Source: Acidimicrobiia bacterium
GTDB lineage: Bacteria > Actinomycetota > Acidimicrobiia > IMCC26256 > JAMXLJ01
Direction of reading: 5' to 3'
DNA: 64,000 bases
Assembly: GCA_035651955.1 (NCBI GenBank)
Contig: DASRES010000001.1
Coordinates: forward strand, 62,001 to 126,000
The notes below the pieces were generated by a model that had not been told where the DNA came from, made no database searches, and was given only the letters and a program-made list of their open reading frames with translations. This document shows, piece after piece, positions 1 to 64,000 of the stretch. The position numbers and the translations under genes are program-made. Position 1 is the stretch's first letter; each line of letters opens with the position of its first letter.

Positions 1-2
1 GC

Positions 3-386
3 GGCGAGTACGTCGGGATCGGGTGCGCCGCGCACGGCCACACGGCCGGGCGCCGGTGGTGGAACGTCCGGACTCCCGACCGCTACATCGACCTCGTCTC
101 CCGGGAGGAGTTGGTCGAGGCCGGCGGGGAGTTCCTGGATCCCGCCACGCGTGCCGACGAGGTGTTCGCGCTCGCGCTCCGCACCCGGTGCGGCGCGCCA
201 CTCCCGGTCGCTCATCGGGCGCGCGAGCGGGTTCACGCGCTCGCGGCCGACGGGCTGGTCGTCGTGGACGACGGGCGAATCCGGCTCACCACGCGGGGCC
301 GGCTCCTGGCCAGCGCGGTCACGGTGGATCTCCTCGCCGCCGGGGCGGCGGCCGCGCCCGGTGTCGCGACGGCTGGCACTCGGTAG
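3..386 (+). CDS. hemW: HemW-like radical SAM protein, C-terminal part (cut by left edge)
   Basis: The last ~127 residues of a HemW/HemN-type protein, read in frame from position 3. The segment GIGCAAHGH followed by RRWWN is the conserved motif of the C-terminal half of HemW, and a winged-helix-like end follows. The catalytic radical SAM cysteines lie outside the window. Family knowledge: HemW is a heme chaperone related to oxygen-independent coproporphyrinogen oxidase, and it commonly sits just before hrcA in actinobacteria, as here. Its TAG stop (384-386) forms the first three bases of the hrcA -10 hexamer. Confidence 0.88.
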   Translation, partial: GEYVGIGCAAHGHTAGRRWWNVRTPDRYIDLVSREELVEAGGEFLDPATRADEVFALALRTRCGAPLPVAHRARERVHALAADGLVVVDDGRIRLTTRGRLLASAVTVDLLAAGAAAAPGVATAGTR

Positions 387-399
387 AATCGAGTGCTAA
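373..399. promoter_or_regulatory. CIRCE operator for HrcA
   Basis: Left arm CTGGCACTC (373-381), a 9-nt spacer (382-390) and right arm GAGTGCTAA (391-399). The CIRCE consensus is TTAGCACTC-N9-GAGTGCTAA; the right arm is perfect and the left arm matches 7 of 9. The element covers the hrcA -10 hexamer and ends on the A of the ATG start, so HrcA should repress its own gene directly. Confidence 0.93.
384..389 (+). promoter_or_regulatory. hrcA -10 element TAGAAT, leaderless type
   Basis: TAGAAT fits TANNNT and ends 9 nt before ATG 399. Transcription would start at or next to the start codon. The hexamer lies wholly inside the CIRCE spacer. Confidence 0.7.
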
Positions 400-1406
400 T
401 GGACGAGCGGAAGGCCGCCATCCTCCGGGCGATCGTCGAGGAGTACATCGAGACCGCCCAGCCGGTCGGCTCGGGCACGATCGCGCGGTCCCGCGGCCTC
501 GGCGTGTCGAGCGCCACGGTCCGCAACGACATGACCGTCCTGGAGCGTGAGGGGTACCTGGTCCAGCCGCACACCTCGGCGGGCCGGATCCCGACCGACC
601 TCGGGTACCGGTTCTTCGTCGACCACTTCACGCGCCCCGGCCTGCCGGTCGGGCAGCGGCGGGCGGTCGCGGACTTCTTCACGCGTGCGCACCGCGCGCT
701 CGAGGACCTGCTCGACGAGACGAGCCACTTCCTCTCCGACATCACCGAGCACGCCGCCGTCGTCGTCGGACCGCAGCCCGAGACCGCGATCGTGCGGAGC
801 GTGCAGGTCGTCGCCTTGCAGCCGAGCGTCCTGGTCGGCGTCGCGGTCCTGTCGAACGGCAACGTCGAGAAGGCGATCGTCGAGCTCGACCCCGACATCT
901 CGCTCGACGAGGACGACGTCGCGCTGGTCACGGCGTCGGTCCGTGCGGTCATGGAGGGCGAGAAGCTCGGCGCGTCGACCGCCGTGACCCCGTCCGGCGA
1001 CGCCCGCATCGACCACGTCGCGACGAAGATGCGCGACGCGATCACCGCGCGCGCGAGCGAGGCGTTCGAGCCGCTGTACGTCGGCGGCGCGAGCCGCATC
1101 GCGGCCGAGCAGCGCGCGTTCACCACGCACGAGAGCGCGGCGCGCTTGCTCGAGCTCCTCGAGCACCAGGTCGTCGTGGTCTCGCTCGTGCGCAACGTGC
1201 TCGACAACGGCGTCACCGTCCGCATCGGTGCCGAGAACGACGTCGCCGAGCTTCGCGAGTGCTCGCTCGTCCTCGCGCCGTACACGATCGAGGGCGACGT
1301 CGCGGGTACCGTCGGAGTGCTCGGTCCGACACGCATGGACTACCAGCAGGCACTGGCCGCGGTCGCGGCCGTCTCCGAACAGCTCGGTCGCCTGCTCTCA
1401 GGATGA
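399..1406 (+). CDS. hrcA: Heat-inducible transcription repressor HrcA
   Basis: 335 residues, full length. An N-terminal winged helix (about residues 1-75, with GVSSATVRNDM as recognition region) is followed by a GAF-like dimerisation region and the HrcA C-terminal part. HrcA binds CIRCE and represses chaperone genes until heat shock. I chose ATG 399 because the -10 hexamer TAGAAT is 9 nt upstream; an in-frame GTG at 393 lies inside the CIRCE right arm. dnaJ follows after 14 nt, giving the usual hrcA-dnaJ-rsmE order. Confidence 0.96.
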   Translation: MDERKAAILRAIVEEYIETAQPVGSGTIARSRGLGVSSATVRNDMTVLEREGYLVQPHTSAGRIPTDLGYRFFVDHFTRPGLPVGQRRAVADFFTRAHRALEDLLDETSHFLSDITEHAAVVVGPQPETAIVRSVQVVALQPSVLVGVAVLSNGNVEKAIVELDPDISLDEDDVALVTASVRAVMEGEKLGASTAVTPSGDARIDHVATKMRDAITARASEAFEPLYVGGASRIAAEQRAFTTHESAARLLELLEHQVVVVSLVRNVLDNGVTVRIGAENDVAELRECSLVLAPYTIEGDVAGTVGVLGPTRMDYQQALAAVAAVSEQLGRLLSG

Positions 1407-1420
1407 CAGGGGCGTAGCCC

Positions 1421-2539
1421 GTGCCCGACTACTACGACGTGCTCGGTGTCGACCGCACCGCGACCGACGACGAGATCAAGCGCGCGTACCGTCGCCTCGC
1501 GCGCCAGCACCATCCCGACGCGAACCCGGGGGATCCCGAGGCCGAGGTGCGCTTCAAGGAGATCGCCGTCGCATACGAGACGTTGCGCGATCCCGAGCGC
1601 CGGCGCCGCTACGACATGTTCGGCGAGGCGGGCGTCGGCGCCGGACCCGGCGGCATGGGAGGCATGGGCCCCGAGGGGTTCGGCCTCAACGACCTCTTCG
1701 ACGCGTTCTTCGGCGGTGACGTCTTCGGCACCCGCCGCGGGCCGGCCGGTCCGGCACGCGCTCCGGACTTCGAGACGTGGGTCGACCTGACGCTCAGCGA
1801 CGCCGCCTTCGGCGCGACGCGCACGGTCGAGGTGCGGATGCCGGTCGCGTGCGACCGCTGTCAGGGTTCGGGCTGTGAGCCAGGTACGCACCCCGAGCGA
1901 TGCGACACGTGCGGCGGCACGGGCGAGCTCCGCCAGGTGCGGCGCTCGTTGCTCGGTCAGGTCGTCACCGCCGCGCCGTGCCACACGTGCGGCGGGACCG
2001 GTTCGCGCATCCCGTCGCCGTGTCACCAGTGCCGCGGGGACGGGCGCGTCGCCGGTGCGCGCGAGATCGAGGTGCAGGTGCCCGCCGGCATCCACGACGG
2101 TCAGCGCCTGCTGCTGCGCGGTCAAGGTCCGGCCGCGCCGCGCGGTGGCGTTCCCGGCGACCTGTACGTCGGCGTGCACGTCGAGCCGGACCCGCGCTTC
2201 GAGCGTCAGGGCGACGACCTGCTCCACGTCCGGCGCGTCCCGATGACGCAGGCCGCGCTCGGCGCGCAGCTCGTGATCGAGACGCTCGACGGCGACGAGG
2301 AGCTCGCCGTCCCGCCCGGCACGCAGACGGGTCGGGTCTTCCGGCTGAAGGGTCGGGGGATGCCGACGACGCACGGCAGCCGGCGCGGCGATCTCCTCGT
2401 CGAGGTGCGCGTCGAGGTCCCCGAGCGCCTGCGGCCCGAGGAGGCCGAGCTGCTGCGCCAGTTCGCCGCACTGCGCGGCGAGGAGGTCGCGGACGCGGAG
2501 CACGGCCTCTTCTCCCGGATCCGGTCCGCGTTCCAGTAG
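1421..2539 (+). CDS. dnaJ: Chaperone protein DnaJ
   Basis: 372 residues with all type I DnaJ parts: J-domain at 1-66 with HPD at 31-33, a Gly-rich linker with the [10 protein letters not shown] motif, a zinc region starting near Cys144 with four CxxCxGxG-type repeats ([32 protein letters not shown]), then the two beta-sandwich substrate domains. It delivers unfolded proteins to DnaK and stimulates its ATPase. The start is GTG 1421. It probably shares the hrcA transcript and hence the CIRCE control; dnaK and grpE are not in the window. Confidence 0.97.
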
Positions 2540-2544
2540 CGCGG

Positions 2545-3345
2545 GTGGCGCGCGTACCGCCCGCCTTCGCGGCTGACGACGGCGCGGCGGCGCACGTCTA
2601 CGTCGACGACCTCGCCGACAGCCTGACGGTCGCGGGCGACGACGGGCACCACCTGCAACGCGTCCGTCGCATCCGTACCGGCGAACGCGTCACCGCGGCG
2701 AACGGCACCGGTCGGTGGCGCCCGTACGACGTCACCGCGACGTCGCCCGGCCGAGTGACGTTGGCCGCGTGCGGCGACGAGCGCGAGGAGCCACCGCTGC
2801 TCCCGCCCCTCGCGGTCGCGTTCGGCGTGACGAAGGGCGCGAAGCCCGAGCAGGTCGTCGCGCAGCTCACCGAGCTCGGCGCCGACCGGATCGTCGCCGT
2901 CACGATGGCGCGCTCCGTCGTGCGCCGCGACGACGAGGCGAGCGCTCGCGCCCTCGAACGACTCCGCCGCGCCGCCCGCGAGGCCGGGATGCAGTGCCGG
3001 CGCGCCGTGCTCCCCGCGGTCGACCAGGCGGCTTCGCTCGGAGCGGTGGCGGGCCACCCGGGCCTCGTCGTCGCCGACCGCGGCGGGGTGCCGCTCGCCG
3101 ACCTCCCGGACCCACCCGCCGCGGGATGGCTGATCGTGGTCGGCCCCGAGGGCGGGTTCGACGACGCGGAGCGGCGCCTGACGGCCGGTGCGCCTCGTGT
3201 GGCCGTTGGGCCCCATGTGCTCCGTGCGGCCACGGCGGCGCCCGTCGTGTGCGGGTTGTTCACTTCGCGTCGCGATCGGGGTATGTTCTCGCGCGAATCA
3301 CAGTCGCGATCGCGCGCCGAGCGCGAGAACACCCCATTTCGTTGA
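2545..3345 (+). CDS. rsmE: 16S rRNA (uracil-1498-N3)-methyltransferase RsmE
   Basis: 266 residues from GTG 2545, five bases after the dnaJ stop. An N-terminal PUA-like domain (HHLQRVRR) precedes the SPOUT methyltransferase domain, whose SAM-binding knot carries VGPEGGF and GPHVLRAATA. Known function of the family: methylates U1498 of 16S rRNA in assembled 30S subunits. The last ~25 residues are an Arg/Ser-rich tail not expected in RsmE; the DNA under it is a large inverted repeat (3278-3335), so the tail may be a by-product of regulatory DNA for the next gene. Confidence 0.93.
   Translation: MARVPPAFAADDGAAAHVYVDDLADSLTVAGDDGHHLQRVRRIRTGERVTAANGTGRWRPYDVTATSPGRVTLAACGDEREEPPLLPPLAVAFGVTKGAKPEQVVAQLTELGADRIVAVTMARSVVRRDDEASARALERLRRAAREAGMQCRRAVLPAVDQAASLGAVAGHPGLVVADRGGVPLADLPDPPAAGWLIVVGPEGGFDDAERRLTAGAPRVAVGPHVLRAATAAPVVCGLFTSRRDRGMFSRESQSRSRAERENTPFR
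3278..3335. repeat. Long imperfect inverted repeat before the BldD-like gene
   Basis: Left arm 3278-3294 (GGGGTATGTTCTCGCGC) pairs with right arm 3321-3335 (GCGCGAGAACACCCC). Fifteen base pairs form with a 2-nt AT bulge, around a 26-nt loop that itself contains the palindrome CGCGATCGCG. It sits at the 3' end of rsmE, about 65-120 bp upstream of the BldD-like start. It could be an operator, or an RNA hairpin ending the heat-shock operon; there is no T-tract. Confidence 0.6.
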
Positions 3346-3351
3346 ACTCGC

Positions 3352-3360
3352 TGGTATCCT
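3352..3360 (+). promoter_or_regulatory. Extended -10 promoter for the BldD-like gene
   Basis: TGGTATCCT combines an extended TGn motif with a TANNNT hexamer (3355-3360). The predicted RNA start near 3367 leaves a leader of about 30 nt before ATG 3399. No good -35 is visible. Confidence 0.45.
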
Positions 3361-3398
3361 GCCTCCGGGCGGGTCCGGGCCATGGGGGCGGTCGAAAC

Positions 3399-3881
3399 AT
3401 GAGTGGAACTCGCGTCGGCGAACGGCTGCGGGCGATCCGACGACAGAAGGGCCTGTCGCTCCACGACGTCGAGGCGCGCTCCCAACAGGAGTTCAAGGCC
3501 TCGGTGCTCGGCGCGTACGAACGCGGTGAGCGCGCGATCTCGGTGCCGAGGCTCCTCCGTCTGGCCGAGATCTACGAGGTCCCCGGCGACCAGCTCCTGC
3601 CGCGCGAGCTCGAGATGGAGATCAACCTCACGGACGGTGGCTCCACCTCGATCGACAACGGGTTCACGATCGACCTCGTCGCGCTGCACGCGCTCGACGA
3701 CCCCGACGCCGCTGTCCTGTCGCGCTACGCCGCGACGATCCAGCTCCAACGCCAGGACTTCAACGGCCGGCTGCTGACGATCCGCAGCGACGACATCCGC
3801 GTGCTCGCCGCCGTGCTCGGCCGGCGCCCCGAGGAGCTCGGCACCCGGCTCGAGCAGCTCGGCCTGCGCGCGCGGGCCTGA
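3399..3881 (+). CDS. BldD-like transcriptional regulator with c-di-GMP-binding motif
   Basis: 160 residues. An XRE-type helix-turn-helix occupies about residues 8-62 (LRAIRRQKGLSLHDVE, YERGERAISVPRL). The C-terminal domain has RYAATIQLQ and then R118-Q-D120-(8 residues)-R129-S-D-D132. In Streptomyces BldD the c-di-GMP signature is RxD-x8-RxxD (R114, D116, R125, D128), so every ligand residue and the spacing are kept. BldD dimerises around a c-di-GMP tetramer and represses development genes. I infer a c-di-GMP-sensing repressor; its targets here are unknown. No c-di-GMP synthase or hydrolase is in the window. Confidence 0.87.
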   Translation: MSGTRVGERLRAIRRQKGLSLHDVEARSQQEFKASVLGAYERGERAISVPRLLRLAEIYEVPGDQLLPRELEMEINLTDGGSTSIDNGFTIDLVALHALDDPDAAVLSRYAATIQLQRQDFNGRLLTIRSDDIRVLAAVLGRRPEELGTRLEQLGLRARA

Positions 3882-3918
3882 GCGCGCGCGCCGGCGGCCG
3901 AGTGCCGCGCCACGGCTG

Positions 3919-4260
3919 ATGCCCGACTGCCTCTTCTGCTCGATCGCCGCGGGTGACATCCCGTCCGAGCGCGTGCTCGAGACCGACGACGTCGTCGCGT
4001 TCCGCGACGTCAACCCGCAGGCGCCTGTCCACGTCCTCGTCGTCCCGCGCCGGCACGTCGAGGACCTCCACTCGCTCGCGGCCGACGACCCGATCCTCGG
4101 CGAGCTCGTGCGCGCCGCGCAGCAGGTCGCGGAGCAGGCGGGGATCGCCGCGGGCGGCTACCGCGTCGTCGCGAACGTCGGGCCCGACGCCGGCATGAGC
4201 GTCCCGCACCTCCATCTCCACGTGCTCGGCGGCCGGCGGATGGCCTGGCCGCCCGGCTGA
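3919..4260 (+). CDS. HIT family nucleotide-binding protein
   Basis: 113 residues. It begins with CLFCSIAAGDIP, typical of bacterial HIT proteins, and ends with the histidine triad HLHLHVLGG. The family hydrolyses nucleoside phosphoramidates or dinucleotide-type substrates (HinT-like). It sits between the BldD-like gene and phoH, a placement common in actinobacteria. No clear promoter is visible in the 37 nt upstream. Confidence 0.93.
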   Translation: MPDCLFCSIAAGDIPSERVLETDDVVAFRDVNPQAPVHVLVVPRRHVEDLHSLAADDPILGELVRAAQQVAEQAGIAAGGYRVVANVGPDAGMSVPHLHLHVLGGRRMAWPPG

Positions 4261-4304
4261 CGAGCGTGCGTGCGACGGGCCTTCGGTCCGCTCGTGGCGA
4301 CCGC

Positions 4305-4310
4305 TACGCT
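4305..4310 (+). promoter_or_regulatory. phoH -10 element TACGCT, leaderless type
   Basis: TACGCT is separated by 9 nt from GTG 4320. This supports GTG 4320 as the start and a transcript with almost no leader. Confidence 0.5.
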
Positions 4311-4319
4311 GGTCCCGAC

Positions 4320-5282
4320 GTGTCCGCAACCCAGGTCAAGGTGCTCGTCCCGGGGAACCATCTCATGGTCGGTCTCCTCGGCCAGCGGGACGAGCTGCTC
4401 CGCCTGGTCGAGCGCGCGTTCCCGGTGTCGATCCACGTCCGCGGGAACGAGATCACCGTCACCGGCGATCAGGACGAGGCGGAACGCGTCGCGCAGCTGT
4501 TCGAGGAGATGGTCATGCTCCTCGAGCAGGGCCACCACCTGGACCGCGACGGGGTCGGCCGCAGCATCGAGATGCTGAAGGCCGACCAGCGGCCGACCGA
4601 GGTGATGGCGACCGAGGTGCTGCGCGGCCGGAAGTCGATCCGGCCGAAGACGGCGGGCCAGAAGCGCTTCGTCGACGCGGTGCGCGACAACACCGTGACG
4701 TTCGCGATCGGCCCCGCGGGCACCGGCAAGAGCTATCTCGCGGTCGCGCTCGCCGTGCAGGCGCTGCAGGGCAAGCAGGTGAACCGGATCATCCTCACGC
4801 GCCCCGCGGTCGAAGCGGGTGAGCGGCTCGGCTTCCTTCCCGGCGACGTGCTGGCGAAGGTCGATCCGTACCTCCGGCCGCTCTACGACGCGCTCTACGA
4901 CATGCTCGATCCCGAGGCCGTCGCGCGCCTGATGGAGCGCGGCGTGATCGAGGTCGCGCCGCTCGCGTACATGCGCGGCCGCACGCTCAACGACTCGTTC
5001 ATCATCCTCGACGAGGCGCAGAACACGACGCCCGAGCAGATGAAGATGTTCCTGACCCGACTCGGCTTCGGGTCGAAGGTCGTCGTCACCGGCGACGTGA
5101 CCCAGATCGACCTGCCCGACGGTCCGGATCGCAGCGGACTGCGCGAGCTCGAGCAGGTGCTGGACGGCATCCCCGGCCTCGTGTTCGTGCATCTCGGCTC
5201 GCGTGACGTCGTTCGCCACCGGATCGTGCAGGACATCGTCGACGCCTACGCGCGCACGGATCGCGGGCCGTCGAGGACATGA
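4320..5282 (+). CDS. phoH: PhoH-like P-loop ATPase
   Basis: 320 residues. An N-terminal KH-like part is followed by the PhoH ATPase domain, with Walker A GPAGTGKS and Walker [10 protein letters not shown], plus the conserved [12 protein letters not shown]. This is the YbeZ class, commonly paired with YbeY in rRNA maturation and ribosome quality control, and ybeY is the next gene. The GTG start is supported by the TACGCT hexamer 9 nt upstream. The stop codon TGA (5280-5282) is also the first three bases of an intergenic repeat. Confidence 0.94.
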
Positions 5283-5317
5283 GCGAGCGAGCCGAAGGGC
5301 GAGCGGAAGCGTGGCCA
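5280..5317. repeat. GAGCG-rich intergenic repeat, copy A
   Basis: Starts exactly at the phoH stop codon with TGAGCGAGCGAG and continues to GAGCGGAAGCGTGGCC. Copy B at 43239-43277 has nearly the same sequence and also starts at a stop codon. Farther on, CGGGTATCCCG (5342-5352) is shared with the era-ctaC gap (8340-8350). Confidence 0.6.
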
Positions 5318-5385
5318 CGGGAGCGGCGAGCGTGGGCGAGCCGGGTATCCCGCGCGAGCAGCGAGCGTGACCACGGGCGTTACCC

Positions 5386-5400
5386 GGCGCCAAAGGCGCC
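5386..5400 (+). promoter_or_regulatory. Small hairpin just before ybeY
   Basis: GGCGCC-AAA-GGCGCC ends 12 nt before ATG 5413. As RNA it forms a 6-bp GC stem with a three-base loop next to the ribosome binding region. Its role is not known. Confidence 0.3.
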
Positions 5401-5412
5401 AAGAGCGGATAC

Positions 5413-5925
5413 ATGAGCGTCGACGTCTTCGCGGCGGACGAGCAGCAGGACGTGCCCGTCGACGTCATGCGGTGGGTACGGCTCGCGCGCATGGTCCTCG
5501 ACGAGGAGCAGGTACCGGGCGGCGCGGAGCTGTCGCTCATCTTCGTGGACGAGCGCGCCATGGCCGACCTCAACGAGCGGTTCCTCGGGGGCACGGGCCC
5601 GACCGACGTCCTCGCGTTCCCGATGGACGACGACGTCGTGCCGCCCGGTCGCCAGCCCGACCAGGGCGGCCGGGGCCCGGGGTCGCCGAGCGAGCCCGGT
5701 GAGCCGCCCGCGATGATCGGCGACGTCGTCGTCTGCCCGACATACGCCCGCCGCGAGGCCGAGACCCGCCGGCGTTCGCTCGATGACGAGCTGGCGCTGC
5801 TCGTCGTGCACGGCGTGCTGCACTTGTTGAGCTACGACCACGCCGAGGAGCAGGAGTCCGAGGCGATGCAACGACGCGAGCGCGAGCTCCTCGAGCGGTT
5901 CCGCAGGCTCGAGCAGAGGGGCTGA
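5413..5925 (+). CDS. ybeY: Endoribonuclease YbeY (16S rRNA maturation)
   Basis: 170 residues. The zinc-binding HGVLHLLSYDH (H-x3-H-x5-H) is intact, and the N-terminal half has ADLNERFLGG and DVLAFPM of the UPF0054 family. A Gly/Pro-rich insertion (about residues 77-100) lies between the core strands, which is common in actinobacterial members. It acts in 16S rRNA 3'-end processing and 70S quality control with PhoH-like partners. About 130 bp separate it from phoH, filled by repeat A and a small hairpin. Confidence 0.95.
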   Translation: MSVDVFAADEQQDVPVDVMRWVRLARMVLDEEQVPGGAELSLIFVDERAMADLNERFLGGTGPTDVLAFPMDDDVVPPGRQPDQGGRGPGSPSEPGEPPAMIGDVVVCPTYARREAETRRRSLDDELALLVVHGVLHLLSYDHAEEQESEAMQRRERELLERFRRLEQRG

Positions 5926-5963
5926 CGCGTGCGGCGACCTCCACCGAGAGCATCGGGCGCGCG

Positions 5964-7298
5964 ATGAGCGGCGGCCAGTGGCTCATGCTCGTCGCGATCG
6001 TCGTCCTCTTCCTCGCGTCGATCGCGCTCGCGCTCTCGGAGACCGCGTTCACACGCATGAGCCGGATCCGCGCGCTCGCGCTCGAGGAGGAGGGCGTGAA
6101 GAACGCGGGGCGGCTCGCCGCGCTGCTCGAGTCGCCCGTGAGGACGCTCAACGCGGTCCTGCTCGTCGTGCTCGCGTGCCAGCTCGCGTCCGCGACGCTC
6201 ATCGGTGTGCTCGTCGAGGGGCTGCTGGGCGCGATCGGCGTCGCGGTCGGCACCGTCGTCGAGGTGGTGCTGTTCTTCGTCATCGGCGAGGTCGCACCGA
6301 AGACATACGCGATCCAGCACACCGAGCGCGCCGCGTTGCGCGTCACGCCGCTGCTGCACTTCCTCACGACGTTCCCGCCGTTGCGGCTCGTGTCTCGCGG
6401 CCTCATCGGGCTCGCCAACGTCGTGCTCCCGGGCCGCGGCCTGCGCGAAGGGCCGTTCGTCACGGAGGAGGAGATCCGCACGATGGCCGACGTCGCGGCC
6501 GAGGAGCAGTCGATCGAGAGCCAGGAGCGGCGGCTCATCCACTCGATCTTCGAGTTCGGCGACACGCTCGTGCGCGAGGTCATGACTCCACGCCCCGACA
6601 TGATCGGCGTGGAGGCCGACTGCACGGTCGTCGCGGCGATGCAGCAGGCGATCGAGCACGGCTTCTCGCGCCTGCCCGCATACGAGGACAGCACGGACAA
6701 CATCGTCGGGCTCGTCTATCTACGCGACCTCGTCACGCTCGAGCGGGCCGGGAAGGGCGGGCAACGCGTCCGCGACGCCGCGCGGCCAGCCGTGTTCGTT
6801 CCCGAGCAGAAGCGCGTCGCCGAGCTCCTGCGCGAGATGCAACAGGAGCACTTCCACATGGCGATCGTCGTCGACGAGTACGGCGGCACGGCGGGGCTCG
6901 TCACGATGGAGGACCTCCTCGAGGAGATCGTCGGCGAGATCGCCGACGAGTACGACCGCGCCGAGCCGCACCTCGAGCATCTCGCCGACGGGTCGTTGCG
7001 TGTCCCCGGCCGCACGCCGATCGACGACGTGAACGAGGAGCTCGACGTCGAGCTTCCCGACGACGAGTGGGACACCGTCGGCGGTCTCGTCTTCAACCTG
7101 CTCGGCCATGTTCCCGACGAGGGTGAGACGGTGCGCTTCGACGGTCTCGAGTTCCGCGCCGAGCGCCTGCAGGGCCACCGCATCGTGACCGTGCGCGTCC
7201 GCCGGCTGGAGCCGAGCGAGACCGCCGAGCACGGGCCGGACCGCGAGACACCCAACGCCGCGGAGCCCCCCGCGTCCAGCCCGACGCCGGGCACGTGA
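5964..7298 (+). CDS. HlyC/CorC (HCC) family membrane protein with CBS pair
   Basis: 444 residues. An N-terminal DUF21/CNNM transmembrane domain (about residues 1-190, four hydrophobic segments) is followed by a CBS pair (VMTPRPDM start; DEYGGTAGLVTMEDLLEEIVG in the second repeat) and a CorC/HlyC C-terminal domain. Homologues are implicated in Mg2+/Co2+ efflux or nucleotide-controlled ion transport. It overlaps era by 4 nt (GTGA), so translation is probably coupled. Gene order phoH-ybeY-CBS-era is the standard actinobacterial one. Confidence 0.92.
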   Translation: MSGGQWLMLVAIVVLFLASIALALSETAFTRMSRIRALALEEEGVKNAGRLAALLESPVRTLNAVLLVVLACQLASATLIGVLVEGLLGAIGVAVGTVVEVVLFFVIGEVAPKTYAIQHTERAALRVTPLLHFLTTFPPLRLVSRGLIGLANVVLPGRGLREGPFVTEEEIRTMADVAAEEQSIESQERRLIHSIFEFGDTLVREVMTPRPDMIGVEADCTVVAAMQQAIEHGFSRLPAYEDSTDNIVGLVYLRDLVTLERAGKGGQRVRDAARPAVFVPEQKRVAELLREMQQEHFHMAIVVDEYGGTAGLVTMEDLLEEIVGEIADEYDRAEPHLEHLADGSLRVPGRTPIDDVNEELDVELPDDEWDTVGGLVFNLLGHVPDEGETVRFDGLEFRAERLQGHRIVTVRVRRLEPSETAEHGPDRETPNAAEPPASSPTPGT

Positions 7299-8197
7299 CG
7301 GAGCGCCCCTTCCGCAGCGGGTTCGTCTCCCTCGTCGGCCGTCCGAACGTCGGCAAGTCGACGTTGCTGAACCGGCTCGTCGGCACGAAGGTGTCCATCG
7401 TGTCCGACCGGCCGCAGACGACGCGCACGCAGGTGCGCGGCGTACGCACGACGCCGACCTCGCAGATGGTGTTCCTGGACACCCCGGGCGTCCACAAGCC
7501 GCGCACGCTGCTCGGCGAGCGCGCGAACGAGCGATCACTGACCACGTTGGCGGAGGTCGACGTGGTGTGCTTCGTCGTCGACGCGTCCGCGCCGACGGGG
7601 CCCGGCGACCGCTTCGTCGCCTCGCGTCTCCGCGAAGTCGAGACGCCCGTCGTCCTCGTCGTCAACAAGGTCGACGTGGCGCCGCGTGCCGAGGTGGCGC
7701 GGCGGCTCGCCGGCGCGGGCGAGCTGGGCGAGTTCGCCGCGTACGTACCGGTCTCGGCGCGCACGGGCGACGGTGTCGACGCGCTCCTCGACGAGCTGGC
7801 CGAGCGCCTGCCGGAAGGACCGCGGTACTACCCCGACGGTGTGGTCACCGACCAGCCCGAGACGTTCCTCGTCGCCGAGATCGTTCGCGAGAAGCTGCTC
7901 GCGGTGGCACGCGACGAGCTGCCGCACTCGATCGCGGTGACCGCCGAGGTCCCGGACGACGCCGACGCCGCGGGCGACGCCGAGATCGCGCGCTTCCGGG
8001 TCGTCATCCGCGTGGAGCGTGACTCGCAGAAGGGGATCGTGATCGGACGGCGGGGGAGCGTCCTGCGGGACACCGGCACGCAGGCGCGGCTCGAGCTCGA
8101 GTCGCTGCTCGGCACGCGCGTGCACCTCGACACCGTCGTGCGCGTCGACCGCGATTGGCAGCGCCGTGCGCACGCGCTCGACCGCCTCGGCCTCTGA
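7295..8197 (+). CDS. era: GTPase Era
   Basis: 300 residues. G1 is GRPNVGKST, G3 DTPGVH, G4 NKVD, and a C-terminal KH domain carries GIVIGRRGS. Era binds the 3' end of 16S rRNA and assists 30S assembly. GTG 7295 overlaps the upstream stop codon. In most actinobacteria recO or a close neighbour follows; here a cytochrome oxidase operon intervenes. Confidence 0.97.
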   Translation: MTERPFRSGFVSLVGRPNVGKSTLLNRLVGTKVSIVSDRPQTTRTQVRGVRTTPTSQMVFLDTPGVHKPRTLLGERANERSLTTLAEVDVVCFVVDASAPTGPGDRFVASRLREVETPVVLVVNKVDVAPRAEVARRLAGAGELGEFAAYVPVSARTGDGVDALLDELAERLPEGPRYYPDGVVTDQPETFLVAEIVREKLLAVARDELPHSIAVTAEVPDDADAAGDAEIARFRVVIRVERDSQKGIVIGRRGSVLRDTGTQARLELESLLGTRVHLDTVVRVDRDWQRRAHALDRLGL

Positions 8198-8336
8198 CGC
8201 GCACCGCGCGCAGGGCGTCCGTCCGTGCCACCACTTCACCCACCGCGGTGACTATGTTCCGCGCGCAATGTTGGCAAGCGCGGCGAGCGGAGCGACGGAG
8301 GTGCGGAGCGAGCTCGCCGGCGAGTGAGCGCCCGCG

Positions 8337-8353
8337 GCTCGGGTATCCCGAGC
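8337..8353. terminator. Hairpin downstream of era
   Basis: GCTCGGG-TAT-CCCGAGC is a perfect 7-bp GC stem with a 3-nt loop, extendable with a 2-nt bulge. It may end the era transcript. No T-tract follows, and it belongs to the GAGCG-rich repeat, so terminator function is an inference. Confidence 0.4.
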
Positions 8354-8417
8354 GCCGCAGCGAACGAGCGAGACGGAACAGTCGGACCGGGTTTGTAGCA
8401 GCAGAATCGGGCCGCTA

Positions 8418-8423
8418 TAGAGT
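8418..8423 (+). promoter_or_regulatory. Candidate -10 (TAGAGT) for the cytochrome oxidase operon
   Basis: The sequence CTATAGAGT carries TAGAGT (or TATAGA two bases earlier). A start near 8430 leaves a leader of about 60 nt with a purine-rich ribosome site (GAAGGGG) before ATG 8493. Confidence 0.45.
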
Positions 8424-8492
8424 GCGCCGGAGTCGGGTCGGGCCGTGCGGCGGGCACGACGAGGCGGGGGAACCGTTCACCGGGAAGGGGAC

Positions 8493-9632
8493 ATGAAGCG
8501 TCGCTCCACGCGTCCGAGGCGCTTGGCGGTCCTCGCGCTGCTCGGCGGCGCAGCCGTCGTGCTCGGTGCGTGCAGCGGACCCAAGAACGGCCAGAACTCC
8601 TTCCACCCGAGCGGCCCCTACGCCCACAAGATCGACAACCTCTTCCGACCGATCGCGTTCGTCGCGTGCGGCGTCGGCATCCTCGTCTTCGCGCTCCTGC
8701 TCGTCGCGGTGTTCAAGTTCCGCGAGCGTCCCGGTCATCCGCGCAGCGTGAAGCAGGTGCACGGCAACACGCCGCTCGAGATCACGTGGACGATCATCCC
8801 CGCGGTGATCCTCGCGGTGATCGCGGTGCCGACGATCGCCACGATCTTCGACGTCGCACGCGCGCCCGCCGCCGCCGACACGATCAGCGTCAACGTCGTC
8901 GGCAAGCAGTGGTGGTGGCAGTTCCAGTACCCCAAGGAGAACGTCGTCACCGCGAACGAGCTCGCGATCCCAGTCGACACGCCGGTTCGCCTGTCCTTGC
9001 GCGCGTGCGACCCCACCCTCGGGACGGGCTACACCGGCTGCAGCGTCATCCACAGCTTCTGGGTGCCCCAGCTCGCTGGGAAGATGGACGTCGTCCCCGG
9101 GCGGACGAACCACCTGAACATCCAGGCGAACAAGATCGGGACGTACCTCGGGCAGTGCGCGCAGTACTGCGGGCTCGCGCACGCGGACATGCGCATGCGC
9201 GTCGTCGTCATGTCGAAGGCCGACTACCAGAGCTGGGTCCGCGACCAGCAACAGGGGCCGAGGCAGGCGTTCACGGGCCCGGACAACCAGCCGGCGTCCG
9301 GCGCGCCGACGCTCATGGCGAGCACGTACCACTGCACCAACTGTCACACCGTCGACGACTCGTCGAAGGCGAGCTTCGGCCCGAACCTCACCCACCTCGG
9401 GTCGCGCAGCGTGTTCGCGTCCGGTTCCTACGCACTCACGCGCGACAACCTCGTGACGTGGGTCCGCAACGCGCCGTCGATGCTGCCGATGCAGTCGCAG
9501 AAGTGCCTCCAGCCGCCACCGGCCGCGTGTGTCGGCATGCCGTCGTTCGTCAACCATCTCCCGAAGGGGCAGCAGGCGATGACGCAGCAGGACGCCGAGA
9601 CGATCGCCGACTACCTGCTCGGCCAGAAGTGA
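8493..9632 (+). CDS. ctaC: Cytochrome c oxidase subunit II with fused cytochrome c (caa3 type)
   Basis: 379 residues. A lipoprotein signal with lipobox LGAC is followed by two transmembrane helices and a cupredoxin domain with CuA ligands (IHSF His; QCAQYCGLAHADM with two Cys, His, Met). A cytochrome c domain then carries the heme motif CTNCH and a likely distal Met in VGMPSF. Gln replaces the usual Glu between the CuA cysteines, a change known in other oxidases. It takes electrons from cytochrome c, or uses its own heme as entry, and passes them to subunit I. Confidence 0.95.
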   Translation: MKRRSTRPRRLAVLALLGGAAVVLGACSGPKNGQNSFHPSGPYAHKIDNLFRPIAFVACGVGILVFALLLVAVFKFRERPGHPRSVKQVHGNTPLEITWTIIPAVILAVIAVPTIATIFDVARAPAAADTISVNVVGKQWWWQFQYPKENVVTANELAIPVDTPVRLSLRACDPTLGTGYTGCSVIHSFWVPQLAGKMDVVPGRTNHLNIQANKIGTYLGQCAQYCGLAHADMRMRVVVMSKADYQSWVRDQQQGPRQAFTGPDNQPASGAPTLMASTYHCTNCHTVDDSSKASFGPNLTHLGSRSVFASGSYALTRDNLVTWVRNAPSMLPMQSQKCLQPPPAACVGMPSFVNHLPKGQQAMTQQDAETIADYLLGQK

Positions 9633-9696
9633 CGCCGGGACCCGACGGGATGACCGTGCACGCGACCGTTCGCTTCATGCACGAGGGGGTGAACCG

Positions 9697-11682
9697 ATGA
9701 CGACCGTTTCGGACGCGGCGACGACGACGGTTCCGACTCGGCGAGTCGACGTCTTCCGGCGGCCCCGCGCCACGACCGGCTTCTGGAGCTGGTTGACGAC
9801 CGTCGACCACAAGAAGATCGGGATCATGTACGGCGTCACCGCCATGGTCTTCCTGCTCGTCGGCGGGATCGAGGCGCTGCTCATCCGCCTGCAGCTCGCG
9901 CAGCCGAACGGCAAGGTCCTGACCGCGGCGCAGTACAACGAGATGTTCACGATGCACGGCACCACCATGATCTTCCTCATGGGGATGCCGCTCGCGATCG
10001 CGTTCGCGAACTACCTCGTGCCGCTCATGATCGGCGCGCGCGACGTCGCGTTCCCGCGGCTGAACTGCTTCGGCTACTGGGTGTTCCTCTTCGGTGGGAT
10101 CTTCCTGTACTCGAGCTTCGTGCTCGGCGGCGCGCCGAACGGCGGCTGGTTCGGGTACACGCCGCTCACGAGCACGCCGATGTCGGCCGGGTACCTGCCC
10201 GGACACGGCCCTGACTTCTGGGCCGTCGGCATCGTGATGCTCGGCATCGGGTCGATCACCGCGTCGCTGAACTTCATCGTCACGATCCTGAACATGCGCG
10301 CGCCGGGCATGACGCTGCTGCGGATGCCGCCGTTCGTGTGGATGATGCTCGTGACGGCGTTCCTGACGCTGTTCGCGATGCCGCTCGTCACCGCAGCGCT
10401 GTTCATGGTCTTCTTCGACCGGAACTTCGGCACGAACTTCTTCAACGCGTACGCCGGCGGCGACCCGCTGCTGTACCAGAACCTGTTCTGGATGTTCGGC
10501 CACCCGGAGGTCTACATCCTGATCCTGCCGGGCTTCGGCATGGTCTCGGAGATCCTCCCGGTCATGTCGCGCAAGCCGCTGTTCGGGTACGCGGTCGTCG
10601 TGTTCTCCGGCGTCGCGATCGGGTTCCTCGGCTGGGGCGTGTGGGCGCACCACATGTTCACGACCGGACTCGGCCCGGTCGCGGTCTCGGCGTTCGGCAT
10701 CTCGACGATGCTCATCGCGATCCCGACCGGGGTGAAGATCTTCAACTGGCTCGGGACGATCTGGGGCGGGTCGTTACGCCTGAACACCGCGATGCTCTTC
10801 GCGCTCGGGTTCATCGCGCAGTTCACGATCGGTGGGCTCTCGGGTGTGCTCCACGCGGTCGTCCCCTCCGACACGCAGCAGCACGACACCTACTTCGTGA
10901 TCGCGCACTTCCACTACGTGTTGTTCGGCGGTCTGGTGTTCGCGTTCTTCGGCGGCCTCTTCTACTGGTTCCCCAAGCTGTACGGCCGCTACCTGAACGA
11001 GAAGCTCGGCAAGTGGACGTTCTGGACGGTCCTCGTCGGGTTCAACCTGACGTTCTTCCCGATGCACCTCGTCGGTCTCCAGGGCATGCCGCGCCGCACG
11101 TACACCTATCCGTCGAACATGGGATGGACGTTCCTCAACCGCCTCGAGTCCGCAGGCTCGTTCATCATCGCCATCGGCGTGCTGCTGCTGGTGATCAACC
11201 TCTGGGTCAGCCGCAAGCACGGCGAGCCCGCGCCGTCCGACGCGTGGGACGGCCGCACGTTGGAGTGGTCCATCCCGTCGCCGCCCCCCGAGTACAACTT
11301 CGCGGAGATCCCCGTCGTCCACTCACGTGACGACTGGTGGCACCGCAAGTACACCGAGGACGACGAGGGCCGGCTCGTCCGTCTGCCGCGCGGCGGCGCG
11401 GACGACGACGTCCCCAGCGAGCACGGCATCCCGGGTGACGTCCCCGGCGCGCAGGGCACCGTCGCGACGACGCCGCGCGGCCCGGTCGAGCCCGCCGTGA
11501 CGCACGGCGCGGGGCACGCCATCCACATGCCGACCCCGTCGTACTGGCCCCTCGTGATGGGTCTCGGCCTTCCGATCCTCGCCTACGGGGCCGTCTTCCA
11601 GAACGTGTGGTTCGTGCCGTTCGGTCTGTTGCTCGTGTTCTTCGGGCTGTTCGGCTGGGCGCAGGAACCGGCGACGGAGTAG
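9697..11682 (+). CDS. ctaD: Cytochrome c oxidase subunit I
   Basis: 661 residues. It has the heme-copper core: MHGTTMIF (low-spin heme His), FGHPEVYILILPGFG (CuB His, the proton-channel Glu and the cross-linked Tyr, so an A1-type enzyme), HHMFTTG (two CuB His) and AHFHYVL (heme His pair). The core ends near residue 545. A Pro-rich loop and two further hydrophobic helices (about residues 615-655) form an extra C-terminal extension. The product reduces O2 and pumps protons. ATG 9697 lies 64 nt after ctaC. Confidence 0.97.
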   Translation: MTTVSDAATTTVPTRRVDVFRRPRATTGFWSWLTTVDHKKIGIMYGVTAMVFLLVGGIEALLIRLQLAQPNGKVLTAAQYNEMFTMHGTTMIFLMGMPLAIAFANYLVPLMIGARDVAFPRLNCFGYWVFLFGGIFLYSSFVLGGAPNGGWFGYTPLTSTPMSAGYLPGHGPDFWAVGIVMLGIGSITASLNFIVTILNMRAPGMTLLRMPPFVWMMLVTAFLTLFAMPLVTAALFMVFFDRNFGTNFFNAYAGGDPLLYQNLFWMFGHPEVYILILPGFGMVSEILPVMSRKPLFGYAVVVFSGVAIGFLGWGVWAHHMFTTGLGPVAVSAFGISTMLIAIPTGVKIFNWLGTIWGGSLRLNTAMLFALGFIAQFTIGGLSGVLHAVVPSDTQQHDTYFVIAHFHYVLFGGLVFAFFGGLFYWFPKLYGRYLNEKLGKWTFWTVLVGFNLTFFPMHLVGLQGMPRRTYTYPSNMGWTFLNRLESAGSFIIAIGVLLLVINLWVSRKHGEPAPSDAWDGRTLEWSIPSPPPEYNFAEIPVVHSRDDWWHRKYTEDDEGRLVRLPRGGADDDVPSEHGIPGDVPGAQGTVATTPRGPVEPAVTHGAGHAIHMPTPSYWPLVMGLGLPILAYGAVFQNVWFVPFGLLLVFFGLFGWAQEPATE

Positions 11683-11685
11683 ACG

Positions 11686-12297
11686 ATGCAGGAGACCGCG
11701 CTCGCCCCGCCGCACGAGGCGTACGACACGCACGGCACCGCGACCGGCGTCACGAACGCCAAGCTCGCGATGTGGCTGTTCCTGTCGTCGGAGTGCCTGC
11801 TCTTCGGTGCCTTCATCTCCGCGTACCTGCTCTACAAGGGGCGGACCCACGGTGTGAAGGCGTCGCAGGTGTTCGACATCCCCTTCACGTCGACGACGTC
11901 GTTCATCCTGCTGATGAGCAGTCTCACGATGGTGCTCGCGCTCGCCGCGATCCAGCGCGGCGACCACCGTCGCTTCCGGGTGTGGATCGTCGCGACCGCG
12001 CTGTTCGGGCTGACGTTCATCGGTGGTCAGGTCTACGAGTTCACGAACTTCTTCCGCGAGCACCACCTCTCGCTGCACACGAACCTGCTCGGCACGACGT
12101 TCTTCGTCCTGACCGGCCTGCACGGCGTGCACGTCACGGGCGGGATCATCTGGCTGCTTTCCCTGTTCGGTCTGTCGACGCAGGGACGGCTGAGCACCGC
12201 GGACTCCGAGAAGGTCGAGATCGCCGGTCTCTACTGGCACTTCGTCGACGTCGTGTGGATCGTCATCTTCACCGTCGTCTACCTGGTCCCGAAGTAG
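11686..12297 (+). CDS. ctaE: Cytochrome c oxidase subunit III
   Basis: 203 residues with five predicted helices. Family motifs include LFLSSECLLFGAF near the N-terminus, LGTTFFVLTGLHGVHVTGG, and a C-terminal WHFVDVVWI. It begins 3 nt after ctaD. Subunit III stabilises the catalytic core and the proton supply; the short five-helix form is usual in actinobacteria. Confidence 0.96.
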   Translation: MQETALAPPHEAYDTHGTATGVTNAKLAMWLFLSSECLLFGAFISAYLLYKGRTHGVKASQVFDIPFTSTTSFILLMSSLTMVLALAAIQRGDHRRFRVWIVATALFGLTFIGGQVYEFTNFFREHHLSLHTNLLGTTFFVLTGLHGVHVTGGIIWLLSLFGLSTQGRLSTADSEKVEIAGLYWHFVDVVWIVIFTVVYLVPK

Positions 12298-12313
12298 AAG
12301 TGGGAGACGCGTC

Positions 12314-12736
12314 GTGACCGAGAGGCACACGCCGGCCGGAGACGCCGAGGTCGTACCGGGCGGGCTCGAGTTCGCGCCGGGCGAGGAACCGGAGCACCTG
12401 GGCGACGTCCCCCCACAGGCGCTCCCGATGCTGCCGGGCGAGGTGCGGCCGCACCCCACGCCGTTCCAGTACGTGATGGTCGGCGTCGTGCTCGTCGTCC
12501 TCACCGCGCTCGAGGTGACCGTCTCCTACCTGACGGGCGACATCCCGAACGGACTGATCCTGCTGATGCTGCTCGTGTTCATGGTGACGAAGTTCGCGCT
12601 CGTCGCGGCGTGGTTCATGCACCTGAAGACGGATCGTCCGATCTTCCGCCGGATGTTCGCGGTCGGCATCGTCGCCGCGATCGTGCTGTACGGCGTGGTG
12701 CTGTCGACGCTGCACGTCTGGCAGCACCACGCATGA
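12314..12736 (+). CDS. ctaF: Cytochrome oxidase subunit IV-like protein
   Basis: 140 residues. A polar N-terminal ~50 residues is followed by three hydrophobic segments and the sequence AAWFMHLKTDRP, typical of bacterial COX4/CyoD-like subunits. It lies 16 nt after ctaE and 4 nt before the ctaG-like gene. It is presumed to be a structural subunit of the oxidase. Confidence 0.88.
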   Translation: MTERHTPAGDAEVVPGGLEFAPGEEPEHLGDVPPQALPMLPGEVRPHPTPFQYVMVGVVLVVLTALEVTVSYLTGDIPNGLILLMLLVFMVTKFALVAAWFMHLKTDRPIFRRMFAVGIVAAIVLYGVVLSTLHVWQHHA

Positions 12737-12740
12737 GCCG

Positions 12741-13616
12741 ATGCCGGTGACCGTTCTCGCGGCCGCGGCCCGGTTCCCAGCGTGGCAGCCCCACCCGGAC
12801 GTCTGGTTGCTGATCGCGCTGCTCGGGACCGGGTACGCCCTCGCGATCGTGCGCGTCGGACCGCGGGTCGCGCCCCCGGGACGCGTCGTGACGCGCAGGC
12901 AGGTCGCGTGCTTCTCGGCGGGCTTGCTCGCGACGTGGATGGTGTCGGACTGGCCCGTGCACGACATCGCCGAGAAGGCGAACTACAGCGTGCACATGAT
13001 GCAGCACCTGACGTTCTCGTTGATCGCCGCGCCGCTGATCCTGCTCGGTACACCGGGCTGGCTGGCGCGCTGGGTGCTCGGTCCCGAGTGGCTCTTCCGG
13101 ACGGTTCGCGCGCTCGCGCGGTTCTTCCCGGCGGTGATCCTCTACAACGTCGTGCTCGTCGTCGCGCACTGGCCGACCGTGGTCGACCTCACGCTGCACA
13201 ACGGCTTCTACCACTTCCTCGCGCACTGCGTGATCTTCGTGACCGCGCTGATCGTGTGGCTCCCGGTGCTGAGCCCGATCCCCGAGATCCCGCGCTACTC
13301 ACCACCGATGCAGATGGTCTACCTGTTCCTGCAGTCCGTGGTGCCGACGATCCCGGCGTCGTTCCTGACGTTCGGTAGCGCGCCCCTGTACCACTACTAC
13401 GAGCACGTGCACCAGCTGTTCGGGTTCAGCACGCTCGACGACCAGCGCCTCGCGGGCCTGATCATGAAGCTCGGTGGCGGGCTCGTGCTCTGGATGCTGA
13501 TCACGATCGTGTTCTTCCGCTGGTTCGCGGAGGAAGAGGGTGGGAACACGCCGCGGCGCGGGCGCGCCGCGGACCGCGAGCTGCGTGAGCTGCAAGAGAT
13601 AGGGATGGCGACCTGA
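12741..13616 (+). CDS. ctaG: CtaG-type (caa3) cytochrome oxidase assembly protein
   Basis: 291 residues, about seven transmembrane helices. Motifs of the CtaG_Caa3 family: YSVHMMQHL, NGFYHFLAH, and histidines in helix regions likely to bind copper. In Bacillus, CtaG of this family is needed for caa3 oxidase assembly. The stop overlaps the next start by one base. No Sco-like thiol copper chaperone occurs in the operon. Confidence 0.92.
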   Translation: MPVTVLAAAARFPAWQPHPDVWLLIALLGTGYALAIVRVGPRVAPPGRVVTRRQVACFSAGLLATWMVSDWPVHDIAEKANYSVHMMQHLTFSLIAAPLILLGTPGWLARWVLGPEWLFRTVRALARFFPAVILYNVVLVVAHWPTVVDLTLHNGFYHFLAHCVIFVTALIVWLPVLSPIPEIPRYSPPMQMVYLFLQSVVPTIPASFLTFGSAPLYHYYEHVHQLFGFSTLDDQRLAGLIMKLGGGLVLWMLITIVFFRWFAEEEGGNTPRRGRAADRELRELQEIGMAT

Positions 13617-14455
13617 TGGCCACGGCCGAACTGCCCCAGGGCGAGGATCCGATCGAGCGGGAACGGCGTGAGATCAAGCACCGCATGCTGCTCGCGCTCG
13701 TCATCCCCGTCGTCGTCGTGCTCGCGGTCATCTTCTACGTCATCAACTTCTCGCGCGTGTTGCTCGCGGGCACGGGCAACCCTGCCGTCGTCGTCGCCGC
13801 GATCGTCACCGTCCTGATCCTCGGGGGTGCCACGCTGATCGCGGCCCGTCCCCGGCTGCGGACCTCGTCGCTCGTGCTCATCATCTCGTTCGCGTTGCTC
13901 GTCGTCCTCGGGGGTGGCTCGATCGTCCTCGGTCACTCCGAGGAGAAGAAGGCGGCGGCCGGTCCGTCCGCGCCGACCGGACCCGCGGTCGCGACGTTGA
14001 CGGTGGACGCGCTGCCGACGCTGTCGTTCCAGTCGAAGGAGTTCACGATCCCGGCCGGGATCATCAACGTGATCTACGTCGACAAGGGCGGGACGCACAC
14101 GCTCGTGTGGGACGACCCGAAGCTGAGCTACTTCGAGCTCAAGGTCCCCGGCGGGCCGACCGAGGGCAAGGTCGAGGTGCAGCCGGGCTCGTACACCATC
14201 TACTGCTCGATCCCGGGCCACCGCGAGGCGGGCATGTTCGCGACTGTGACCGTCACGGCCGGCGCGCCGCCCGCGACGCAGCCGGGCACGCAGACGCCGG
14301 CCAACACGACCGCGACGACGCAGGCGGCCGGGACGAACGGACCGGCGCCCGGCACGCCGACCCCGTCGAGCAACCCGCTGCCGTCCAGCGGGAACACGGG
14401 CGGCGGGCAGCCGAGCGGCGGCACCACGCGCAACGGCACGACGCCGAGCAGCTGA
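13616..14455 (+). CDS. Membrane-anchored cupredoxin (blue copper) protein
   Basis: 279 residues. Three hydrophobic stretches lie in the first ~105 residues, then a cupredoxin fold with type-1 copper ligands: His in GGTHTLVWDD, and Cys, His and Met in YCSIPGHREAGM. A long Thr/Pro/Gly-rich tail (about residues 220-279) follows, probably outside the cell. Co-transcription with the oxidase suggests electron donation to ctaC or copper handling. No named family is recognised beyond cupredoxin. Confidence 0.82.
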   Translation: MATAELPQGEDPIERERREIKHRMLLALVIPVVVVLAVIFYVINFSRVLLAGTGNPAVVVAAIVTVLILGGATLIAARPRLRTSSLVLIISFALLVVLGGGSIVLGHSEEKKAAAGPSAPTGPAVATLTVDALPTLSFQSKEFTIPAGIINVIYVDKGGTHTLVWDDPKLSYFELKVPGGPTEGKVEVQPGSYTIYCSIPGHREAGMFATVTVTAGAPPATQPGTQTPANTTATTQAAGTNGPAPGTPTPSSNPLPSSGNTGGGQPSGGTTRNGTTPSS

Positions 14456-14456
14456 C

Positions 14457-14846
14457 GTGCGCGTGCGGCTCCGCGTGGGCGCGGTCGTGCTCGTGCCGCT
14501 GTGCGCGTGGGTGCTCGGCGCGTGCGGCGGGGGCAAGGGGTCGAGCTACCAGCAGCCGGCCGGTGCCGCGATCGGGACGATCACGATCCAGGCCGGCAAC
14601 CTCTTCTTCAAGCCGGACAAGCTGACCGTCGACCGCCCGGGCATCTACGACGTCGAGCTCAAGAACACCCAGAGCGGCGCGCACACGCTCGTGTTCGACG
14701 ACGTGAAGGGCTTCGAGCTCGAGGTCACGGGCGACGGCAGCACCGACGCGAAGAAGGTCGACCTGACCGCGGGGACACACAAGTTCCACTGCACGATCCC
14801 GGGCCACGCCGCCGCGGGGATGAAGGGAACGTTGACCGTCAGGTGA
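14457..14846 (+). CDS. Cupredoxin lipoprotein
   Basis: 129 residues. Signal peptide with lipobox LGAC, then one cupredoxin domain with His in GAHTLVFDD and Cys/His/Met in HCTIPGHAAAGM: a complete type-1 site. It looks like a relative of the preceding gene's copper domain. GTG 14457 is the chosen start, one base after the upstream stop codon. Its 3' end overlaps the convergent lipid kinase gene by 8 bp. Confidence 0.83.
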   Translation: MRVRLRVGAVVLVPLCAWVLGACGGGKGSSYQQPAGAAIGTITIQAGNLFFKPDKLTVDRPGIYDVELKNTQSGAHTLVFDDVKGFELEVTGDGSTDAKKVDLTAGTHKFHCTIPGHAAAGMKGTLTVR

Positions 14847-15732
14847 TCGCCGAGTCGCGCGGCACCATCACGCGCAACGCACGCGGGACGGTCTCGAGCC
14901 GCGCCGGCAGCGGACCGACGCGCTCGCCGCTCGCGTAGAGGTCGATGCCGCCGTCGAGCGACTCGATCGTGACCGTCGCGCCTCGGAGCACCGAGACCGC
15001 GGGGTGCTTCGTGTGCGTACCCGCGAAGACGCGCGGGAAGTTCACGACGAAGCCCGGCACGCTGATCCGCCCGATGACGCACACGTCGAAGACGCCGTCG
15101 TCGAGCCGCGCGTCCGGCGCGATCTGCATCCCGCCGCCGTAGACCGGGCCGTTGCCGACCGCGAGCAACCACGCGTCGACATCACGCGGCTCGCCGTCGT
15201 CGACGCGGACCCGGAAGCGGCGCGGGCGGTACACCGCGAGCGTGCGTGCCACACCCGCGAGGTACAGAGCCGTACCGCTGAGCCGGCGCACCTCGTTGGC
15301 CCACCGGTTGACCTCGGCGTCGAACCCGGTGTTCGCGACCGAGCAGAACCAGCGGCCGTCGACACGGCCGAGGTCGACCGTGATCTCGTGACCGTCCGAC
15401 AACGTCCGCACCGCGCCGGTCAGGTTCCGACGACGGATGCCGAGCGTGCGCGCGAAGTCGTTCCCCGCGCCCGTCGGGACGATCCCGACGAGACCGCCGC
15501 ACTCGGCGGCGATGCCGGCGACGAGCGCGACCGTCCCGTCACCACCGCACACGAGCACGCCGCGATCCTGCGCGAACGCCTCGCGGGCGATCGACGCCGT
15601 CTCGTCGACGTCCGCGGCGACCCGTACGTCGACGTCCGCGCCCGTCCCCGTGAGCTCCGACGTCAGCGTCGGCAGCATCCGGCGCGTGCGGCCGCGGCCG
15701 GCGGAGGGGTTCACGACCGCGGTCCAGCGCAT
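14839..15732 (-). CDS. dagK: Diacylglycerol/sphingoid lipid kinase family protein
   Basis: 297 residues, complete. DAGK catalytic domain with VNPSAGRG, the nucleotide loop GGDGTVALVAG and PTGAGNDFAR, plus the C-terminal beta-sandwich with ERVGPLPA. The family phosphorylates diacylglycerol or related lipids (DgkB/YegS-like); the exact substrate is unknown. ATG 15732 is supported by the minus-strand hexamer TATCGT 9 nt upstream. It is divergent from uppS, 36 bp apart, which suits a lipid/cell-envelope pair. Confidence 0.9.
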   Translation of the reverse strand: MRWTAVVNPSAGRGRTRRMLPTLTSELTGTGADVDVRVAADVDETASIAREAFAQDRGVLVCGGDGTVALVAGIAAECGGLVGIVPTGAGNDFARTLGIRRRNLTGAVRTLSDGHEITVDLGRVDGRWFCSVANTGFDAEVNRWANEVRRLSGTALYLAGVARTLAVYRPRRFRVRVDDGEPRDVDAWLLAVGNGPVYGGGMQIAPDARLDDGVFDVCVIGRISVPGFVVNFPRVFAGTHTKHPAVSVLRGATVTIESLDGGIDLYASGERVGPLPARLETVPRALRVMVPRDSAIT

Positions 15733-15741
15733 GCGGCCGGG

Positions 15742-15747
15742 ACGATA
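15742..15747 (-). promoter_or_regulatory. dagK -10 element TATCGT
   Basis: On the minus strand TATCGT ends 9 nt before ATG 15732. It stands 8 bp from the opposing uppS hexamer, so the two promoters are back to back. Confidence 0.45.
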
Positions 15748-15755
15748 TCTGCTTG

Positions 15756-15761
15756 TAGGTT
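15756..15761 (+). promoter_or_regulatory. uppS -10 element TAGGTT, leaderless type
   Basis: TAGGTT is followed by 7 nt and then GTG 15769, which supports that start. Confidence 0.55.
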
Positions 15762-15768
15762 GAGCGCC

Positions 15769-16500
15769 GTGCACGATCTCGACGCCAGCCGCATGCCCCG
15801 ACACGTCGCGATCGTGATGGACGGCAACGGCCGTTGGGCCAAGCGCCGGGGCCTCAAGCGCACCGACGGTCACGCGGCCGGTGAGGAGGCGCTCTTCGAC
15901 ACCGTCGAGGGCGCACTCGAGATCGGGCTCCAGTGGATGACCGTCTACGCGTTCTCGACCGAGAACTGGCGCCGGCCGATCGACGAGGTGCGCTTCCTCA
16001 TGCACTTCAACGAGAGCCTGCTGCTTCGCCGTCGTGACGACCTGAACGAGCGCGGCGTGCGGGTGCGGTTCATCGGGCGTCGCGGCGGGCGGGTGCCGGC
16101 CCGGCTCCGCCGGCAGATCAGCGACGCCGAGGAGCTCACACACCGCAACCGGCGCATGACGCTCACGTTCGCGTTCAACTACGGCGGGCGGGCCGAGCTC
16201 GTCGACGCGGTCCGCGCGATCGCGACCGACGCCGCGTCGGGGCGCGTCCGTGCCGACAAGGTCGACGAGCGGATCATCGCGCGTCATCTCTACGCGCCCG
16301 ACATGCCCGATCCCGATCTGCTCGTGCGCACGTCGGGCGAGTACCGCATCTCGAACTACCTGCTGTGGGAGCTCGCGTACTCGGAGCTGTACTTCACCGA
16401 CGTGCTGTGGCCCGACTTCCGGCGCGAGCACCTGTTCGAGGCGATCCGCGAGTACCAGCGCCGCGAGCGCCGCTTCGGCGCCGTGGACGAGGGGGGGTAG
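15769..16500 (+). CDS. uppS: Isoprenyl transferase (undecaprenyl/decaprenyl diphosphate synthase family)
   Basis: 243 residues. Cis-prenyltransferase signature HVAIVMDGNGRWAKRR with catalytic Asp, FSTENWRRP, and the C-terminal LLVRTSGEYRISN and DVLWPDF motifs. It makes the polyprenyl carrier for cell-wall precursors. The start GTG 15769 fits the hexamer TAGGTT 7 nt upstream; MPRHVAIV lies a few residues in and could be an alternative start. recO follows beyond a strong inverted repeat. Confidence 0.95.
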   Translation: MHDLDASRMPRHVAIVMDGNGRWAKRRGLKRTDGHAAGEEALFDTVEGALEIGLQWMTVYAFSTENWRRPIDEVRFLMHFNESLLLRRRDDLNERGVRVRFIGRRGGRVPARLRRQISDAEELTHRNRRMTLTFAFNYGGRAELVDAVRAIATDAASGRVRADKVDERIIARHLYAPDMPDPDLLVRTSGEYRISNYLLWELAYSELYFTDVLWPDFRREHLFEAIREYQRRERRFGAVDEGG

Positions 16501-16531
16501 CGCCGCCTCGACCGCGGCCACCGCCGGCCCG

Positions 16532-16575
16532 GTTGGTACACAACTCGCGGTCAGAGGCGCGACTTGTGTCCCAAC
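16532..16575. repeat. 18-bp inverted repeat between uppS and recO
   Basis: Left arm GTTGGTACACAACTCGCG (16532-16549), 8-nt loop, right arm CGCGACTTGTGTCCCAAC (16558-16575); 16 of 18 positions pair. It ends 21 bp before the recO -10 hexamer. It could act as a terminator of uppS or as an operator over the -35 region of recO. Confidence 0.7.
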
Positions 16576-16596
16576 GCGGGATCACAGGGGCGTAAC

Positions 16597-16602
16597 TACA
16601 CT
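16597..16602 (+). promoter_or_regulatory. recO -10 element TACACT, leaderless type
   Basis: TACACT ends 6 nt before GTG 16609; the start codon should be the first transcribed codon. Confidence 0.6.
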
Positions 16603-16608
16603 GGTGTC

Positions 16609-17328
16609 GTGCCGCTGTACCGGGATCAGGGCGTCGTCCTGCGCACGATCAAGCTCGGCGAGACGGACCGCATCGTCACGGTCTTCACCCAGGGGCACGG
16701 CAAGGTGCGGGCCGTCGCGAAGGGCGTGCGCAAGCCCGGGAGCCGGTTCGGGTCGCGGCTCGAGCCGACGAGCCACGTCGCGCTGCAGTGCTACCAGGGG
16801 CGCGAGCTCGACGTCGTCACGCAGGTCGAGACCCTCGACGTGCTGCGCCCGCTGCGCGAGGGCTACGGGCTCCTGACGCACGCGCTGTCCATGCTCGAGG
16901 CCGTCGACCAGGTGGCCCCGGAGCGCGAGCGGAACCCGGCGCTGTACCGGCTGCTCGTCGGCGCGCTGCGCACGCTCGCGTCGACGCCGTCGCCGGTCGT
17001 CACGCCCGCGTTCTTCTGGAAGCTGCTCAGCCTCGAGGGCTTCCACCCCGCGCTCGACGTGTGCGCGCGCTGCGGCGAGAGTGGGCCGTTCGCGGTGTTC
17101 GACGTCGCCGAGGGCGGTGTCCTGTGCGAGTCGTGCGGCCGGCTCGCGGGCGGTCGCGTCGTGAGCGACGACGAGCTCGCGTTCCTCGCCCGCATCGTCG
17201 GCGGCGACGTGCGCGGCGCGCTCGCGGAACCGCCTCGACCCGACGTGATCGCGCACGTCGAGCGCCTCGCAGTGACATCCCTCGAGTTCCAGCTCGAACG
17301 CCGCCTCCGGAGCGCCGCGCTGCTCTAG
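16609..17328 (+). CDS. recO: DNA repair protein RecO
   Basis: 239 residues. An N-terminal OB fold ([19 protein letters not shown]) is followed by a helical domain with a zinc site made of CARCGE and CESCGR. RecO anneals single-stranded DNA and loads RecA with RecR. GTG 16609 is supported by the TACACT hexamer 6 nt upstream. A 51-bp hairpin repeat begins 7 bp after the stop codon. Confidence 0.95.
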
Positions 17329-17335
17329 CCCGATT

Positions 17336-17386
17336 CGTTCATGCGTCGCTCGCTGTTGCTCTACGACGTTCAGCGACGCATGGACG
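17336..17386. repeat. 51-bp hairpin repeat, copy 1
   Basis: Two 15-nt arms, 17336-17350 (CGTTCATGCGTCGCT) and 17372-17386 (AGCGACGCATGGACG), pair with one G-T wobble around a 21-nt loop. The second copy at 22494-22544 has identical arms and length. Copy 1 lies just after recO. Confidence 0.85.
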
Positions 17387-17522
17387 TTCGAACCTACGCG
17401 ATCACGTGGCGCGTCGCGGTACGGGAACAGATCGTGCCACGCGGACGTCAGCGCGACGCGATCGACGCCCGTCAGCGCACGCGCGCACCGGCGCGGGCGA
17501 CGGGCTTCGCGCGCCCCTCCGG

Positions 17523-17528
17523 TAGCAT
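17523..17528 (+). promoter_or_regulatory. glyS -10 element TAGCAT, leaderless type
   Basis: TAGCAT ends 8 nt before ATG 17537. The 130 bp between the hairpin repeat and this hexamer show no T-box or other recognisable leader. Confidence 0.6.
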
Positions 17529-17536
17529 CGCCCGTC

Positions 17537-18850
17537 ATGCCCCGCAACGACCTGATGGAGCGCGTCGTCAACCTCGCGAAGCGGCGCGGGCTCGTGTTCC
17601 CGTCGAGCGAGATCTACGGCGGTTTCCGGTCGACGTGGGACTACGGGCCGCTCGGCGTGCTGCTGAAGCGCAACGTGAAGAACGCGTGGTGGCGCTCGAT
17701 GGTGCAGCTGCGCGACGACGTCGTCGGCCTGGACGCCGCGATCCTCATGTCGCCGCGTGTGTGGGAGGCGAGTGGTCACGTCGCGACGTTCACCGACCCG
17801 CTCGTCGACTGCCGCAATTGTCGTGAGCGGTTCCGCGCGGACCAGCTTCCCGAGTCGGGCGCGTGTCCCAACTGCGGCGCCAAGGACAGCTTCACGGAGG
17901 CGCGGCAGTTCAACCTGATGTTCAAGACCTACGTCGGCCCGGTGGAGGACGACGCGTCGGTCGCGTTCCTGCGTCCCGAGACCGCGCAGGGCATCTTCGT
18001 CAACTTCCTGAACGTGCAGACGACCGCGCGCAAGAAGCCGCCGTTCGGGATCGCGCAGATCGGCAAGTCGTTCCGCAACGAGATCACACCGGGCAACTTC
18101 GTCTTCCGCACTCGTGAGTTCGAGCAGATGGAGATGGAGTTCTTCGTGCCGCCCGAGCAGGCCGACGAGTGGTACGAGTACTGGCGCACCGAGCGGTTCC
18201 GTTGGTACGTCGAGCACGGCATCCCCGAAGCGATGCTCCGCCTGCGTGAGCACGAGCAGGACGAGCTCAGCCACTACTCCGCGGCGACGTCCGACGTGGA
18301 GTTCGAGTACCCGTGGGGCTGGGGCGAGCTCGAGGGGATCGCGAACCGTACGGACTACGACCTCACGCAGCACGCGAAGTTCAGCGGCCAGGACCTCACC
18401 TACTACGACCAGGAGGCCGATCGCCGCTACGTGCCGTACGTCATCGAGCCGGCCGCGGGTGCTGACCGCGCGACGCTCGCGTTCCTGCTCGCGGCGTACG
18501 CCGAGGAAGAGGTGCGGGGCGAGAAGCGCACGGTGCTCCGGCTCGACCGGCGGCTCGCCCCGATCGCCGTCGCGGTGCTGCCGCTGTCCAAGAACGAGAA
18601 GCTCAACCCGGTGGCGGAGGAGGTCGCAGGTTCGCTGCGGCCGCACTTCATGATCGACGTCGACGTGACGGGGTCGATCGGGCGGCGCTACCGCCGCCAG
18701 GACGAGGTCGGCACGCCGTACTGCGTGACGGTCGACTTCGACACGCTCGACGACCACGCGGTCACCGTGCGGGACCGGGACTCGATGGACCAGGACCGGG
18801 TCTCGATCGACCGGCTCCTCGGCTACCTCCGGGAGCGCCTCCCGGACTGA
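17537..18850 (+). CDS. glyS: Glycyl-tRNA synthetase (alpha2 type)
   Basis: 437 residues. Class II motifs: [31 protein letters not shown] (motif 2) and the C-terminal anticodon-binding domain. A zinc-type insert has CRNCRERF and CPNCGA. It charges tRNA-Gly. The start is fixed by TAGCAT 8 nt upstream. The next reading frame begins within 55 nt. Confidence 0.97.
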
Positions 18851-18902
18851 TCACGTCGATCCCGCGGTGCATGCCGACGAGCGGCCGCGCGATCCTGGTG
18901 CG

Positions 18903-19757
18903 GTGCCCGACTACTACGAGCTCCTCGGCGTCTCGCGCGACGCGCCGACGAGCGAGATCAAGGACGCGTACCGGGCGCTGATCGACCAGGCGCGCAACGG
19001 GACCACCGGCAAGAAGCCGGTCGCGGTCACGGCCGACCCCGCCGAGCTCAACCAGGCGTGGAACGTCCTCGCCGACCCATTCCAGCGCCGCCGCTACGAC
19101 GAGCAGCTCCGGACCGAGCAGCGTGAGGCCGACCCCGAGGCGGCGCCCCCCGCGCCACCGGCACGCACGAAGGGCAGGCGACCGCCGGTCGCGAAATCCG
19201 CGCCGGCGACCGACGAGGCCGCCGAAGCGGCCGAGCCCGCGCCGCCCCGCACGATCCTCGGGGCGCTGAAGCAGGGCTCTCGCGGTCAGAGCGAGAGGAA
19301 GAAGGTCGAGCCGATCGTCCTCCCGCGTGGCTTGACGGTCGCGCCGCGCGGCCGCCGGATCGCGGCGACCGCGATCGATCTCGTCACCGCGCTCGTTGCC
19401 TACATCGCGCTGGAGTTCGTCCTCTACTTCGCGAACCTGCCCGGTGCCGCCGCTCTTGCCGTGTTCTACGGCGGGCTCGCCGCGCTGATCGTCTTCTACG
19501 CGCTCGCACCCGTCGCCCGGAGCGGGCAGACGCCCGGCAAGCGGATCATCCACCTGCGCGTCGCGGACGTCACGACGGGTGGCGCGCCCGGGTGGGTCGG
19601 TTCGCTGCGCCGCTACGGCGCGCCGATCCTGATCACGGTCGCGATCCCGAACTTCGGCGGGTTCGTCGCGCTGTTCCTCGGGTTCACGTTCCTGAGCGAC
19701 CCGAACCACCGGAGCCTGCTCGACAAGTTCGCCCGCACGGTCGTCGTCGACGCGTGA
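18903..19757 (+). CDS. J-like domain plus RDD membrane protein
   Basis: 284 residues from GTG 18903 (GTG 18867 would add 12). The N-terminal ~65 residues resemble a J-domain (PDYYELLGVSRDAPTSEIK at the start, DPFQRRRYDEQ at the end). Where DnaJ has its HPD loop, however, this protein has ARNGTTGKKPVAVTADPAEL, so HPD is missing. A charged, Ala/Pro-rich linker leads to an RDD domain with three hydrophobic segments (about 145-280) and GQTPGKRIIHLRV. RDD proteins are membrane proteins of unclear role, some linked to ion exchange. Function not assigned. Confidence 0.82.
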   Translation: MPDYYELLGVSRDAPTSEIKDAYRALIDQARNGTTGKKPVAVTADPAELNQAWNVLADPFQRRRYDEQLRTEQREADPEAAPPAPPARTKGRRPPVAKSAPATDEAAEAAEPAPPRTILGALKQGSRGQSERKKVEPIVLPRGLTVAPRGRRIAATAIDLVTALVAYIALEFVLYFANLPGAAALAVFYGGLAALIVFYALAPVARSGQTPGKRIIHLRVADVTTGGAPGWVGSLRRYGAPILITVAIPNFGGFVALFLGFTFLSDPNHRSLLDKFARTVVVDA

Positions 19758-19818
19758 GGCGAGCGGCCCCGCCGCTCACGGAGAGCGTTTGTGCGCGGGT
19801 GGCGCGCGGCGTCGTGCG

Positions 19819-19824
19819 TAGGCT
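19819..19824 (+). promoter_or_regulatory. Candidate ppdK -10 element TAGGCT
   Basis: TAGGCT lies 27 nt before ATG 19852. The short leader contains a good ribosome site, GGGAGG, 6-7 nt before the start, so this gene is not leaderless. Confidence 0.45.
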
Positions 19825-19851
19825 GAGAGTGATCGCTGATCGGGAGGAACG

Positions 19852-22485
19852 ATGAAGTACGTCTACGCCTTCGAGGAGGGTTCCAAGGAGCAGAAGTTCC
19901 TGCTCGGGGGCAAGGGAGCCAACCTGGCCGAGATGACGAACCTCGGCCTGCCCGTCCCGCCCGGCTTCACGATCAGCACCGACGCGTGCAAGGCGTACCT
20001 CGCGGCGGGCAACCGCCTCCCCGACGGGCTGATGGGTGAGGTCGAGACCGCGCTGCGTGCCCTCGAGGACAAGATGGGCAAGCGCCTCGGCGACGATGTC
20101 GACCCGCTGCTCGTCTCGGTCCGTTCGGGCGCGCCGTTCTCGATGCCCGGGATGATGGACACCGTCCTCAACCTGGGGCTCAACGACGTCTCCGTCGGAG
20201 GTCTCGCGAAGCAGACGGGCAACGAGCGGTTCGCGCTCGACTCGTACCGCCGGTTCGTGCAGATGTTCGGCCGCATCGTGCTCGACATCGACGGCGACGT
20301 CTTCGAGCACGCGCTCACGAAGCTCCGCCAAGAGCGCGGCGCGGCGTCCGACACCGACCTCGACGCCGACGACCTGCGCGGTCTCGTCGACACGTTCAAG
20401 GGCATCGTGCGCGACAAGACGGGCGAAGACTTCCCGCAGGACCCGCGTGTGCAGCTGCGGCACGCCATCGAGGCCGTGTTCCGGTCGTGGAACGGCAAGC
20501 GCGCGCAGGACTACCGGCGCATGGAGAACATCCCCGACGACCTGGGCACCGCCGTCAACGTGCAGACGATGGTGTTCGGCAACAAGGGCGACGACTCGGG
20601 GACGGGTGTCGCGTTCACGCGCGATCCCGCCACGGGCGAGAACGTCCGCTACGGCGACTTCCTCGCGAACGCGCAGGGCGAGGACGTCGTGGCCGGGATC
20701 CGGGTCACCGAGCATCTCGACGCGATGGGCACGCACTTCCCGCAGCCGCAGCGCGAGCTCCTCGAGATCATGGACCGGCTCGAGCAGCACTACCGCGACA
20801 TGTGCGACATCGAGTTCACGATCGAGCAGGGACGCCTGTTCATCCTGCAGACGCGTGTGGGGAAGCGCACCGCGGCCGCGGCGCTGCGCATGGCCACCGA
20901 GATGGCGGACGAGGGTCTCATCGACAAGCGCGAGGCGGTGCTGCGCGTGCAGCCCGGGCAGCTCGACCAGCTCCTTCACCCGCAGTTCGACCCGTCGGCG
21001 CGCTACACGGCGGTCACGAAGGGGCTGAACGCGTCGCCCGGTGCGGCCGTCGGCAAGGTGTACTTCACCGCCGACGAGGCCGAGGCGCGTCACGAGGCGG
21101 GGGAGCGCGTGATCCTCGTCCGGCCCGAGACGTCACCCGACGACCTGCACGGGATGATCGCCGCCGAGGGGATCCTCACGTCCCGCGGCGGTCTCGTCAG
21201 CCACGCCGCGGTGGTCGCCCGCGGGATGGGCACGCCCGCGGTGTGCGGCGCGGAGGCGGTGCGCATCGACCTCGCGGCGAAGCGCTTCGAGGTCGGGTCG
21301 ACCGTGGTGAGCGAGGGCGACGTCATCTCGATCAACGGCACGACCGGCGAGGTCGTGATCGGCGAGGTGCCGGTGGTCGTGCCCGAGCCGACGGGGCCGT
21401 TCAACACGCTGCTGCAGTGGGCGGACGAGTTCCGGCGGCTCGGTGTGCGGACCAACGCGGATCTTCCCGAGGACGCTGCGCGCGCACGGGCGTTCGGCGC
21501 CGAGGGCATCGGTCTGTGCCGCACCGAGCACATGTTCCTCGGCGAGCGGCTGCCCATCGTGCAGCGCATGATCCTCGCCAGCAGCGACGACGAGGAGAAC
21601 GCCGCGCTCGAGGCGCTGCGCGAGCGCCAGAAGGCCGACTTCGTCGGGATCCTCGAGGCGATGGACGGCCTGCCCGTGACCATCCGCCTGCTCGACCCGC
21701 CGTTGCATGAGTTCCTGCCCGACGTCGAGGACCTCCTCGTGCGTCAGGCCAAGGGCGAGCTCGACGAGCAGGGTCGTCACCTGCTCGAGGCCGCGCGCCA
21801 GTGGCAGGAGGCGAATCCGATGCTCGGCACGCGTGGTTGCCGGCTCGGGATCATCAAGCCCGGGCTGTACCGCATGCAGGTGCGCGCGATCGTGCAGGCC
21901 GCGATCGAGCGGAAGCGTGCGGGGGGCGACCCGCGGGTCGAGATCATGATCCCGCTCGCGGTCACCGAACCGGAGCTCGCGCTGCTCGTCGACTGGACGC
22001 GCGACGAGGTGGCCGCGGTCGGACGCGAGGAGGGCGTCGACGTCGACTACCTCGTCGGGACGATGGTCGAGACGCCGCGCGCCGCGATCGTCGCCGACGA
22101 GATCGCGCACGTCGCGGAGTTCTTCTCGTTCGGCACCAACGACCTGACGCAGATGACGTTCGGGTTCTCGCGCGACGACGTCGAGGGCCGGTTCATGCCG
22201 CGCTACCTCGACCTGCACCTGCTGCCGGCGAACCCGTTCGAGACGATCGACGTCGGCGGCGTCGGGAAGCTCGTGGAGTGGGCCGTCGAGCGCGGGCGCG
22301 CGACTCGTCCCGACCTGAAGCTCGGGATCTGCGGCGAGCACGGTGGCGACCCGGAGTCCGTGCGGTTCTGCCACGACGTCGGGCTCGACTACGTCTCGTG
22401 CTCGCCGTTCCGGGTCCCGCTCGCCCGGCTCGCGGCCGCCCACGCCGCCATCGGTGCGTCGGACGGGTCGTCGGGAACCGCCTGA
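19852..22485 (+). CDS. ppdK: Pyruvate, phosphate dikinase
   Basis: 877 residues, full length. An N-terminal ATP-grasp domain begins KYVYAFEEG and includes SVRSGAPFSMPGMMDT. The central phosphohistidine domain has the catalytic His in GGLVSHAAVVARG. The C-terminal PEP/pyruvate barrel has GTNDLTQMTFGFSRDD and GICGEHGGDP. It interconverts pyruvate + ATP + Pi and PEP + AMP + PPi. The ribosome site GGGAGG decides ATG 19852. A hairpin repeat follows the stop codon. Confidence 0.97.
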   Translation: MKYVYAFEEGSKEQKFLLGGKGANLAEMTNLGLPVPPGFTISTDACKAYLAAGNRLPDGLMGEVETALRALEDKMGKRLGDDVDPLLVSVRSGAPFSMPGMMDTVLNLGLNDVSVGGLAKQTGNERFALDSYRRFVQMFGRIVLDIDGDVFEHALTKLRQERGAASDTDLDADDLRGLVDTFKGIVRDKTGEDFPQDPRVQLRHAIEAVFRSWNGKRAQDYRRMENIPDDLGTAVNVQTMVFGNKGDDSGTGVAFTRDPATGENVRYGDFLANAQGEDVVAGIRVTEHLDAMGTHFPQPQRELLEIMDRLEQHYRDMCDIEFTIEQGRLFILQTRVGKRTAAAALRMATEMADEGLIDKREAVLRVQPGQLDQLLHPQFDPSARYTAVTKGLNASPGAAVGKVYFTADEAEARHEAGERVILVRPETSPDDLHGMIAAEGILTSRGGLVSHAAVVARGMGTPAVCGAEAVRIDLAAKRFEVGSTVVSEGDVISINGTTGEVVIGEVPVVVPEPTGPFNTLLQWADEFRRLGVRTNADLPEDAARARAFGAEGIGLCRTEHMFLGERLPIVQRMILASSDDEENAALEALRERQKADFVGILEAMDGLPVTIRLLDPPLHEFLPDVEDLLVRQAKGELDEQGRHLLEAARQWQEANPMLGTRGCRLGIIKPGLYRMQVRAIVQAAIERKRAGGDPRVEIMIPLAVTEPELALLVDWTRDEVAAVGREEGVDVDYLVGTMVETPRAAIVADEIAHVAEFFSFGTNDLTQMTFGFSRDDVEGRFMPRYLDLHLLPANPFETIDVGGVGKLVEWAVERGRATRPDLKLGICGEHGGDPESVRFCHDVGLDYVSCSPFRVPLARLAAAHAAIGASDGSSGTA

Positions 22486-22493
22486 CCCAGGAT

Positions 22494-22544
22494 CGTTCAT
22501 GCGTCGCTCGTCGTCGCAGGACGACGTTCAGCGACGCATGGACG
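22494..22544. repeat. 51-bp hairpin repeat, copy 2
   Basis: Same 15-nt arms as copy 1 (22494-22508 and 22530-22544) and the same 21-nt loop length. Its loop differs but folds on itself: CGTCGTC-GCAG-GACGACG. It starts 8 bp after the ppdK stop codon and ends 22 bp before the next gene's -10. Confidence 0.85.
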
Positions 22545-22566
22545 CATGGGTGTCGTACCCCGCCGG

Positions 22567-22572
22567 TATGGT
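22567..22572 (+). promoter_or_regulatory. dGTPase-like gene -10 element TATGGT, leaderless type
   Basis: TATGGT ends 7 nt before ATG 22580. Confidence 0.55.
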
Positions 22573-22579
22573 CGGCGGC

Positions 22580-23659
22580 ATGGAGACCATCACTGACGTC
22601 GACGTCCGGCATGCGCACGTCGGTGCGTACGTCGGCGGGCCGGTGCTGTCGCGCGAGGAGCGGGAGGCCGCGCTCGACGTCAGGCTCGCGCCCGGCGCCA
22701 CCCGTCCGGTCGGCGCCGGGACGAGGGCCGAGGCGGAGGAGCCCGACCCGTTTCGCCTCTGCTTCGAGCGCGACCTCGACCGGGTGAAGCACTCGCGGCC
22801 GTGGCGGCGCCTCGCGGGCAAGTGCCAGGTGTTCGTCGCACCCGAGGACGACCACCTCCGCACCCGCCTCACGCACGCCGTCGAGGTCGCACAGGTCGCG
22901 ACGGGGATCGCGCGGGCCGCGAACCTGTGTCTCCCGCTCGTCGAGGCGATCGCGCTCGCGCACGACTGCGGTCACGGCCCGGCGGGCCACGCGTCGGAGG
23001 AGGCGTTCACGCCCTACCTGCCGGCGACGGGCTACGACCACGCGGTGTACGGCGCGGACGTCACGCTCGCGCCGCTCAACCTCTGTGCCGAGACGCTCGA
23101 CGGCGTGCGCAACCACTCGTGGCGACGGCCCGCGCCCTGCACGCCCGAAGGCGAGGTCGTGGCGTGGGCCGACCGCATCGCATACGTCTGCCACGACTTC
23201 GAGGACGCGTGTCGCGCCGGGATCCTCGCGCCCGGCGACCTGCCGGCCGAGGTCCGCGACGTCGTCGGGACGCGGCGGTCGGAGCAGATCGGCACCTTCG
23301 TGGTCGCCACGCTCGACGCGATCGAGCGGACGGGCAGAGTCGGGATGACCCAGCCTGCGGCCGACGCGCTCGCCGCGTTCCGCGCGTTCAACTTCGAGCG
23401 CATCTACCTGCGCCCCGCGGCGCGCCGGCAGGCGGAACGTGTGGTGTCGCTGCTGCGCGGGCTCGTCGAGCACTTCACCGACGTCCCGGCCCGGATCCCC
23501 GACGTCGCGTCGGGGCAGGTCCCGACGCCGCCGGCCGGCTCGCCCGAGGCCGCGGCGCGCGCGGTGCACTACGTCAGCGGCATGACCGACCGGTACGCGT
23601 TGCGCCTCGGTGTCGAGCTCCTCGGCTGGCGTCCCGAGGACCTGCCCCGCGGGGTGTGA
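22580..23659 (+). CDS. dgt: Deoxyguanosinetriphosphate triphosphohydrolase-like HD protein
   Basis: 359 residues. HD-domain metal ligands: His in RTRLTHAVEV, AHDCGHGPAGH, and Asp in AWADRIAYVCHDFED. This is the Dgt-like group that hydrolyses dNTPs to deoxynucleoside and triphosphate. Gene order dgt-dnaG-rpoD is standard in actinobacteria. ATG 22580 is supported by TATGGT 7 nt upstream. Confidence 0.92.
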   Translation: METITDVDVRHAHVGAYVGGPVLSREEREAALDVRLAPGATRPVGAGTRAEAEEPDPFRLCFERDLDRVKHSRPWRRLAGKCQVFVAPEDDHLRTRLTHAVEVAQVATGIARAANLCLPLVEAIALAHDCGHGPAGHASEEAFTPYLPATGYDHAVYGADVTLAPLNLCAETLDGVRNHSWRRPAPCTPEGEVVAWADRIAYVCHDFEDACRAGILAPGDLPAEVRDVVGTRRSEQIGTFVVATLDAIERTGRVGMTQPAADALAAFRAFNFERIYLRPAARRQAERVVSLLRGLVEHFTDVPARIPDVASGQVPTPPAGSPEAAARAVHYVSGMTDRYALRLGVELLGWRPEDLPRGV

Positions 23660-23673
23660 CGGCCGTGCGCGCG

Positions 23674-23679
23674 TAGCCT
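23674..23679 (+). promoter_or_regulatory. dnaG -10 element TAGCCT, leaderless type
   Basis: TAGCCT ends 8 nt before GTG 23688. Confidence 0.55.
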
Positions 23680-23687
23680 GAGCCGCC

Positions 23688-25481
23688 GTGGGCATTCTCG
23701 ACGAGGACATCGCGCGTGTCCGCGAGATGACCGACCTCGTCGCCGTAGCCGGCGAGCACCTCGCGCTCAAGCGCGTGGGCAAGCGCTACACGGGTCTGTG
23801 TCCGTTCCACGCCGAGAAGACACCGTCGTTCTCGATCAACCCGGAGCAGGGCCTCTACTACTGCTTCGGGTGCGGCGCGCGCGGCGACGCGATCACGTTC
23901 GTGCGCGAGGTGGAGCATCTCGACTTCGTCGACGCGGTCGAGCGGCTCGCCGCACGCGCGGGCATCGAGCTGCACTACGACAACAGCAACGTCTCGAAGG
24001 ACCGGCAGCGGCGCAACCGGCTCGTGGACGTCGTCGCGGCGGCGGTCGCGTTCTACCACCGGCTGCTGCTCGAGTCGCCCGACGCCGGGAACGCCCGCGG
24101 CTACCTCCGCAGCCGCGGCTTCGACGGCGACGCGGCGCGGCGCTTCTCGCTCGGGTGGGCGCCCGACGGGTTCGACACGTTGAGCCACCACCTGCAGCAG
24201 GCGCGCTTCGGGCGGCAGGACGTCGTCGACGCCGGCCTCGCGTTCGTGAACCGGGCGAACCGGTTGCAGGACCAGTTCCGTGCCCGCTTGCTGTTCCCGA
24301 TCTTCGACGTCCGCGGCGACCCGGTCGGCTTCGGCGGCCGCACGCTCGCCGGCGACGGCCCGAAGTACAAGAACTCGCCCGAGACGCCGATCTACCACAA
24401 GAGCCGTCTCCTGTACGGCCTGAACTGGGCGAAGGGTGAAGTGGTGGCGCGCGACGAGGTCGTCATCTGCGAGGGGTACACGGACGTGATGGCGTTCGCG
24501 CTCGCGGGAGCGCCGAACGCCGTCGCGACGTGTGGCACCGCGCTCGCGGACGAGCACTTCGCGATGCTGAAGAACCTGACCCGGCGCATCACGCTCGCGT
24601 ACGACGCCGACGCCGCGGGCCGCTCGGCCGCGGAGCGCTGGTACCAGTGGGAGCAGCAATTCGACGTCGAGGTGCGCGTCGCCGCGCTCCCGCGTGGGCG
24701 CGATCCGGCCGACGTGTGGCACGGCGACCCGAAGGCGCTCCTTGCCGCGCTCGACGGTGCGAAGCCCTTCATGCAGTTCCGGATCGACCAGGTCCTCGAG
24801 CACGCGCAGCTCGGCACGCCCGAGGGACGCGCCCGGGCCGCGGAGGCCATCGTGCCCGTGCTCGCCGATCATCCCAACGAGCTCGTGCGCGAGGGCTACA
24901 TCGGGCAGGTCGCGGGCGCGCTCGACCTCCCGCACACGTGGTTCAAGGACGCGCTCGCGCGTCGATCGACGGGTCGACGGCACGCGACCGCACCGGCACG
25001 CGACGGCGACGCCGCGGCACGCGACGTCGAGGGGCTCGACCGCCGAGAGCTGGAGGCGCTGCGCATCGCGGTCCACGAGCCGGAGCTCGTCGTGACCTTG
25101 CTCGACGCGTCGTTGTTCGCGTCGCCGACGACGCAGGACGCGTTCGCCGCGCTCGCGTCGTCGCACTCGATGCACGACGCGATCGAGGCCGCAGGCCCGC
25201 GCGCGCGTGGACTGCTGGAGCGGCTCACGGTGGAGGATCTCGACGTCGGCGAGCACGCGCAGGTCTACGCAGCCGAGGTGCTCGCGAACCTCGTCGAGGT
25301 CGCCGCGCAACGCCGTCTGCAGGAGCTCGTCGCGCGCGGCGACGAACGCTCGATCATCGTGAAGCGTGTGCTCGACCAGCTCGTCTGCGAGCGTGATCGT
25401 GGTGACTGGCTCGCGGCGCAACGATGCGCGGAGGAGTTGGTACCCTGGGTCCGCGGTCAAGAGGAAGCGGAGTCCGAGTGA
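23688..25481 (+). CDS. dnaG: DNA primase DnaG
   Basis: 597 residues. A CHC2 zinc finger ([21 protein letters not shown]) is followed by the RNA-polymerase core and TOPRIM domain ([23 protein letters not shown]) and a C-terminal DnaB-interacting domain. It makes RNA primers for replication. GTG 23688 follows TAGCCT by 8 nt. Its stop codon overlaps the rpoD start, so the two are translationally coupled. Confidence 0.97.
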
Positions 25482-26836
25482 CCGACGACGAAGAGCGCGA
25501 CGCGAACGGCGGCGATGCAGACGTGACGCGCGCGCGCGACACCGCGCCTGCGAACGACGTCGAGCTGCTCGTGCGACGCGTCCGCGAGCGCGGCTTCGTC
25601 ACGACGGGCGAGATCTTCGCCGCGTTGCCGGATCTCGAGCCGGAGACCGCGGAGCTGCAGGCGATCTACGCGCGCATCGGCGCGATGGGAATCGAGGTCG
25701 TCGACGAGATCGTCGACGAGCTCGAGCGCGAGGACCAGCGCCGCGCCAGCGGTGCGCCGTCGGCACGGGACACCACCGAACGCAACGGCGCGACCGGCGC
25801 GCGCGTCTCGCCGCACCACCCTGCGCCGGAGCCGCACCGGGATCGCGGGGAGCCGGCCGCCCGTCCGCAGACGCCACCGGCCGCACCCGCGCCGCCTCGC
25901 GTGTACCGGGCGGAGAGCGCGAGCTTCGACCCCGTCCGGATGTACCTGAAGGAGATCGGCAAGGTCCCGCTCCTCACCGGTCCCCAGGAGGTGACGCTGG
26001 CCCAGCGCATCGAGGCCGGCCTGCATGCGGCCGACCAGCTCGAGCAGGCCGACGGGCTGCTGTCGGAGGCCGAGCGCTCGGGGCTCGAGGCGGTCCAGGC
26101 CGACGGGATCCTGGCCAAGCGTCAGCTCATCGAGGCGAACCTGCGGCTCGTCGTGTCGATCGCGAAGCGATATGTCGGCCGCGGCATGGTGCTGCTCGAC
26201 CTCATCCAGGAGGGGAACCTCGGCCTGATCCGCGCGGTCGAGAAGTTCGACTACACGAAGGGCTTCAAGTTCTCGACCTACGCGACGTGGTGGATCCGCC
26301 AGGCGATCACGCGCGCCATCGCCGATCAGGCGCGCACGATCCGCATCCCGGTGCACATGGTCGAGACGATGAACAAGGTGCTGCGCGTGCAACGCCAGCT
26401 CCTGCAGGAGCTGGGCCGCGAGCCGACGGTCGAGGAGATCGCGGTCAAGGTGGAGATGACGCCCGACCGTGTGCGCGAGATCCAGCGTCTCGGTCAGGAG
26501 CCGGTCTCGCTCGAGACGCCCGTCGGCGAGGAGGACGACAGCTTCCTCGGCGACTTCGTCGAGGACCCGACCGCGATCGCGCCGGCGACCGCGGCAGCGC
26601 GCGCGTTGCTCACCGAGGCGATCGAGGAGGCACTCGAGGAGCTCAACGAGCGCGAGCGCGCTGTCGTGCGTCTGAGGTTCGGTCTCGACGACGGCCAGGT
26701 ACGCACGCTCGAAGAGGTCGGCAAGGAGTTCGGTGTCACCCGCGAGCGCATTCGGCAGATCGAGTCGAAGACGCTCGCGAAGCTGCGCCACCCGACGCGC
26801 TCGAAGCGCCTGCGCGACTACCTCGAGGAGCCATAG
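25478..26836 (+). CDS. rpoD: Primary RNA polymerase sigma factor (RpoD/SigA)
   Basis: 452 residues from GTG 25478, overlapping dnaG by 4 nt. An N-terminal region with a sigma-1.1-like helix ([17 protein letters not shown]) is followed by a Pro/Ala-rich variable linker and region 1.2 ([11 protein letters not shown]). Regions 2.1-2.4 include [17 protein letters not shown], and region 3 and region 4 ([18 protein letters not shown]) complete the protein. This sigma should read the TANNNT -10 hexamers seen throughout the window. Confidence 0.96.
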
Positions 26837-26840
26837 CGGA

Positions 26841-26864
26841 GGCGTGGCCAGAGGCCGGGACGCC
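26841..26864 (+). terminator. Hairpin after rpoD
   Basis: GGCGTGGCC, loop AGA, then GGCC-GGG-ACGCC gives a 9-bp GC stem with a 3-nt bulge, starting 5 nt after the rpoD stop codon. No T-tract; a plausible terminator. The first arm resembles the GAGCG-type repeats. Confidence 0.4.
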
Positions 26865-26899
26865 GGAGCGGTGGCGACCAATCGAGAGGAGCCGTAGCG

Positions 26900-27130
26900 C
26901 TAACGGGTCGCGAGCTCCTCGACGACGACACCGGTGATGTCGATCGTCGTGTCGCGGGGACGGATGCGTTCCATGCCGAGGTCGACCGCCGCCCGTGCCT
27001 TCTCGAACGCGCGGCTGTCGCGCGCCCGGCCCATCATGCGGCGCATCTGGTCGTAGCGCTCGCGGCCGGCCTTCGCGCCGAGGTAGTACCCGGCTGCGAA
27101 CCCGACGGCGACGCCCATACGGAATCTCAT
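26900..27130 (-). CDS. YtxH-like small membrane protein
   Basis: 76 residues from ATG 27130. One N-terminal hydrophobic segment with FAAGYYLGAKAGRERYDQM is typical of short YtxH-like actinobacterial proteins; the remainder is amphipathic and helical. Role unknown. An ATG at 27142 would add MTSA; I prefer 27130 because TATGAC lies 7 nt before it on the minus strand. It is convergent with rpoD. Confidence 0.72.
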   Translation of the reverse strand: MRFRMGVAVGFAAGYYLGAKAGRERYDQMRRMMGRARDSRAFEKARAAVDLGMERIRPRDTTIDITGVVVEELATR

Positions 27131-27259
27131 GGCGCTTGTCATACCCGACGTCGGTGACGCGCTGCACGCCGGTCCGATCGTCCGGCCACCGGCCGTCGTG
27201 GCCCGGCCGCCTGCTCGAACCGCTCAAGTCGGCCGGGGGGAGGCCGATGACCGCGCTGG

Positions 27260-27265
27260 TAACGT
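27260..27265 (+). promoter_or_regulatory. Candidate -10 (TAACGT) for tRNA-Asn
   Basis: TAACGT lies 14 nt before the mature 5' end of the tRNA, a suitable distance for a short 5' leader. No clear -35. Confidence 0.4.
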
Positions 27266-27279
27266 GGCTCGTCCACCGG

Positions 27280-27352
27280 TCCGGGGTAGCTCAACCGGCA
27301 GAGCAAGCGGCTGTTAACCGCTAGGTTGAGAGTTCGAGTCTCTCCCCCGGAG
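27280..27352 (+). tRNA. tRNA-Asn (GTT)
   Basis: 73-nt cloverleaf. The acceptor stem TCCGGGG/CCCCGGA pairs perfectly; the anticodon stem AGCGG/CCGCT holds loop CTGTTAA with anticodon GTT at 27313-27315; the T-arm is GAGAG/CTCTC with TTCGAGT. Discriminator base G; CCA is not encoded. Confidence 0.97.
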
Positions 27353-27357
27353 CAGGA

Positions 27358-28602
27358 TCACGCCTCGCCGGCCGGTCGCACGCGAGCGACCGTCGTGAGC
27401 GAGCAGTAGTACAGGTCGCGGTCCCAGCCCGGCGCGGGGAAGACGACCGACTGGATCGGGCTCCCCGTCCCGGCTCTCGCGAGCTCGTCACCGGTCGCGA
27501 CGTCCACGATGACGACGTCGTCATGTCCGTCGTGATGGTCGTACGTGACCAGCTCGCCGGTGTCGGGCCACAGCAGCATGTGACCGCCGTGGTCCTGATC
27601 GCGCCGCCATCGCGGCGCGATGTCGTGCCGGTCGTACGCGAACGCGGCGAGCACGCCGTTGCCGCTGTCGAAGCCGACCGCGATCCGGCGGACGGGATCG
27701 ACGAGCGGCGGGTTCACGACGATCCCACCGGGCTTCCCGCAGATCTCGACGAGCTCGACGTCGCCGCCGTGACCGTCGACCGCTGCGCGTACGAGGTGGA
27801 GGGGCGCGGTCGCGATGCCGCGGCCGCGGAAGCTGCCGGCGAAGCGGTCGCTGCCCGCGCCGTTGTCGAGGAACCATGCGCTCCCGGACGCGAGCACCGG
27901 ATCCCAGCCGTAGTGCTGTCCGTCGAAGCGCACGTACGGAGCGCGCCACTGCTCGTCGTGGACGAGCCGCGTCCCGTCCCAGTCGAACCGGTGCACTCCG
28001 GTCGTGCCGACGACGTACACCGTCGAGCCGTCCGCGCTGATCCGCGCGATCGAGTCCTCCGGCACGTCGACCTCGGGACCCGCGGGACGGAGGCGGTCCG
28101 GTTCGAGGACGACGAGCCGCGACCGGTCGGACCCGTCCATCACGAGGTCCTTCATCACGACGTGACCGTCGGGAAGGATCACGAGCGAGTTGTACGGACG
28201 GTCGCGCGGCAGCTCGCGCGACGCGACGAGCGCGCAGTCGGGATCGAGCCGGTGGCACCACCGTCCCGCGGTGACGTAGAGGTCGCCGTTCGCGTGCACG
28301 GCGACGCCTCCGGGCCACCACGGTCCCGCGGGGAGCTCGGGCGACGCGTGCAACGTCGTGAGTGAGATCGGGTCGACCCGTTCGACGACGCTCGTCGGGC
28401 TGCCGGGCGCGAACGCATGGACGTACACCTCGCCGGGATCGCGCAGCACCACCATCGTTGTGCCGAGCAGCTCGCGTGACGTGACGTCGAGCGCCTCACC
28501 GCACTGCAGGCGCGGACCCGCGATCCCCTGCGGTGTCTGCAACCGCCGCGGCCCGCCGTCCTCACCGGGCCACGGGCTGGGCCAGTACCCGCTGTCTGTC
28601 AT
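27358..28602 (-). CDS. Beta-propeller-like protein of unknown function
   Basis: 414 residues, no signal peptide. The sequence is a series of short repeats ending in patterns such as VAVHANGDLYVTAGR, ARISADGSTVYVVGTTGVHRFDWDG and VVIVDVATGDELARAG, typical of WD/NHL/quinoprotein-like beta-propellers. I do not recognise a specific family. Its ATG is two bases after the 3' end of a tRNA on the same strand, suggesting a tRNA-mRNA co-transcript. The 3' end stops 5 bp from tRNA-Asn on the other strand. Confidence 0.75.
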   Translation of the reverse strand: MTDSGYWPSPWPGEDGGPRRLQTPQGIAGPRLQCGEALDVTSRELLGTTMVVLRDPGEVYVHAFAPGSPTSVVERVDPISLTTLHASPELPAGPWWPGGVAVHANGDLYVTAGRWCHRLDPDCALVASRELPRDRPYNSLVILPDGHVVMKDLVMDGSDRSRLVVLEPDRLRPAGPEVDVPEDSIARISADGSTVYVVGTTGVHRFDWDGTRLVHDEQWRAPYVRFDGQHYGWDPVLASGSAWFLDNGAGSDRFAGSFRGRGIATAPLHLVRAAVDGHGGDVELVEICGKPGGIVVNPPLVDPVRRIAVGFDSGNGVLAAFAYDRHDIAPRWRRDQDHGGHMLLWPDTGELVTYDHHDGHDDVVIVDVATGDELARAGTGSPIQSVVFPAPGWDRDLYYCSLTTVARVRPAGEA

Positions 28603-28604
28603 CG

Positions 28605-28677
28605 TGGGGCCGGCAGGGATCGAACCTGCGACCTAGGGATTATGAGTCCCACGCTCTGACCACTGAGCTACGGCCCC
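28605..28677 (-). tRNA. tRNA with CAU anticodon (elongator Met, or Ile2)
   Basis: 73-nt cloverleaf on the minus strand. The acceptor stem GGGGCCG/CGGCCCC pairs fully, so it is not an initiator tRNA. The anticodon loop is CTCATAA with anticodon CAT; the T-arm is GCAGG/CCTGC; the discriminator is A and CCA is not encoded. CAU-anticodon tRNAs can be Met or lysidine-modified Ile, and the sequence alone does not decide. Confidence 0.93.
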
Positions 28678-28696
28678 GCAGCATCCTCGCGTACGC

Positions 28697-28712
28697 CGGT
28701 CCCGCGGGACCG
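28697..28712. promoter_or_regulatory. 16-bp perfect palindrome between tRNA and epimerase gene
   Basis: CGGTCCCGCGGGACCG is fully self-complementary. It lies 20 bp upstream of the tRNA 5' end and 27 bp before the epimerase -10, so it could be an operator for either gene. Confidence 0.35.
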
Positions 28713-28738
28713 CCGGCGACGGTGACGGTGACGGCGCG

Positions 28739-28744
28739 TAGTGT
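28739..28744 (+). promoter_or_regulatory. Aldose epimerase gene -10 element TAGTGT, leaderless type
   Basis: TAGTGT ends 8 nt before GTG 28753. It overlaps an in-frame GTG at 28741, which argues against that earlier start. Confidence 0.5.
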
Positions 28745-28752
28745 CGACCGTC

Positions 28753-29682
28753 GTGACGGACGAACACGCGGCGCCCTCGGGCGCGCAGCACACGATCACC
28801 GCCGGCGGATATCGGGCGACGGTCGTGGAGGTCGGCGGTGGGCTCCGCGCGATCGAGCTCGACGGCATGCCGGTGCTCGACGGGTACGGCGAGGACGAGA
28901 TGTGCGACGGCGCGCGCGGGCAGCTCCTGATCCCGTGGCCGAACCGCGTCGACCACGGCACCTATCGCTTCGCCGGCGAGGAGCGTCAGCTCGACATCAC
29001 CGAGCCCGACCGCGACTGCGCGATCCACGGTCTCGCACGCTGGCAGAACTGGGACGCCGCACGCGACGGTGACGCGGCTGTGACGATGAGCCTGCGGCTG
29101 CACGCGCATCCCGGCTGGCCGCACGTTCTCGACCTCGAGGCGCGCTACGTGCTCGACGCGGCCGACGGCCTCACGGTCACGATCACGGCGACCAACGTCG
29201 GCGCGACGCCCGCGCCGTACGGCAACGGGGCGCATCCGTATGTGACCGCGGGGACGCCGACGATCGACGCGTGCACGATGCAGCTTCCCGGCGGGACTCG
29301 CTACACGCACGACGATCGCGGCATCCCGACCGGGCGCGAGCGAGTCGACGGCACTCGCTACGACTACCGCGACCCGCGGCCGCTCGGTGACGCAAAGCTC
29401 GACGAGGCGTTCACGGACCTCGTGCGGGATGGCGACGGGCGCGCGTGGGCGCACCTGACCAACCCCGGCGGCACGACGGTCTCCCTCTGGGTCGACGACA
29501 CCTATCCCTGCCTCGAGGTGTTCACCGGCGACCATCTCCCGCGCCCTGAGAAGCGACGCACCGGGCTCGGCCTGGAGCCGATGACGTGCCCGCCGAACGC
29601 GTACGTGACGGGTGAGTCGTTGATCACGCTCGAGCCGGGGCGGCGCGTCACGAATACGTGGGGGATCGTGGCGCGGCGCTGA
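28753..29682 (+). CDS. Aldose 1-epimerase family protein
   Basis: 309 residues. Galactose mutarotase fold with IPWPNRVDHGTYRF, a catalytic-type His in AIHGLAR, GNGAHPYV, and a C-terminal PPNAYVTGESLITLEPG. The family interconverts alpha and beta anomers of free or phosphorylated sugars. GTG 28753 follows the hexamer TAGTGT by 8 nt. It ends 7 bp from a convergent gene with no room for a terminator. Confidence 0.88.
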   Translation: MTDEHAAPSGAQHTITAGGYRATVVEVGGGLRAIELDGMPVLDGYGEDEMCDGARGQLLIPWPNRVDHGTYRFAGEERQLDITEPDRDCAIHGLARWQNWDAARDGDAAVTMSLRLHAHPGWPHVLDLEARYVLDAADGLTVTITATNVGATPAPYGNGAHPYVTAGTPTIDACTMQLPGGTRYTHDDRGIPTGRERVDGTRYDYRDPRPLGDAKLDEAFTDLVRDGDGRAWAHLTNPGGTTVSLWVDDTYPCLEVFTGDHLPRPEKRRTGLGLEPMTCPPNAYVTGESLITLEPGRRVTNTWGIVARR

Positions 29683-29689
29683 CCGCGGG

Positions 29690-30574
29690 CTACTCGGCGT
29701 CGAGCGCGTCCGCCTTCGCGCGCGCGTCGTCCTCCGCTCGCCGCGCCTTGACCGTCGCCCGCTGCGCCGCGTCGCGTTCGCGCTTCGCGTCACGGACGCG
29801 GTCGCGCGCCGCGTCGAGCTCGACACGCGCGTCGTGGAGGGCACGCTCGAGCTGTTGCACGTGGCCCGCCGCGTCGTCGGCGTCGTGCTCGGCCGCCGCG
29901 AGCTCGGCGGCCGCGTCGTCCTCGTCGCGCTCGGCCCGCCGCGTCGCCGCCACCGCGGCTTCCACGCGCTCGCGTGCTGCGTCGCGCTCACGCGACGCGC
30001 GGCGCGCGGGTGGCTTGGCCGCCTTCTTCGCGGGTGGTGCGCGGTCGGGGACGATCGACAGCGCGCCGATGTCGCCGAAGCCGCTCCCGGGCGCGACCTC
30101 GTGCTCGAGCCGTCCGCGGAGCAACGCGCCGGCGACGTCCTCGGACGTCGTCGCGGCCTCGAGCGTCTCGGTCACCTGCTGGTGCACGGCCGCGCTTACG
30201 GTGCGGCCTGCGTCCCGGAGGACGTCCTTGGTCCGGCTCGCCACGCGCTCGATCACCTTGCGCCGGCGGGCGCCCGCCTGACGTAGCTCCTCGGCGCCGA
30301 CTCCGGACAGCGCGCGCCGTTGCGCGCGGCGGAGCTCCTCGGCGACGTCGGCGATCTCCCCCAGCACGTCGGGATGCGATCGTGCGACCTGGTTGAGGGC
30401 CCATGCCGCGACCGTGGGCTTGCGGAGCCCGCGGACCTCTTTCGCGCCCTCGGTGTCGCCGTGCGCGCGCAGGTCCTTGGCGAGCGCGTTGCGCGCGTCG
30501 ACGAACTGCTCGGGTGGGAGCGCGTAGAGGTCCGAGACGCGCTCGTCGGCGTCCTCGGCCGGTGTCGGGGCCAC
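29690..30574 (-). CDS. Coiled-coil actinobacterial protein of unknown function
   Basis: 294 residues. The N-terminal half carries LYALPPEQFVDARNALAKDL and RKPTVAAWALNQVAR, a pattern I associate with uncharacterised actinobacterial proteins. The C-terminal ~110 residues are a highly charged Ala/Arg/Asp/Glu coiled coil with heptad-like spacing. No catalytic motif. GTG 30574 is supported by TACCGT 6 nt upstream. It is divergent from ku across 71 bp. Confidence 0.78.
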   Translation of the reverse strand: MAPTPAEDADERVSDLYALPPEQFVDARNALAKDLRAHGDTEGAKEVRGLRKPTVAAWALNQVARSHPDVLGEIADVAEELRRAQRRALSGVGAEELRQAGARRRKVIERVASRTKDVLRDAGRTVSAAVHQQVTETLEAATTSEDVAGALLRGRLEHEVAPGSGFGDIGALSIVPDRAPPAKKAAKPPARRASRERDAARERVEAAVAATRRAERDEDDAAAELAAAEHDADDAAGHVQQLERALHDARVELDAARDRVRDAKRERDAAQRATVKARRAEDDARAKADALDAE

Positions 30575-30580
30575 GCGCGC

Positions 30581-30586
30581 ACGGTA
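30581..30586 (-). promoter_or_regulatory. Coiled-coil gene -10 element TACCGT, leaderless type
   Basis: On the minus strand TACCGT ends 6 nt before GTG 30574. Confidence 0.5.
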
Positions 30587-30645
30587 GCGGTGCCGGCGTC
30601 ACGAGGGTCCGGTCTGGGTAACACAGCCGCCAGGAGGTGAGTGCG

Positions 30646-31593
30646 ATGGCATCCCGGGCGATCTGGAGCGGTTCGATCACGTTCGGCCTCGTGAACGTGC
30701 CCGTGAAGCTGTACACCGCGACGCAGCCGAAGGACGTCCGGTTCCACCAGTTCGAGAAGGGGTCGGGCAAGCGCGTCCACAACAAGCGCGTCGCCGAAGG
30801 GACGGACAAGGAGGTCGCCTACGACGACATCGTCAAGGGCTACGAGGTCCACAAGGGCGAGTTCGTCATCGTCACGCCCGACGAGCTCGAGGCCGTCGCC
30901 CCGGGCCGCAGCTCGACGATCGACATCGAGGACTTCGTCGATCTCACGGACATCGACCCCATCTACTACGAGCGCACGTACTACGTCGGCCCCGCGAACG
31001 ACGCCGCGGCGCGCACGTACCGGCTGCTCGTCGACGCGATGGCGGATACCGGCAAAGCGGCGATCGGTCGCTTCGTCATGCGCACGAAGGAGTACCTCGC
31101 GGCACTGCGTGCCGACGGCGGGTTGCTCGTGCTCGAGACACTGTTCTTCGCGGACGAGATCCGTGACGCGCGCGACGCCGTCGGCGCGGTGAAGCGCGCC
31201 AAGGTCGGCGACCGCGAGCTCCGCATCGCGCGGCAGCTGATCGACTCGATGGCGACCGAGTGGGATCCGACGCGCTACGCCGACACCTACCGCGAGCGCG
31301 TGCTCGACCTGATCGAGCGCAAGGCGAAGGGTGAGGAGATCGTCGTCAGCGAGCCGGAGCAGCGCGCGCCCGTCCTCGACCTCATGGCCGCGCTCGAGCA
31401 GAGCCTGGACGCCGCTCGCGAGGGCAAGAAGACGAAGGAGGGGGCCGCCTCGAACGGGAGCCGCGGCAAGAAGACCGACTACGACGGCTGGTCACGCGCG
31501 CAGCTCGAGGACGAGGCGCGCAAGCGCGACATCCCCGGTCGGTCGAAGATGAACAAGGACGAGCTCGTCGACGCGCTCCGGCGCGCGTCGTGA
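30646..31593 (+). CDS. ku: Non-homologous end joining protein Ku
   Basis: 315 residues. The Ku core starts ASRAIWSGSITFGLVNVPVKLY and contains DIEDFVDLTDIDPIYYERTYY. After a Lys/Gly linker the last ~35 residues (YDGWSRAQLEDEARKRDIPG) form a SAP/Rho-N-like DNA-binding motif, as in some actinobacterial Ku. Ku rings bind double-strand ends and recruit LigD, which is absent from the window. AGGAGGT (30632-30638), 7 nt before ATG 30646, decides the start over GTG 30637, which overlaps it. Confidence 0.95.
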   Translation: MASRAIWSGSITFGLVNVPVKLYTATQPKDVRFHQFEKGSGKRVHNKRVAEGTDKEVAYDDIVKGYEVHKGEFVIVTPDELEAVAPGRSSTIDIEDFVDLTDIDPIYYERTYYVGPANDAAARTYRLLVDAMADTGKAAIGRFVMRTKEYLAALRADGGLLVLETLFFADEIRDARDAVGAVKRAKVGDRELRIARQLIDSMATEWDPTRYADTYRERVLDLIERKAKGEEIVVSEPEQRAPVLDLMAALEQSLDAAREGKKTKEGAASNGSRGKKTDYDGWSRAQLEDEARKRDIPGRSKMNKDELVDALRRAS

Positions 31594-31597
31594 GCGA

Positions 31598-31623
31598 CGG
31601 GGACGGGCCGACCCCCGTCCCCG
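31598..31623. terminator. Bidirectional hairpin terminator between ku and the CBS gene
   Basis: CGGGGACGGG (31598-31607), a 6-nt loop and CCCGTCCCCG (31614-31623) form a perfect 10-bp stem in the 46-bp gap of a convergent gene pair. There is no T-tract on either strand. Confidence 0.6.
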
Positions 31624-31639
31624 CCCGCCCGTCACGCGC

Positions 31640-32059
31640 TCACGCGTTCGGCTTCGCCGCGCTGATGTCCGCGAGCGCCGACTCGGAGTCGCGCTCCATC
31701 GCGAGGTCGCCGATCGACACGATCCCTACGGCCTTGCCGTTGTCGACGACCGGGAGGCGCCGCAGCGCCTTGTCCCGCATCACCTGGACGGCCTTCGAGA
31801 TGTCGTCGCTCGGCGAGAGCGTCGTCAGGTTCCCGCTGCAGATGTCCGAGAGATGCACCTGGTCGGGGTTCTTTCCCTCGGCGACAGTGCGGACCGTGAT
31901 GTCGCGGTCGGTGACGATCCCTGCGATCTTGTTGTCGTCGGTGACGACGACGTCCCCGATCCCCGAGTCGCGCATCGCGCGTGCCGCCTCGGTGACGCTC
32001 GACCCCGCGGGCAACGACACGACGTTGCTGGTCATGACGTCCTTCAGCGTGTGGGCCAT
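31640..32059 (-). CDS. CBS-pair protein
   Basis: 139 residues, almost entirely two CBS repeats: VKDVMT-type start, GIGDVVVTDDNKIAGIVTDRD in the first and RRLPVVDNGKAVGIVSIGD in the second. Such stand-alone CBS pairs bind adenosine nucleotides and often respond to stress or energy state. ATG 32059 has a ribosome site GGAGGACC just upstream on the minus strand. The next gene, divergent across 157 bp, also has a CBS-like region. Confidence 0.88.
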   Translation of the reverse strand: MAHTLKDVMTSNVVSLPAGSSVTEAARAMRDSGIGDVVVTDDNKIAGIVTDRDITVRTVAEGKNPDQVHLSDICSGNLTTLSPSDDISKAVQVMRDKALRRLPVVDNGKAVGIVSIGDLAMERDSESALADISAAKPNA

Positions 32060-32183
32060 CGGTCCTCCTTCGGCGTCGGATGCTCGTCGCGTGGTACCCG
32101 CCGCCCGCCGTGCGGCATGCAGGCTTGCCCGGTGCCGTTCGAACATCTGTCCGCGGTGGTGGCCCCGGTGCTTCGCCGTCGCC

Positions 32184-32189
32184 TAGCGT
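32184..32189 (+). promoter_or_regulatory. Candidate -10 (TAGCGT) for the rhodanese/CBS gene
   Basis: TAGCGT stands 27 nt before GTG 32217, leaving a leader of about 20 nt. Confidence 0.4.
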
Positions 32190-32216
32190 TTGCCCCACCA
32201 CCGGCAGGGACAGTGA

Positions 32217-32903
32217 GTGGCCGTGCAACGCGTCGACCGTGAGCAGCTCCTGAGGCTTCTGGACGAGGAGCACGCCCAGCTCGTCGACGTGCTCCCCGCG
32301 GACGAGTACGCCCGCTCGCATCTTCCCGGTGCCGTGAACCTCCCGCTCGAGCACCTGATCGACGCGTTCGAGCAGCTCGACCCGACCCGGCCGGTCGTCG
32401 TCTACTGCTCCGACGCGCACTCCGACCTCAGCGCCCGCGCCGTCGCCCGCCTGCGCGACGCCGGCATCGAGCGCGTCTACCGGTACGACGGCGGACGTTC
32501 GGACTGGCGCGCCGCCGGCCTCCCCGTGGAGGGTCGGGACACCGACTCGCCGCGCGCAGGTACCGTCGCCCGTCGCGACGTGCCGACCGCGCGGGTCGGC
32601 GAGCAGATCGCCGACGTTGCGGACCGGGTGGGCCCGTACCGGACCGACGCGGTCGTCGTCGTCGACGACGGCGGTGTGGTGCTCGGGCTCCTCCCCGGCG
32701 AGTCCCTGGCGCTGCGCGACGCCGTCGTGCGCGAAAAGCTCGACGACGCCGCGATCACCGTCCGCGCCGACGAGCCGCTGCACGACCTCGCGGCGCGGAT
32801 GCGCAAGGAGGACGCGGTATCGGTGCTCGTGACCGACCCCGACGGCCACCTGCTCGGTCTCGCGCGTCGTGACGACGTCGAGCGCCTCGACCGCGAGCAC
32901 TGA
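32217..32903 (+). CDS. Rhodanese domain protein with CBS-like C-terminal half
   Basis: 228 residues. Residues 5-105 form a rhodanese domain with an active-site Cys in VVVYCSDAHSDLSAR and a DWRAAGLPVEG end. The second half reads like a CBS pair (TDAVVVVDDGGVVLGLLPG; VSVLVTDPDGHLLGLARRDDV). Rhodaneses transfer sulfur from donors such as thiosulfate; the CBS part may add nucleotide control. It ends only 3 bp from the convergent FGGY kinase gene. Confidence 0.85.
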   Translation: MAVQRVDREQLLRLLDEEHAQLVDVLPADEYARSHLPGAVNLPLEHLIDAFEQLDPTRPVVVYCSDAHSDLSARAVARLRDAGIERVYRYDGGRSDWRAAGLPVEGRDTDSPRAGTVARRDVPTARVGEQIADVADRVGPYRTDAVVVVDDGGVVLGLLPGESLALRDAVVREKLDDAAITVRADEPLHDLAARMRKEDAVSVLVTDPDGHLLGLARRDDVERLDREH

Positions 32904-32906
32904 CCG

Positions 32907-34328
32907 CTACTGCCCGAGGTCCAGGATCGCGGGGACGAGACGGTTCGAGCGCGTGCGGACCTCGCGCAGCGCGTCGACGACCCGCGGATCGGCGCGCGTC
33001 TCGTCGCGTGGCGGGTTCAGCTCGCCGACAGTCACGTCCTCGCCGAGCGCGTGCGCGACGACGAGCCGGGCACCGACCGACGCGGCGTCGTCGTGGACGC
33101 GGCGCCGTGCGGGGAGGTCGGTCGCCGCGCTCACGGTCGTGCGCCACAGCTCGCCGGCCGCACCGCCACCGGCGAGCGCGACCGCGACCGCATCGTGGGC
33201 GAGCAGCTCGACGCACCGGGCGACATCGACCGCGACGGCTTCGACGATCGCGCGCGCCAGGTCTGCTGCGGTGTGCGCCGCAGTGACGCCCGCGAACGCG
33301 GCGTGCGCGTCCGGCTGCCAGAACGGACCGCGCGCGCCGTTGAGCCACGGCAGCGCGACGACGCCGCGCGCGCCGGGCTGCGACTCGGTCGTGGCCGCCG
33401 CGAGCAGGTCGTCGTGCGGGCGGCCCGTCAAGCTCGCGAGCCAGCCCAACGCCGCGCCGCTCGCCGACAGCCCCGCCTCGACGACGAACCCGCCGTTCGC
33501 ACCGCGCGACACCGCGGCGACACGGGGAAGCACGTCGACGGGACCCGGATGGGGGACGGAGACGTTCGCGGTCGTGCCCCACGAGACCATAGGGACGTCC
33601 GGCGTCGCGCCGGTCCCGAGCACCTCGCAGGCCCGGTCGCCCGCGCCCGGTACGACGACCGTGTCGTGCGGGAGCCCGAGCTCGGGCGCGCCCGCGCCCG
33701 CGGCGCGAAACGTCGAGGTGGACGGAACGACACGCGGGAGGCGGTCGCCCACGCGCGCGACGACCGGACCCGTGCGTTCACAACGCTCGAGTGAGGACAG
33801 CCCGGTCCGCGACTCGAGCGTGGGCTCCGTCACGACGTCGCCGGTCACCTGGGCCAGCACCCAGTCGCGCGGCGACAGGAGCCACCGCGCGCTCGCGACG
33901 ACGTCCGGCTCGTGCTTCGCGACCCAGAGCATCTTCGCGGCGCAGCACGCGCTGTTCGCGACGACGCCGGTTCGGGCCCGGGTCTCGTCTGCGTCGCCGA
34001 GCTCGTCCACGACGTCGGCGGCCCGCTGATCGGACCACAGCACACCGGCGCGCACGGGTGCGAGGTCGTCGTCGAACAGCGCGAACGTCTCGCGCGCGGC
34101 GGCGAAGCCGACCGCGTCGAGACGTGCATACGTCTCGGGATCGTCAGCGCGTACTTCGGCGCACACGTCCGCGACGGAGCGCCACCAGTCGGACGGGTCC
34201 TGCTCGGCCCAGCCCGGTCGGGGATGGACCGTCGAGATCGGCGCACGGGCGCGGGCGACGACGTCCGACCCCGCCCACAGGACCGCCTTCGTGGCACTCG
34301 TCCCGAGGTCGAGCGTCAGGACGCGCAC
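32907..34328 (-). CDS. FGGY-family carbohydrate kinase (xylulokinase-like)
   Basis: 473 residues. An N-terminal phosphate-binding loop LDLGTSATKAVLW is followed by GWAEQDPSDWW, SWGTTANVSV and the C-terminal ALAGGGAAGELWRTTVS. The family phosphorylates ketoses, polyols or glycerol; the best overall fit is xylulokinase-like but the substrate is uncertain. It follows the reductase gene by 4 nt on the same strand and is divergent from the transporter operon, whose substrate it may help process. Confidence 0.87.
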   Translation of the reverse strand: MRVLTLDLGTSATKAVLWAGSDVVARARAPISTVHPRPGWAEQDPSDWWRSVADVCAEVRADDPETYARLDAVGFAAARETFALFDDDLAPVRAGVLWSDQRAADVVDELGDADETRARTGVVANSACCAAKMLWVAKHEPDVVASARWLLSPRDWVLAQVTGDVVTEPTLESRTGLSSLERCERTGPVVARVGDRLPRVVPSTSTFRAAGAGAPELGLPHDTVVVPGAGDRACEVLGTGATPDVPMVSWGTTANVSVPHPGPVDVLPRVAAVSRGANGGFVVEAGLSASGAALGWLASLTGRPHDDLLAAATTESQPGARGVVALPWLNGARGPFWQPDAHAAFAGVTAAHTAADLARAIVEAVAVDVARCVELLAHDAVAVALAGGGAAGELWRTTVSAATDLPARRRVHDDAASVGARLVVAHALGEDVTVGELNPPRDETRADPRVVDALREVRTRSNRLVPAILDLGQ

Positions 34329-34332
34329 GCGG

Positions 34333-35220
34333 TCACTCGACGTGCGCGAGCTCGCGCACGACCTTCGCGAGCGCGGAGAAGTCCTCCCGGCCGTACCCGG
34401 CGGCGCTCGCGGCGCCGAGGATCTGGCGGACGATCCCGGACGTGAACGCCGGTGTCCGGGCCCGCGCCGCGTACGCGATCGCGAGATCGAGGTCCTTGGC
34501 CATGAGGTCGGTCATGAAGCCCGGCTTCCAGCCGTTCGACGCGGGGCTCTCGGGAACGACGCCGGCCTCGGGGAGGCGGGTGCGCACCGCGACGCAGTCA
34601 CCCGTCGAGTGGGTCAGCACCTCGTGGAGCTTCGCGAGGTCGGCACCCGCCTTGGCCGCCATCGCGGTCGCCTCCGCGGTCGCGAGCATCTGCGCGGCGT
34701 AGATCATGTTGTTGCACAGCTTCACGACCTGGCCCATGCCCGGCCCGCCCACGTGCACGATCAGTCCCGCGAACGGCTCGAGCGCGGGACGGGCCGCGTC
34801 GAGCGTCGCCGCGTCGCCGCCGACCATGAGGGTGAGCGTCCCGTTCTGCGCGCCTGCCGTTCCGCCGGACAGCGGCGCCTCGAGGTAGCGCGCGCCCGTC
34901 GCCGCGACTCGATCGTGTTGCGCGCGCTCGACGTCGGGGTCGATCGTCGACGTGTCGACGACGATCTTCCCGGGTCCGAGCACGGGGAGCGCGTCGTCGA
35001 CGCAGCCGGCGACGTCGGGCGAGCTCGGCACGCACAGGAGGGTGATCTCGCTCGCCTCCGCGACGCCGCGCGGTCCGTCGCCCTCGCGCGCGCCGGCCGC
35101 GACCGCGGCGTCGATCGGCCCGCGGCTGCGTGACGCGACGGTGACCTCGTGGCCCGCGTCGACGAGGTGCCTCGTCATCGGGAGACCCATCGCCCCGAGC
35201 CCGACGAAACCGACTCTCAT
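34333..35220 (-). CDS. NAD(P)-dependent 3-hydroxyisobutyrate/tartronate semialdehyde reductase family protein
   Basis: 295 residues. Rossmann motif VGFVGLGAMGLPMTRHL, substrate region APLSGGTAGAQNGTL, and catalytic Lys in GQVVKLCNN. This beta-hydroxyacid dehydrogenase family includes GlxR, MmsB and GarR. ATG 35220 is chosen because GGAGGT lies just upstream on the minus strand. It heads a two-gene unit with the FGGY kinase. Confidence 0.9.
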   Translation of the reverse strand: MRVGFVGLGAMGLPMTRHLVDAGHEVTVASRSRGPIDAAVAAGAREGDGPRGVAEASEITLLCVPSSPDVAGCVDDALPVLGPGKIVVDTSTIDPDVERAQHDRVAATGARYLEAPLSGGTAGAQNGTLTLMVGGDAATLDAARPALEPFAGLIVHVGGPGMGQVVKLCNNMIYAAQMLATAEATAMAAKAGADLAKLHEVLTHSTGDCVAVRTRLPEAGVVPESPASNGWKPGFMTDLMAKDLDLAIAYAARARTPAFTSGIVRQILGAASAAGYGREDFSALAKVVRELAHVE

Positions 35221-35279
35221 CAGCACCTCCGGCCACGCGGCGGCCGTCGCACGAATGTGACTGCCGTGTCAGGAAACCC

Positions 35280-35308
35280 TTGACGCTACCAGTGCCCGTC
35301 CGTACTTT
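35280..35308 (+). promoter_or_regulatory. Sigma70-type promoter of the transporter operon
   Basis: -35 TTGACG (35280-35285), 17-bp spacer, -10 TACTTT (35303-35308). RNA should start near 35315, about 46 nt before GTG 35361. The leader contains a G-rich direct repeat (GGTGGGGGGAA twice), the second copy acting as ribosome site. This is the best -35/-10 pair in the window. Confidence 0.75.
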
Positions 35309-35360
35309 GACCGACAGCGCCCGCACGGGCGGGACGGTGGGGGGAACGGTGGGGGGAAGC

Positions 35361-36761
35361 GTGACAGGACGCCCGGCCCGAGCGTCGGCGTCGCGGGTGG
35401 GGCCTCGCGTCTTCGCGGGGGTGCTGGCGACGGTCGTGGCCGCGGGGCTGCTCGCCGCGTGCGGGAGCTCGTCGAAGAAGTCGTCGTCGACGACGACCGC
35501 GAAGTCGAACGCCGGCGCGTCGAGCGCGCCGGGCGTCGGCGTCACGCCGACCGAGATCAAGATCGGCGTCGCGCTCGTGGACTTCAACTGCATCAAGAAC
35601 TTCACGCCGTCGATCCGCGAGAACCAGGACGTCGGCTACAACGCGTTCTTCAACGACGTGAACGCGAAGGGCGGTGTCAACGGGCGCAAGCTCGTGCCCG
35701 TGTACGAGTCGTACTGCCCGATCGGGAGCGCGGCGCCGCTCGCCGTCTGCACGAAGCTCACCGAGGACGACAAGGTCTTCGCGGTGATGGGCACGTTCGT
35801 CGACTTCTCCGGCGACGCGCAGAGCTGCGTCGCGAAGCAGCACCACACGCCGCTGCTCACGTTCAATCTCACGCAGGCGATCATCGGCGCCGCCCCGCCC
35901 GGGCTCATCCTCTACCCGGGCACGACCAACGAGCGGCTCGACCGCATCGTCGTCCAGCTCCTGGAGCAGGAGAAGGCGCTGAAGGGCAAGAAGGTCGCGG
36001 TGATGGGCGCCACCGACCAGACGAAGATCGTGAACGACTCGATCGTTCCGGCCCTGAAGAAGGCGAACGTCCCGCTCGGATCGACCGCGATCCTGTCAAC
36101 CGGCAGCAACCCGGACACGACGGCCGCGCAGGCGCAGCTCGACAGCTTCATCGAGCGCTGGAAGGGCGAGGGCGTGAACGCGGTGTTCCTCTCCGGCGAC
36201 GTCGCCTCGTCGACCCAGTTCGTCACGAAGCTCCGCCAGGCGATGCCGAAGGTGACGCTCATGGTGGACACGACCGACGTGCTCGACCAGTACGCCTCGG
36301 CGCTGAAGACACAGGGCGTCAAGCCGAACCCGTACGAGGGGATGCTCACCGCCACGTACCCGCACGCGCTGTACGACAGCGGCCCGAACTGGGCGTACTG
36401 CAAGGGCATCTACGAGAAGCAGACCGGCAAGCACGCGCCGAACAGCCAGGAGGTCCTCACCACCCCGGACGGCAAGAACCTCGACACGTACGGCAACATC
36501 ACGGACGCGTGCCAGTTGGTGACGCTCTTCCACGACATCGCGCTGCGCGCGGGCAAGAACCTCAACGCGGACTCGTGGGCCGCGGCCGAGAACTCCTACG
36601 GCAAGATCAACGACCCGGGATCGGGGCCGTACGCGTCGCTGCACCAGGGCAAGTACGACATCGACGACAGCTTCGCCCTCGTCGCGCTCGACACGTCGAT
36701 CGGAGCGAAGGGCGACTGGCGACCGCTCACGCCCGTGCGTGACGTGACGGGAGGGAGCTGA
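35361..36761 (+). CDS. Branched-chain amino acid type ABC substrate-binding lipoprotein 1
   Basis: 466 residues. N-terminal signal with lipobox LAAC (Cys followed by a Gly/Ser/Lys/Thr linker), then a periplasmic-binding-protein type I fold starting GVTPTEIKIGVALVD and containing NGRKLVPVYESYCP. It should capture a ligand outside the membrane for the Liv-type permease two genes downstream. Several conserved cysteines (six shared with the next gene) may form disulfides. GTG 35361 is chosen from the G-rich ribosome site; a TTG at 35280 overlaps the promoter -35. Confidence 0.9.
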   Translation: MTGRPARASASRVGPRVFAGVLATVVAAGLLAACGSSSKKSSSTTTAKSNAGASSAPGVGVTPTEIKIGVALVDFNCIKNFTPSIRENQDVGYNAFFNDVNAKGGVNGRKLVPVYESYCPIGSAAPLAVCTKLTEDDKVFAVMGTFVDFSGDAQSCVAKQHHTPLLTFNLTQAIIGAAPPGLILYPGTTNERLDRIVVQLLEQEKALKGKKVAVMGATDQTKIVNDSIVPALKKANVPLGSTAILSTGSNPDTTAAQAQLDSFIERWKGEGVNAVFLSGDVASSTQFVTKLRQAMPKVTLMVDTTDVLDQYASALKTQGVKPNPYEGMLTATYPHALYDSGPNWAYCKGIYEKQTGKHAPNSQEVLTTPDGKNLDTYGNITDACQLVTLFHDIALRAGKNLNADSWAAAENSYGKINDPGSGPYASLHQGKYDIDDSFALVALDTSIGAKGDWRPLTPVRDVTGGS

Positions 36762-36763
36762 CC

Positions 36764-38134
36764 ATGCGGCCGTCGCGAACGCTCACGATCGTCGTCGCGG
36801 TGCTCGCCGCGACAGCGGCGCTCGCCGCCTGCGGCAGCTCGTCGAAGAAGTCCTCGGGCTCGTCGACCACGACCGCGGCCAACAGCGCGGCGTCCAACGC
36901 GCCCGCCGTCGGGGTCACGCCGACGGAGATCAAGCTCGGCGTCGCGCTCGTCGACTTCAGCTGCGTCCGGAACTTCACGGACACGATCCGCGAGAACCAG
37001 GACCAGGTGTACAGCGCGTACATCAACGACATCAACCAGAAGGGCGGGATCGACGGCCGCAAGATCGTGCCGTTCTTCGAGTCCTACTGCCCGGTCGGCA
37101 GCTCCGGCCCGCTGAACGTGTGCACGAAGCTCACCGAGGACGACAAGGTCTTCGCGGTCCTGGGCACCTTCATCGACTTCTCGGGTGACGCGCAAAGCTG
37201 CGTCGCGAAGCAGCACCATACGCCGTTGCTCACGTTCAACCTCACGGACGCCGAGATCGCGGCCGCGCCACCCGGACTCGTCGTCTACCCGGGCGCGACG
37301 AACGAGCGTGTTGCCCGGATCCTGCTGCAGCTGCTCGACAAGCAGAAGACGCTGAAGGGCAAGAAGGCCGCGGTCCTCGGTGGCACGAACGAGTCGGAGG
37401 TCGTCAACAAGACGATCGTCCCCGGCCTGCGGAAGCTCGGCGTACCGCTCGGGACGACCGCGATCCTCTCGGTGGGCAGCTCGACCGACACGACCGCCGC
37501 GCAGGCGCAGCTCGACAGCTTCATCGAGCGTTGGAAGACCGAGGGCGTGAACGCGGTCTTCCTGTCCGGCGACGAGGTGTCGTCCATCGCGTTCGTCACG
37601 AAGCTGCGCCAGGCGATGCCCAAGGTCCTGTTGATGGTCGACACGACCGACATCAAGGGCGAGGGGCAGCAGCTGACGGCGCAGGGCGTCAAGCCGAACC
37701 CCTACGAGGGCATGCTCAGCGCGAACGGGCCGACGAGCCACGAGTACGACACCGGGCCGAACTGGGCGTACTGCAAGCCGATCTACGAGAAGGAGACGGG
37801 CAAGCCCGCCCCGGACGCCGAGCACATCATCAAGACGTCCGACGGCAAGATCCTCGACACGAACGGCAGCATCAACGACGCGTGCCAGGTCGTGACCATC
37901 TTCCACGACATCGCCGTGCGCGTCGGCAAGAACCTGAACGCGACGACGTGGGCAGCCGCGGTCAACAGCTACGGCAAGATCACCAACCGCGGCGGCGGCC
38001 CGTACGCGTCGCTGCACTCGGGCAAGTACGACATCGACGACAGCTTCCGGCTCGTCGCGTTCGACTCGTCCATCCCGCCGTCGGGTGACTGGAAGCCGCT
38101 GACGCCGCTCGAGGACATCACGGGAGCCGCCTAG
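36764..38134 (+). CDS. Branched-chain amino acid type ABC substrate-binding lipoprotein 2
   Basis: 456 residues; tandem paralogue of the preceding gene, about 70% identical by eye over the first 250 mature residues. Lipobox LAAC, then GVTPTEIKLGVALVD and QSCVAKQHHTPLLTFNLT identical or nearly so in both. It starts 2 nt after the first copy. Two binding proteins feeding one permease would widen the ligand range; the less similar C-terminal lobes could carry the specificity difference. Confidence 0.9.
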   Translation: MRPSRTLTIVVAVLAATAALAACGSSSKKSSGSSTTTAANSAASNAPAVGVTPTEIKLGVALVDFSCVRNFTDTIRENQDQVYSAYINDINQKGGIDGRKIVPFFESYCPVGSSGPLNVCTKLTEDDKVFAVLGTFIDFSGDAQSCVAKQHHTPLLTFNLTDAEIAAAPPGLVVYPGATNERVARILLQLLDKQKTLKGKKAAVLGGTNESEVVNKTIVPGLRKLGVPLGTTAILSVGSSTDTTAAQAQLDSFIERWKTEGVNAVFLSGDEVSSIAFVTKLRQAMPKVLLMVDTTDIKGEGQQLTAQGVKPNPYEGMLSANGPTSHEYDTGPNWAYCKPIYEKETGKPAPDAEHIIKTSDGKILDTNGSINDACQVVTIFHDIAVRVGKNLNATTWAAAVNSYGKITNRGGGPYASLHSGKYDIDDSFRLVAFDSSIPPSGDWKPLTPLEDITGAA

Positions 38135-40383
38135 TGGCCGGGGTCCTCGAGGGCGGGGAGGCCGGAAAGGGCGCGGAGACGCCGGGCGACGTCGCCGCGC
38201 TGGCGACGGCCGTCCTCGAGGACGAGGCCGAGCGTCAGCGCGCCCAGCAGCTCGCACGGGAGCAGGTCCTCTTCCCGGACGAGCTCCTTCCCGGGGTGAA
38301 GTCGGAGCCCGTGTCGTGGCACGACGCGCTGCTGCGCGGCGGCGCGCGCATGTTCGTGATCCTCGGGCTGATGATCTCGCTCGACCAGCTCACGCTGAAC
38401 GCGGTGCAGGCGATCACCCCCGACCTGCGCTCGACCTTCCACATCAGCAGCGGGACGGCCGTGTTCATCGGCACCGCGTCCGGACTGTTCTACGCGCTCG
38501 GTGCCGTCCCGATGGGCTGGCTCGCGGACCGGTTCCGGCGCGTCCCGATCGTCGGCATCGCAAGCCTCGTCGCCGCGTTGTTCACGTTCCTCACCGGTGT
38601 CGCCGTCAACGTCTTCATGTTCTTCTGGATGGTCTGCTTCACCGGAATCTCGAAGGCGAGCGGCCTCGCGGTGCACCCACCGCTGATCGCGGACAACTAC
38701 CCGATCGGGATCCGGGCCCGGATGGCCGCGGTCATGAACGTCGGCCAGCAGATCGTGGGGAACCTCAGTCCCGTGCTCGTCGGCGCGATCGCGGTGTGGA
38801 TCGGCGGACGGGAGGGATGGCGCTGGGCATTCGTGGTCTTCGCGATCCCGGGCGTCGTGCTCGGGCTCGCCGCGTTCTCCATGCGCGAGCCGCCGCGCGG
38901 GCAGTTCGAGAAGGACGACGTGCTCGGCGAGGTGATCGAGGACGAGAACCCCGCGCATCCGTCGATGGAGGCCGCGTTCGCGCGTCTGAAGAAGATCGCG
39001 ACCGTGCGGACGTCCATCGCGGCGTTCGCCGCGCTCGGGTTCGGCGTGTTCGCGCTCGGCAGCCTGCAGGTCCTCTATCTGAACGACACGCTGCACGTCC
39101 ACGACATCCTGCGGCGGGGCGTGATCCTGAGCATCGCCGGGTACACGGCCGTCCCGTTCCTCTATCCCGTCGGCGCGTACTTCGACCGCACGTACCGGAA
39201 GGACCCGGCGAAGGCGCTCGTGCTGGTCGGCCTGCTGCTGCTGCCGTCCGCGCTGTTCACGCCGCTGCAGGTGTCGACGCACAGCACGGTGTGGTTCGTC
39301 ATCTTCGGGATCCCGCAGGCCGTGCTCACCGCGTGCGCGTTCGCGATGGTCACGCCGGTCCTCCAGGCCGTCTGCCCCTACCGGCTGCGCGGTCTCGGCA
39401 TCGCGATGGGTGTCATGTACGTCGTCCTGATCGGCGGGTTCGCCGGTGGCGTCCTCGCCGACTTCTTCACCAACGCGATCGGCGTGCGCGGCGCGGTGCT
39501 CGTCATCGGTGTCCCGACGAGCGTGATCGGCGCGCTCCTGCTGATGAACGGCGCGCGCTTCGTGCGCCACGATCTCTCGCTCGTCGTCGAGGAGCTGCTC
39601 GAGGAGCAGGAGGAGCAGCGCAAGCGCACCGAGCTCGGGCTCGCGACACCGGTGCTGCAGGTCGCCAACGTCGACTTCTCGTACGGCTCGGTGCAGGTCC
39701 TGTTCGACGTGAACTTCGAGATCCACCGCGGCGAGTGCGTCGCGCTGCTCGGCACGAACGGCGCGGGGAAGTCGACGATCCTGCGCGTCGTCAGCGGCCT
39801 GGAGGTCCCCGAGCGCGGCGTCGTGCGCCTCGACGGTCGCAACATCACCTACGTCTCGCCGGAGCAGCGGGTCCGGCTGGGGATCGTGTCGCTGCCGGGT
39901 GGGCACGGCGTGTTCCCCGCGCTCACCGTCGACCAGAACCTCGCCGTCAGCTCCTGGATCCGGACCCGGGCCGATGCGCGCGGCGGTGTCGACGTCGACG
40001 CGCGCGTCGACCGCGTGCTCGAGATGTTCCCGGAGCTGGCGGCGCGTCGAGAGCAGCCGGCCGGCAGCCTGTCCGGCGGTCAGCAGCAGATGCTTGCGCT
40101 CGCGCGCGTGCTCATCCACGAGCCCGAGATCTTGCTGATCGACGAGCTGTCGCTCGGCCTCGCACCCGTCGTCGTGCAGCGCATGCTCGAGGTCGTGGAC
40201 GAGCTCAAGTCGCGCGGTCAGACGATGATCGTGGTCGAGCAGTCGCTCAACGTCGCGCTGGAGATCGCCGACCGCGCCGTGTTCCTCGAGAAGGGCGAGG
40301 TCAAGTTCACCGGCTCCGCACGGGACCTGCTCGAGCGTGACGACCTGGCCCGCGCCGTGTTCTTCGGGACCGAGGGCGGCTGA
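38134..40383 (+). CDS. MFS transporter fused to LivF-type ABC ATPase
   Basis: 749 residues. A charged N-terminus (~60 residues) is followed by a complete major facilitator domain with 12 predicted helices (about 65-480) and the loop 2-3 motif GWLADRFRR. A charged helical linker (EELLEEQEEQRKRTE) leads to an ABC ATPase (about 508-749) with Walker A GTNGAGKST, signature LSGGQQQ, Walker B LLIDELSLGLAP and a final switch His region. The ATPase matches LivF. GTG 38134 overlaps the upstream TAG by one base; the stop overlaps the next ATG. The architecture is unusual; whether the MFS part transports is unknown. Confidence 0.9.
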   Translation: MAGVLEGGEAGKGAETPGDVAALATAVLEDEAERQRAQQLAREQVLFPDELLPGVKSEPVSWHDALLRGGARMFVILGLMISLDQLTLNAVQAITPDLRSTFHISSGTAVFIGTASGLFYALGAVPMGWLADRFRRVPIVGIASLVAALFTFLTGVAVNVFMFFWMVCFTGISKASGLAVHPPLIADNYPIGIRARMAAVMNVGQQIVGNLSPVLVGAIAVWIGGREGWRWAFVVFAIPGVVLGLAAFSMREPPRGQFEKDDVLGEVIEDENPAHPSMEAAFARLKKIATVRTSIAAFAALGFGVFALGSLQVLYLNDTLHVHDILRRGVILSIAGYTAVPFLYPVGAYFDRTYRKDPAKALVLVGLLLLPSALFTPLQVSTHSTVWFVIFGIPQAVLTACAFAMVTPVLQAVCPYRLRGLGIAMGVMYVVLIGGFAGGVLADFFTNAIGVRGAVLVIGVPTSVIGALLLMNGARFVRHDLSLVVEELLEEQEEQRKRTELGLATPVLQVANVDFSYGSVQVLFDVNFEIHRGECVALLGTNGAGKSTILRVVSGLEVPERGVVRLDGRNITYVSPEQRVRLGIVSLPGGHGVFPALTVDQNLAVSSWIRTRADARGGVDVDARVDRVLEMFPELAARREQPAGSLSGGQQQMLALARVLIHEPEILLIDELSLGLAPVVVQRMLEVVDELKSRGQTMIVVEQSLNVALEIADRAVFLEKGEVKFTGSARDLLERDDLARAVFFGTEGG

Positions 40384-43241
40384 TGCTCGCGTCGCTGCTG
40401 CAGCCGCACATCTGGACGTCGAACCTCCTGTTCATCGGGTTCGTCCGCGGGCTCATCGTCTCGTTGATCGCCATGGGCATCGTGCTCGTCTACCGGTCGA
40501 GCCGGGTCATCAACTTCGCGGTGGGGGACCTCGGCGTACCGTCGGCGGCGCTGCTCGCGTCGATGGCGGGCAAGTCGCACTGGCCGTACTGGCCCGCGTT
40601 CCTGCTCGCGGTCGGCGCCGGCACGCTGGCCGGGACGGTCGTCGAGCTCGTCGTCATCCGCCGGCTCTTCCGGGCGCCGCGCGTGATCGTGCTCGTCGCG
40701 ACGATCGGGGTCGCGGAACTGGCGCGCGCCGTGACGATGACGTTGCCCGCGTACCGCAACGGTGAGCTCGTCACCGCGTTCCCGAGTCCCATGACGAGCG
40801 AGTGGCACCTCGGCAGCATCACGGTGAAGGGCTCGCAGCTCCTCGCGCTGATCGTCGTGCCGATCATCGCCGGTGCCCTGTGGTGGCTGCTCGGGCACAC
40901 GCGCTTCGGCGTCGCGGTGCGCGCGTCGTCGACCAACTCGGACCTCGCCCGCCTCACCGGCATCAGCCCGAAGATGATGTCGACCGCGATCTGGACGATC
41001 GCGGGGTTCCTGTCCGCGATCGCGGTGATCCTCTACGCGACGGAGCAGGGCTCCTCGCAGCTCGTGTCGATCGGGCCGGACACGCTGCTGCTCGGCCTGA
41101 CCGCCGCGTTGATCGGGAGGATGACGTCCTTCCCGCGCGCCGTCGCGGGCTCGGTCGCCGTCGGGATCCTCTACCAGATCGTCGTCTACAACTTCCCGGA
41201 CACGGTCGGGCTGACCCAGTTCCTGCTGCTGATCCTCGTGCTGGTCCTCGTCGCGCGCATGAGCCGCACGGCGGACACCGGTGCCGAGAGCTTCTCGTTC
41301 GCACCGCGCGTCCCGCCCGTCCCCGAGCGCCTGCGCGACGTCTGGTGGGTCCGGCGGATGCCGCAGCTCGTCGCCGGCCTCGCGTTGCTCGTCGCGGTCG
41401 CGGTGCCGTTGATCATTCGCCAGTCGTTCCACCAGCAGACGTACGCCATGATCCTCGGGTTCGCGATCTGCGCGATCTCCGTGACGATCCTGACCGGCTG
41501 GGGCGGCCAGCTGTCGCTCGGCCAGATGGCGTTCGCGGGCGTCGGGGCGTTGAGCGCGGCCGCGTTCGTGCGCGGCGTCTCGGTCGACATCGGATGGCGT
41601 TCGACGCGGATCCTGCAGGGCTCGCTGCCGAAGGTGCCGTTCGTGCCCGCGTTGCTGCTCGGCGCGCTCGTCGCGTGCATCGTCGCGGTCCTCGTCGGCA
41701 TCGGCGCGCTGCGGGTGAAGGGACTGCTCCTCGCGATCAGCACCATGGCGTTCGCGATCGCGGCGCAGGCGTACATCTTCGCCCGGCCGATCTTCTCCGG
41801 GACGACCGACTCGCTCACGGTGCAGCTGCCCCGAGGAAGCCTCGGCCCCGTCGACCTCGCGCACCTGAACCGCGCGTACTACTACTTCACGCTCGCCGCG
41901 CTCGTGATCGTGCTCGCGGCCGTCGGGCACCTCCGGAGAACGGGGATCGGGCGCGCCATCATCGGCGTGCGCGAGAACGAGCCGGCCGCGTCTGCGTGCG
42001 CGGTGTCGCCGACGCGCACGAAGCTCACCGCGTTCGCGCTCGCGGGGTTCGTCGCCGGTCTCGGCGGCGCCATCCTCGGCGGACTCGTCGTGACGATCGG
42101 CTACACCGAGCACTTCTTCCGGGTCGAGGACTCGCTCACGCTCGTGTCGCTGGTCGTGATCGGCGGCCTCGGCAGCCTCGCGGGCGGCGTCGCGGGCGCG
42201 TTGTGGGTCATCGGGCTCCCGACGTTCTGGCCGCACAACCAGACCGTCCCGCTGTTCACGTCGAGCATCGGCCTGCTCATCATCCTGCTGTACATCCCGG
42301 GCGGGTTCACCCAGATCGGCTACTGGATCCGCGGGTCGCTGCTCTCGTGGCTCGAGAAACGCATGCCCGCGGTGCCGGTGAAGACGGTCACCGCGCCACC
42401 CGCGTCGATCACCGGCATCGGCACCCGTCGCGGTCACGTGCGGACGAACACGGACGGCACCGCGCTGGCGACGAGCGATCTCACCGTCCGCTACGGCGGC
42501 ATCTGCGCGGTCGACGGAGTGGACTTCCGCGCCTACCCCGGCGAGGTCGTCGGCCTCATCGGGACCAACGGGGCCGGCAAGTCGACGCTGCTCAACGCGA
42601 TCGGCGGCTTCGCGCCCGCGAGCGGCGCGGTGCGCTTCCTCGGCGAGGACGTGGGCGGATTCGCCGCGCACCGCCGTGCGCGCATGGGGCTCGGACGCAC
42701 ATTCCAGGCCGCGACGTTGTTCCCGGAGCTGAGCGTGCGCGAGACGGTCGAGCTCGCGCTCGAGGCGCGGCAGCGCACGGGGTTCTGGGGGTCGCTGCTG
42801 TGCCTCCCGCCCGCGGTGCGGGCCGAGCGCGCGAAGCGGGCCGACGCCGCGGAGCTGATCGACTTCCTCGGTCTCGGGCGCTACGCGGACCGCCTCGTCG
42901 CCGAGCTGTCGACGGGCACCCGCCGCATCGTCGAGCTCGCGTCCGTGCTGGCCGTCGCACCGAGCGTCCTGTGCCTCGACGAGCCGACCGCCGGCGTCGC
43001 GCAACGCGAGGCCGAGGCTTTCGGGCCGTTGATCAAGCGCGTGCAGCAGGAGCTGGACGCGACGCTCGTCGTCGTCGAGCACGACCTGCCGCTGATCCTC
43101 GCGATCTCCGACCGCGTGTACTGCATGGAGGCCGGCGCGGTGATCGCGGAGGGGACCCCCGACGAGGTGCGCAACGACGCCCGCGTGGTCGCGTCGTATC
43201 TCGGCACCGACGAACGCGCCATCAACCGGAGCAATGCCTGA
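40383..43241 (+). CDS. LivH-LivM-LivG fusion: Liv-type permease and ATPase in one chain
   Basis: 952 residues. Residues ~1-300 are a LivH-type permease (SSRVINFAVGDLG), ~315-640 a LivM-type permease (GWGGQLSLGQMAFAGVGAL), and ~690-952 a LivG-type ATPase with Walker A GTNGAGKST, Walker B CLDEPTAGVAQ and H-loop VEHDLPLIL. The LivG signature is LSTGTRR rather than LSGGQ. With the upstream LivF moiety and two lipoproteins, all parts of a branched-chain-amino-acid-type importer are present in four genes. The stop codon TGA starts repeat copy B. Confidence 0.92.
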   Translation: MLASLLQPHIWTSNLLFIGFVRGLIVSLIAMGIVLVYRSSRVINFAVGDLGVPSAALLASMAGKSHWPYWPAFLLAVGAGTLAGTVVELVVIRRLFRAPRVIVLVATIGVAELARAVTMTLPAYRNGELVTAFPSPMTSEWHLGSITVKGSQLLALIVVPIIAGALWWLLGHTRFGVAVRASSTNSDLARLTGISPKMMSTAIWTIAGFLSAIAVILYATEQGSSQLVSIGPDTLLLGLTAALIGRMTSFPRAVAGSVAVGILYQIVVYNFPDTVGLTQFLLLILVLVLVARMSRTADTGAESFSFAPRVPPVPERLRDVWWVRRMPQLVAGLALLVAVAVPLIIRQSFHQQTYAMILGFAICAISVTILTGWGGQLSLGQMAFAGVGALSAAAFVRGVSVDIGWRSTRILQGSLPKVPFVPALLLGALVACIVAVLVGIGALRVKGLLLAISTMAFAIAAQAYIFARPIFSGTTDSLTVQLPRGSLGPVDLAHLNRAYYYFTLAALVIVLAAVGHLRRTGIGRAIIGVRENEPAASACAVSPTRTKLTAFALAGFVAGLGGAILGGLVVTIGYTEHFFRVEDSLTLVSLVVIGGLGSLAGGVAGALWVIGLPTFWPHNQTVPLFTSSIGLLIILLYIPGGFTQIGYWIRGSLLSWLEKRMPAVPVKTVTAPPASITGIGTRRGHVRTNTDGTALATSDLTVRYGGICAVDGVDFRAYPGEVVGLIGTNGAGKSTLLNAIGGFAPASGAVRFLGEDVGGFAAHRRARMGLGRTFQAATLFPELSVRETVELALEARQRTGFWGSLLCLPPAVRAERAKRADAAELIDFLGLGRYADRLVAELSTGTRRIVELASVLAVAPSVLCLDEPTAGVAQREAEAFGPLIKRVQQELDATLVVVEHDLPLILAISDRVYCMEAGAVIAEGTPDEVRNDARVVASYLGTDERAINRSNA

Positions 43242-43277
43242 GCGAGCGAGGCGGGAGGCGAGCGGAAGCGGTGGCCC
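43239..43277. repeat. GAGCG-rich intergenic repeat, copy B
   Basis: Begins at the stop codon of the LivHMG fusion with TGAGCGAGCGAG and runs to GAGCGGAAGCGGTGGCC. It matches copy A (5280-5317) with a few changes. It fills most of the 73-bp gap before the dioxygenase gene; the reading frame stays open through it, which would mislead start prediction. Confidence 0.6.
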
Positions 43278-43314
43278 GAGCGGCCCGGCGACGGAGTCGC
43301 CGAGAGCGGAAGAC

Positions 43315-44274
43315 GTGAACCACGTCGGCACTGTCGACGTGGAGCGTGCCGCCGCGACGTGGCGCGAGCACGGCTGGGTCCTGTGCGAGGGGCTCGTCGA
43401 CCGCGACACCATCGACGCCGCGGTCGCCGACCTTGCGTTGGTGTTCCCGACGCCCGAGCAGTACCACGCGGATCCGGACGGCGAGCGCCGGCGGCGGCTC
43501 GGGACGCCGCCGCCGTCGGACGAGGCGTACGTGTGGCCGCCCGACGGTCCCGGATTCCGTCCCTTGCAGCACGCGTGGAAGCGCGACTTCCCGTTCCCCG
43601 GGAGCGGCGCGCTCAACCGGCTGCTCGTGCACCCGGCGATCGTGGAGCTCATGACGAGCGCGCTCGGCGCGGACGACGTCGTCGTGTACCAGGCGCAGCT
43701 CACCGCGAAGTACACGGGCTTCACGAACTACGAGCAGCCGCTGCACACCGACCGCAACCACTCGTGGCTCCCCGCGCGGCACGGTCCGCCGTGGGACCAC
43801 GTCGAGGGCTTCCTGTACCTGTCGGACGTCACCGACGGCACCGCGCCGACCCGTCTCGTGTCGGTCCGCGACTCCGTGCGCCACGACCCGGGCGAGCCGC
43901 TCGTGCTGCCCGCCTGGGACCCGGAGCTGTACGCGTCGGAGCGTCCGGCGGCCGGCCCGCGCGGCTCGCTCCTCGCGTACCGCAACGACGTGTTCCACCG
44001 CGCGGTCGACCTGACGGAGCCCGGTGGCGCTCGCTTCCTGCTGAACGTGAGCTACAAGGTCGCGGACCGCGACTGGATCGGCTACCACGCGTGGCAGTCC
44101 CACGCGAACTCGTCGGAGTGGGTCGCGTTCGTCGAGGGCTCGACCGCGCGTGAGCTCGCACTGCTCGGCTTCCCGCCGCCCGGTCATCGCGTGTGGGACG
44201 CCGCACTGCTCGACGCCACCGCGCGCCGCTACCCGAACCTGGACCTGCGCCCGTGGCGCGAGGCGCTGCGATGA
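43315..44274 (+). CDS. PhyH-family Fe(II)/2-oxoglutarate dioxygenase
   Basis: 319 residues from GTG 43315. The N-terminal helix (AATWREHGWVLCEGLVD) is typical of PhyH proteins. Iron ligands: His and Asp in LHTDRNH, and a distal His in NDVFHRAVDL, followed by the 2-oxoglutarate Arg in GARFLLN. The family hydroxylates small molecules. An upstream in-frame start at 43234 would run through repeat B and is rejected. It probably hydroxylates the imported substrate or a derivative. Confidence 0.87.
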   Translation: MNHVGTVDVERAAATWREHGWVLCEGLVDRDTIDAAVADLALVFPTPEQYHADPDGERRRRLGTPPPSDEAYVWPPDGPGFRPLQHAWKRDFPFPGSGALNRLLVHPAIVELMTSALGADDVVVYQAQLTAKYTGFTNYEQPLHTDRNHSWLPARHGPPWDHVEGFLYLSDVTDGTAPTRLVSVRDSVRHDPGEPLVLPAWDPELYASERPAAGPRGSLLAYRNDVFHRAVDLTEPGGARFLLNVSYKVADRDWIGYHAWQSHANSSEWVAFVEGSTARELALLGFPPPGHRVWDAALLDATARRYPNLDLRPWREALR

Positions 44275-44320
44275 CCCGCTCGTTGACACCTCAGTACCGA
44301 ATGACGACGGGAATCTGTCA

Positions 44321-45025
44321 ATGAGCGACGAACGCGAGGGCTCGCTGCTGTTCGTGACCCAGGTCGCGCCGTACCGCGACGGGCCCGCGGGGGTGCACGG
44401 CGTGCTCGACCAGGCCGCGGTCGGCGTCGCGCAGGTCGCGGAGCTGCACGGGCTGCAGACGACGCGCGTGGACGACGTGCGCACGCTCCCTGCCGGCGCG
44501 ATCGCGGCGGCGCGCGCCGTCGCGCTGTTCACGATCGGCGAGACACCGTGGAGCGACGACCAGCGCGAGCAGCTCGTCGCCGGCGTGCGGTCCGGACGGC
44601 TCGCGCTCGTGGCGATCCACTCCGCGACGGACGCGTGCTACGGCTGGGACGACTACGGCACGCTGGTCGGCGCGCGCTTCGACGGGCATCCGTGGACCCA
44701 GCGCGTCGACGTGGAGGTGACCGACCGCGGCCATCCCGCGACCGCGCACCTCCCGACACCGTGGCCGTGGACGGACGAGGTGTACCAGTTCCGCGACCTG
44801 CGACCCGACGCCCACGTGCTGCTTCGTGTCCCGCCGGCGCAGCTCGACCTCGGCGCGCCCGGCGCGAAGCAGCCGTCGTTCGGGTTCCCCCTGTCGTGGT
44901 GCTTCACCGAGGGCGACGGGCGCGTGTTCTCGACCAGCCTCGGTCACTTCCCGGGGGCCTGGGAGAGCCCGCCGTACCTGCGCCACCTCGCGGGCGGGCT
45001 CGGCTGGGCGCTCGGCGGATCGTGA
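44321..45025 (+). CDS. ThuA-like domain protein
   Basis: 234 residues. Glutamine-amidotransferase-like fold of the ThuA group: LAVHGVLDQ-type start, LVAGVRSGRLALVAIHSATD, a GARFDGHP loop, and a C-terminal SWCFTEGDGRVFSTSLGHF that matches the ThuA end motif. ThuA proteins accompany sugar-utilisation genes and Gfo/Idh oxidoreductases; their catalytic role is poorly defined. ATG 44321 lies 46 nt after the dioxygenase gene; its stop overlaps the next start by 4 nt. Confidence 0.85.
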   Translation: MSDEREGSLLFVTQVAPYRDGPAGVHGVLDQAAVGVAQVAELHGLQTTRVDDVRTLPAGAIAAARAVALFTIGETPWSDDQREQLVAGVRSGRLALVAIHSATDACYGWDDYGTLVGARFDGHPWTQRVDVEVTDRGHPATAHLPTPWPWTDEVYQFRDLRPDAHVLLRVPPAQLDLGAPGAKQPSFGFPLSWCFTEGDGRVFSTSLGHFPGAWESPPYLRHLAGGLGWALGGS

Positions 45026-46059
45026 GCCGCACCCGCAACCTGTCGCCCTGGGCGTCGTGGATGCTGCGGCTCGAGGCGACCGCGCTCGGCGACCCGTTCC
45101 CGTCCGGCGCGGATGCCGCGACGCTGCGCGAGTGGCGGTCGCGCGCACGCGACCGTGTGCGCGCGCTGCTCGGTGACCGACCGGCGCGCGTGCCGCCGGA
45201 CGTCGAGGCGACCGGGGCCGTCGACTGCGGCCCGTACACCCGGGAACGGGTCGTGTTCGACGCGGACGCGACGATGTCCGTCCCCGCGTACCTGCTCGTC
45301 CCGCACGGCCGAGCGCGACCGGGTCCCGCGCTGCTCGCGCTCCACGGTCACGGGCCCGGGAAGGGTGCGATCTGCGCGCTCGATCCCGGTGACGGGCACG
45401 ACGCCGGCGGTCGCTACGCGCACGATCTCGCGACGCGGGGCTACGTCGTGCTCGCGCCCGACGCCCGCTGCTTCGGCGAGCGCGCCGACTGGAACCCGCC
45501 CGACCACTACGCGTGCGACACGAACCTGGTGAGCGCGGTCCTGTTCGGTGACGACCCGCTCGCACAGAACCTGTGGGACCTCACGGTCGCGCTCGACGTG
45601 CTCGGTGACCATCCGCTCGTCGACCGCGATCGTCTCGGCGTGATCGGCTTCTCGTTCGGTGGGACGCTCGCGTTCTTCCTCGCCGCGCTGGACGACCGTG
45701 TGCGCGCCGCGGTCGTGTCCGGCTACGTGTCGTCGTTGCGGGCCGCGCACCGGGTTCCGTGGAACCTGTGCGGGTCGCAGATCGCGCACGGGATGGTCGC
45801 CGCGGTCGAGCACGTCGACGTCGGCGCGTGCGTCGCAGGACGCGCGCCGCTCCTCGTCGAGACGGGCGCCGAGGACCTCATCTTCCCGCTGGAGGCCGCC
45901 CGCGAGACGGTCGCCGCGCTCCACGAGCTGTGCGACGCGCTCGGCGCGCCGCGCGAGACCGTCGTGCACCACGTGTTCGACGGCGAGCACCAGTACGACG
46001 GTGCCGCGGTAGCCGGGTTCCTCGACCGCTTCCTGCCGGTGGGATCCGGCGGCAGGTAG
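45022..46059 (+). CDS. Alpha/beta hydrolase (dienelactone hydrolase / acetyl-xylan-esterase-like)
   Basis: 345 residues. Nucleophile elbow GFSFGG, oxyanion region LLALHGHGPGKG, acid in GAEDLIFP, and His in DGEHQYDG. About 110 residues precede the hydrolase core, as in esterases that remove acyl groups from carbohydrates. GTG 45022 overlaps the upstream TGA. No signal peptide, so it should act in the cytoplasm on an imported, acylated compound. Confidence 0.83.
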   Translation: MSRTRNLSPWASWMLRLEATALGDPFPSGADAATLREWRSRARDRVRALLGDRPARVPPDVEATGAVDCGPYTRERVVFDADATMSVPAYLLVPHGRARPGPALLALHGHGPGKGAICALDPGDGHDAGGRYAHDLATRGYVVLAPDARCFGERADWNPPDHYACDTNLVSAVLFGDDPLAQNLWDLTVALDVLGDHPLVDRDRLGVIGFSFGGTLAFFLAALDDRVRAAVVSGYVSSLRAAHRVPWNLCGSQIAHGMVAAVEHVDVGACVAGRAPLLVETGAEDLIFPLEAARETVAALHELCDALGAPRETVVHHVFDGEHQYDGAAVAGFLDRFLPVGSGGR

Positions 46060-46062
46060 CTT
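46057..46062 (+). promoter_or_regulatory. RidA gene -10 element TAGCTT, leaderless type
   Basis: TAGCTT begins with the esterase stop codon TAG and ends 8 nt before GTG 46071. It suggests an internal promoter within the operon. Confidence 0.45.
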
Positions 46063-46070
46063 CCCGCCCC

Positions 46071-46556
46071 GTGCCCGACCGCATCGACGACCGCCTCGCC
46101 TCGCTCGGCCTCGTGCTCCCGGGCCCGTATCCGCCACACGACCCGCTCGACGCGGTCGTCGTGCACGACGGTGTCGCGCGCACGTCGGGCCAGTTGCCGC
46201 GCGACCACGACGGCAACCTCGTGCACCCCGGCGTCGTCGGTGCGGACGTGACGGCCGAGCAGGGCGCGGAAGCGGCGCGGTGGTGCGCGCTGAACGCGCT
46301 GTCGGTCCTGCGCGACGCGCTCGGCGGGTTGGACCGCGTCGAGCGCGTCCTCACGGTCCTCGGGTTCGTCGCGTCCGCGCCGGGCTTCGTGCAGCAGCCG
46401 ACCGTGGTCGACGGCGCCAGCCGACTGCTGCACGACGTGTTCGGGGACGCCGGGCGCCACACGCGCTCGGCGATCGGTGTCGCCGCGCTACCCCGGGGTG
46501 GTGCGGTCGAGATCGAGGTCGAGGTGGCACTCGGCCGGACCACCCCACGCGTGTAG
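46071..46556 (+). CDS. RidA (YjgF/YER057c) family protein
   Basis: 161 residues. The Rid fold: VVVHDGVARTSGQLPRD at the start, RVERVLTVLGFVASAPGF in the middle, and RSAIGVAALPRGGAVEIEVE with the conserved Arg and Glu at the end. RidA proteins hydrolyse reactive enamine/imine intermediates, which arise from deamination and dehydratase steps; this fits a pathway with a glucosamine-6-phosphate deaminase. It may have its own leaderless transcript. Confidence 0.9.
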   Translation: MPDRIDDRLASLGLVLPGPYPPHDPLDAVVVHDGVARTSGQLPRDHDGNLVHPGVVGADVTAEQGAEAARWCALNALSVLRDALGGLDRVERVLTVLGFVASAPGFVQQPTVVDGASRLLHDVFGDAGRHTRSAIGVAALPRGGAVEIEVEVALGRTTPRV

Positions 46557-46608
46557 CGTCACTGACACGCGCATCAGGGTTTCTCGCAGCAGGTCCACAG
46601 GAGGGTCG

Positions 46609-47976
46609 ATGGCTCCCCGCATCGTGATCATCGGCGGCGGCAGCTACCAGTGGGCCCCCACGCTCGTGCTCGACATCGCGAACATGCCGGCACTGCAGGA
46701 CGCCGAGCTCGTGCTCATGGACGTCGACCCCGCGCCGCTGCCGAAGATGGTCGAGCTCGTCGAGCACGTGGCGAAGTTGCGTGGCATCGGGCTGTGCGCG
46801 ACGTCCACGACCGACCGGCGGGCCGCGCTGGAGGGCGCGGACTACGTCGTCGTGACGATCTCGACGGGTGGCTTCGCGAGCATGCGCCACGACCTCGAGG
46901 TGCCCGCCCGTCACGGCATCCGCCAGTCGGTCGGCGACACCGTCGGGCCGGGCGGCGTCAGCCGCGCGCTGCGCAACATCCCGGTGCTCGTCGCCATCGC
47001 GCGCGACATGGAGCGGCTCTGCCCCGACGCGTGGATGCTCAACATCACCAACCCGATGACGACGCTGTGCCGTGCCGTGACGCGCGAGACGAGCATCCGC
47101 ACCGTCGGTCTCTGTCACGAGGTGACCGTGACCCGGCACGTGCTCGCGTCGCTGCTCGGCGCGGACGCGCGTGAGCTCGATCTCACCGTCACCGGGGTCA
47201 ACCACTTCCCGGTGGTCACCGCGCTCCGTGTCGACGGTCGTGACGCGCTCGCGGAGCTGCGCGACCTCGCCGAGCACGCGGACGAGCGGGCCGACGAGCC
47301 CCTGCCGATCGATCTCCCCGAGGACCTCGATCCCGCGCTCCGCGCGCAGCTCACGATCGGTTCGGTGATGCAGTCGCACCGCATCAAGTTCGAGCTGCTG
47401 CGACGCTTCGGTGCGCTCCCCGCGGCGGGGGATCGCCACCTCGCCGAGTTCCTCCCCGGGTTCCTCACCGAGGAGTCGGGATGGGGCAGCGAGTGGGGCG
47501 TCCACCTCACGACGATCGCGGACCGGGAACGCTCGCAGGGCGACTACGTCGCCGCGCTCGACGCGCTGCTCGCCGCGGACGAGCTGCCGACCGCGCAGTC
47601 GGGTGAGATCGTCGCCCCGTTGATCGCATGCTTCCTGACCGGCGAGCACGGGGAGTTCCCGATGAACCTGCCGAACGTCGGCCAGTGCCCGGACCTGCCC
47701 GACGACGTCGTCGTCGAGAGCGTCGGCGTGGCGGACGGTTCCGGTGTGCGTGGCCGCGACCACGCGCTCGCGCCGCCGTTCCTCGCCGAGGTGCTGCGCC
47801 GCGTCGCGGCGTCGCAGGAGCTCACGGTCGAGGCCGCGCTCACGGGCAGCCGCGAGACGGCGTTCGAGGCGATGCTGGCCGACCCGCTCGCGGGTCGCAC
47901 CGACTACGAGACCGTCGCGCGCATGACCGACGAGCTGATCGACGCCACGAAGCCGTGGCTCCCGCAGTTCGCGTGA
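46609..47976 (+). CDS. Glycoside hydrolase family 4 (NAD-dependent alpha-galactosidase / 6-phospho-glycosidase type)
   Basis: 455 residues. NAD-binding start RIVIIGGGSYQWAPTL, followed by NITNPMTTLCRA, the metal Cys in GLCHE, and His in TGVNHFP, the GH4 Mn2+ pair. GH4 enzymes cleave glycosides by an oxidation-elimination route; it is cytoplasmic. ATG 46609 has a strong ribosome site (CAGGAGGG). A TAGCGT hexamer overlaps the RidA stop codon upstream. Substrate class is uncertain. Confidence 0.9.
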   Translation: MAPRIVIIGGGSYQWAPTLVLDIANMPALQDAELVLMDVDPAPLPKMVELVEHVAKLRGIGLCATSTTDRRAALEGADYVVVTISTGGFASMRHDLEVPARHGIRQSVGDTVGPGGVSRALRNIPVLVAIARDMERLCPDAWMLNITNPMTTLCRAVTRETSIRTVGLCHEVTVTRHVLASLLGADARELDLTVTGVNHFPVVTALRVDGRDALAELRDLAEHADERADEPLPIDLPEDLDPALRAQLTIGSVMQSHRIKFELLRRFGALPAAGDRHLAEFLPGFLTEESGWGSEWGVHLTTIADRERSQGDYVAALDALLAADELPTAQSGEIVAPLIACFLTGEHGEFPMNLPNVGQCPDLPDDVVVESVGVADGSGVRGRDHALAPPFLAEVLRRVAASQELTVEAALTGSRETAFEAMLADPLAGRTDYETVARMTDELIDATKPWLPQFA

Positions 47977-47989
47977 GGACCACGACGCG

Positions 47990-48763
47990 ATGAGCACCGC
48001 GCCGGACTTCGTGGTCGGCGACCTGCGCGTCCGCGTGTTCGACACCGTCGACGACCTCGCGTTCGCCGCCGCGTACGACGTCGCCGGCGCGGTCAACCGG
48101 GCGGTCGAGGACCGGGGCGAGGCGAACGTCATGTTCGCGTCGGGCCTCTCGCAGGTCGCGTTCCTCGACGCGCTCGTCGCGCGTCCGGACGTCGACTGGA
48201 CCCGCGTCGCCGGCTTCCACATGGACGAGTATGTCGGCATGGCGCCCGACCATCCGGCGAGCTTCCGCCGGTACATGCGCGAGCACGTCGTGGCGCGCGT
48301 CCAACCCGCGGAGTTCCACGAGCTCCGTGGTGACGCTCCCGACGTCGACGCGGAGATCGAGCGATACACGAAGCTGCTCGAGGCGCACCCACTGGACGTG
48401 TGCTGCCTCGGCATCGGCGAGAACGGCCATCTCGCGTTCAACGACCCGCCCGTCGCGGACTTCGACGACCCGGTCGACGTCAAGGTCGTCGACCTCGACG
48501 AGCGGTGCCGCGCCCAGCAGGTCGGCGAGGGTCACTTCCCGACGATCGCCGACGTGCCGCCGCGCGCGCTGACCGTCACGATCCCCGCGCTTCTCCGCGC
48601 GCGAACGGTCGTCGTCGTCGTGCCCGAGGCGCGCAAGGCGAAGCCGGTGCACGACGCGCTCGACGGACCCGTGTCGACCGACTGCCCGGCGTCGATCCTG
48701 CGCCGGCATCCGCACGCCACGCTCTACCTGGACGCCGGCTCGTCGTCACTGCTCGGGCGATGA
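47990..48763 (+). CDS. nagB: Glucosamine-6-phosphate deaminase/isomerase family protein
   Basis: 257 residues. NagB motifs: VMFASGLSQVAF (phosphate loop), GFHMDEYVG with the catalytic Asp, and GIGENGHLAFNDPP. The family converts glucosamine-6-phosphate to fructose-6-phosphate and ammonia. Its position after a GH4 glycosidase suggests an amino sugar is the end product of this pathway. The last 4 nt overlap the next gene. Confidence 0.9.
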   Translation: MSTAPDFVVGDLRVRVFDTVDDLAFAAAYDVAGAVNRAVEDRGEANVMFASGLSQVAFLDALVARPDVDWTRVAGFHMDEYVGMAPDHPASFRRYMREHVVARVQPAEFHELRGDAPDVDAEIERYTKLLEAHPLDVCCLGIGENGHLAFNDPPVADFDDPVDVKVVDLDERCRAQQVGEGHFPTIADVPPRALTVTIPALLRARTVVVVVPEARKAKPVHDALDGPVSTDCPASILRRHPHATLYLDAGSSSLLGR

Positions 48764-49452
48764 CCGACCGGGGCGCGCGGCGTCTCCCCGGCGCGGCGAA
48801 CCCCGCGCTCGACGTCGTGACGTTCCCGAGCCCGGCGGAGCTGCGCCGTCGCGCGCCGCGCCTCGCGCTGGGTCTGGTCGGTCTCGGGTTCGGCATCGCG
48901 ATGATGATCCGCGCCCGCCTCGGCGTGAGCCCGTGGGACGTCTTGCACCTCGGCATCGCGCACCATCTCGGCGTCTCCTTCGGCACGGTCGTGGTGGGCG
49001 TCGGCCTCGTCGTGCTCCTCGGATGGATCCCGCTGCACCAACGGGTCGGCATCGGGACCGTCGTCAACACGCTGGTCGTCGGGTGGATCGCCGACGGCGC
49101 GCTGGCGCTGCTGCCCGAGCCGCGCGAGCTGGTCTGGCGCGGCCTGCTGCTCGTCGGCGGCGTCGTCGTGGTCGGCGTCGGGATCGGGCTCTACATCGGT
49201 GCCGGCCTCGGGCCCGGCCCGCGCGACGGGCTGATGACGGGTCTCGCGGCGCGCGGCCATCCGCTGTGGCTCGTCCGCATGGGGCTGGAGCTGAGCGCAC
49301 TCGCGGTGGGCTGGGTGCTGGGCGGCGACGTGGGGGTCGGCACGCTCGTCTTCGCGCTCGGGATCGGGCCGCTCGGCCACTTCTTCCTGGCCCGCTTCCA
49401 CCTCGCCGTCGAGCCGACTCGTACGGAGCCGGACGTGATGACGGGGGAGTAG
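48760..49452 (+). CDS. YczE/YyaS/YitT-like membrane protein
   Basis: 230 residues, about five transmembrane helices. Typical features are ARLGVSPWDVLHLGIAHHLG and GLGPGPRDGLMTGLA, shared by the YczE membrane family of unknown function. It overlaps nagB by 4 nt and precedes the oxidoreductase without a gap. In Bacillus YczE influences surfactin/bacillaene production indirectly; its role here is unknown. Confidence 0.85.
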   Translation: MTDRGARRLPGAANPALDVVTFPSPAELRRRAPRLALGLVGLGFGIAMMIRARLGVSPWDVLHLGIAHHLGVSFGTVVVGVGLVVLLGWIPLHQRVGIGTVVNTLVVGWIADGALALLPEPRELVWRGLLLVGGVVVVGVGIGLYIGAGLGPGPRDGLMTGLAARGHPLWLVRMGLELSALAVGWVLGGDVGVGTLVFALGIGPLGHFFLARFHLAVEPTRTEPDVMTGE

Positions 49453-49454
49453 TG

Positions 49455-50423
49455 GTGACGGTCCGGGTGGGGCTGATCGGTCGCGGGTTCGGCGAGCGCG
49501 TCGTCGCGCCGGCGTTCGCCGGGACCGACGGGTGCGAGGTCGTCGACGTCGTGAGCGCGCGCGACGAGCACGCGGTGCACGAGCTCTGCACGAGGCGCGA
49601 CGTCGACCTCGTCTCCGTCCACTCGCCGCCCTTCCTGCACGCGCGCGACGTCCGTCTCGCACTCGGGAGCGGTCACGCCGTCCTGTGCGACAAGCCGTTC
49701 GGGACGAACGCGTCGACGTCGCAGTCGCTGTACGAGGAGGCGCGGGACCGCGGCGTGGTGAACCTCGTCAACTTCGAGTTCCGCTACCACCCGGTGCGGC
49801 GCGCGCTGCGACAGGCGATCGCCGACGGCCGCATCGGTCGGGTGGAGCACGTGCAGTGGACGCATCTGAGCGCGGGCACTCGCGTCCCGCTGCGCCCGTA
49901 CGGATGGCTGTTCCGGCGTGACCTGGGGGGAGGCTGGATCGGCGCGTGGGCGTCGCACGCGGTCGACACGCTGCGGTTCCTCCTCCGCGGGGACGTGCGC
50001 GCCGTCGCGTCGGCGCCCCGCACGACGATCGCGCACCGGCCCGACGGCGACGGCGTGCTGCGCGAGTGCGACGCCGAGGACGGCTTGGCTGCGCTGCTGA
50101 CCGTCGGCGACGGCGTGTCGGTGACGATCGACTCCGGGTTCGCCGAGGCCGCGACCGTGACGCCCCGCATCGTCGTCACCGGGTCCGACGGCGTCCTCGA
50201 GGACGTCGGGGACCGCAAGCTCGTGCTGCGTGCGAGCGACGGTCGGGTCGAGGAGCTCACGGCCGACGTCGCCGGCGTACACGGCGATCGTCACGCGGGG
50301 CCGATGGCCCGGTGGGCGGCCGTCGTCCGCGACGCGGTCCGCGACGGTGCCGCTCCTCGCGACGCGGCGACGTTCGCGGACGGTCTCGCGTGCGCGCGCG
50401 TGCTCGACGCGCTCCGCACCTGA
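49455..50423 (+). CDS. Gfo/Idh/MocA family oxidoreductase
   Basis: 322 residues. Rossmann start VGLIGRGFGERVVAPAF, VSVHSPPFLHARDV, and CDKPFGTNA, the variant of the family's EKP motif. The C-terminal alpha/beta domain has WIGAWASHAVDTLRF with the catalytic-type His. The family oxidises or reduces sugars, inositols and their derivatives. GTG 49455 is preferred; GTG 49452 overlaps the previous stop codon. It is the last gene of the catabolic run. Confidence 0.9.
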   Translation: MTVRVGLIGRGFGERVVAPAFAGTDGCEVVDVVSARDEHAVHELCTRRDVDLVSVHSPPFLHARDVRLALGSGHAVLCDKPFGTNASTSQSLYEEARDRGVVNLVNFEFRYHPVRRALRQAIADGRIGRVEHVQWTHLSAGTRVPLRPYGWLFRRDLGGGWIGAWASHAVDTLRFLLRGDVRAVASAPRTTIAHRPDGDGVLRECDAEDGLAALLTVGDGVSVTIDSGFAEAATVTPRIVVTGSDGVLEDVGDRKLVLRASDGRVEELTADVAGVHGDRHAGPMARWAAVVRDAVRDGAAPRDAATFADGLACARVLDALRT

Positions 50424-50432
50424 CGCGCTCCC

Positions 50433-50448
50433 GACCGTCCGGACGGTC
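50433..50448. terminator. Palindromic hairpin between convergent genes
   Basis: GACCGTCCGGACGGTC is a perfect 16-bp palindrome in the 33-bp gap between the oxidoreductase (plus) and the cyclase (minus). It can fold in transcripts from both sides and probably ends both. Confidence 0.55.
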
Positions 50449-50456
50449 AGACGCGG

Positions 50457-53400
50457 TCAGGCGCCCGCCGCGAGCGCGAACAGTCGCCGCCACCCGCGCG
50501 CCGCGATCCCGAGCGTCCCGAGGTAGGCGTCGGCCTCCGCGGCCGCGCTCGCGGCCTCGTCGGGCGCGACGACCGCGAGGACGTGCGCGCGCGCCAGCCG
50601 CGTGACCGCCTGCTCGAGCCGTGACTCCGTCCCGTCCGCGATCGCCACGGCGCGATCGCACTGAGCGCGTGCACGCTCCTCGTCACCGAGGCGCGCCGAC
50701 GCGAACGCACGTGCGAACGCGAGGTGGATGCCGTCGAGGAACGTCACGGGTTCGGTGGCGTGGTCGCAGCGGGCGAGCGCGTCGGCCGGGCGGCCCGCCG
50801 CGGTCTCGGCGATCGCGACCGCGGCGGTGAGCGCCGAGCTGACACCTGAGTGGATCGCGGTGTCGAGCGCGACGTGCAACGTCCGCAGCGCGGCGTCGAC
50901 CTGACCGTCCTGCAGGAGCGCGAGGCCGTGGGCGAGGCGGGCGTCGTCGTGCCCGGGCCCCGGGCTGTCGGGCTCGACGCACTCGAGGGCCGCGGCCGCA
51001 TCGCCGATGCGGACCGAGATCGCGGCCTCGAGCCCGACCGGCGCCTCCCGCATGGAGTCCGAGAGGCCCTGCGCGAGCTCCGAGCTGTGCGCCGCGAGTG
51101 CACGGGCCTCGGTGATCCGGCCGGCGGCGAGCTGCGCGAGCGACAGCGGCATGGTCGCCTGCATCTCGCCCCAGACGTTGCCGATCTCGACGAAGCGGTC
51201 GCGCGCGCTCGTCGCCCGCTCCAGCGCGAGCGTCACGTTCCCGCGCCACACCGCGACGTGCGCGAGCAGCACCAGCATCATCGACGACGCCCACGGGTCT
51301 CCCGACTCGCCACCGCGGCCGAACGCCTGGACCGCGAGCGCCTCGGCCTCGTCGAGACGGCCCTCGCCCCAACGCACCCAGGCCAGGAGCCCGAACGCCC
51401 ATGCCAGCCCACCCCAGTCGCCGATCGCCGCGAAGGTGTCCGCCGACTCGTGCAGGCGTTGCTCGGCGACCTCCATGTCGCCCGTGTTGAACGCGATCCA
51501 CGCGAGGTTCTGCAGCGCCCAGGCCTCGCCGCGCTCGTCGCCGGCGGTGCGGTACGCGGCCAACGCCTCCTCGATCGACTCCGCGGCCGCCTCGTTGCGC
51601 CCGAGGAACATGCGATTCATGCCCTGCGCGCGCAGCGCGTCGGCAAGGCCGGCCTGCTCGCCGCGCGGTGCGAGACCCCGCCAGCAGCTCACCGCTTCGT
51701 CGAGCGTCCTCTCCGCGGCGACGAGGTCACCTTCCTTGTGCTCCACGTCGCCGAGCACCACGAGCGCGGCCGCGCGCGTCTCGGCGTCAGCCCGTTCCTG
51801 CGCCTCGCGCGAGACCGCGAGCGCGTCCTCGCGCGCGGCCGCGAGCTGGCGCAGCTCGGCGCGCGCTCTCGCGCGGGCGAGGAGCAGCCGGCACCGACGC
51901 TCGCTGCCGACGGGCGTGAGCTTCAGGGCCATCGCGAGCAGGTCCGCGGCGACCCGCCACCGCTCCTGCCGCTCCGCCTTCGTCGCCGCTCGCTCGAGGA
52001 ACTCCACCGCGGACGACTCGAGGTTCGCGGGCACGCCCTCGACGTCGCCGAGCTCCGCGGTGAGGTTCGCGGCGATGCCGTAGTGGCGCGCGAGCCCGTC
52101 GAGCACCTGCTCGAGCCGATCGGTGTCGCCGGCCCACTTCGCGAGGTGGTGCGCGACCGCGAGGTGACGGCGGGCGCGCTCGCCCTTCGTCAGCATGTCG
52201 TACGCGACGTCGCGCACGAGCTGGCTGCGGAACACGAACATGTCGCCGTCGACGGTCACGAAGTTGTCCTCGCCGAGCCGCGCCAGCCGCGCGCGTGCGT
52301 CTGCGATGCCGTGCTCGCGCGCGAGCGCGTCGACCACGTCCACGCGACCGCTGGCCCCGACCACCGCGCAGTCGTCGAGCACCGCGCGGTCACCGAGATC
52401 GAGGGCATCGAGGCGTGACGCGACCAGGCCGCGCAGCGTGGCGGGCACCGCGATGCCGGGGCGCGGACCCGTCCGCGGCCCCCCGTTGCTCGCGGCGAGG
52501 ACGGCCGCGAGCTCCTCCATGAAGAACGGGTTGCCGCCGCTGCGCTCGACGAGCAGGCGGACCACGTCGTCGGTCGCGTCGGGGCCGAGCAGCGTGCGCC
52601 CGAGCGCGGTGCTCGCGTCGGTGTCGAGCGGCTCGAGCTCGAGGAGCAGCGCGTCGTAGCCCGTGGGCCTCGGTGTCCAGCGCTCGGTCAGCTCGGGACG
52701 CGTCGTCGCGAACAGCACGAACGGACGGCCCCGGAGACGGCGCAGCAGCTGCTCGAGCACCTCGAGCACCGCGTCGTCGGCCCAGTGGAGATCGGCGAGC
52801 GCGAGGACGACGGGCTGCCGTTCGCACATCTCGTCGAGACATGCGAGCAGCGAACGTACGGCTTCGTCGCGCGCGCGAGCCGGTTCGACGGCGTCGTCGA
52901 CGTGGCCGAGCAGCGTGCGCAGCCCTTCGACGAGGCGGACGACCTCGGGGTCGGCGTCGTCGAGGCCCGTCGTCTCGGTCACGCAGCGACGGACCTGCGC
53001 GGTCGCGACATCCGCCGGCTCGCCGCCGTCGAGGCCGAACAGCTCGCGCAGCGCCTCGGCGAACGGGAACCAGACGTTCGCCTCGCCGTACGGCACGCAG
53101 TGCCCGAGCAGCACGCACGCGTGGTGGTGCTCCGTCACGACGTCGCGCAGCTCGAGCGCGAGGCGCGTCTTGCCGACACCCGGCTCACCGGACAGCACGA
53201 CGAGCTGCGCGCGCCGGCGCGCCACCGCTTTGCGGATGCCGCTCGTGAGGAGGTCGAGCTCGACGTCGCGCCCGATGAGCGGCGTGGGCGGTCGTGCGCG
53301 CCGCTGACCGGGCGGCTGGGACTGTTCGAGCGCGCGCCACACATCGAGCGGTGCCTCCCGACCGCGGATGACGACCGGGCCACGTGGCTCGTAGCGCACC

Positions 53401-53942
53401 GCGCCCGCCGTCGCGGCGTACGTGTCGGGACCGACGAGGACCTCGCCCGGCGCCGCGGCGGTCTGCAGGCGGCTCGCGGTGTTCACGACGTCGCCCATCG
53501 CCGTGTAGTCCCCGCCGGCGCGCAACGCGCCGACGAGGACCTCGCCCGTGTTCACGCCGATGCGCATCTCGACGTCGAACCCGTCGGCGGCGCGCATCGC
53601 GGCGAGCGTCTGCTGCATGCGGAGTGCGGCCCGGACCGCGCGCTCCGCGTCGTCCTCGTGGGCGACCGGCGCGCCGAAGAGCGCCACGATCGCGTCGCCG
53701 ACGATCTTGTCGACCTGCCCGCCGAACGCGGCGACGTCCGCGACGAGCCGCTCGAAGCAGCGGTCGACCGTCCCCTTCACGTGCTCCGGGTCGGCCGCCT
53801 CCGAGAACGTCGTGAAGCCGACGAGGTCCGCGAAGAGCACCGTCGCGACCCGCCGCTCGTCGTGCCGGACGACGAGCGCGCGCCCGCAGGACGGGCAGAA
53901 GCGGGCGCCCTCGGGAACGGGCGCGCCGCAGGCCGGACACAT
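50457..53942 (-). CDS. Class III nucleotide cyclase fused to AAA-type ATPase and TPR-like repeats
   Basis: 1161 residues. Zinc ribbon at 1-20 (CPACG, CPSCG). Cyclase domain at ~30-200 with metal Asp39 (LFADLVGF), Lys79 and Asp83 in DKIVGDAIVALFG, and NTASRLQ for the transition-state Asn/Arg, so a full catalytic set. An ATPase follows with P-loop GEPGVGKT and ALADLHWADD. The last ~550 residues are helical repeats. This layout is common among actinobacterial cyclase-regulators. ATG 53942 is supported by TATCCT 6 nt upstream. The effector and product (cAMP likely) are not proven. Confidence 0.92.
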   Translation of the reverse strand: MCPACGAPVPEGARFCPSCGRALVVRHDERRVATVLFADLVGFTTFSEAADPEHVKGTVDRCFERLVADVAAFGGQVDKIVGDAIVALFGAPVAHEDDAERAVRAALRMQQTLAAMRAADGFDVEMRIGVNTGEVLVGALRAGGDYTAMGDVVNTASRLQTAAAPGEVLVGPDTYAATAGAVRYEPRGPVVIRGREAPLDVWRALEQSQPPGQRRARPPTPLIGRDVELDLLTSGIRKAVARRRAQLVVLSGEPGVGKTRLALELRDVVTEHHHACVLLGHCVPYGEANVWFPFAEALRELFGLDGGEPADVATAQVRRCVTETTGLDDADPEVVRLVEGLRTLLGHVDDAVEPARARDEAVRSLLACLDEMCERQPVVLALADLHWADDAVLEVLEQLLRRLRGRPFVLFATTRPELTERWTPRPTGYDALLLELEPLDTDASTALGRTLLGPDATDDVVRLLVERSGGNPFFMEELAAVLAASNGGPRTGPRPGIAVPATLRGLVASRLDALDLGDRAVLDDCAVVGASGRVDVVDALAREHGIADARARLARLGEDNFVTVDGDMFVFRSQLVRDVAYDMLTKGERARRHLAVAHHLAKWAGDTDRLEQVLDGLARHYGIAANLTAELGDVEGVPANLESSAVEFLERAATKAERQERWRVAADLLAMALKLTPVGSERRCRLLLARARARAELRQLAAAREDALAVSREAQERADAETRAAALVVLGDVEHKEGDLVAAERTLDEAVSCWRGLAPRGEQAGLADALRAQGMNRMFLGRNEAAAESIEEALAAYRTAGDERGEAWALQNLAWIAFNTGDMEVAEQRLHESADTFAAIGDWGGLAWAFGLLAWVRWGEGRLDEAEALAVQAFGRGGESGDPWASSMMLVLLAHVAVWRGNVTLALERATSARDRFVEIGNVWGEMQATMPLSLAQLAAGRITEARALAAHSSELAQGLSDSMREAPVGLEAAISVRIGDAAAALECVEPDSPGPGHDDARLAHGLALLQDGQVDAALRTLHVALDTAIHSGVSSALTAAVAIAETAAGRPADALARCDHATEPVTFLDGIHLAFARAFASARLGDEERARAQCDRAVAIADGTESRLEQAVTRLARAHVLAVVAPDEAASAAAEADAYLGTLGIAARGWRRLFALAAGA

Positions 53943-53946
53943 GGCG

Positions 53947-54978
53947 TCAGGATACGTCCCGCCGTGCCGGCCGGGCCGGTGCGGGACGGGTCGACGGACG
54001 CGTGGGCCGCGAGCGGTGGCGTGCGACGAGCTCGCGGATCGTGTCGGCGAACGCGGCGCGCTCCTCACTGGGGGCGTACGCCGTGCGGTACCGCCGTTCG
54101 TGCGACTCGACGAGGTCGGGCCGGTGACCCGCGAGCCACGCGAGGTAGTGCTCGCGCACGCCGGGTCGTAGGTGCAGCAGCACACCCGAGATCGACGGCG
54201 CGCCCGCGTCTACGCACGCGCGCACGACGGCGTCCAGCTGGTCGCGACCGTCGGACAGGCCGGGGAGCACCGGCGCGACGAGCACGTTGCACGGGATCCC
54301 GGCCTCGTTGAGGCGCGCGACCGCCTCGACCCGCTTCATCGGGTGCGGCGTACCGGGCTCCGTCGCGCGCCACACGTCCTCGTCGAGCGTGCCGATCGAG
54401 AACGACGTCGTCACGTCGGTGCGCTGCGCGGCCTCCGTGAGCACGTCGAGGTCGCGCAGGATCAGCGTCCCCTTCGTGAGGATCGAGAACGGGTTGCGCG
54501 CCTCGCCGAGGACCTCGACGATCCCGCGCGTGAGCCGGTACTTGCCCTCGGCGCGCTGGTACGGGTCGGTGTTGGTGCCCATCGCGATCGGATCGCCGCG
54601 CCACCGCTTCGGGTGGAGCTCCGCGCGCACCCGCTCGACGGCGTTCGTCTTGACGACGATCACGCGGTCGAACTCGGTCGACGGGTCGAGGTCGAGGTAC
54701 GCGTGCGTCGGGCGCGCGAAGCAATAGGTGCACGCGTGGCTGCAGCCGCGGTACGCGTTGATCGTGTAGCGGAACGGGACGGGCGAGCGGTCGGGGACCT
54801 CGTTGATGATCTGCCGGGCCCGCACGTGCACGAACTCGAGCCCGCGGAACTCGCCTCGGCCGATCTCACGCTCGGGCACCTCGAAGAGCGGGATCTGCGT
54901 GACGGCCTCTCCCGTGGGCTCCAGCGCGGCCCACCGGTGCGGTCGGTGCCGCCGATCGGGATCGATCCGTTCGGGCAT
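53947..54978 (-). CDS. Rv2578c-like radical SAM protein
   Basis: 343 residues. Iron-sulfur cysteines C79, C83 and C86 in RGCSHACTYC, and TNTDPYQRAEGKYRLTR characteristic of the Rv2578c/SplB-related family. Its reaction is unknown. ATG 54978 follows TACGCT by 7 nt on the minus strand. Its stop codon lies 4 nt before the cyclase start on the same strand, so the two may share a transcript. Confidence 0.9.
   Translation of the reverse strand: MPERIDPDRRHRPHRWAALEPTGEAVTQIPLFEVPEREIGRGEFRGLEFVHVRARQIINEVPDRSPVPFRYTINAYRGCSHACTYCFARPTHAYLDLDPSTEFDRVIVVKTNAVERVRAELHPKRWRGDPIAMGTNTDPYQRAEGKYRLTRGIVEVLGEARNPFSILTKGTLILRDLDVLTEAAQRTDVTTSFSIGTLDEDVWRATEPGTPHPMKRVEAVARLNEAGIPCNVLVAPVLPGLSDGRDQLDAVVRACVDAGAPSISGVLLHLRPGVREHYLAWLAGHRPDLVESHERRYRTAYAPSEERAAFADTIRELVARHRSRPTRPSTRPAPARPARRDVS
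53949..53954 (-). promoter_or_regulatory. Cyclase gene -10 element TATCCT, leaderless type
   Basis: On the minus strand TATCCT ends 6 nt before ATG 53942. It is inside the last codons of the radical SAM gene. Confidence 0.55.
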
Positions 54979-54985
54979 GGCGCCC

Positions 54986-54991
54986 AGCGTA
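54986..54991 (-). promoter_or_regulatory. Radical SAM gene -10 element TACGCT, leaderless type
   Basis: On the minus strand TACGCT ends 7 nt before ATG 54978. Confidence 0.55.
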
Positions 54992-55081
54992 GCGAACACA
55001 CGTTCGGCCCGCGTGCGAGACGTCGTGGTCGCGCCCGGTCCCGCCTTGGTCCGGCGGCGCCGGCGCGCCGACAATGGGCGC

Positions 55082-55369
55082 ATGGCGAAGCTGTCCGACG
55101 AGCAGGTGCGCGCGGCGCTCGAGGGCCTCCCCGGCTGGGAGCGCGACGGTGACGCGATCCGCTCGTCGATCGGGCTGCCCTCGTTCGCGGACGCGATCGC
55201 GTTCGTCGTGCGCGTCGGATTCCTCGCCGAGGCCGCGAACCACCACCCCGACCTCGACGTCCGGTGGCGCACCGTGCACGTGACGCTGACCACGCACGAT
55301 GCCGGCGGGATCACCGACAAGGACATCGACCTCGCGCGCGCGATCCACGGCGCCGCGACCGGGCGATGA
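55082..55369 (+). CDS. Pterin-4a-carbinolamine dehydratase family protein
   Basis: 95 residues. The PCD/DCoH signature NHHPDLDVRWRTVHVTL and the end GITDKDIDLARAI are intact. The enzyme dehydrates 4a-hydroxy-tetrahydropterins; in bacteria without phenylalanine hydroxylase its role may lie in other pterin cofactors. mobA, a pterin-cofactor gene, is 850 bp away. GACAAT, a weak -10, stands 6 nt before ATG 55082. It overlaps the next gene by 4 nt. Confidence 0.92.
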   Translation: MAKLSDEQVRAALEGLPGWERDGDAIRSSIGLPSFADAIAFVVRVGFLAEAANHHPDLDVRWRTVHVTLTTHDAGGITDKDIDLARAIHGAATGR

Positions 55370-55785
55370 TCGTCTTCTTCGTCGTCGCCGGTGGGCTCGT
55401 CGTGCTCCTCGTCGTGTTCGGCGTCGCGGCCGCGACCGACCCGGGGCCACCGCCCGCGGAGGTCGCGCTGGGCTACGAGCTCGCGTGGGACCGGCTCGAC
55501 TTCGACACGCTGTGGTCGCTGTCGACGGCCGAGCTGCGTGACCGCCGGTCGCGCAGGGACTTCGTCGCGGCGAAACGAGCCGCGTACCGCGAGCAACCGG
55601 ATCTCCGCCGTCTCACGCGCAACATCGCGGTCGAGGAGGCCACGGCCGGGCCCCACGTCGCGGTCGTGATCACCGCGGTCGAGCTGCGCGACGGCTCGAC
55701 GGTGCGGGACGAGCTCAAGCTCGTCCGCCGGGCGGGTCGCTGGCAGGTCCTGACCTACAACCTGCGCACGGCTCAGGGCTCCTGA
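55366..55785 (+). CDS. Membrane-anchored NTF2-like protein of unknown function
   Basis: 139 residues. One N-terminal hydrophobic helix (FFVVAGGLVVLLVVFGVAAA) precedes a ~110-residue domain with LGYELAWDRLDFDTLW and a final RRAGRWQVLTYNL, a pattern seen in NTF2-like/DUF4878-type extracytoplasmic domains. I cannot name the family firmly. The 3' end overlaps the convergent PPOX gene by 13 bp. Confidence 0.72.
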   Translation: MIVFFVVAGGLVVLLVVFGVAAATDPGPPPAEVALGYELAWDRLDFDTLWSLSTAELRDRRSRRDFVAAKRAAYREQPDLRRLTRNIAVEEATAGPHVAVVITAVELRDGSTVRDELKLVRRAGRWQVLTYNLRTAQGS

Positions 55786-56195
55786 CGCCAGGCCCACCCG
55801 CGCCACCGGCGGACCGTGACGACGATCGCAGGGCCGCTCGGCGGTGTGGCACGGTATTGCGCGTAACGCGCGACGAGCCGCGCGACCGCCTGCTCGTGGT
55901 CCGGACCGTCGTCGAGCACGCGGGCGTCGCCGTCCGCGCGTGCCCACCACAGCTGCGTCCAGTCGTCGTCGTCGTAGTGGTCGACGAGCAGGCTGACCGC
56001 GGGGTTCGCGCGCACGTTCGCGACACGGCGCAACGCCGTCGTCGTCTTCGGCTTCGCGTCGACCGCGGTCACGATCGTCGCGCCATCGAGCGCGAAGCAC
56101 ACGGGGACGAGATGGGGGCGATGCTGCCCGTCGACCGTCGCGAGCCGCGCGACCCGTGCGCGCGCGAACCGCGCGCGCACCTCGTCGTCGTCCAC
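55773..56195 (-). CDS. PPOX-class, probably F420-dependent enzyme (Rv0121-like)
   Basis: 140 residues. Split-barrel flavin/F420 fold: ARVARLATVDGQHRPHLVPV at the start, and DDDWTQLWWARADGDARV, which resembles the Rv0121-like PPOX group. These proteins bind F420 or FMN and carry out reductions; the substrate is unknown. GTG 56195 follows TATCTT by 7 nt. It is divergent from mobA with overlapping promoters. Confidence 0.83.
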   Translation of the reverse strand: MDDDEVRARFARARVARLATVDGQHRPHLVPVCFALDGATIVTAVDAKPKTTTALRRVANVRANPAVSLLVDHYDDDDWTQLWWARADGDARVLDDGPDHEQAVARLVARYAQYRATPPSGPAIVVTVRRWRGWAWRQEP

Positions 56196-56202
56196 GGGCG
56201 AG

Positions 56203-56212
56203 AAGATACCGT
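56203..56212. promoter_or_regulatory. Bidirectional promoter with overlapping -10 hexamers
   Basis: In the 10 bp AAGATACCGT the minus strand reads TATCTT (56203-56208), 7 nt before GTG 56195, while the plus strand reads TACCGT (56207-56212), 7 nt before ATG 56220. The two hexamers share the TA at 56207-56208, and only 24 bp separate the two genes. Confidence 0.65.
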
Positions 56213-56219
56213 CGGCCGG

Positions 56220-56795
56220 ATGATCCCCGGGCTGCTGCTCACCGGTGGCGCGAGCACGCGCATGGGCCGGGCGAAGGCCGAGCTCGCGTGGGACGGTGAG
56301 CGGCTCGCGGACCGTGTCGCGCGCGTCGTTGGCGCGGTGTGCGCGCCGGTCCTCGAGGTCGGCCCGGGCCACAGCGCGCTGCCCGCGGTGCTCGAGGACC
56401 CGCCGGGGAGCGGCCCGCTCGTCGCGCTCGTCGCGGGAGTGCACGCCCTCGCGACATCGGGTGCGGCGCCGCCCGTCCTCGTCGTCGCGGTCGACATGCC
56501 GTTCGTGAGCGAGCCGCTGCTGACGCTCCTGCGCGATCACCCCGGCGACCGGAGCGTCGTGCCCGTGGCGTCGGGCCGCGCCCAGCCGCTGTGCGCGCGG
56601 TACAGCGCGGACGCATGCCGGCTCGCGGTCGCGCTGACCGAGGCGGGCGAACGGTCGATGCGCGCGCTCCTCGACGCCGCGGACGTCGAGCTCGTACCGG
56701 AGTCGCGATGGCAGGAGGTCGCGGGCGCGGACGCCTTGGTGGACGTCGACACGCCCGACGACGTCGCCCGGTGGCAACGGCCCAGGGGTGGGTAG
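56220..56795 (+). CDS. mobA: Molybdenum cofactor guanylyltransferase MobA
   Basis: 191 residues. Nucleotidyltransferase start GLLLTGGASTRMGRAKA, then VVAVDMPFV and DVDTPDD. MobA attaches GMP to molybdopterin to make the guanine-dinucleotide cofactor used by DMSO-reductase-family enzymes. fdhD follows 9 nt later, so both serve a formate-dehydrogenase-type molybdoenzyme not found here. ATG 56220 follows TACCGT by 7 nt. Confidence 0.9.
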   Translation: MIPGLLLTGGASTRMGRAKAELAWDGERLADRVARVVGAVCAPVLEVGPGHSALPAVLEDPPGSGPLVALVAGVHALATSGAAPPVLVVAVDMPFVSEPLLTLLRDHPGDRSVVPVASGRAQPLCARYSADACRLAVALTEAGERSMRALLDAADVELVPESRWQEVAGADALVDVDTPDDVARWQRPRGG

Positions 56796-56804
56796 GACGG
56801 GACC

Positions 56805-57644
56805 GTGGAGGTCGAGGCGACCCGCACCCCGACGACCCCGACCCGCGTGCACGCCCTCGCCGACGGCCGTGTGGTGGAGCGGCCCGACCGGCTCGTCACC
56901 GAGGAGCCGATGGAGATCCGCGTGCACGTTCCCGGGCACGTCCCGGAGGCGCTCGCCGTCACGATGCGGACCCCCGGGAACGACTTCGAGCTCGCCGTCG
57001 GGTTCTGCGTGACGGAGGGCGTCGTGCACTCCCCGGACGACGTCGTGTCGGTCGCCTACTGCGTCGAGGGCGGCGCGCACCACGCCAACATCGTCACGGT
57101 GCGCCTGCGCGGCATGCCGGCCGACGGTCTGCCGCGGCGCTCGTTCGTGGCCAACGCGAGCTGCGGCCTGTGCGGCAAGACGCAGCTCGACGACGTCGAG
57201 CTGCGCTGCCCGCCGATGAGCGACGGGCCGCGGGTCGCGGCGTCGACGATCCTCGAGCTTCCCGACCGTCTGCGCGACGCGCAGCGCGTCTTCGACTCGA
57301 CCGGTGGTCTGCACGGCGCTGCGGTGTTCGGCGTCGACGGCGCGCTCGACACGTTGCGCGAGGACTGCGGTCGCCACAACGCGGTCGACAAGGTCGTCGG
57401 TCGGGCCACGCTCGACCGCCGGCTCCCGCTCGCGTCGAGCGTGCTCATGGTGTCGGGTCGCGTCAGCTTCGAGATCGTGCAGAAGGCCGCGATGGCCGGC
57501 ATCCCGGTCGTCTGCGCGGTGTCGGCGCCGTCGAGCCTGGCAGTCGACGCCGCGCGCCGCTTCGGTCAGACGATCGTCGGGTTCCTTCGCGGCGCGCGCT
57601 TCAACGTGTACACCGGGCCCGAGCGCGTCGACCTCGACGCCTGA
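56805..57644 (+). CDS. fdhD: Formate dehydrogenase accessory sulfurtransferase FdhD
   Basis: 279 residues. The catalytic cysteines C120 and C123 in ASCGLCGKTQ, STGGLHGAA, and GRHNAVDKVVG are all diagnostic. FdhD passes sulfur from IscS to the molybdenum cofactor of formate dehydrogenases. GTG 56805 has TAGGAC 6 nt upstream, a weak -10; co-transcription with mobA is likely. Confidence 0.94.
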   Translation: MEVEATRTPTTPTRVHALADGRVVERPDRLVTEEPMEIRVHVPGHVPEALAVTMRTPGNDFELAVGFCVTEGVVHSPDDVVSVAYCVEGGAHHANIVTVRLRGMPADGLPRRSFVANASCGLCGKTQLDDVELRCPPMSDGPRVAASTILELPDRLRDAQRVFDSTGGLHGAAVFGVDGALDTLREDCGRHNAVDKVVGRATLDRRLPLASSVLMVSGRVSFEIVQKAAMAGIPVVCAVSAPSSLAVDAARRFGQTIVGFLRGARFNVYTGPERVDLDA

Positions 57645-57652
57645 CCGCGCGA

Positions 57653-58060
57653 CTACGCGACCGGCACGACCTCCGCGGTGCAGAACGCGCACCGGCGCGC
57701 GGGCGCCGGAATGGAGCTCATGCACTCGGGGCACTCACGCGTCGGCACGTCGACGTCGCGTTCGGGGCGGAGCCGGCGCATGAGCGCGTTGAGCGGCTTG
57801 ACGACGAAGAAGAACACCGCGGCGGCGATCACGAGAAACGAGATCACGGCGTTGATGAAGTGGCCGTAGCGGAACACGCTGCCGTGGATCGTGAACGTCA
57901 GGCTCGAGAAGTCCGCCTTGCCGGGGATCGCGATCAGCGGTGTCAACAGGTCGGACACGAACGCGGTGACGACCGCACCGAACGCGGCGCCGATGACGAC
58001 CGCGATCGCCAGGTCGACGACGTTCCCGCGCAGCACGAATTCCTTGAAGTCCTTCAGCAT
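57653..58060 (-). CDS. mscL: Large-conductance mechanosensitive channel MscL
   Basis: 135 residues. The N-terminal amphipathic helix FKEFVLRGNVVDLAIAVVIG is followed by two transmembrane helices. The C-terminus has a zinc-ribbon-like CPECMSSI and CAFCTAEV, an addition frequent in actinobacterial MscL. The channel releases solutes on hypo-osmotic shock. It is convergent with fdhD, 8 bp apart. Confidence 0.95.
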   Translation of the reverse strand: MLKDFKEFVLRGNVVDLAIAVVIGAAFGAVVTAFVSDLLTPLIAIPGKADFSSLTFTIHGSVFRYGHFINAVISFLVIAAAVFFFVVKPLNALMRRLRPERDVDVPTRECPECMSSIPAPARRCAFCTAEVVPVA

Positions 58061-58157
58061 CCGACTCACCCCCGGTTCGCCGACGCCGGGAACCCGGCGT
58101 GCGCGAGAGTCTGCCCGGTTCGGTGGGACTCGACCCGGCATCTGCGAGACTGCGCAC

Positions 58158-58904
58158 GTGACCCCGGAGGACCTCCTCGAGCTGTTCGAGCGCGCGGCCG
58201 TCGCAGTCCGCGGCGCGGTCACCGGCATCGCGCACGACGAGCTGCGCAAGCGCACCGACCGGCCCGGTCAGTACGCGCTCGACCTCGTCGCGGATGCCGC
58301 CGCCCTCGCCGTGCTCACGCGCGGGCCGCTGTGCGTGATGAGCGAGGAGTCCGCGTTCACGGGACCACGTGGCGCGTCGATCACGGTCGTCCTCGACCCG
58401 GTGGACGGGTCGACGAACTGCTCGCGCGGCCTGCCGTACTGGGCGACCTCGCTGTGCGCGGTCGATCGCGACGGCGCGCTCGCATCGCTCGTCGTGAACC
58501 AGGCGACCGGGTCCACGACGACCGCGATCCGGGGCGTCGGTGCGTGGCGGGACGGGCGTCCGTTGCAGGCGTCGTCGGTGCGTCGCGTCGACGAGGCCGT
58601 CATCGCGATCTCGAGCCTTCCGCCGCGCGTGCTGCCGTGGCGCCAGTTCCGCGCGATGGGCTCCGCCGCGCTCGCGCTGTGCGACGTCGCCGCGGGCGCG
58701 TTCGACGGCTACGTGGACGCCGGCCGTTACCACGCACCGTGGGACTACCTCGGCGGCGTGCTCGCGTGCCGCGAGGCCGGCGCGTTCGTGCAGGACGCAT
58801 CGCAGCTCCCACTCGACGTCACCGAGCACGACGCGCGGCGACAGATCCTCGCGGGGTGCACCAAGGAGCTGTACATCGCGTTGCGCAACGCGGCCGGCGC
58901 GTGA
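58158..58904 (+). CDS. Inositol monophosphatase family protein, divergent copy
   Basis: 248 residues. The metal site LDPVDGSTNCSRGLPYW and CVMSEESAF are intact. The first acidic motif and the second metal motif are altered: WDYLGG stands where most members have WDxAAG. It may dephosphorylate inositol phosphates, PAP/histidinol phosphate or related compounds. GTG 58158 is the start. A second family member follows 10 nt downstream. Confidence 0.85.
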   Translation: MTPEDLLELFERAAVAVRGAVTGIAHDELRKRTDRPGQYALDLVADAAALAVLTRGPLCVMSEESAFTGPRGASITVVLDPVDGSTNCSRGLPYWATSLCAVDRDGALASLVVNQATGSTTTAIRGVGAWRDGRPLQASSVRRVDEAVIAISSLPPRVLPWRQFRAMGSAALALCDVAAGAFDGYVDAGRYHAPWDYLGGVLACREAGAFVQDASQLPLDVTEHDARRQILAGCTKELYIALRNAAGA

Positions 58905-58914
58905 AGGCCGGCTG

Positions 58915-59697
58915 ATGGACCTCGACGCCCTGGCCGATGCCGCACGCGTCGCCGCGCGCGTCGGGAGCTCGGTCGTGGTCGACCACTACGGCGCCGCACG
59001 GGACGTGCGCGAGAAGGCGCCCGGTGACTGGGTGAGCGAAGCCGACCTCGACAGTGAGCGGACGATCCGCGCGGCGCTCGAGCAGGCCGCGCCCGGCATC
59101 CCCGTGTTCGGCGAGGAGGCGGGTGGTGAGCGCGCCGACCTCGGCTGGCTCGTCGACCCGCTCGACGGCACGTCGAACTTCCTGCACCGGTTCCCGGCCG
59201 TCGGTGTGTCGGTCGCGCTCGTGCGCGAGGCGCGGCCGGTCGTCGGTGTCGTCCGGGCACCGTTGCTCGGTGACGAGTACGTCGCGGTCGACGGGCAGGG
59301 CGCGTTCCGCAACGGGGCGCGCGTGCACGTGAGCACGCGCGACGCGGACCAGGCGATCTGCGCGACGGGCTTCCCGTTCCGTCACAAGGAACGACTCCCC
59401 GCGTACCTGCGCGCGTTCGAGGCCGCACTCGAGCGCTTCGAGGACCTACGGCGCCCCGGGGCCGCGAGTCTCGACCTCGCCTGGACCGCATCCGGCACGT
59501 TCGACGGGTTCTTCGAGCTCGCGCTCGGTCCGTGGGACGTCGCGGCGGGCGCGTTGCTGGTGCGCGAGGCGGGGGGCGTCGTCAGCGACTGGGACGGCGA
59601 CGACACGCGCTGGCTCGACACCGGCAACATCGTCGCCGCGCCGCCCCAGGTGCACGACGTGCTCCTCGACCTCGTGCGCGCGTCCGGCGCGACGTGA
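58915..59697 (+). CDS. Inositol monophosphatase family protein
   Basis: 260 residues. Canonical motifs: GDWVSEADLDSE, VFGEEAGG, VDPLDGTSNFLHRFP, and GPWDVAAGALLVREAGG. It is closer to the family consensus than its upstream neighbour. Possible substrates are inositol-1-phosphate, fructose-1,6-bisphosphate or histidinol phosphate; the sequence does not decide. It is convergent with the next gene, 28 bp apart. Confidence 0.9.
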   Translation: MDLDALADAARVAARVGSSVVVDHYGAARDVREKAPGDWVSEADLDSERTIRAALEQAAPGIPVFGEEAGGERADLGWLVDPLDGTSNFLHRFPAVGVSVALVREARPVVGVVRAPLLGDEYVAVDGQGAFRNGARVHVSTRDADQAICATGFPFRHKERLPAYLRAFEAALERFEDLRRPGAASLDLAWTASGTFDGFFELALGPWDVAAGALLVREAGGVVSDWDGDDTRWLDTGNIVAAPPQVHDVLLDLVRASGAT

Positions 59698-59725
59698 GCG
59701 TGACGTCGCGGGACCCGGCGTCGTA

Positions 59726-60871
59726 CTAGGTGCTCAGCACCCCGGGCCCGATCGGGCGGAGCTCCTGTCGGAGCGGCGCGACGTCCTCGCCCAGCGCGGT
59801 GTACACCGCGTCCGTGAGGTCGAGGAACCGTTGCTCGTTCGGCAGGTACGACGGCAGGCCGTTGCAGACGACCACCATCACGAGCCCGATCTCCGGGTCC
59901 GCGAGACCGCGCGACGACGCCATGCCGTTGTGCCCGAACGCGCGCCGTGTCGTGCCACCCGTGAACGCGCGCTGGACCCCGAGACCCCACGGCATCGACA
60001 ACCCGAACGTCGCGTCCTTCATCCCGCGACGGTGGATGGCCGCCATCACCTCGACGGTGCGCTCGTCGATCACCCGCGCTCCGTACCCGAGTACGGACTC
60101 GTAGAAGAGGCCGAGCTCGCGTGCCGGGCCGCGGATCCCACCGCCGGGCTCGACCTTCGCCACGTGCCACGGCTCGTTGTGGATGCGGTCGATCTTGTAG
60201 GGAACCATCTGCAGGGCGCCGTCGCGCACACGCGGCACGGTGTGGCCCTTCCACGCGACGGGCACGATGCGGTCGCCGAGCGCGCGCTGCTCGTCGAGCG
60301 ACACGCCGAGCCGGGAGTTCGCCATGCCGATCGGCGTGAGGATCTCGTCGCGGACGTAGCGGTCGATCGGGCGCCCGTCGACCGCTTCCACGACGGCACC
60401 GAGGATCTTCCACCCGCTCGACGCGTGATAGCCCGCCGCCGTGCCGGGGACCCACTCGGCGTCGTGCGCGGCGATGCGCGCGACCGCGTCGGCGTACGGG
60501 AGGTCGAGGTCGAACGTCTCGCCGCCGCTCAGCATCGGGAAGCCGCCGGTGTGCGTGAGGACGTGGCGCAGCGTCGCGCGCTCCTTGCCCGCACCCCAGC
60601 CCTCCACGTACTTCGCGACCGGGTCGTCGAGCGCGAGCCGGCCCTGCTCCCACAGTTGCAGCACGGCGACGGTCGTGACGGGCTTGCTCGACGAGTACCA
60701 GAGCATCAGGTCGTCGACGCGCGCGTCGCGGCCCGGTCGCGTCTCACCGATCGCGGTGTCGAGGAGGACGGTGCCCTCCAACGAGACGTACGCCTGCGCA
60801 CAGTCGTGGAGGTCGTCGGCCCGCTGGCGCTCGAGCAGGTCGACGACGGGCGTGAGGTCGGGGTCGGGCAT
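59726..60871 (-). CDS. Beta-lactamase-fold serine hydrolase (class C / esterase type)
   Basis: 381 residues, no signal peptide, so probably cytoplasmic and not a true beta-lactamase. Active-site SxxK in YSSSKPVTT, Tyr in AAGYHASSG, and HNG in FGHNGMASS. The family includes esterases and peptidases. ATG 60871 follows TAACCT by 7 nt on the minus strand. It is divergent from an acyltransferase gene. Confidence 0.9.
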   Translation of the reverse strand: MPDPDLTPVVDLLERQRADDLHDCAQAYVSLEGTVLLDTAIGETRPGRDARVDDLMLWYSSSKPVTTVAVLQLWEQGRLALDDPVAKYVEGWGAGKERATLRHVLTHTGGFPMLSGGETFDLDLPYADAVARIAAHDAEWVPGTAAGYHASSGWKILGAVVEAVDGRPIDRYVRDEILTPIGMANSRLGVSLDEQRALGDRIVPVAWKGHTVPRVRDGALQMVPYKIDRIHNEPWHVAKVEPGGGIRGPARELGLFYESVLGYGARVIDERTVEVMAAIHRRGMKDATFGLSMPWGLGVQRAFTGGTTRRAFGHNGMASSRGLADPEIGLVMVVVCNGLPSYLPNEQRFLDLTDAVYTALGEDVAPLRQELRPIGPGVLST

Positions 60872-60878
60872 GGCCGGA

Positions 60879-60884
60879 AGGTTA
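60879..60884 (-). promoter_or_regulatory. Serine hydrolase gene -10 element TAACCT, leaderless type
   Basis: On the minus strand TAACCT ends 7 nt before ATG 60871. Confidence 0.55.
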
Positions 60885-60932
60885 GGAGTTGGGGCAGAGT
60901 TGCGAGGTGCAGCTCGGTGTGCAGGTGGGCTC

Positions 60933-61622
60933 GTGACGATCGCGCGTCCGTCGGGGTCGCGACGGCCGATGGACTGGGCGCGGCGACTGCGCGTGCTCGT
61001 CGCGATGGCCTGGTACGCGCCGATGCTGCTCGCGCCGCGGCTGCGCGCGCGGGAGGTCGTCGACGCGGACGTCGCCCGCTGGGTCACGACGCCACTCGGC
61101 CGGTGGTCACGCCTCGAGCTCTTCGCGACGGAGCCCGCGTTCCGCACGCTGTACTGCTACCGGCTGCGGCGCGCGGGGGCCGTCGGCGCGCTCGTCGGCG
61201 GTCTGCTGGGCGCGTTGTATCCCGGGGAGCGGACGCTGCACATCGTGTGCGGCGACATCGGCCCCGGTCTCATCATCCAGCACGGGTTCGCGACGATCAT
61301 CGCGGCGCGCCGCATCGGCGCGAACTGCTGGGTCAACCAGCAGGTGACGATCGGTCACCGCGGGAAGTCGGGGACCGGCCCGGTCATCGGCGACGACGTC
61401 TCGGTGTACGCGGGCGCGAAGGTGCTCGGCGACCTGACCGTCGGCGACGGGGCGCAGGTCGGCGCGAACGCGGTCGTGCTCGACGACGTCCCGCCGTACC
61501 ACGTCGCCGTCGGCGTCCCTGCCCGGGTGCTGCCGCCGAAGAGCAGGCGGGCGACCGGGCCCGCGGGCGGCGCGGCGGCGGGATCGGGGTCGGCCGGGGG
61601 CGGCGGACCGACGGCCGGTTGA
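60933..61622 (+). CDS. Hexapeptide-repeat acyltransferase (serine-acetyltransferase-like)
   Basis: 229 residues from GTG 60933 (ATG 60969 is a possible alternative). About 95 residues precede a left-handed beta-helix with IVCGDIGPGLIIQHGFATII, GANCWVNQQVTIGH and VGDGAQVGANAVVLDDVPP, closest to CysE-type enzymes. The last ~30 residues are Gly/Ala-rich and disordered. A role in cysteine synthesis or in surface polysaccharide acetylation is possible. Confidence 0.78.
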   Translation: MTIARPSGSRRPMDWARRLRVLVAMAWYAPMLLAPRLRAREVVDADVARWVTTPLGRWSRLELFATEPAFRTLYCYRLRRAGAVGALVGGLLGALYPGERTLHIVCGDIGPGLIIQHGFATIIAARRIGANCWVNQQVTIGHRGKSGTGPVIGDDVSVYAGAKVLGDLTVGDGAQVGANAVVLDDVPPYHVAVGVPARVLPPKSRRATGPAGGAAAGSGSAGGGGPTAG

Positions 61623-61634
61623 CGCGCGGTCGAC

Positions 61635-61663
61635 CCCGGGCCCGACTTCCGCGGTCGCCCGGG
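61635..61663 (+). terminator. Hairpin after the acyltransferase gene
   Basis: CCCGGGC-CC-GAC pairs with GTCGCCCGGG across a 7-nt loop: a 10-bp stem with a 2-nt bulge, starting 13 nt after the stop codon. No T-tract. Confidence 0.4.
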
Positions 61664-61750
61664 CCGAAGTAAACGTTGCGTGCACACTCCGGGGAGGGGC
61701 ATGGTCCCGACCGTCGTGCCAACGGGTCTGCACGCGGAGGACGGTCGCTC

Positions 61751-63241
61751 GTGACTCGTCCGCGGTTCCCGTCGTCGACCGCGCTCGGGCTCGCGCTCGC
61801 GAGCGCATCGGTCGCGTTCCTCGTCCCGGTACGCCGCCCGTGGGTGCGCGACCCGTACACGCTCCTGCTCCTCCTGCCTGCGCTGTTCGTCGCGTGGCGG
61901 CTCCTCGTCGGCTACGTCCTCCCGCGCGCGCTCGCGGTCGCGGCGGGGCTCGTCGCCGTCGGCGTGTGCCTCGTCGCGATCGACGTGCGCTGGTTGGAGG
62001 GTCGCTGGACCGGGTGGCCCGCGTTCCTCGTGCCGATCGCGGTGCTCGTCGTCGCGGGGCTCGTCCCGCGTCGTGATTCCCCTGCCGTCGCGGTCGCGGT
62101 GCCTCCTCCGCATGCTCCGCATGCGGTCCCGTCGTGGGCCGACGTGCGCCGGGTCGAGACCGAGGCCGTGCACGCGCGGATGGACGCGGACGACGCCAGG
62201 CGCCGCTACGCCGCCGCGGAGGCGGCGCGAGCGCGGCTCGAGCAGCAGCTGAAGACGGTCAACGACAGCCGCGTGCTGCGTGGCTCGAACGACGTCTGGC
62301 GCCTCGACGAGCCGGTACCCGTCGGGGGCGGTCCGCGCGTCGTCTTCGGCGTGTCGGCCGACGGGCGACGAGAGGCGGCGGCCAAGGTGATCCGCGTCGG
62401 CGCGGTCGCCGACGAGCGTCTCGCGCGCTTCGTCACGCGTGAGTTCGAGACCGCGTGCCGGCTGTCCGGGCATTCGGCCGTCATCGAGGTGTACGACTGC
62501 GGCTCGGATCGCAACGCGATGTTTCTCGTGATGCGGCGACACCGGCAGGGATCGCTTCACGACTGGCTGCGGCGCAACGACACGTTCCCGCTGACGCGCT
62601 ACGTCGACTACATGCTGGACGTGCTCAGCGCGCTCGAGCATCTCGACGCGTGCTATCCCGGCTCCGCGCATCGCGATCTCAAGCCGAGCAACGTGCTGAT
62701 GACCGACGACGCGTCGCACGTCGTCACGGCGGACTGGGGCTCCGCCCACCTGCCCGAAGCGGACCTCGCGACGCGCACTGGTGCGCCGGCGACACCGTGC
62801 TACGCCGCGCCCGAGCAGCTCGGGGCACGGGGCGGCATCACGCCCGCGACGGACCTGTGGGCTGTCGGTGCGATGCTGCGCGAGGCGCTGACCGGCCGCC
62901 CGCTGCACTGGGCGGACGTGCAGGCCGCCACCGGCGATCGCCGCCTCGAGCACTATCGGCGGCTCCTCGCCACGCCGCTCGCACCAATTCTCGACCTCAA
63001 CCCGGGCGCGCCGGCGGCACTCGCCGAGTACGTCGACGGTTGCCTGCTGCAAGGCGACCCGCGCGACCGCCCGCCGTCGGCCGCGGCCGCGCGGCAGCAG
63101 CTGACCGAGATTCGGTCCACGCTCGACGCGGCGTACCTCGTTCCGTTCCGCGCGTTGCAGCACGCGACCGACGCGCCGCGAGCGCGGCAGCCGGCGCGAC
63201 GGCACGAGGACGTCCCGGCGACCGAGCGACAGGAGGGATGA
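61751..63241 (+). CDS. Membrane Ser/Thr protein kinase-like protein with DWG motif
   Basis: 496 residues. Four hydrophobic segments lie in the first ~105 residues, then an Ala/Arg/Glu coiled coil (about 125-170), then a kinase domain: Lys in AAKVIRV, catalytic HRDLKPSNVL, Mg2+ loop ADWGSAH in place of DFG, and YAAPEQLGA. Most actinobacterial PknB-type kinases have a C-terminal membrane helix; this one is N-terminal. GTG 61751 has GGAGG upstream. An FHA-domain gene follows after 2 nt, a typical kinase partner. Confidence 0.87.
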   Translation: MTRPRFPSSTALGLALASASVAFLVPVRRPWVRDPYTLLLLLPALFVAWRLLVGYVLPRALAVAAGLVAVGVCLVAIDVRWLEGRWTGWPAFLVPIAVLVVAGLVPRRDSPAVAVAVPPPHAPHAVPSWADVRRVETEAVHARMDADDARRRYAAAEAARARLEQQLKTVNDSRVLRGSNDVWRLDEPVPVGGGPRVVFGVSADGRREAAAKVIRVGAVADERLARFVTREFETACRLSGHSAVIEVYDCGSDRNAMFLVMRRHRQGSLHDWLRRNDTFPLTRYVDYMLDVLSALEHLDACYPGSAHRDLKPSNVLMTDDASHVVTADWGSAHLPEADLATRTGAPATPCYAAPEQLGARGGITPATDLWAVGAMLREALTGRPLHWADVQAATGDRRLEHYRRLLATPLAPILDLNPGAPAALAEYVDGCLLQGDPRDRPPSAAAARQQLTEIRSTLDAAYLVPFRALQHATDAPRARQPARRHEDVPATERQEG

Positions 63242-63243
63242 GC

Positions 63244-64000
63244 ATGCAACCTATCGGGATCCTGGCTGTCATCGTCGCCATCGTCGGGTTCCTGGCCGCA
63301 CTCGCGCTCAGCGCGCCCGGCACGCGAATGCAGATGCGTCACGAGCGGCGGCTGCACCGGCGTCTTCTCGCTCGGCTCGGCGAGCAGCTGCGCGAGCTCG
63401 GCCGCTCGGCGACGGACCGTCTCCGCCCGGCCGGCGAGGTCCCGCTCATCACGTTGCAGCGACGAGCAGCCAACGCGGCGGTGGGCGCGTCGCTCGTGCA
63501 CCAGGACGGCGTGCTGCTCCCCGACGACGTCGCGGTGCAGCTCCACCCCGACGACTTCCGTCGCGCGCAGATCATCGGGTCCGCGTTCGGCAATGGGATC
63601 GCGGACCTGCTTGTCGAGATCGCGGACCGTCACGGTCTCGTGCTCAACGCGCGGCCACGCGTGTCGTGCGAGGCGTGTGCGGACGTGCCGTTGGGCCGGC
63701 CGCGCGTCGTAGGCCATGTCGTCGGCGAGACGGTGATGCCGACGCGCACGTTGTCGCGTCCCGAGCCGTCCCGCGCGACGACGATCCGCGTGACGACACC
63801 GACGCAGGCGGAGGAGCACACGCTCCAACGGCGGGCGTCGTACGTCGGCGGCCGTTCACCGCGGTGTGACGTCGTCGTCGACGAGGCAGGTGTCTCGCGC
63901 GAGCACGTCCGCATCACCGTTGACGACGCGGGCACGGTGGTCGTCGAGGACCTCGACAGCCTGAACGGGACGTACGTCGGGGGCGTGCGCCTCGGTGCGG
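63244..64000 (+). CDS. FhaA-like FHA-domain protein (cut by right edge)
   Basis: At least 252 residues, open to the window end. One N-terminal transmembrane helix (GILAVIVAIVGFLAALAL) is followed by a region resembling the DUF3662 domain of mycobacterial FhaA (VLLPDDVAVQLHPDDFRRA, then ADLLVEIADRHG). The FHA domain then carries YVGGRSPRCDVVV, VSREHVRI and SLNGTYVGG, the phosphothreonine-binding loops. It should bind phosphorylated partners of the upstream kinase. Confidence 0.87.
   Translation, partial: MQPIGILAVIVAIVGFLAALALSAPGTRMQMRHERRLHRRLLARLGEQLRELGRSATDRLRPAGEVPLITLQRRAANAAVGASLVHQDGVLLPDDVAVQLHPDDFRRAQIIGSAFGNGIADLLVEIADRHGLVLNARPRVSCEACADVPLGRPRVVGHVVGETVMPTRTLSRPEPSRATTIRVTTPTQAEEHTLQRRASYVGGRSPRCDVVVDEAGVSREHVRITVDDAGTVVVEDLDSLNGTYVGGVRLGA

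Follow-up and report, generated by a model that had tools for sequence, protein, structure and literature searches.

Introduction

The closest described counterpart of the regulator considered here is BldD of Streptomyces, through which c-di-GMP governs the timing of spore formation and which has so far been studied as a brake on sporulation. Tschowri et al. (2014; PMC4151990) define RxD-x8-RxxD as its c-di-GMP signature, describe the motif residues as solvent exposed and name five further ligand contacts, Lys84, Ile110, Asn118, Ser123 and Arg130, the first of which is Lys or Arg in all homologues of that paper. The paper also gives the BldD box as TNAC-N5-GTNA and notes that GGDEF proteins are present in those actinomycetes that possess a BldD orthologue. 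bldD itself is among the targets of BldD in S. coelicolor (PMC4255298). The same paper reported in 2013, when no BldD signal was known, a convincing bldD orthologue in Acidimicrobium, took it as a sign of bldD in very early actinobacteria and suggested a stationary-phase role for BldD in simpler actinomycetes. Development in Streptomyces has a further transcriptional switch that responds to c-di-GMP, RsiG-WhiG, and the twin-motif form of RsiG occurs in three of four Acidimicrobiales species (PMC8325347). A literature search, in which papers were judged mostly by title and the start of the abstract, found none on BldD and c-di-GMP in Acidimicrobiia. Here we analyse a bldD-like gene in a 64,000-nt stretch of DNA from an Acidimicrobiia bacterium (the window; all features below lie on its forward strand). 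To our knowledge, sporulation has not been described in this lineage.

Results

A BldD-like protein under purifying selection

The gene runs from ATG to TGA (3399-3881) and encodes 160 residues, as read directly from the open reading frame. Its product consists of a helix-turn-helix (HTH) DNA-binding domain (residues 5-68; 3411-3602), recognised by HTH_3/HTH_31, and a BldD-type C-terminal domain (residues 90-155; 3666-3863), which matches the Pfam family BldD-like_C (PF21179) with an E-value of 4.5e-19, scoring 68.5 bits where the cut-off is 27. In a sequence search the six top solved structures are all BldD; the HTH matches the BldD DNA-binding domain 2ewt (E 1.1e-17), and the sequences of five BldD C-terminal-domain structures match with E 1.2e-10 to 1.7e-9. 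An AlphaFold2 model for which 50 sequences of the window and the class served as input (mean pLDDT 85.3, pTM 0.45, with a low-confidence linker at residues 71-84) agrees with this assignment, the predicted HTH fold superposing on 2ewt with a TMt of 0.88 at 55% identity and the predicted C-terminal domain on 4oaz and 5khd with TMt 0.85-0.88. The first-pass annotation had called a BldD-like regulator at this place, and reading frame, domains and nearest structures all bear it out. Because the protein scores 144.5 bits against the NCBIfam BldD equivalog NF050110, below the curated cut-off of 250, we file it as BldD-like and not as an equivalog.

Comparison with congener G092, in which 155/160 residues are identical, gives a dN/dS of 0.037, indicating that the gene is under purifying selection. 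The closest named relative is a record of an Acidimicrobiia MAG (96% identity), and the copy in IMCC26256, a complete genome of the same order, is 77% identical. For its class, the protein is a typical representative of a family already known. One MAG record with a 74% identical BldD (L373) is titled Bifidobacterium breve; the other records bear titles of Acidimicrobiia or unclassified actinobacteria, and this title is probably a mislabelling.

The signature is kept and one accessory contact is lost

The c-di-GMP signature is read directly as R118-Q-D120 (3750-3758), aligned to RGD of BldD, and R129-S-D-D132 (3783-3794), aligned to RQDD, with exactly eight residues between the two motifs; the variable positions are Q in RQD and S in RSDD, just as first annotated. 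Contact positions in the window protein equal those of Streptomyces BldD plus four, which places Gly88, Ile114, Asn122, Thr127 and Arg134 at the five further contacts. Of the nine published contacts, seven are therefore identical, one is conservatively replaced (Thr127 for Ser123) and Lys84 is lost to Gly88, so that the accessory phosphate contact made by Lys or Arg at position 84 is absent. The earlier statement that all four ligand positions are kept thus holds for R118, D120, R129 and D132 and is over-stated in view of the lost Lys84 contact. We treat the latter as accessory and not defining, as it lies outside the named signature.

Among 135 primary class proteins, the R118 column is R in 134 with one gap, R129 and D132 are each kept in 133 with two gaps and D120 is kept in 121, and this column conservation argues that the motif is not a product of chance. 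Position 88 is K or R in only 38/135 and Gly in 68/135. The C-terminal domain also holds D92, which does not vary at all (135/135).

GGDEF matches accompany BldD in genome, class and phylum

The source genome (G000) comprises 4.1 Mb in 92 contigs and is 96% complete. It yields a single BldD match together with 21 GGDEF matches and 13 EAL matches, the GGDEF and EAL matches all lying over the cut-off; two EAL hits look as if they were adjacent fragments, and 16 of the 21 GGDEF loci contain a [GA]G[DE]EF motif. The first-pass annotation had named a genome wholly without diguanylate cyclase genes as grounds for dropping the idea of c-di-GMP control, and with so many GGDEF and EAL matches that objection falls away.

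Across 198 class genomes, a BldD relative (E <= 1e-5) was found in 135 and a GGDEF match in 152; both occur in 134, GGDEF only in 18, BldD only in one (G075) and neither in 45, a count confounded by genome reduction, since both are missing from the listed members of f21, a family with small genomes. The strict RxD-x8-RxxD is present in 121/134 primary class proteins, a count that leaves out one protein cut by a contig end (L148); eight second copies are kept apart from all primary counts. Sixteen genomes, picked for weak or few GGDEF hits or an odd signature, were checked individually for [GSA]G[DE]EF, and no motif of this type was found in ten of them. The strict signature is kept in 1/10 of these ten compared with 120/124 of the others, where "others" means all genomes outside these ten, only the chosen sixteen having been checked individually. 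The Fisher p-value for this co-loss is 2.4e-10, a figure that ignores relatedness, the losses falling mainly in family f25 plus G075. The correspondence has exceptions on both sides: in G070 (1.9 Mb, ~180 contigs) the signature is retained and no cyclase motif was found, and the signature is lost despite GGDEF matches in G009 (9 matches), G076 (12) and G012 (10) and also in G086, with Asn for Asp in G009 and G076.

In a phylum sample of 396 genomes, 128 are PF21179-positive at E <= 0.001 (126 over the cut-off), and a GGDEF match is present in 128/128 of these versus 215/268 others, again without regard to relatedness. The GGDEF-negative genomes total 53, of which 33 were deduced as numbers missing from the positives; the total closes at 53.

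Most f25 proteins lose the signature and keep the HTH

The strict signature is lost in 9/11 f25 proteins, eight of the nine being from genomes in which no GG[DE]EF motif was found. Within this family, the congeneric genomes G074 and G093, with strong GGDEF matches, keep the signature, and G086, likewise with strong GGDEF matches, has lost it. In G075, a genome that is 98% complete and has no GGDEF match, the BldD-type C-terminal domain is lost altogether and the HTH is conserved (L159). Taking f25 and G075 together, motif or whole domain is lost in 10/12, while the HTH is still 55-72% identical to that of L139 or of the window protein (L001). The CCAC-N5-GTGG palindrome considered below precedes 4/11 f25 genes, two from signature-keeping genomes (L154, L155) and two from signature-losing ones (L153, L168).

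These nine f25 proteins (L153, L158, L164-L166 and L168-L171) lack Asp120 and often have, as judged by eye, a shorter spacer. Recurring frames of 309-367 aa in f25 and f23 (L249-L257, L259-L261, L266) show a partial GGDEF match, spanning model positions 5 to about 88-107, with no GG[DE]EF motif.

A BldD-type palindrome precedes bldD in part of the class

Palindromes formed from 256 half-sites and 11 spacers were screened against shuffled sequences in the 150-nt upstream regions of 132 bldD genes of the class. TCAC-N5-GTGA, a match to the BldD box of Streptomyces, ranked first (13 genes vs 0.27 in shuffles), followed by CCAC-N5-GTGG (14 genes vs 0.70). Counted as one gene per genus, the previously published consensus TNAC-N5-GTNA is present in 10/98 versus 1.77 in shuffles, with 0/300 shuffles reaching 10, and [TC]CAC-N5-GTG[AG], a form picked after the screen, in 26/98 versus 1.32, with 0/300 reaching 26. 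The latter form touches 20 families across all 132 genes and is absent within 150 nt in 72/98 genera; over 200 nt, its 44 sites have a median position of -80.

The same palindrome recurs outside the class, where TCAC-N5-GTGA again ranks first. With f68 set aside, TNAC-N5-GTNA occurs in 20/51 genes versus 1.25 expected and in 8/17 families; the other nine have no TNAC box in 150 nt, and the box-less families include four of the five that share the window's gene neighbourhood. In f68 itself the box is present in 19/19. The window's own bldD has no perfect box nearby. The best position-weight-matrix (PWM) site in its upstream 200 nt (score 4.33) is a weak, degenerate BldD-box-like site, TCACTTCGCGTCG (3260-3272), 139 nt before the start and with one mismatch to TNAC-N5-GTNA; congener G092 has a similar site at -140 (2.58).

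At class loci, no box excess over shuffles was found upstream of hrcA, dnaJ, rsmE, phoH, corC or the HIT gene. Loose boxes were seen within 150 nt upstream of ybeY in 8/79 loci and 5/58 genera, a level reached by 2/300 shuffles; these boxes may fall within the last part of phoH.

A box-based regulon in G000 was considered and set aside. Box-like sites there (156 loose places and 55 of TCAC-N5-GTGA) are not above a dinucleotide expectation scaled from the window. When 50 of these 55 strict places were checked by gene calling with a crude GC-frame method, 34 fell inside called genes and 16 outside, and we claim no targets from them. Some sites lie near pilM-like and universal-stress-like genes, so named by eye from their N-termini only. 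The longer pattern YCACNCWGNGTGR, whose core reportedly goes back to the den Hengst consensus, has 10 places in G000 versus 7 for the reversed control. The GGDEF/EAL loci L002-L030 hold four distinct loose boxes, with no excess seen. A preferred spacing between box and promoter -10 element was likewise set aside as too weak, the best 4-offset window holding 5 of 33 genera compared with at most 4 in shuffles (mean 2.1).

The gene neighbourhood is shared by most of the class

Upstream of the bldD-like gene lie hrcA (393-1406; PF01628), dnaJ (1421-2539; PF01556, PF00226, PF00684) and rsmE, encoding a 16S rRNA methyltransferase (2548-3345, start approximate; PF04452); downstream are genes for a HIT protein (3919-4260; PF01230), phoH (4266-5282, start not settled; PF02562) and ybeY (5413-5925; PF02130). 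Pfam thus confirms each of the neighbours first annotated, hrcA-dnaJ-rsmE on one side and phoH-ybeY on the other. A bldD gene inside a heat-shock/rRNA block is real in this respect and is nothing special to this genome, being common to most of the class: at least one of eight tested window neighbour genes lies near 134/135 primary class loci within the fetched stretch, and the usual class order is hrcA-dnaJ-(rsmE)-bldD-(HIT)-phoH-ybeY. The same order occurs in loci of the other-class families f60, f63, f86, f83 and f56; the 5- to 10-kb loci from f51 (L203, L204, L241), f59, f74, f75, f81, f88 and f103 showed none of the neighbour genes. As the order is common to the class and beyond, the gene owes its place to inheritance at least at the level of the class, and this place tells us little about its function.

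Second BldD-like copies (L108, L114, L151, L157, L160, L162, L163, L172) stand apart from this arrangement, 0/8 having any tested window neighbour gene nearby. A single clade unites six of these copies; L114, L162 and L172 are without the strict signature.

Between the degenerate site and bldD lies a perfect 11-nt inverted repeat, TGTTCTCGCGC / GCGCGAGAACA (3284-3294 and 3321-3331), at the 3' end of the rsmE reading frame, which covers the whole of 3284-3331. RNA of 3275-3345 folds at -31.8 kcal/mol (z -2.81), the repeat has no terminator-like T-run, and by eye a related repeat lies upstream of bldD in congener G092 (L031). A consensus scan of 3150-3450 returned no promoter or terminator, and none was expected either.

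The class is not one clade in the BldD tree

The first-pass annotation had asked whether Acidimicrobiia copies branch deeply. In a BldD tree of 160 rows (L043, L148 and L159 left out), which is unrooted and in which bootstrap support is not settled, the class is not one clade, needing six changes, and f20 groups with other classes; we make no claim of deep branching. The SsgA-like family of sporulation division proteins, PF04686, has no match in the genome, nor in any of the control genomes, so that its absence here carries no weight.

Discussion

Our analysis favours, with a probability of roughly three in four, a reading in which the gene encodes a BldD-type, c-di-GMP-dependent dimerising repressor that in part of the class would act on its own gene. 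Each biochemical step in this reading, from ligand binding through dimerisation and DNA binding to repression, is carried over by analogy with BldD. In this model, a cage of c-di-GMP would, at high concentration, bridge the C-terminal domains of two monomers, held by R118, D120, R129 and D132; the HTH domains of the dimer would then bind a BldD-box-type palindrome and repress transcription, and at low c-di-GMP the protein would return to the monomer and release DNA. The box in 26/98 genera, mostly 60-140 nt before the bldD start, points to bldD as a conserved target and to negative autoregulation in part of the class, the window lineage itself having the degenerate site only.

The lost Lys84 contact leaves room for a regulator that binds c-di-GMP weakly, or reaches only a two-molecule intermediate, and dimerises on DNA or by another route, with c-di-GMP tuning its activity. 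The spread of Gly at this position to half of the class proteins (68/135) fits such a regulator, and D116A C-terminal-domain structures titled as (c-di-GMP)2 intermediates, of which we have the titles only, indicate that partial occupancy exists in the family. We nevertheless consider it unlikely, because the four specifying residues and the equivalents of Ile110, Asn118 and Arg130 are all kept and because signature loss accompanies the absence of a cyclase motif in most of the cases examined. A regulator that is no c-di-GMP sensor at all, its C-terminal motif being kept for folding or protein contacts, is the least probable of the readings weighed here. It would account for G070, and the invariance of D92 does imply that conservation in the C-terminal domain is not for ligand contact only; however, the residues of the motif face the solvent in BldD (PMC4151990), and f25 and G075 lose motif or domain in 10/12 while the HTH persists.

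The gene might instead belong functionally to its surroundings, either the hrcA-dnaJ heat-shock genes or the rsmE/ybeY rRNA-processing genes, and have these as targets. The near-constant presence of at least one window neighbour (134/135 loci) and the loose boxes above shuffles before ybeY speak for this. It seems very improbable all the same, as there is no box excess before hrcA, dnaJ, rsmE or phoH, bldD has a box excess of its own, and several other-class families are without these genes near bldD.

That a relative of BldD is found across a class with no known sporulation suggests a switch that arose before sporulation did. A proposal that we regard as evenly balanced goes further: in this phylum BldD-c-di-GMP could be an ancient switch that represses itself, is older than sporulation, serves some other lifestyle choice, for example motile versus sessile, in deep classes including Acidimicrobiia and has been uncoupled from c-di-GMP at least in f25. 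Flagellar gene clusters are present in 41-91% of species in the basal classes, Acidimicrobiia included (PMC10746217), which makes motility a candidate for the older role of BldD. The interest of the locus lies in the conservation of signature, cyclases and operator beyond the sporulating lineages, together with the apparent uncoupling in f25. Because an intact signature and the same kind of operator occur in a class not known to sporulate, a role of BldD before sporulation is now directly testable, and the boxes of the class are ready DNA probes for binding assays. Lineages without the signature and with no cyclase motif found offer natural variants for studying the evolution of a ligand-independent repressor.

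BldD in Acidimicrobiia, as raised by the first-pass annotation, is upheld here in fold and signature; its occurrence is not new, given the Acidimicrobium orthologue of PMC4255298, for which the passages give no signature, ligand or box. RsiG is a different kind of protein, an anti-sigma factor with the unrelated motif E(X)3S(X)2R(X)3Q(X)3D (PMC8325347). The nearest comparison remains BldD of S. coelicolor and S. venezuelae (PMC4151990), with which the window protein shares its two domains, their folds and RxD-x8-RxxD. It differs from Streptomyces BldD in the replacement of Lys84, and the class box is often CCAC-N5-GTGG. The window protein also comes from a lineage for which we know of no sporulation. 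Its identity to BldD of the f68 locus L174, which compared by eye reads like Streptomyces BldD sequences, is 44%. Relatives of the window gene carry, as in Streptomyces, the same type of palindrome upstream of their own bldD.
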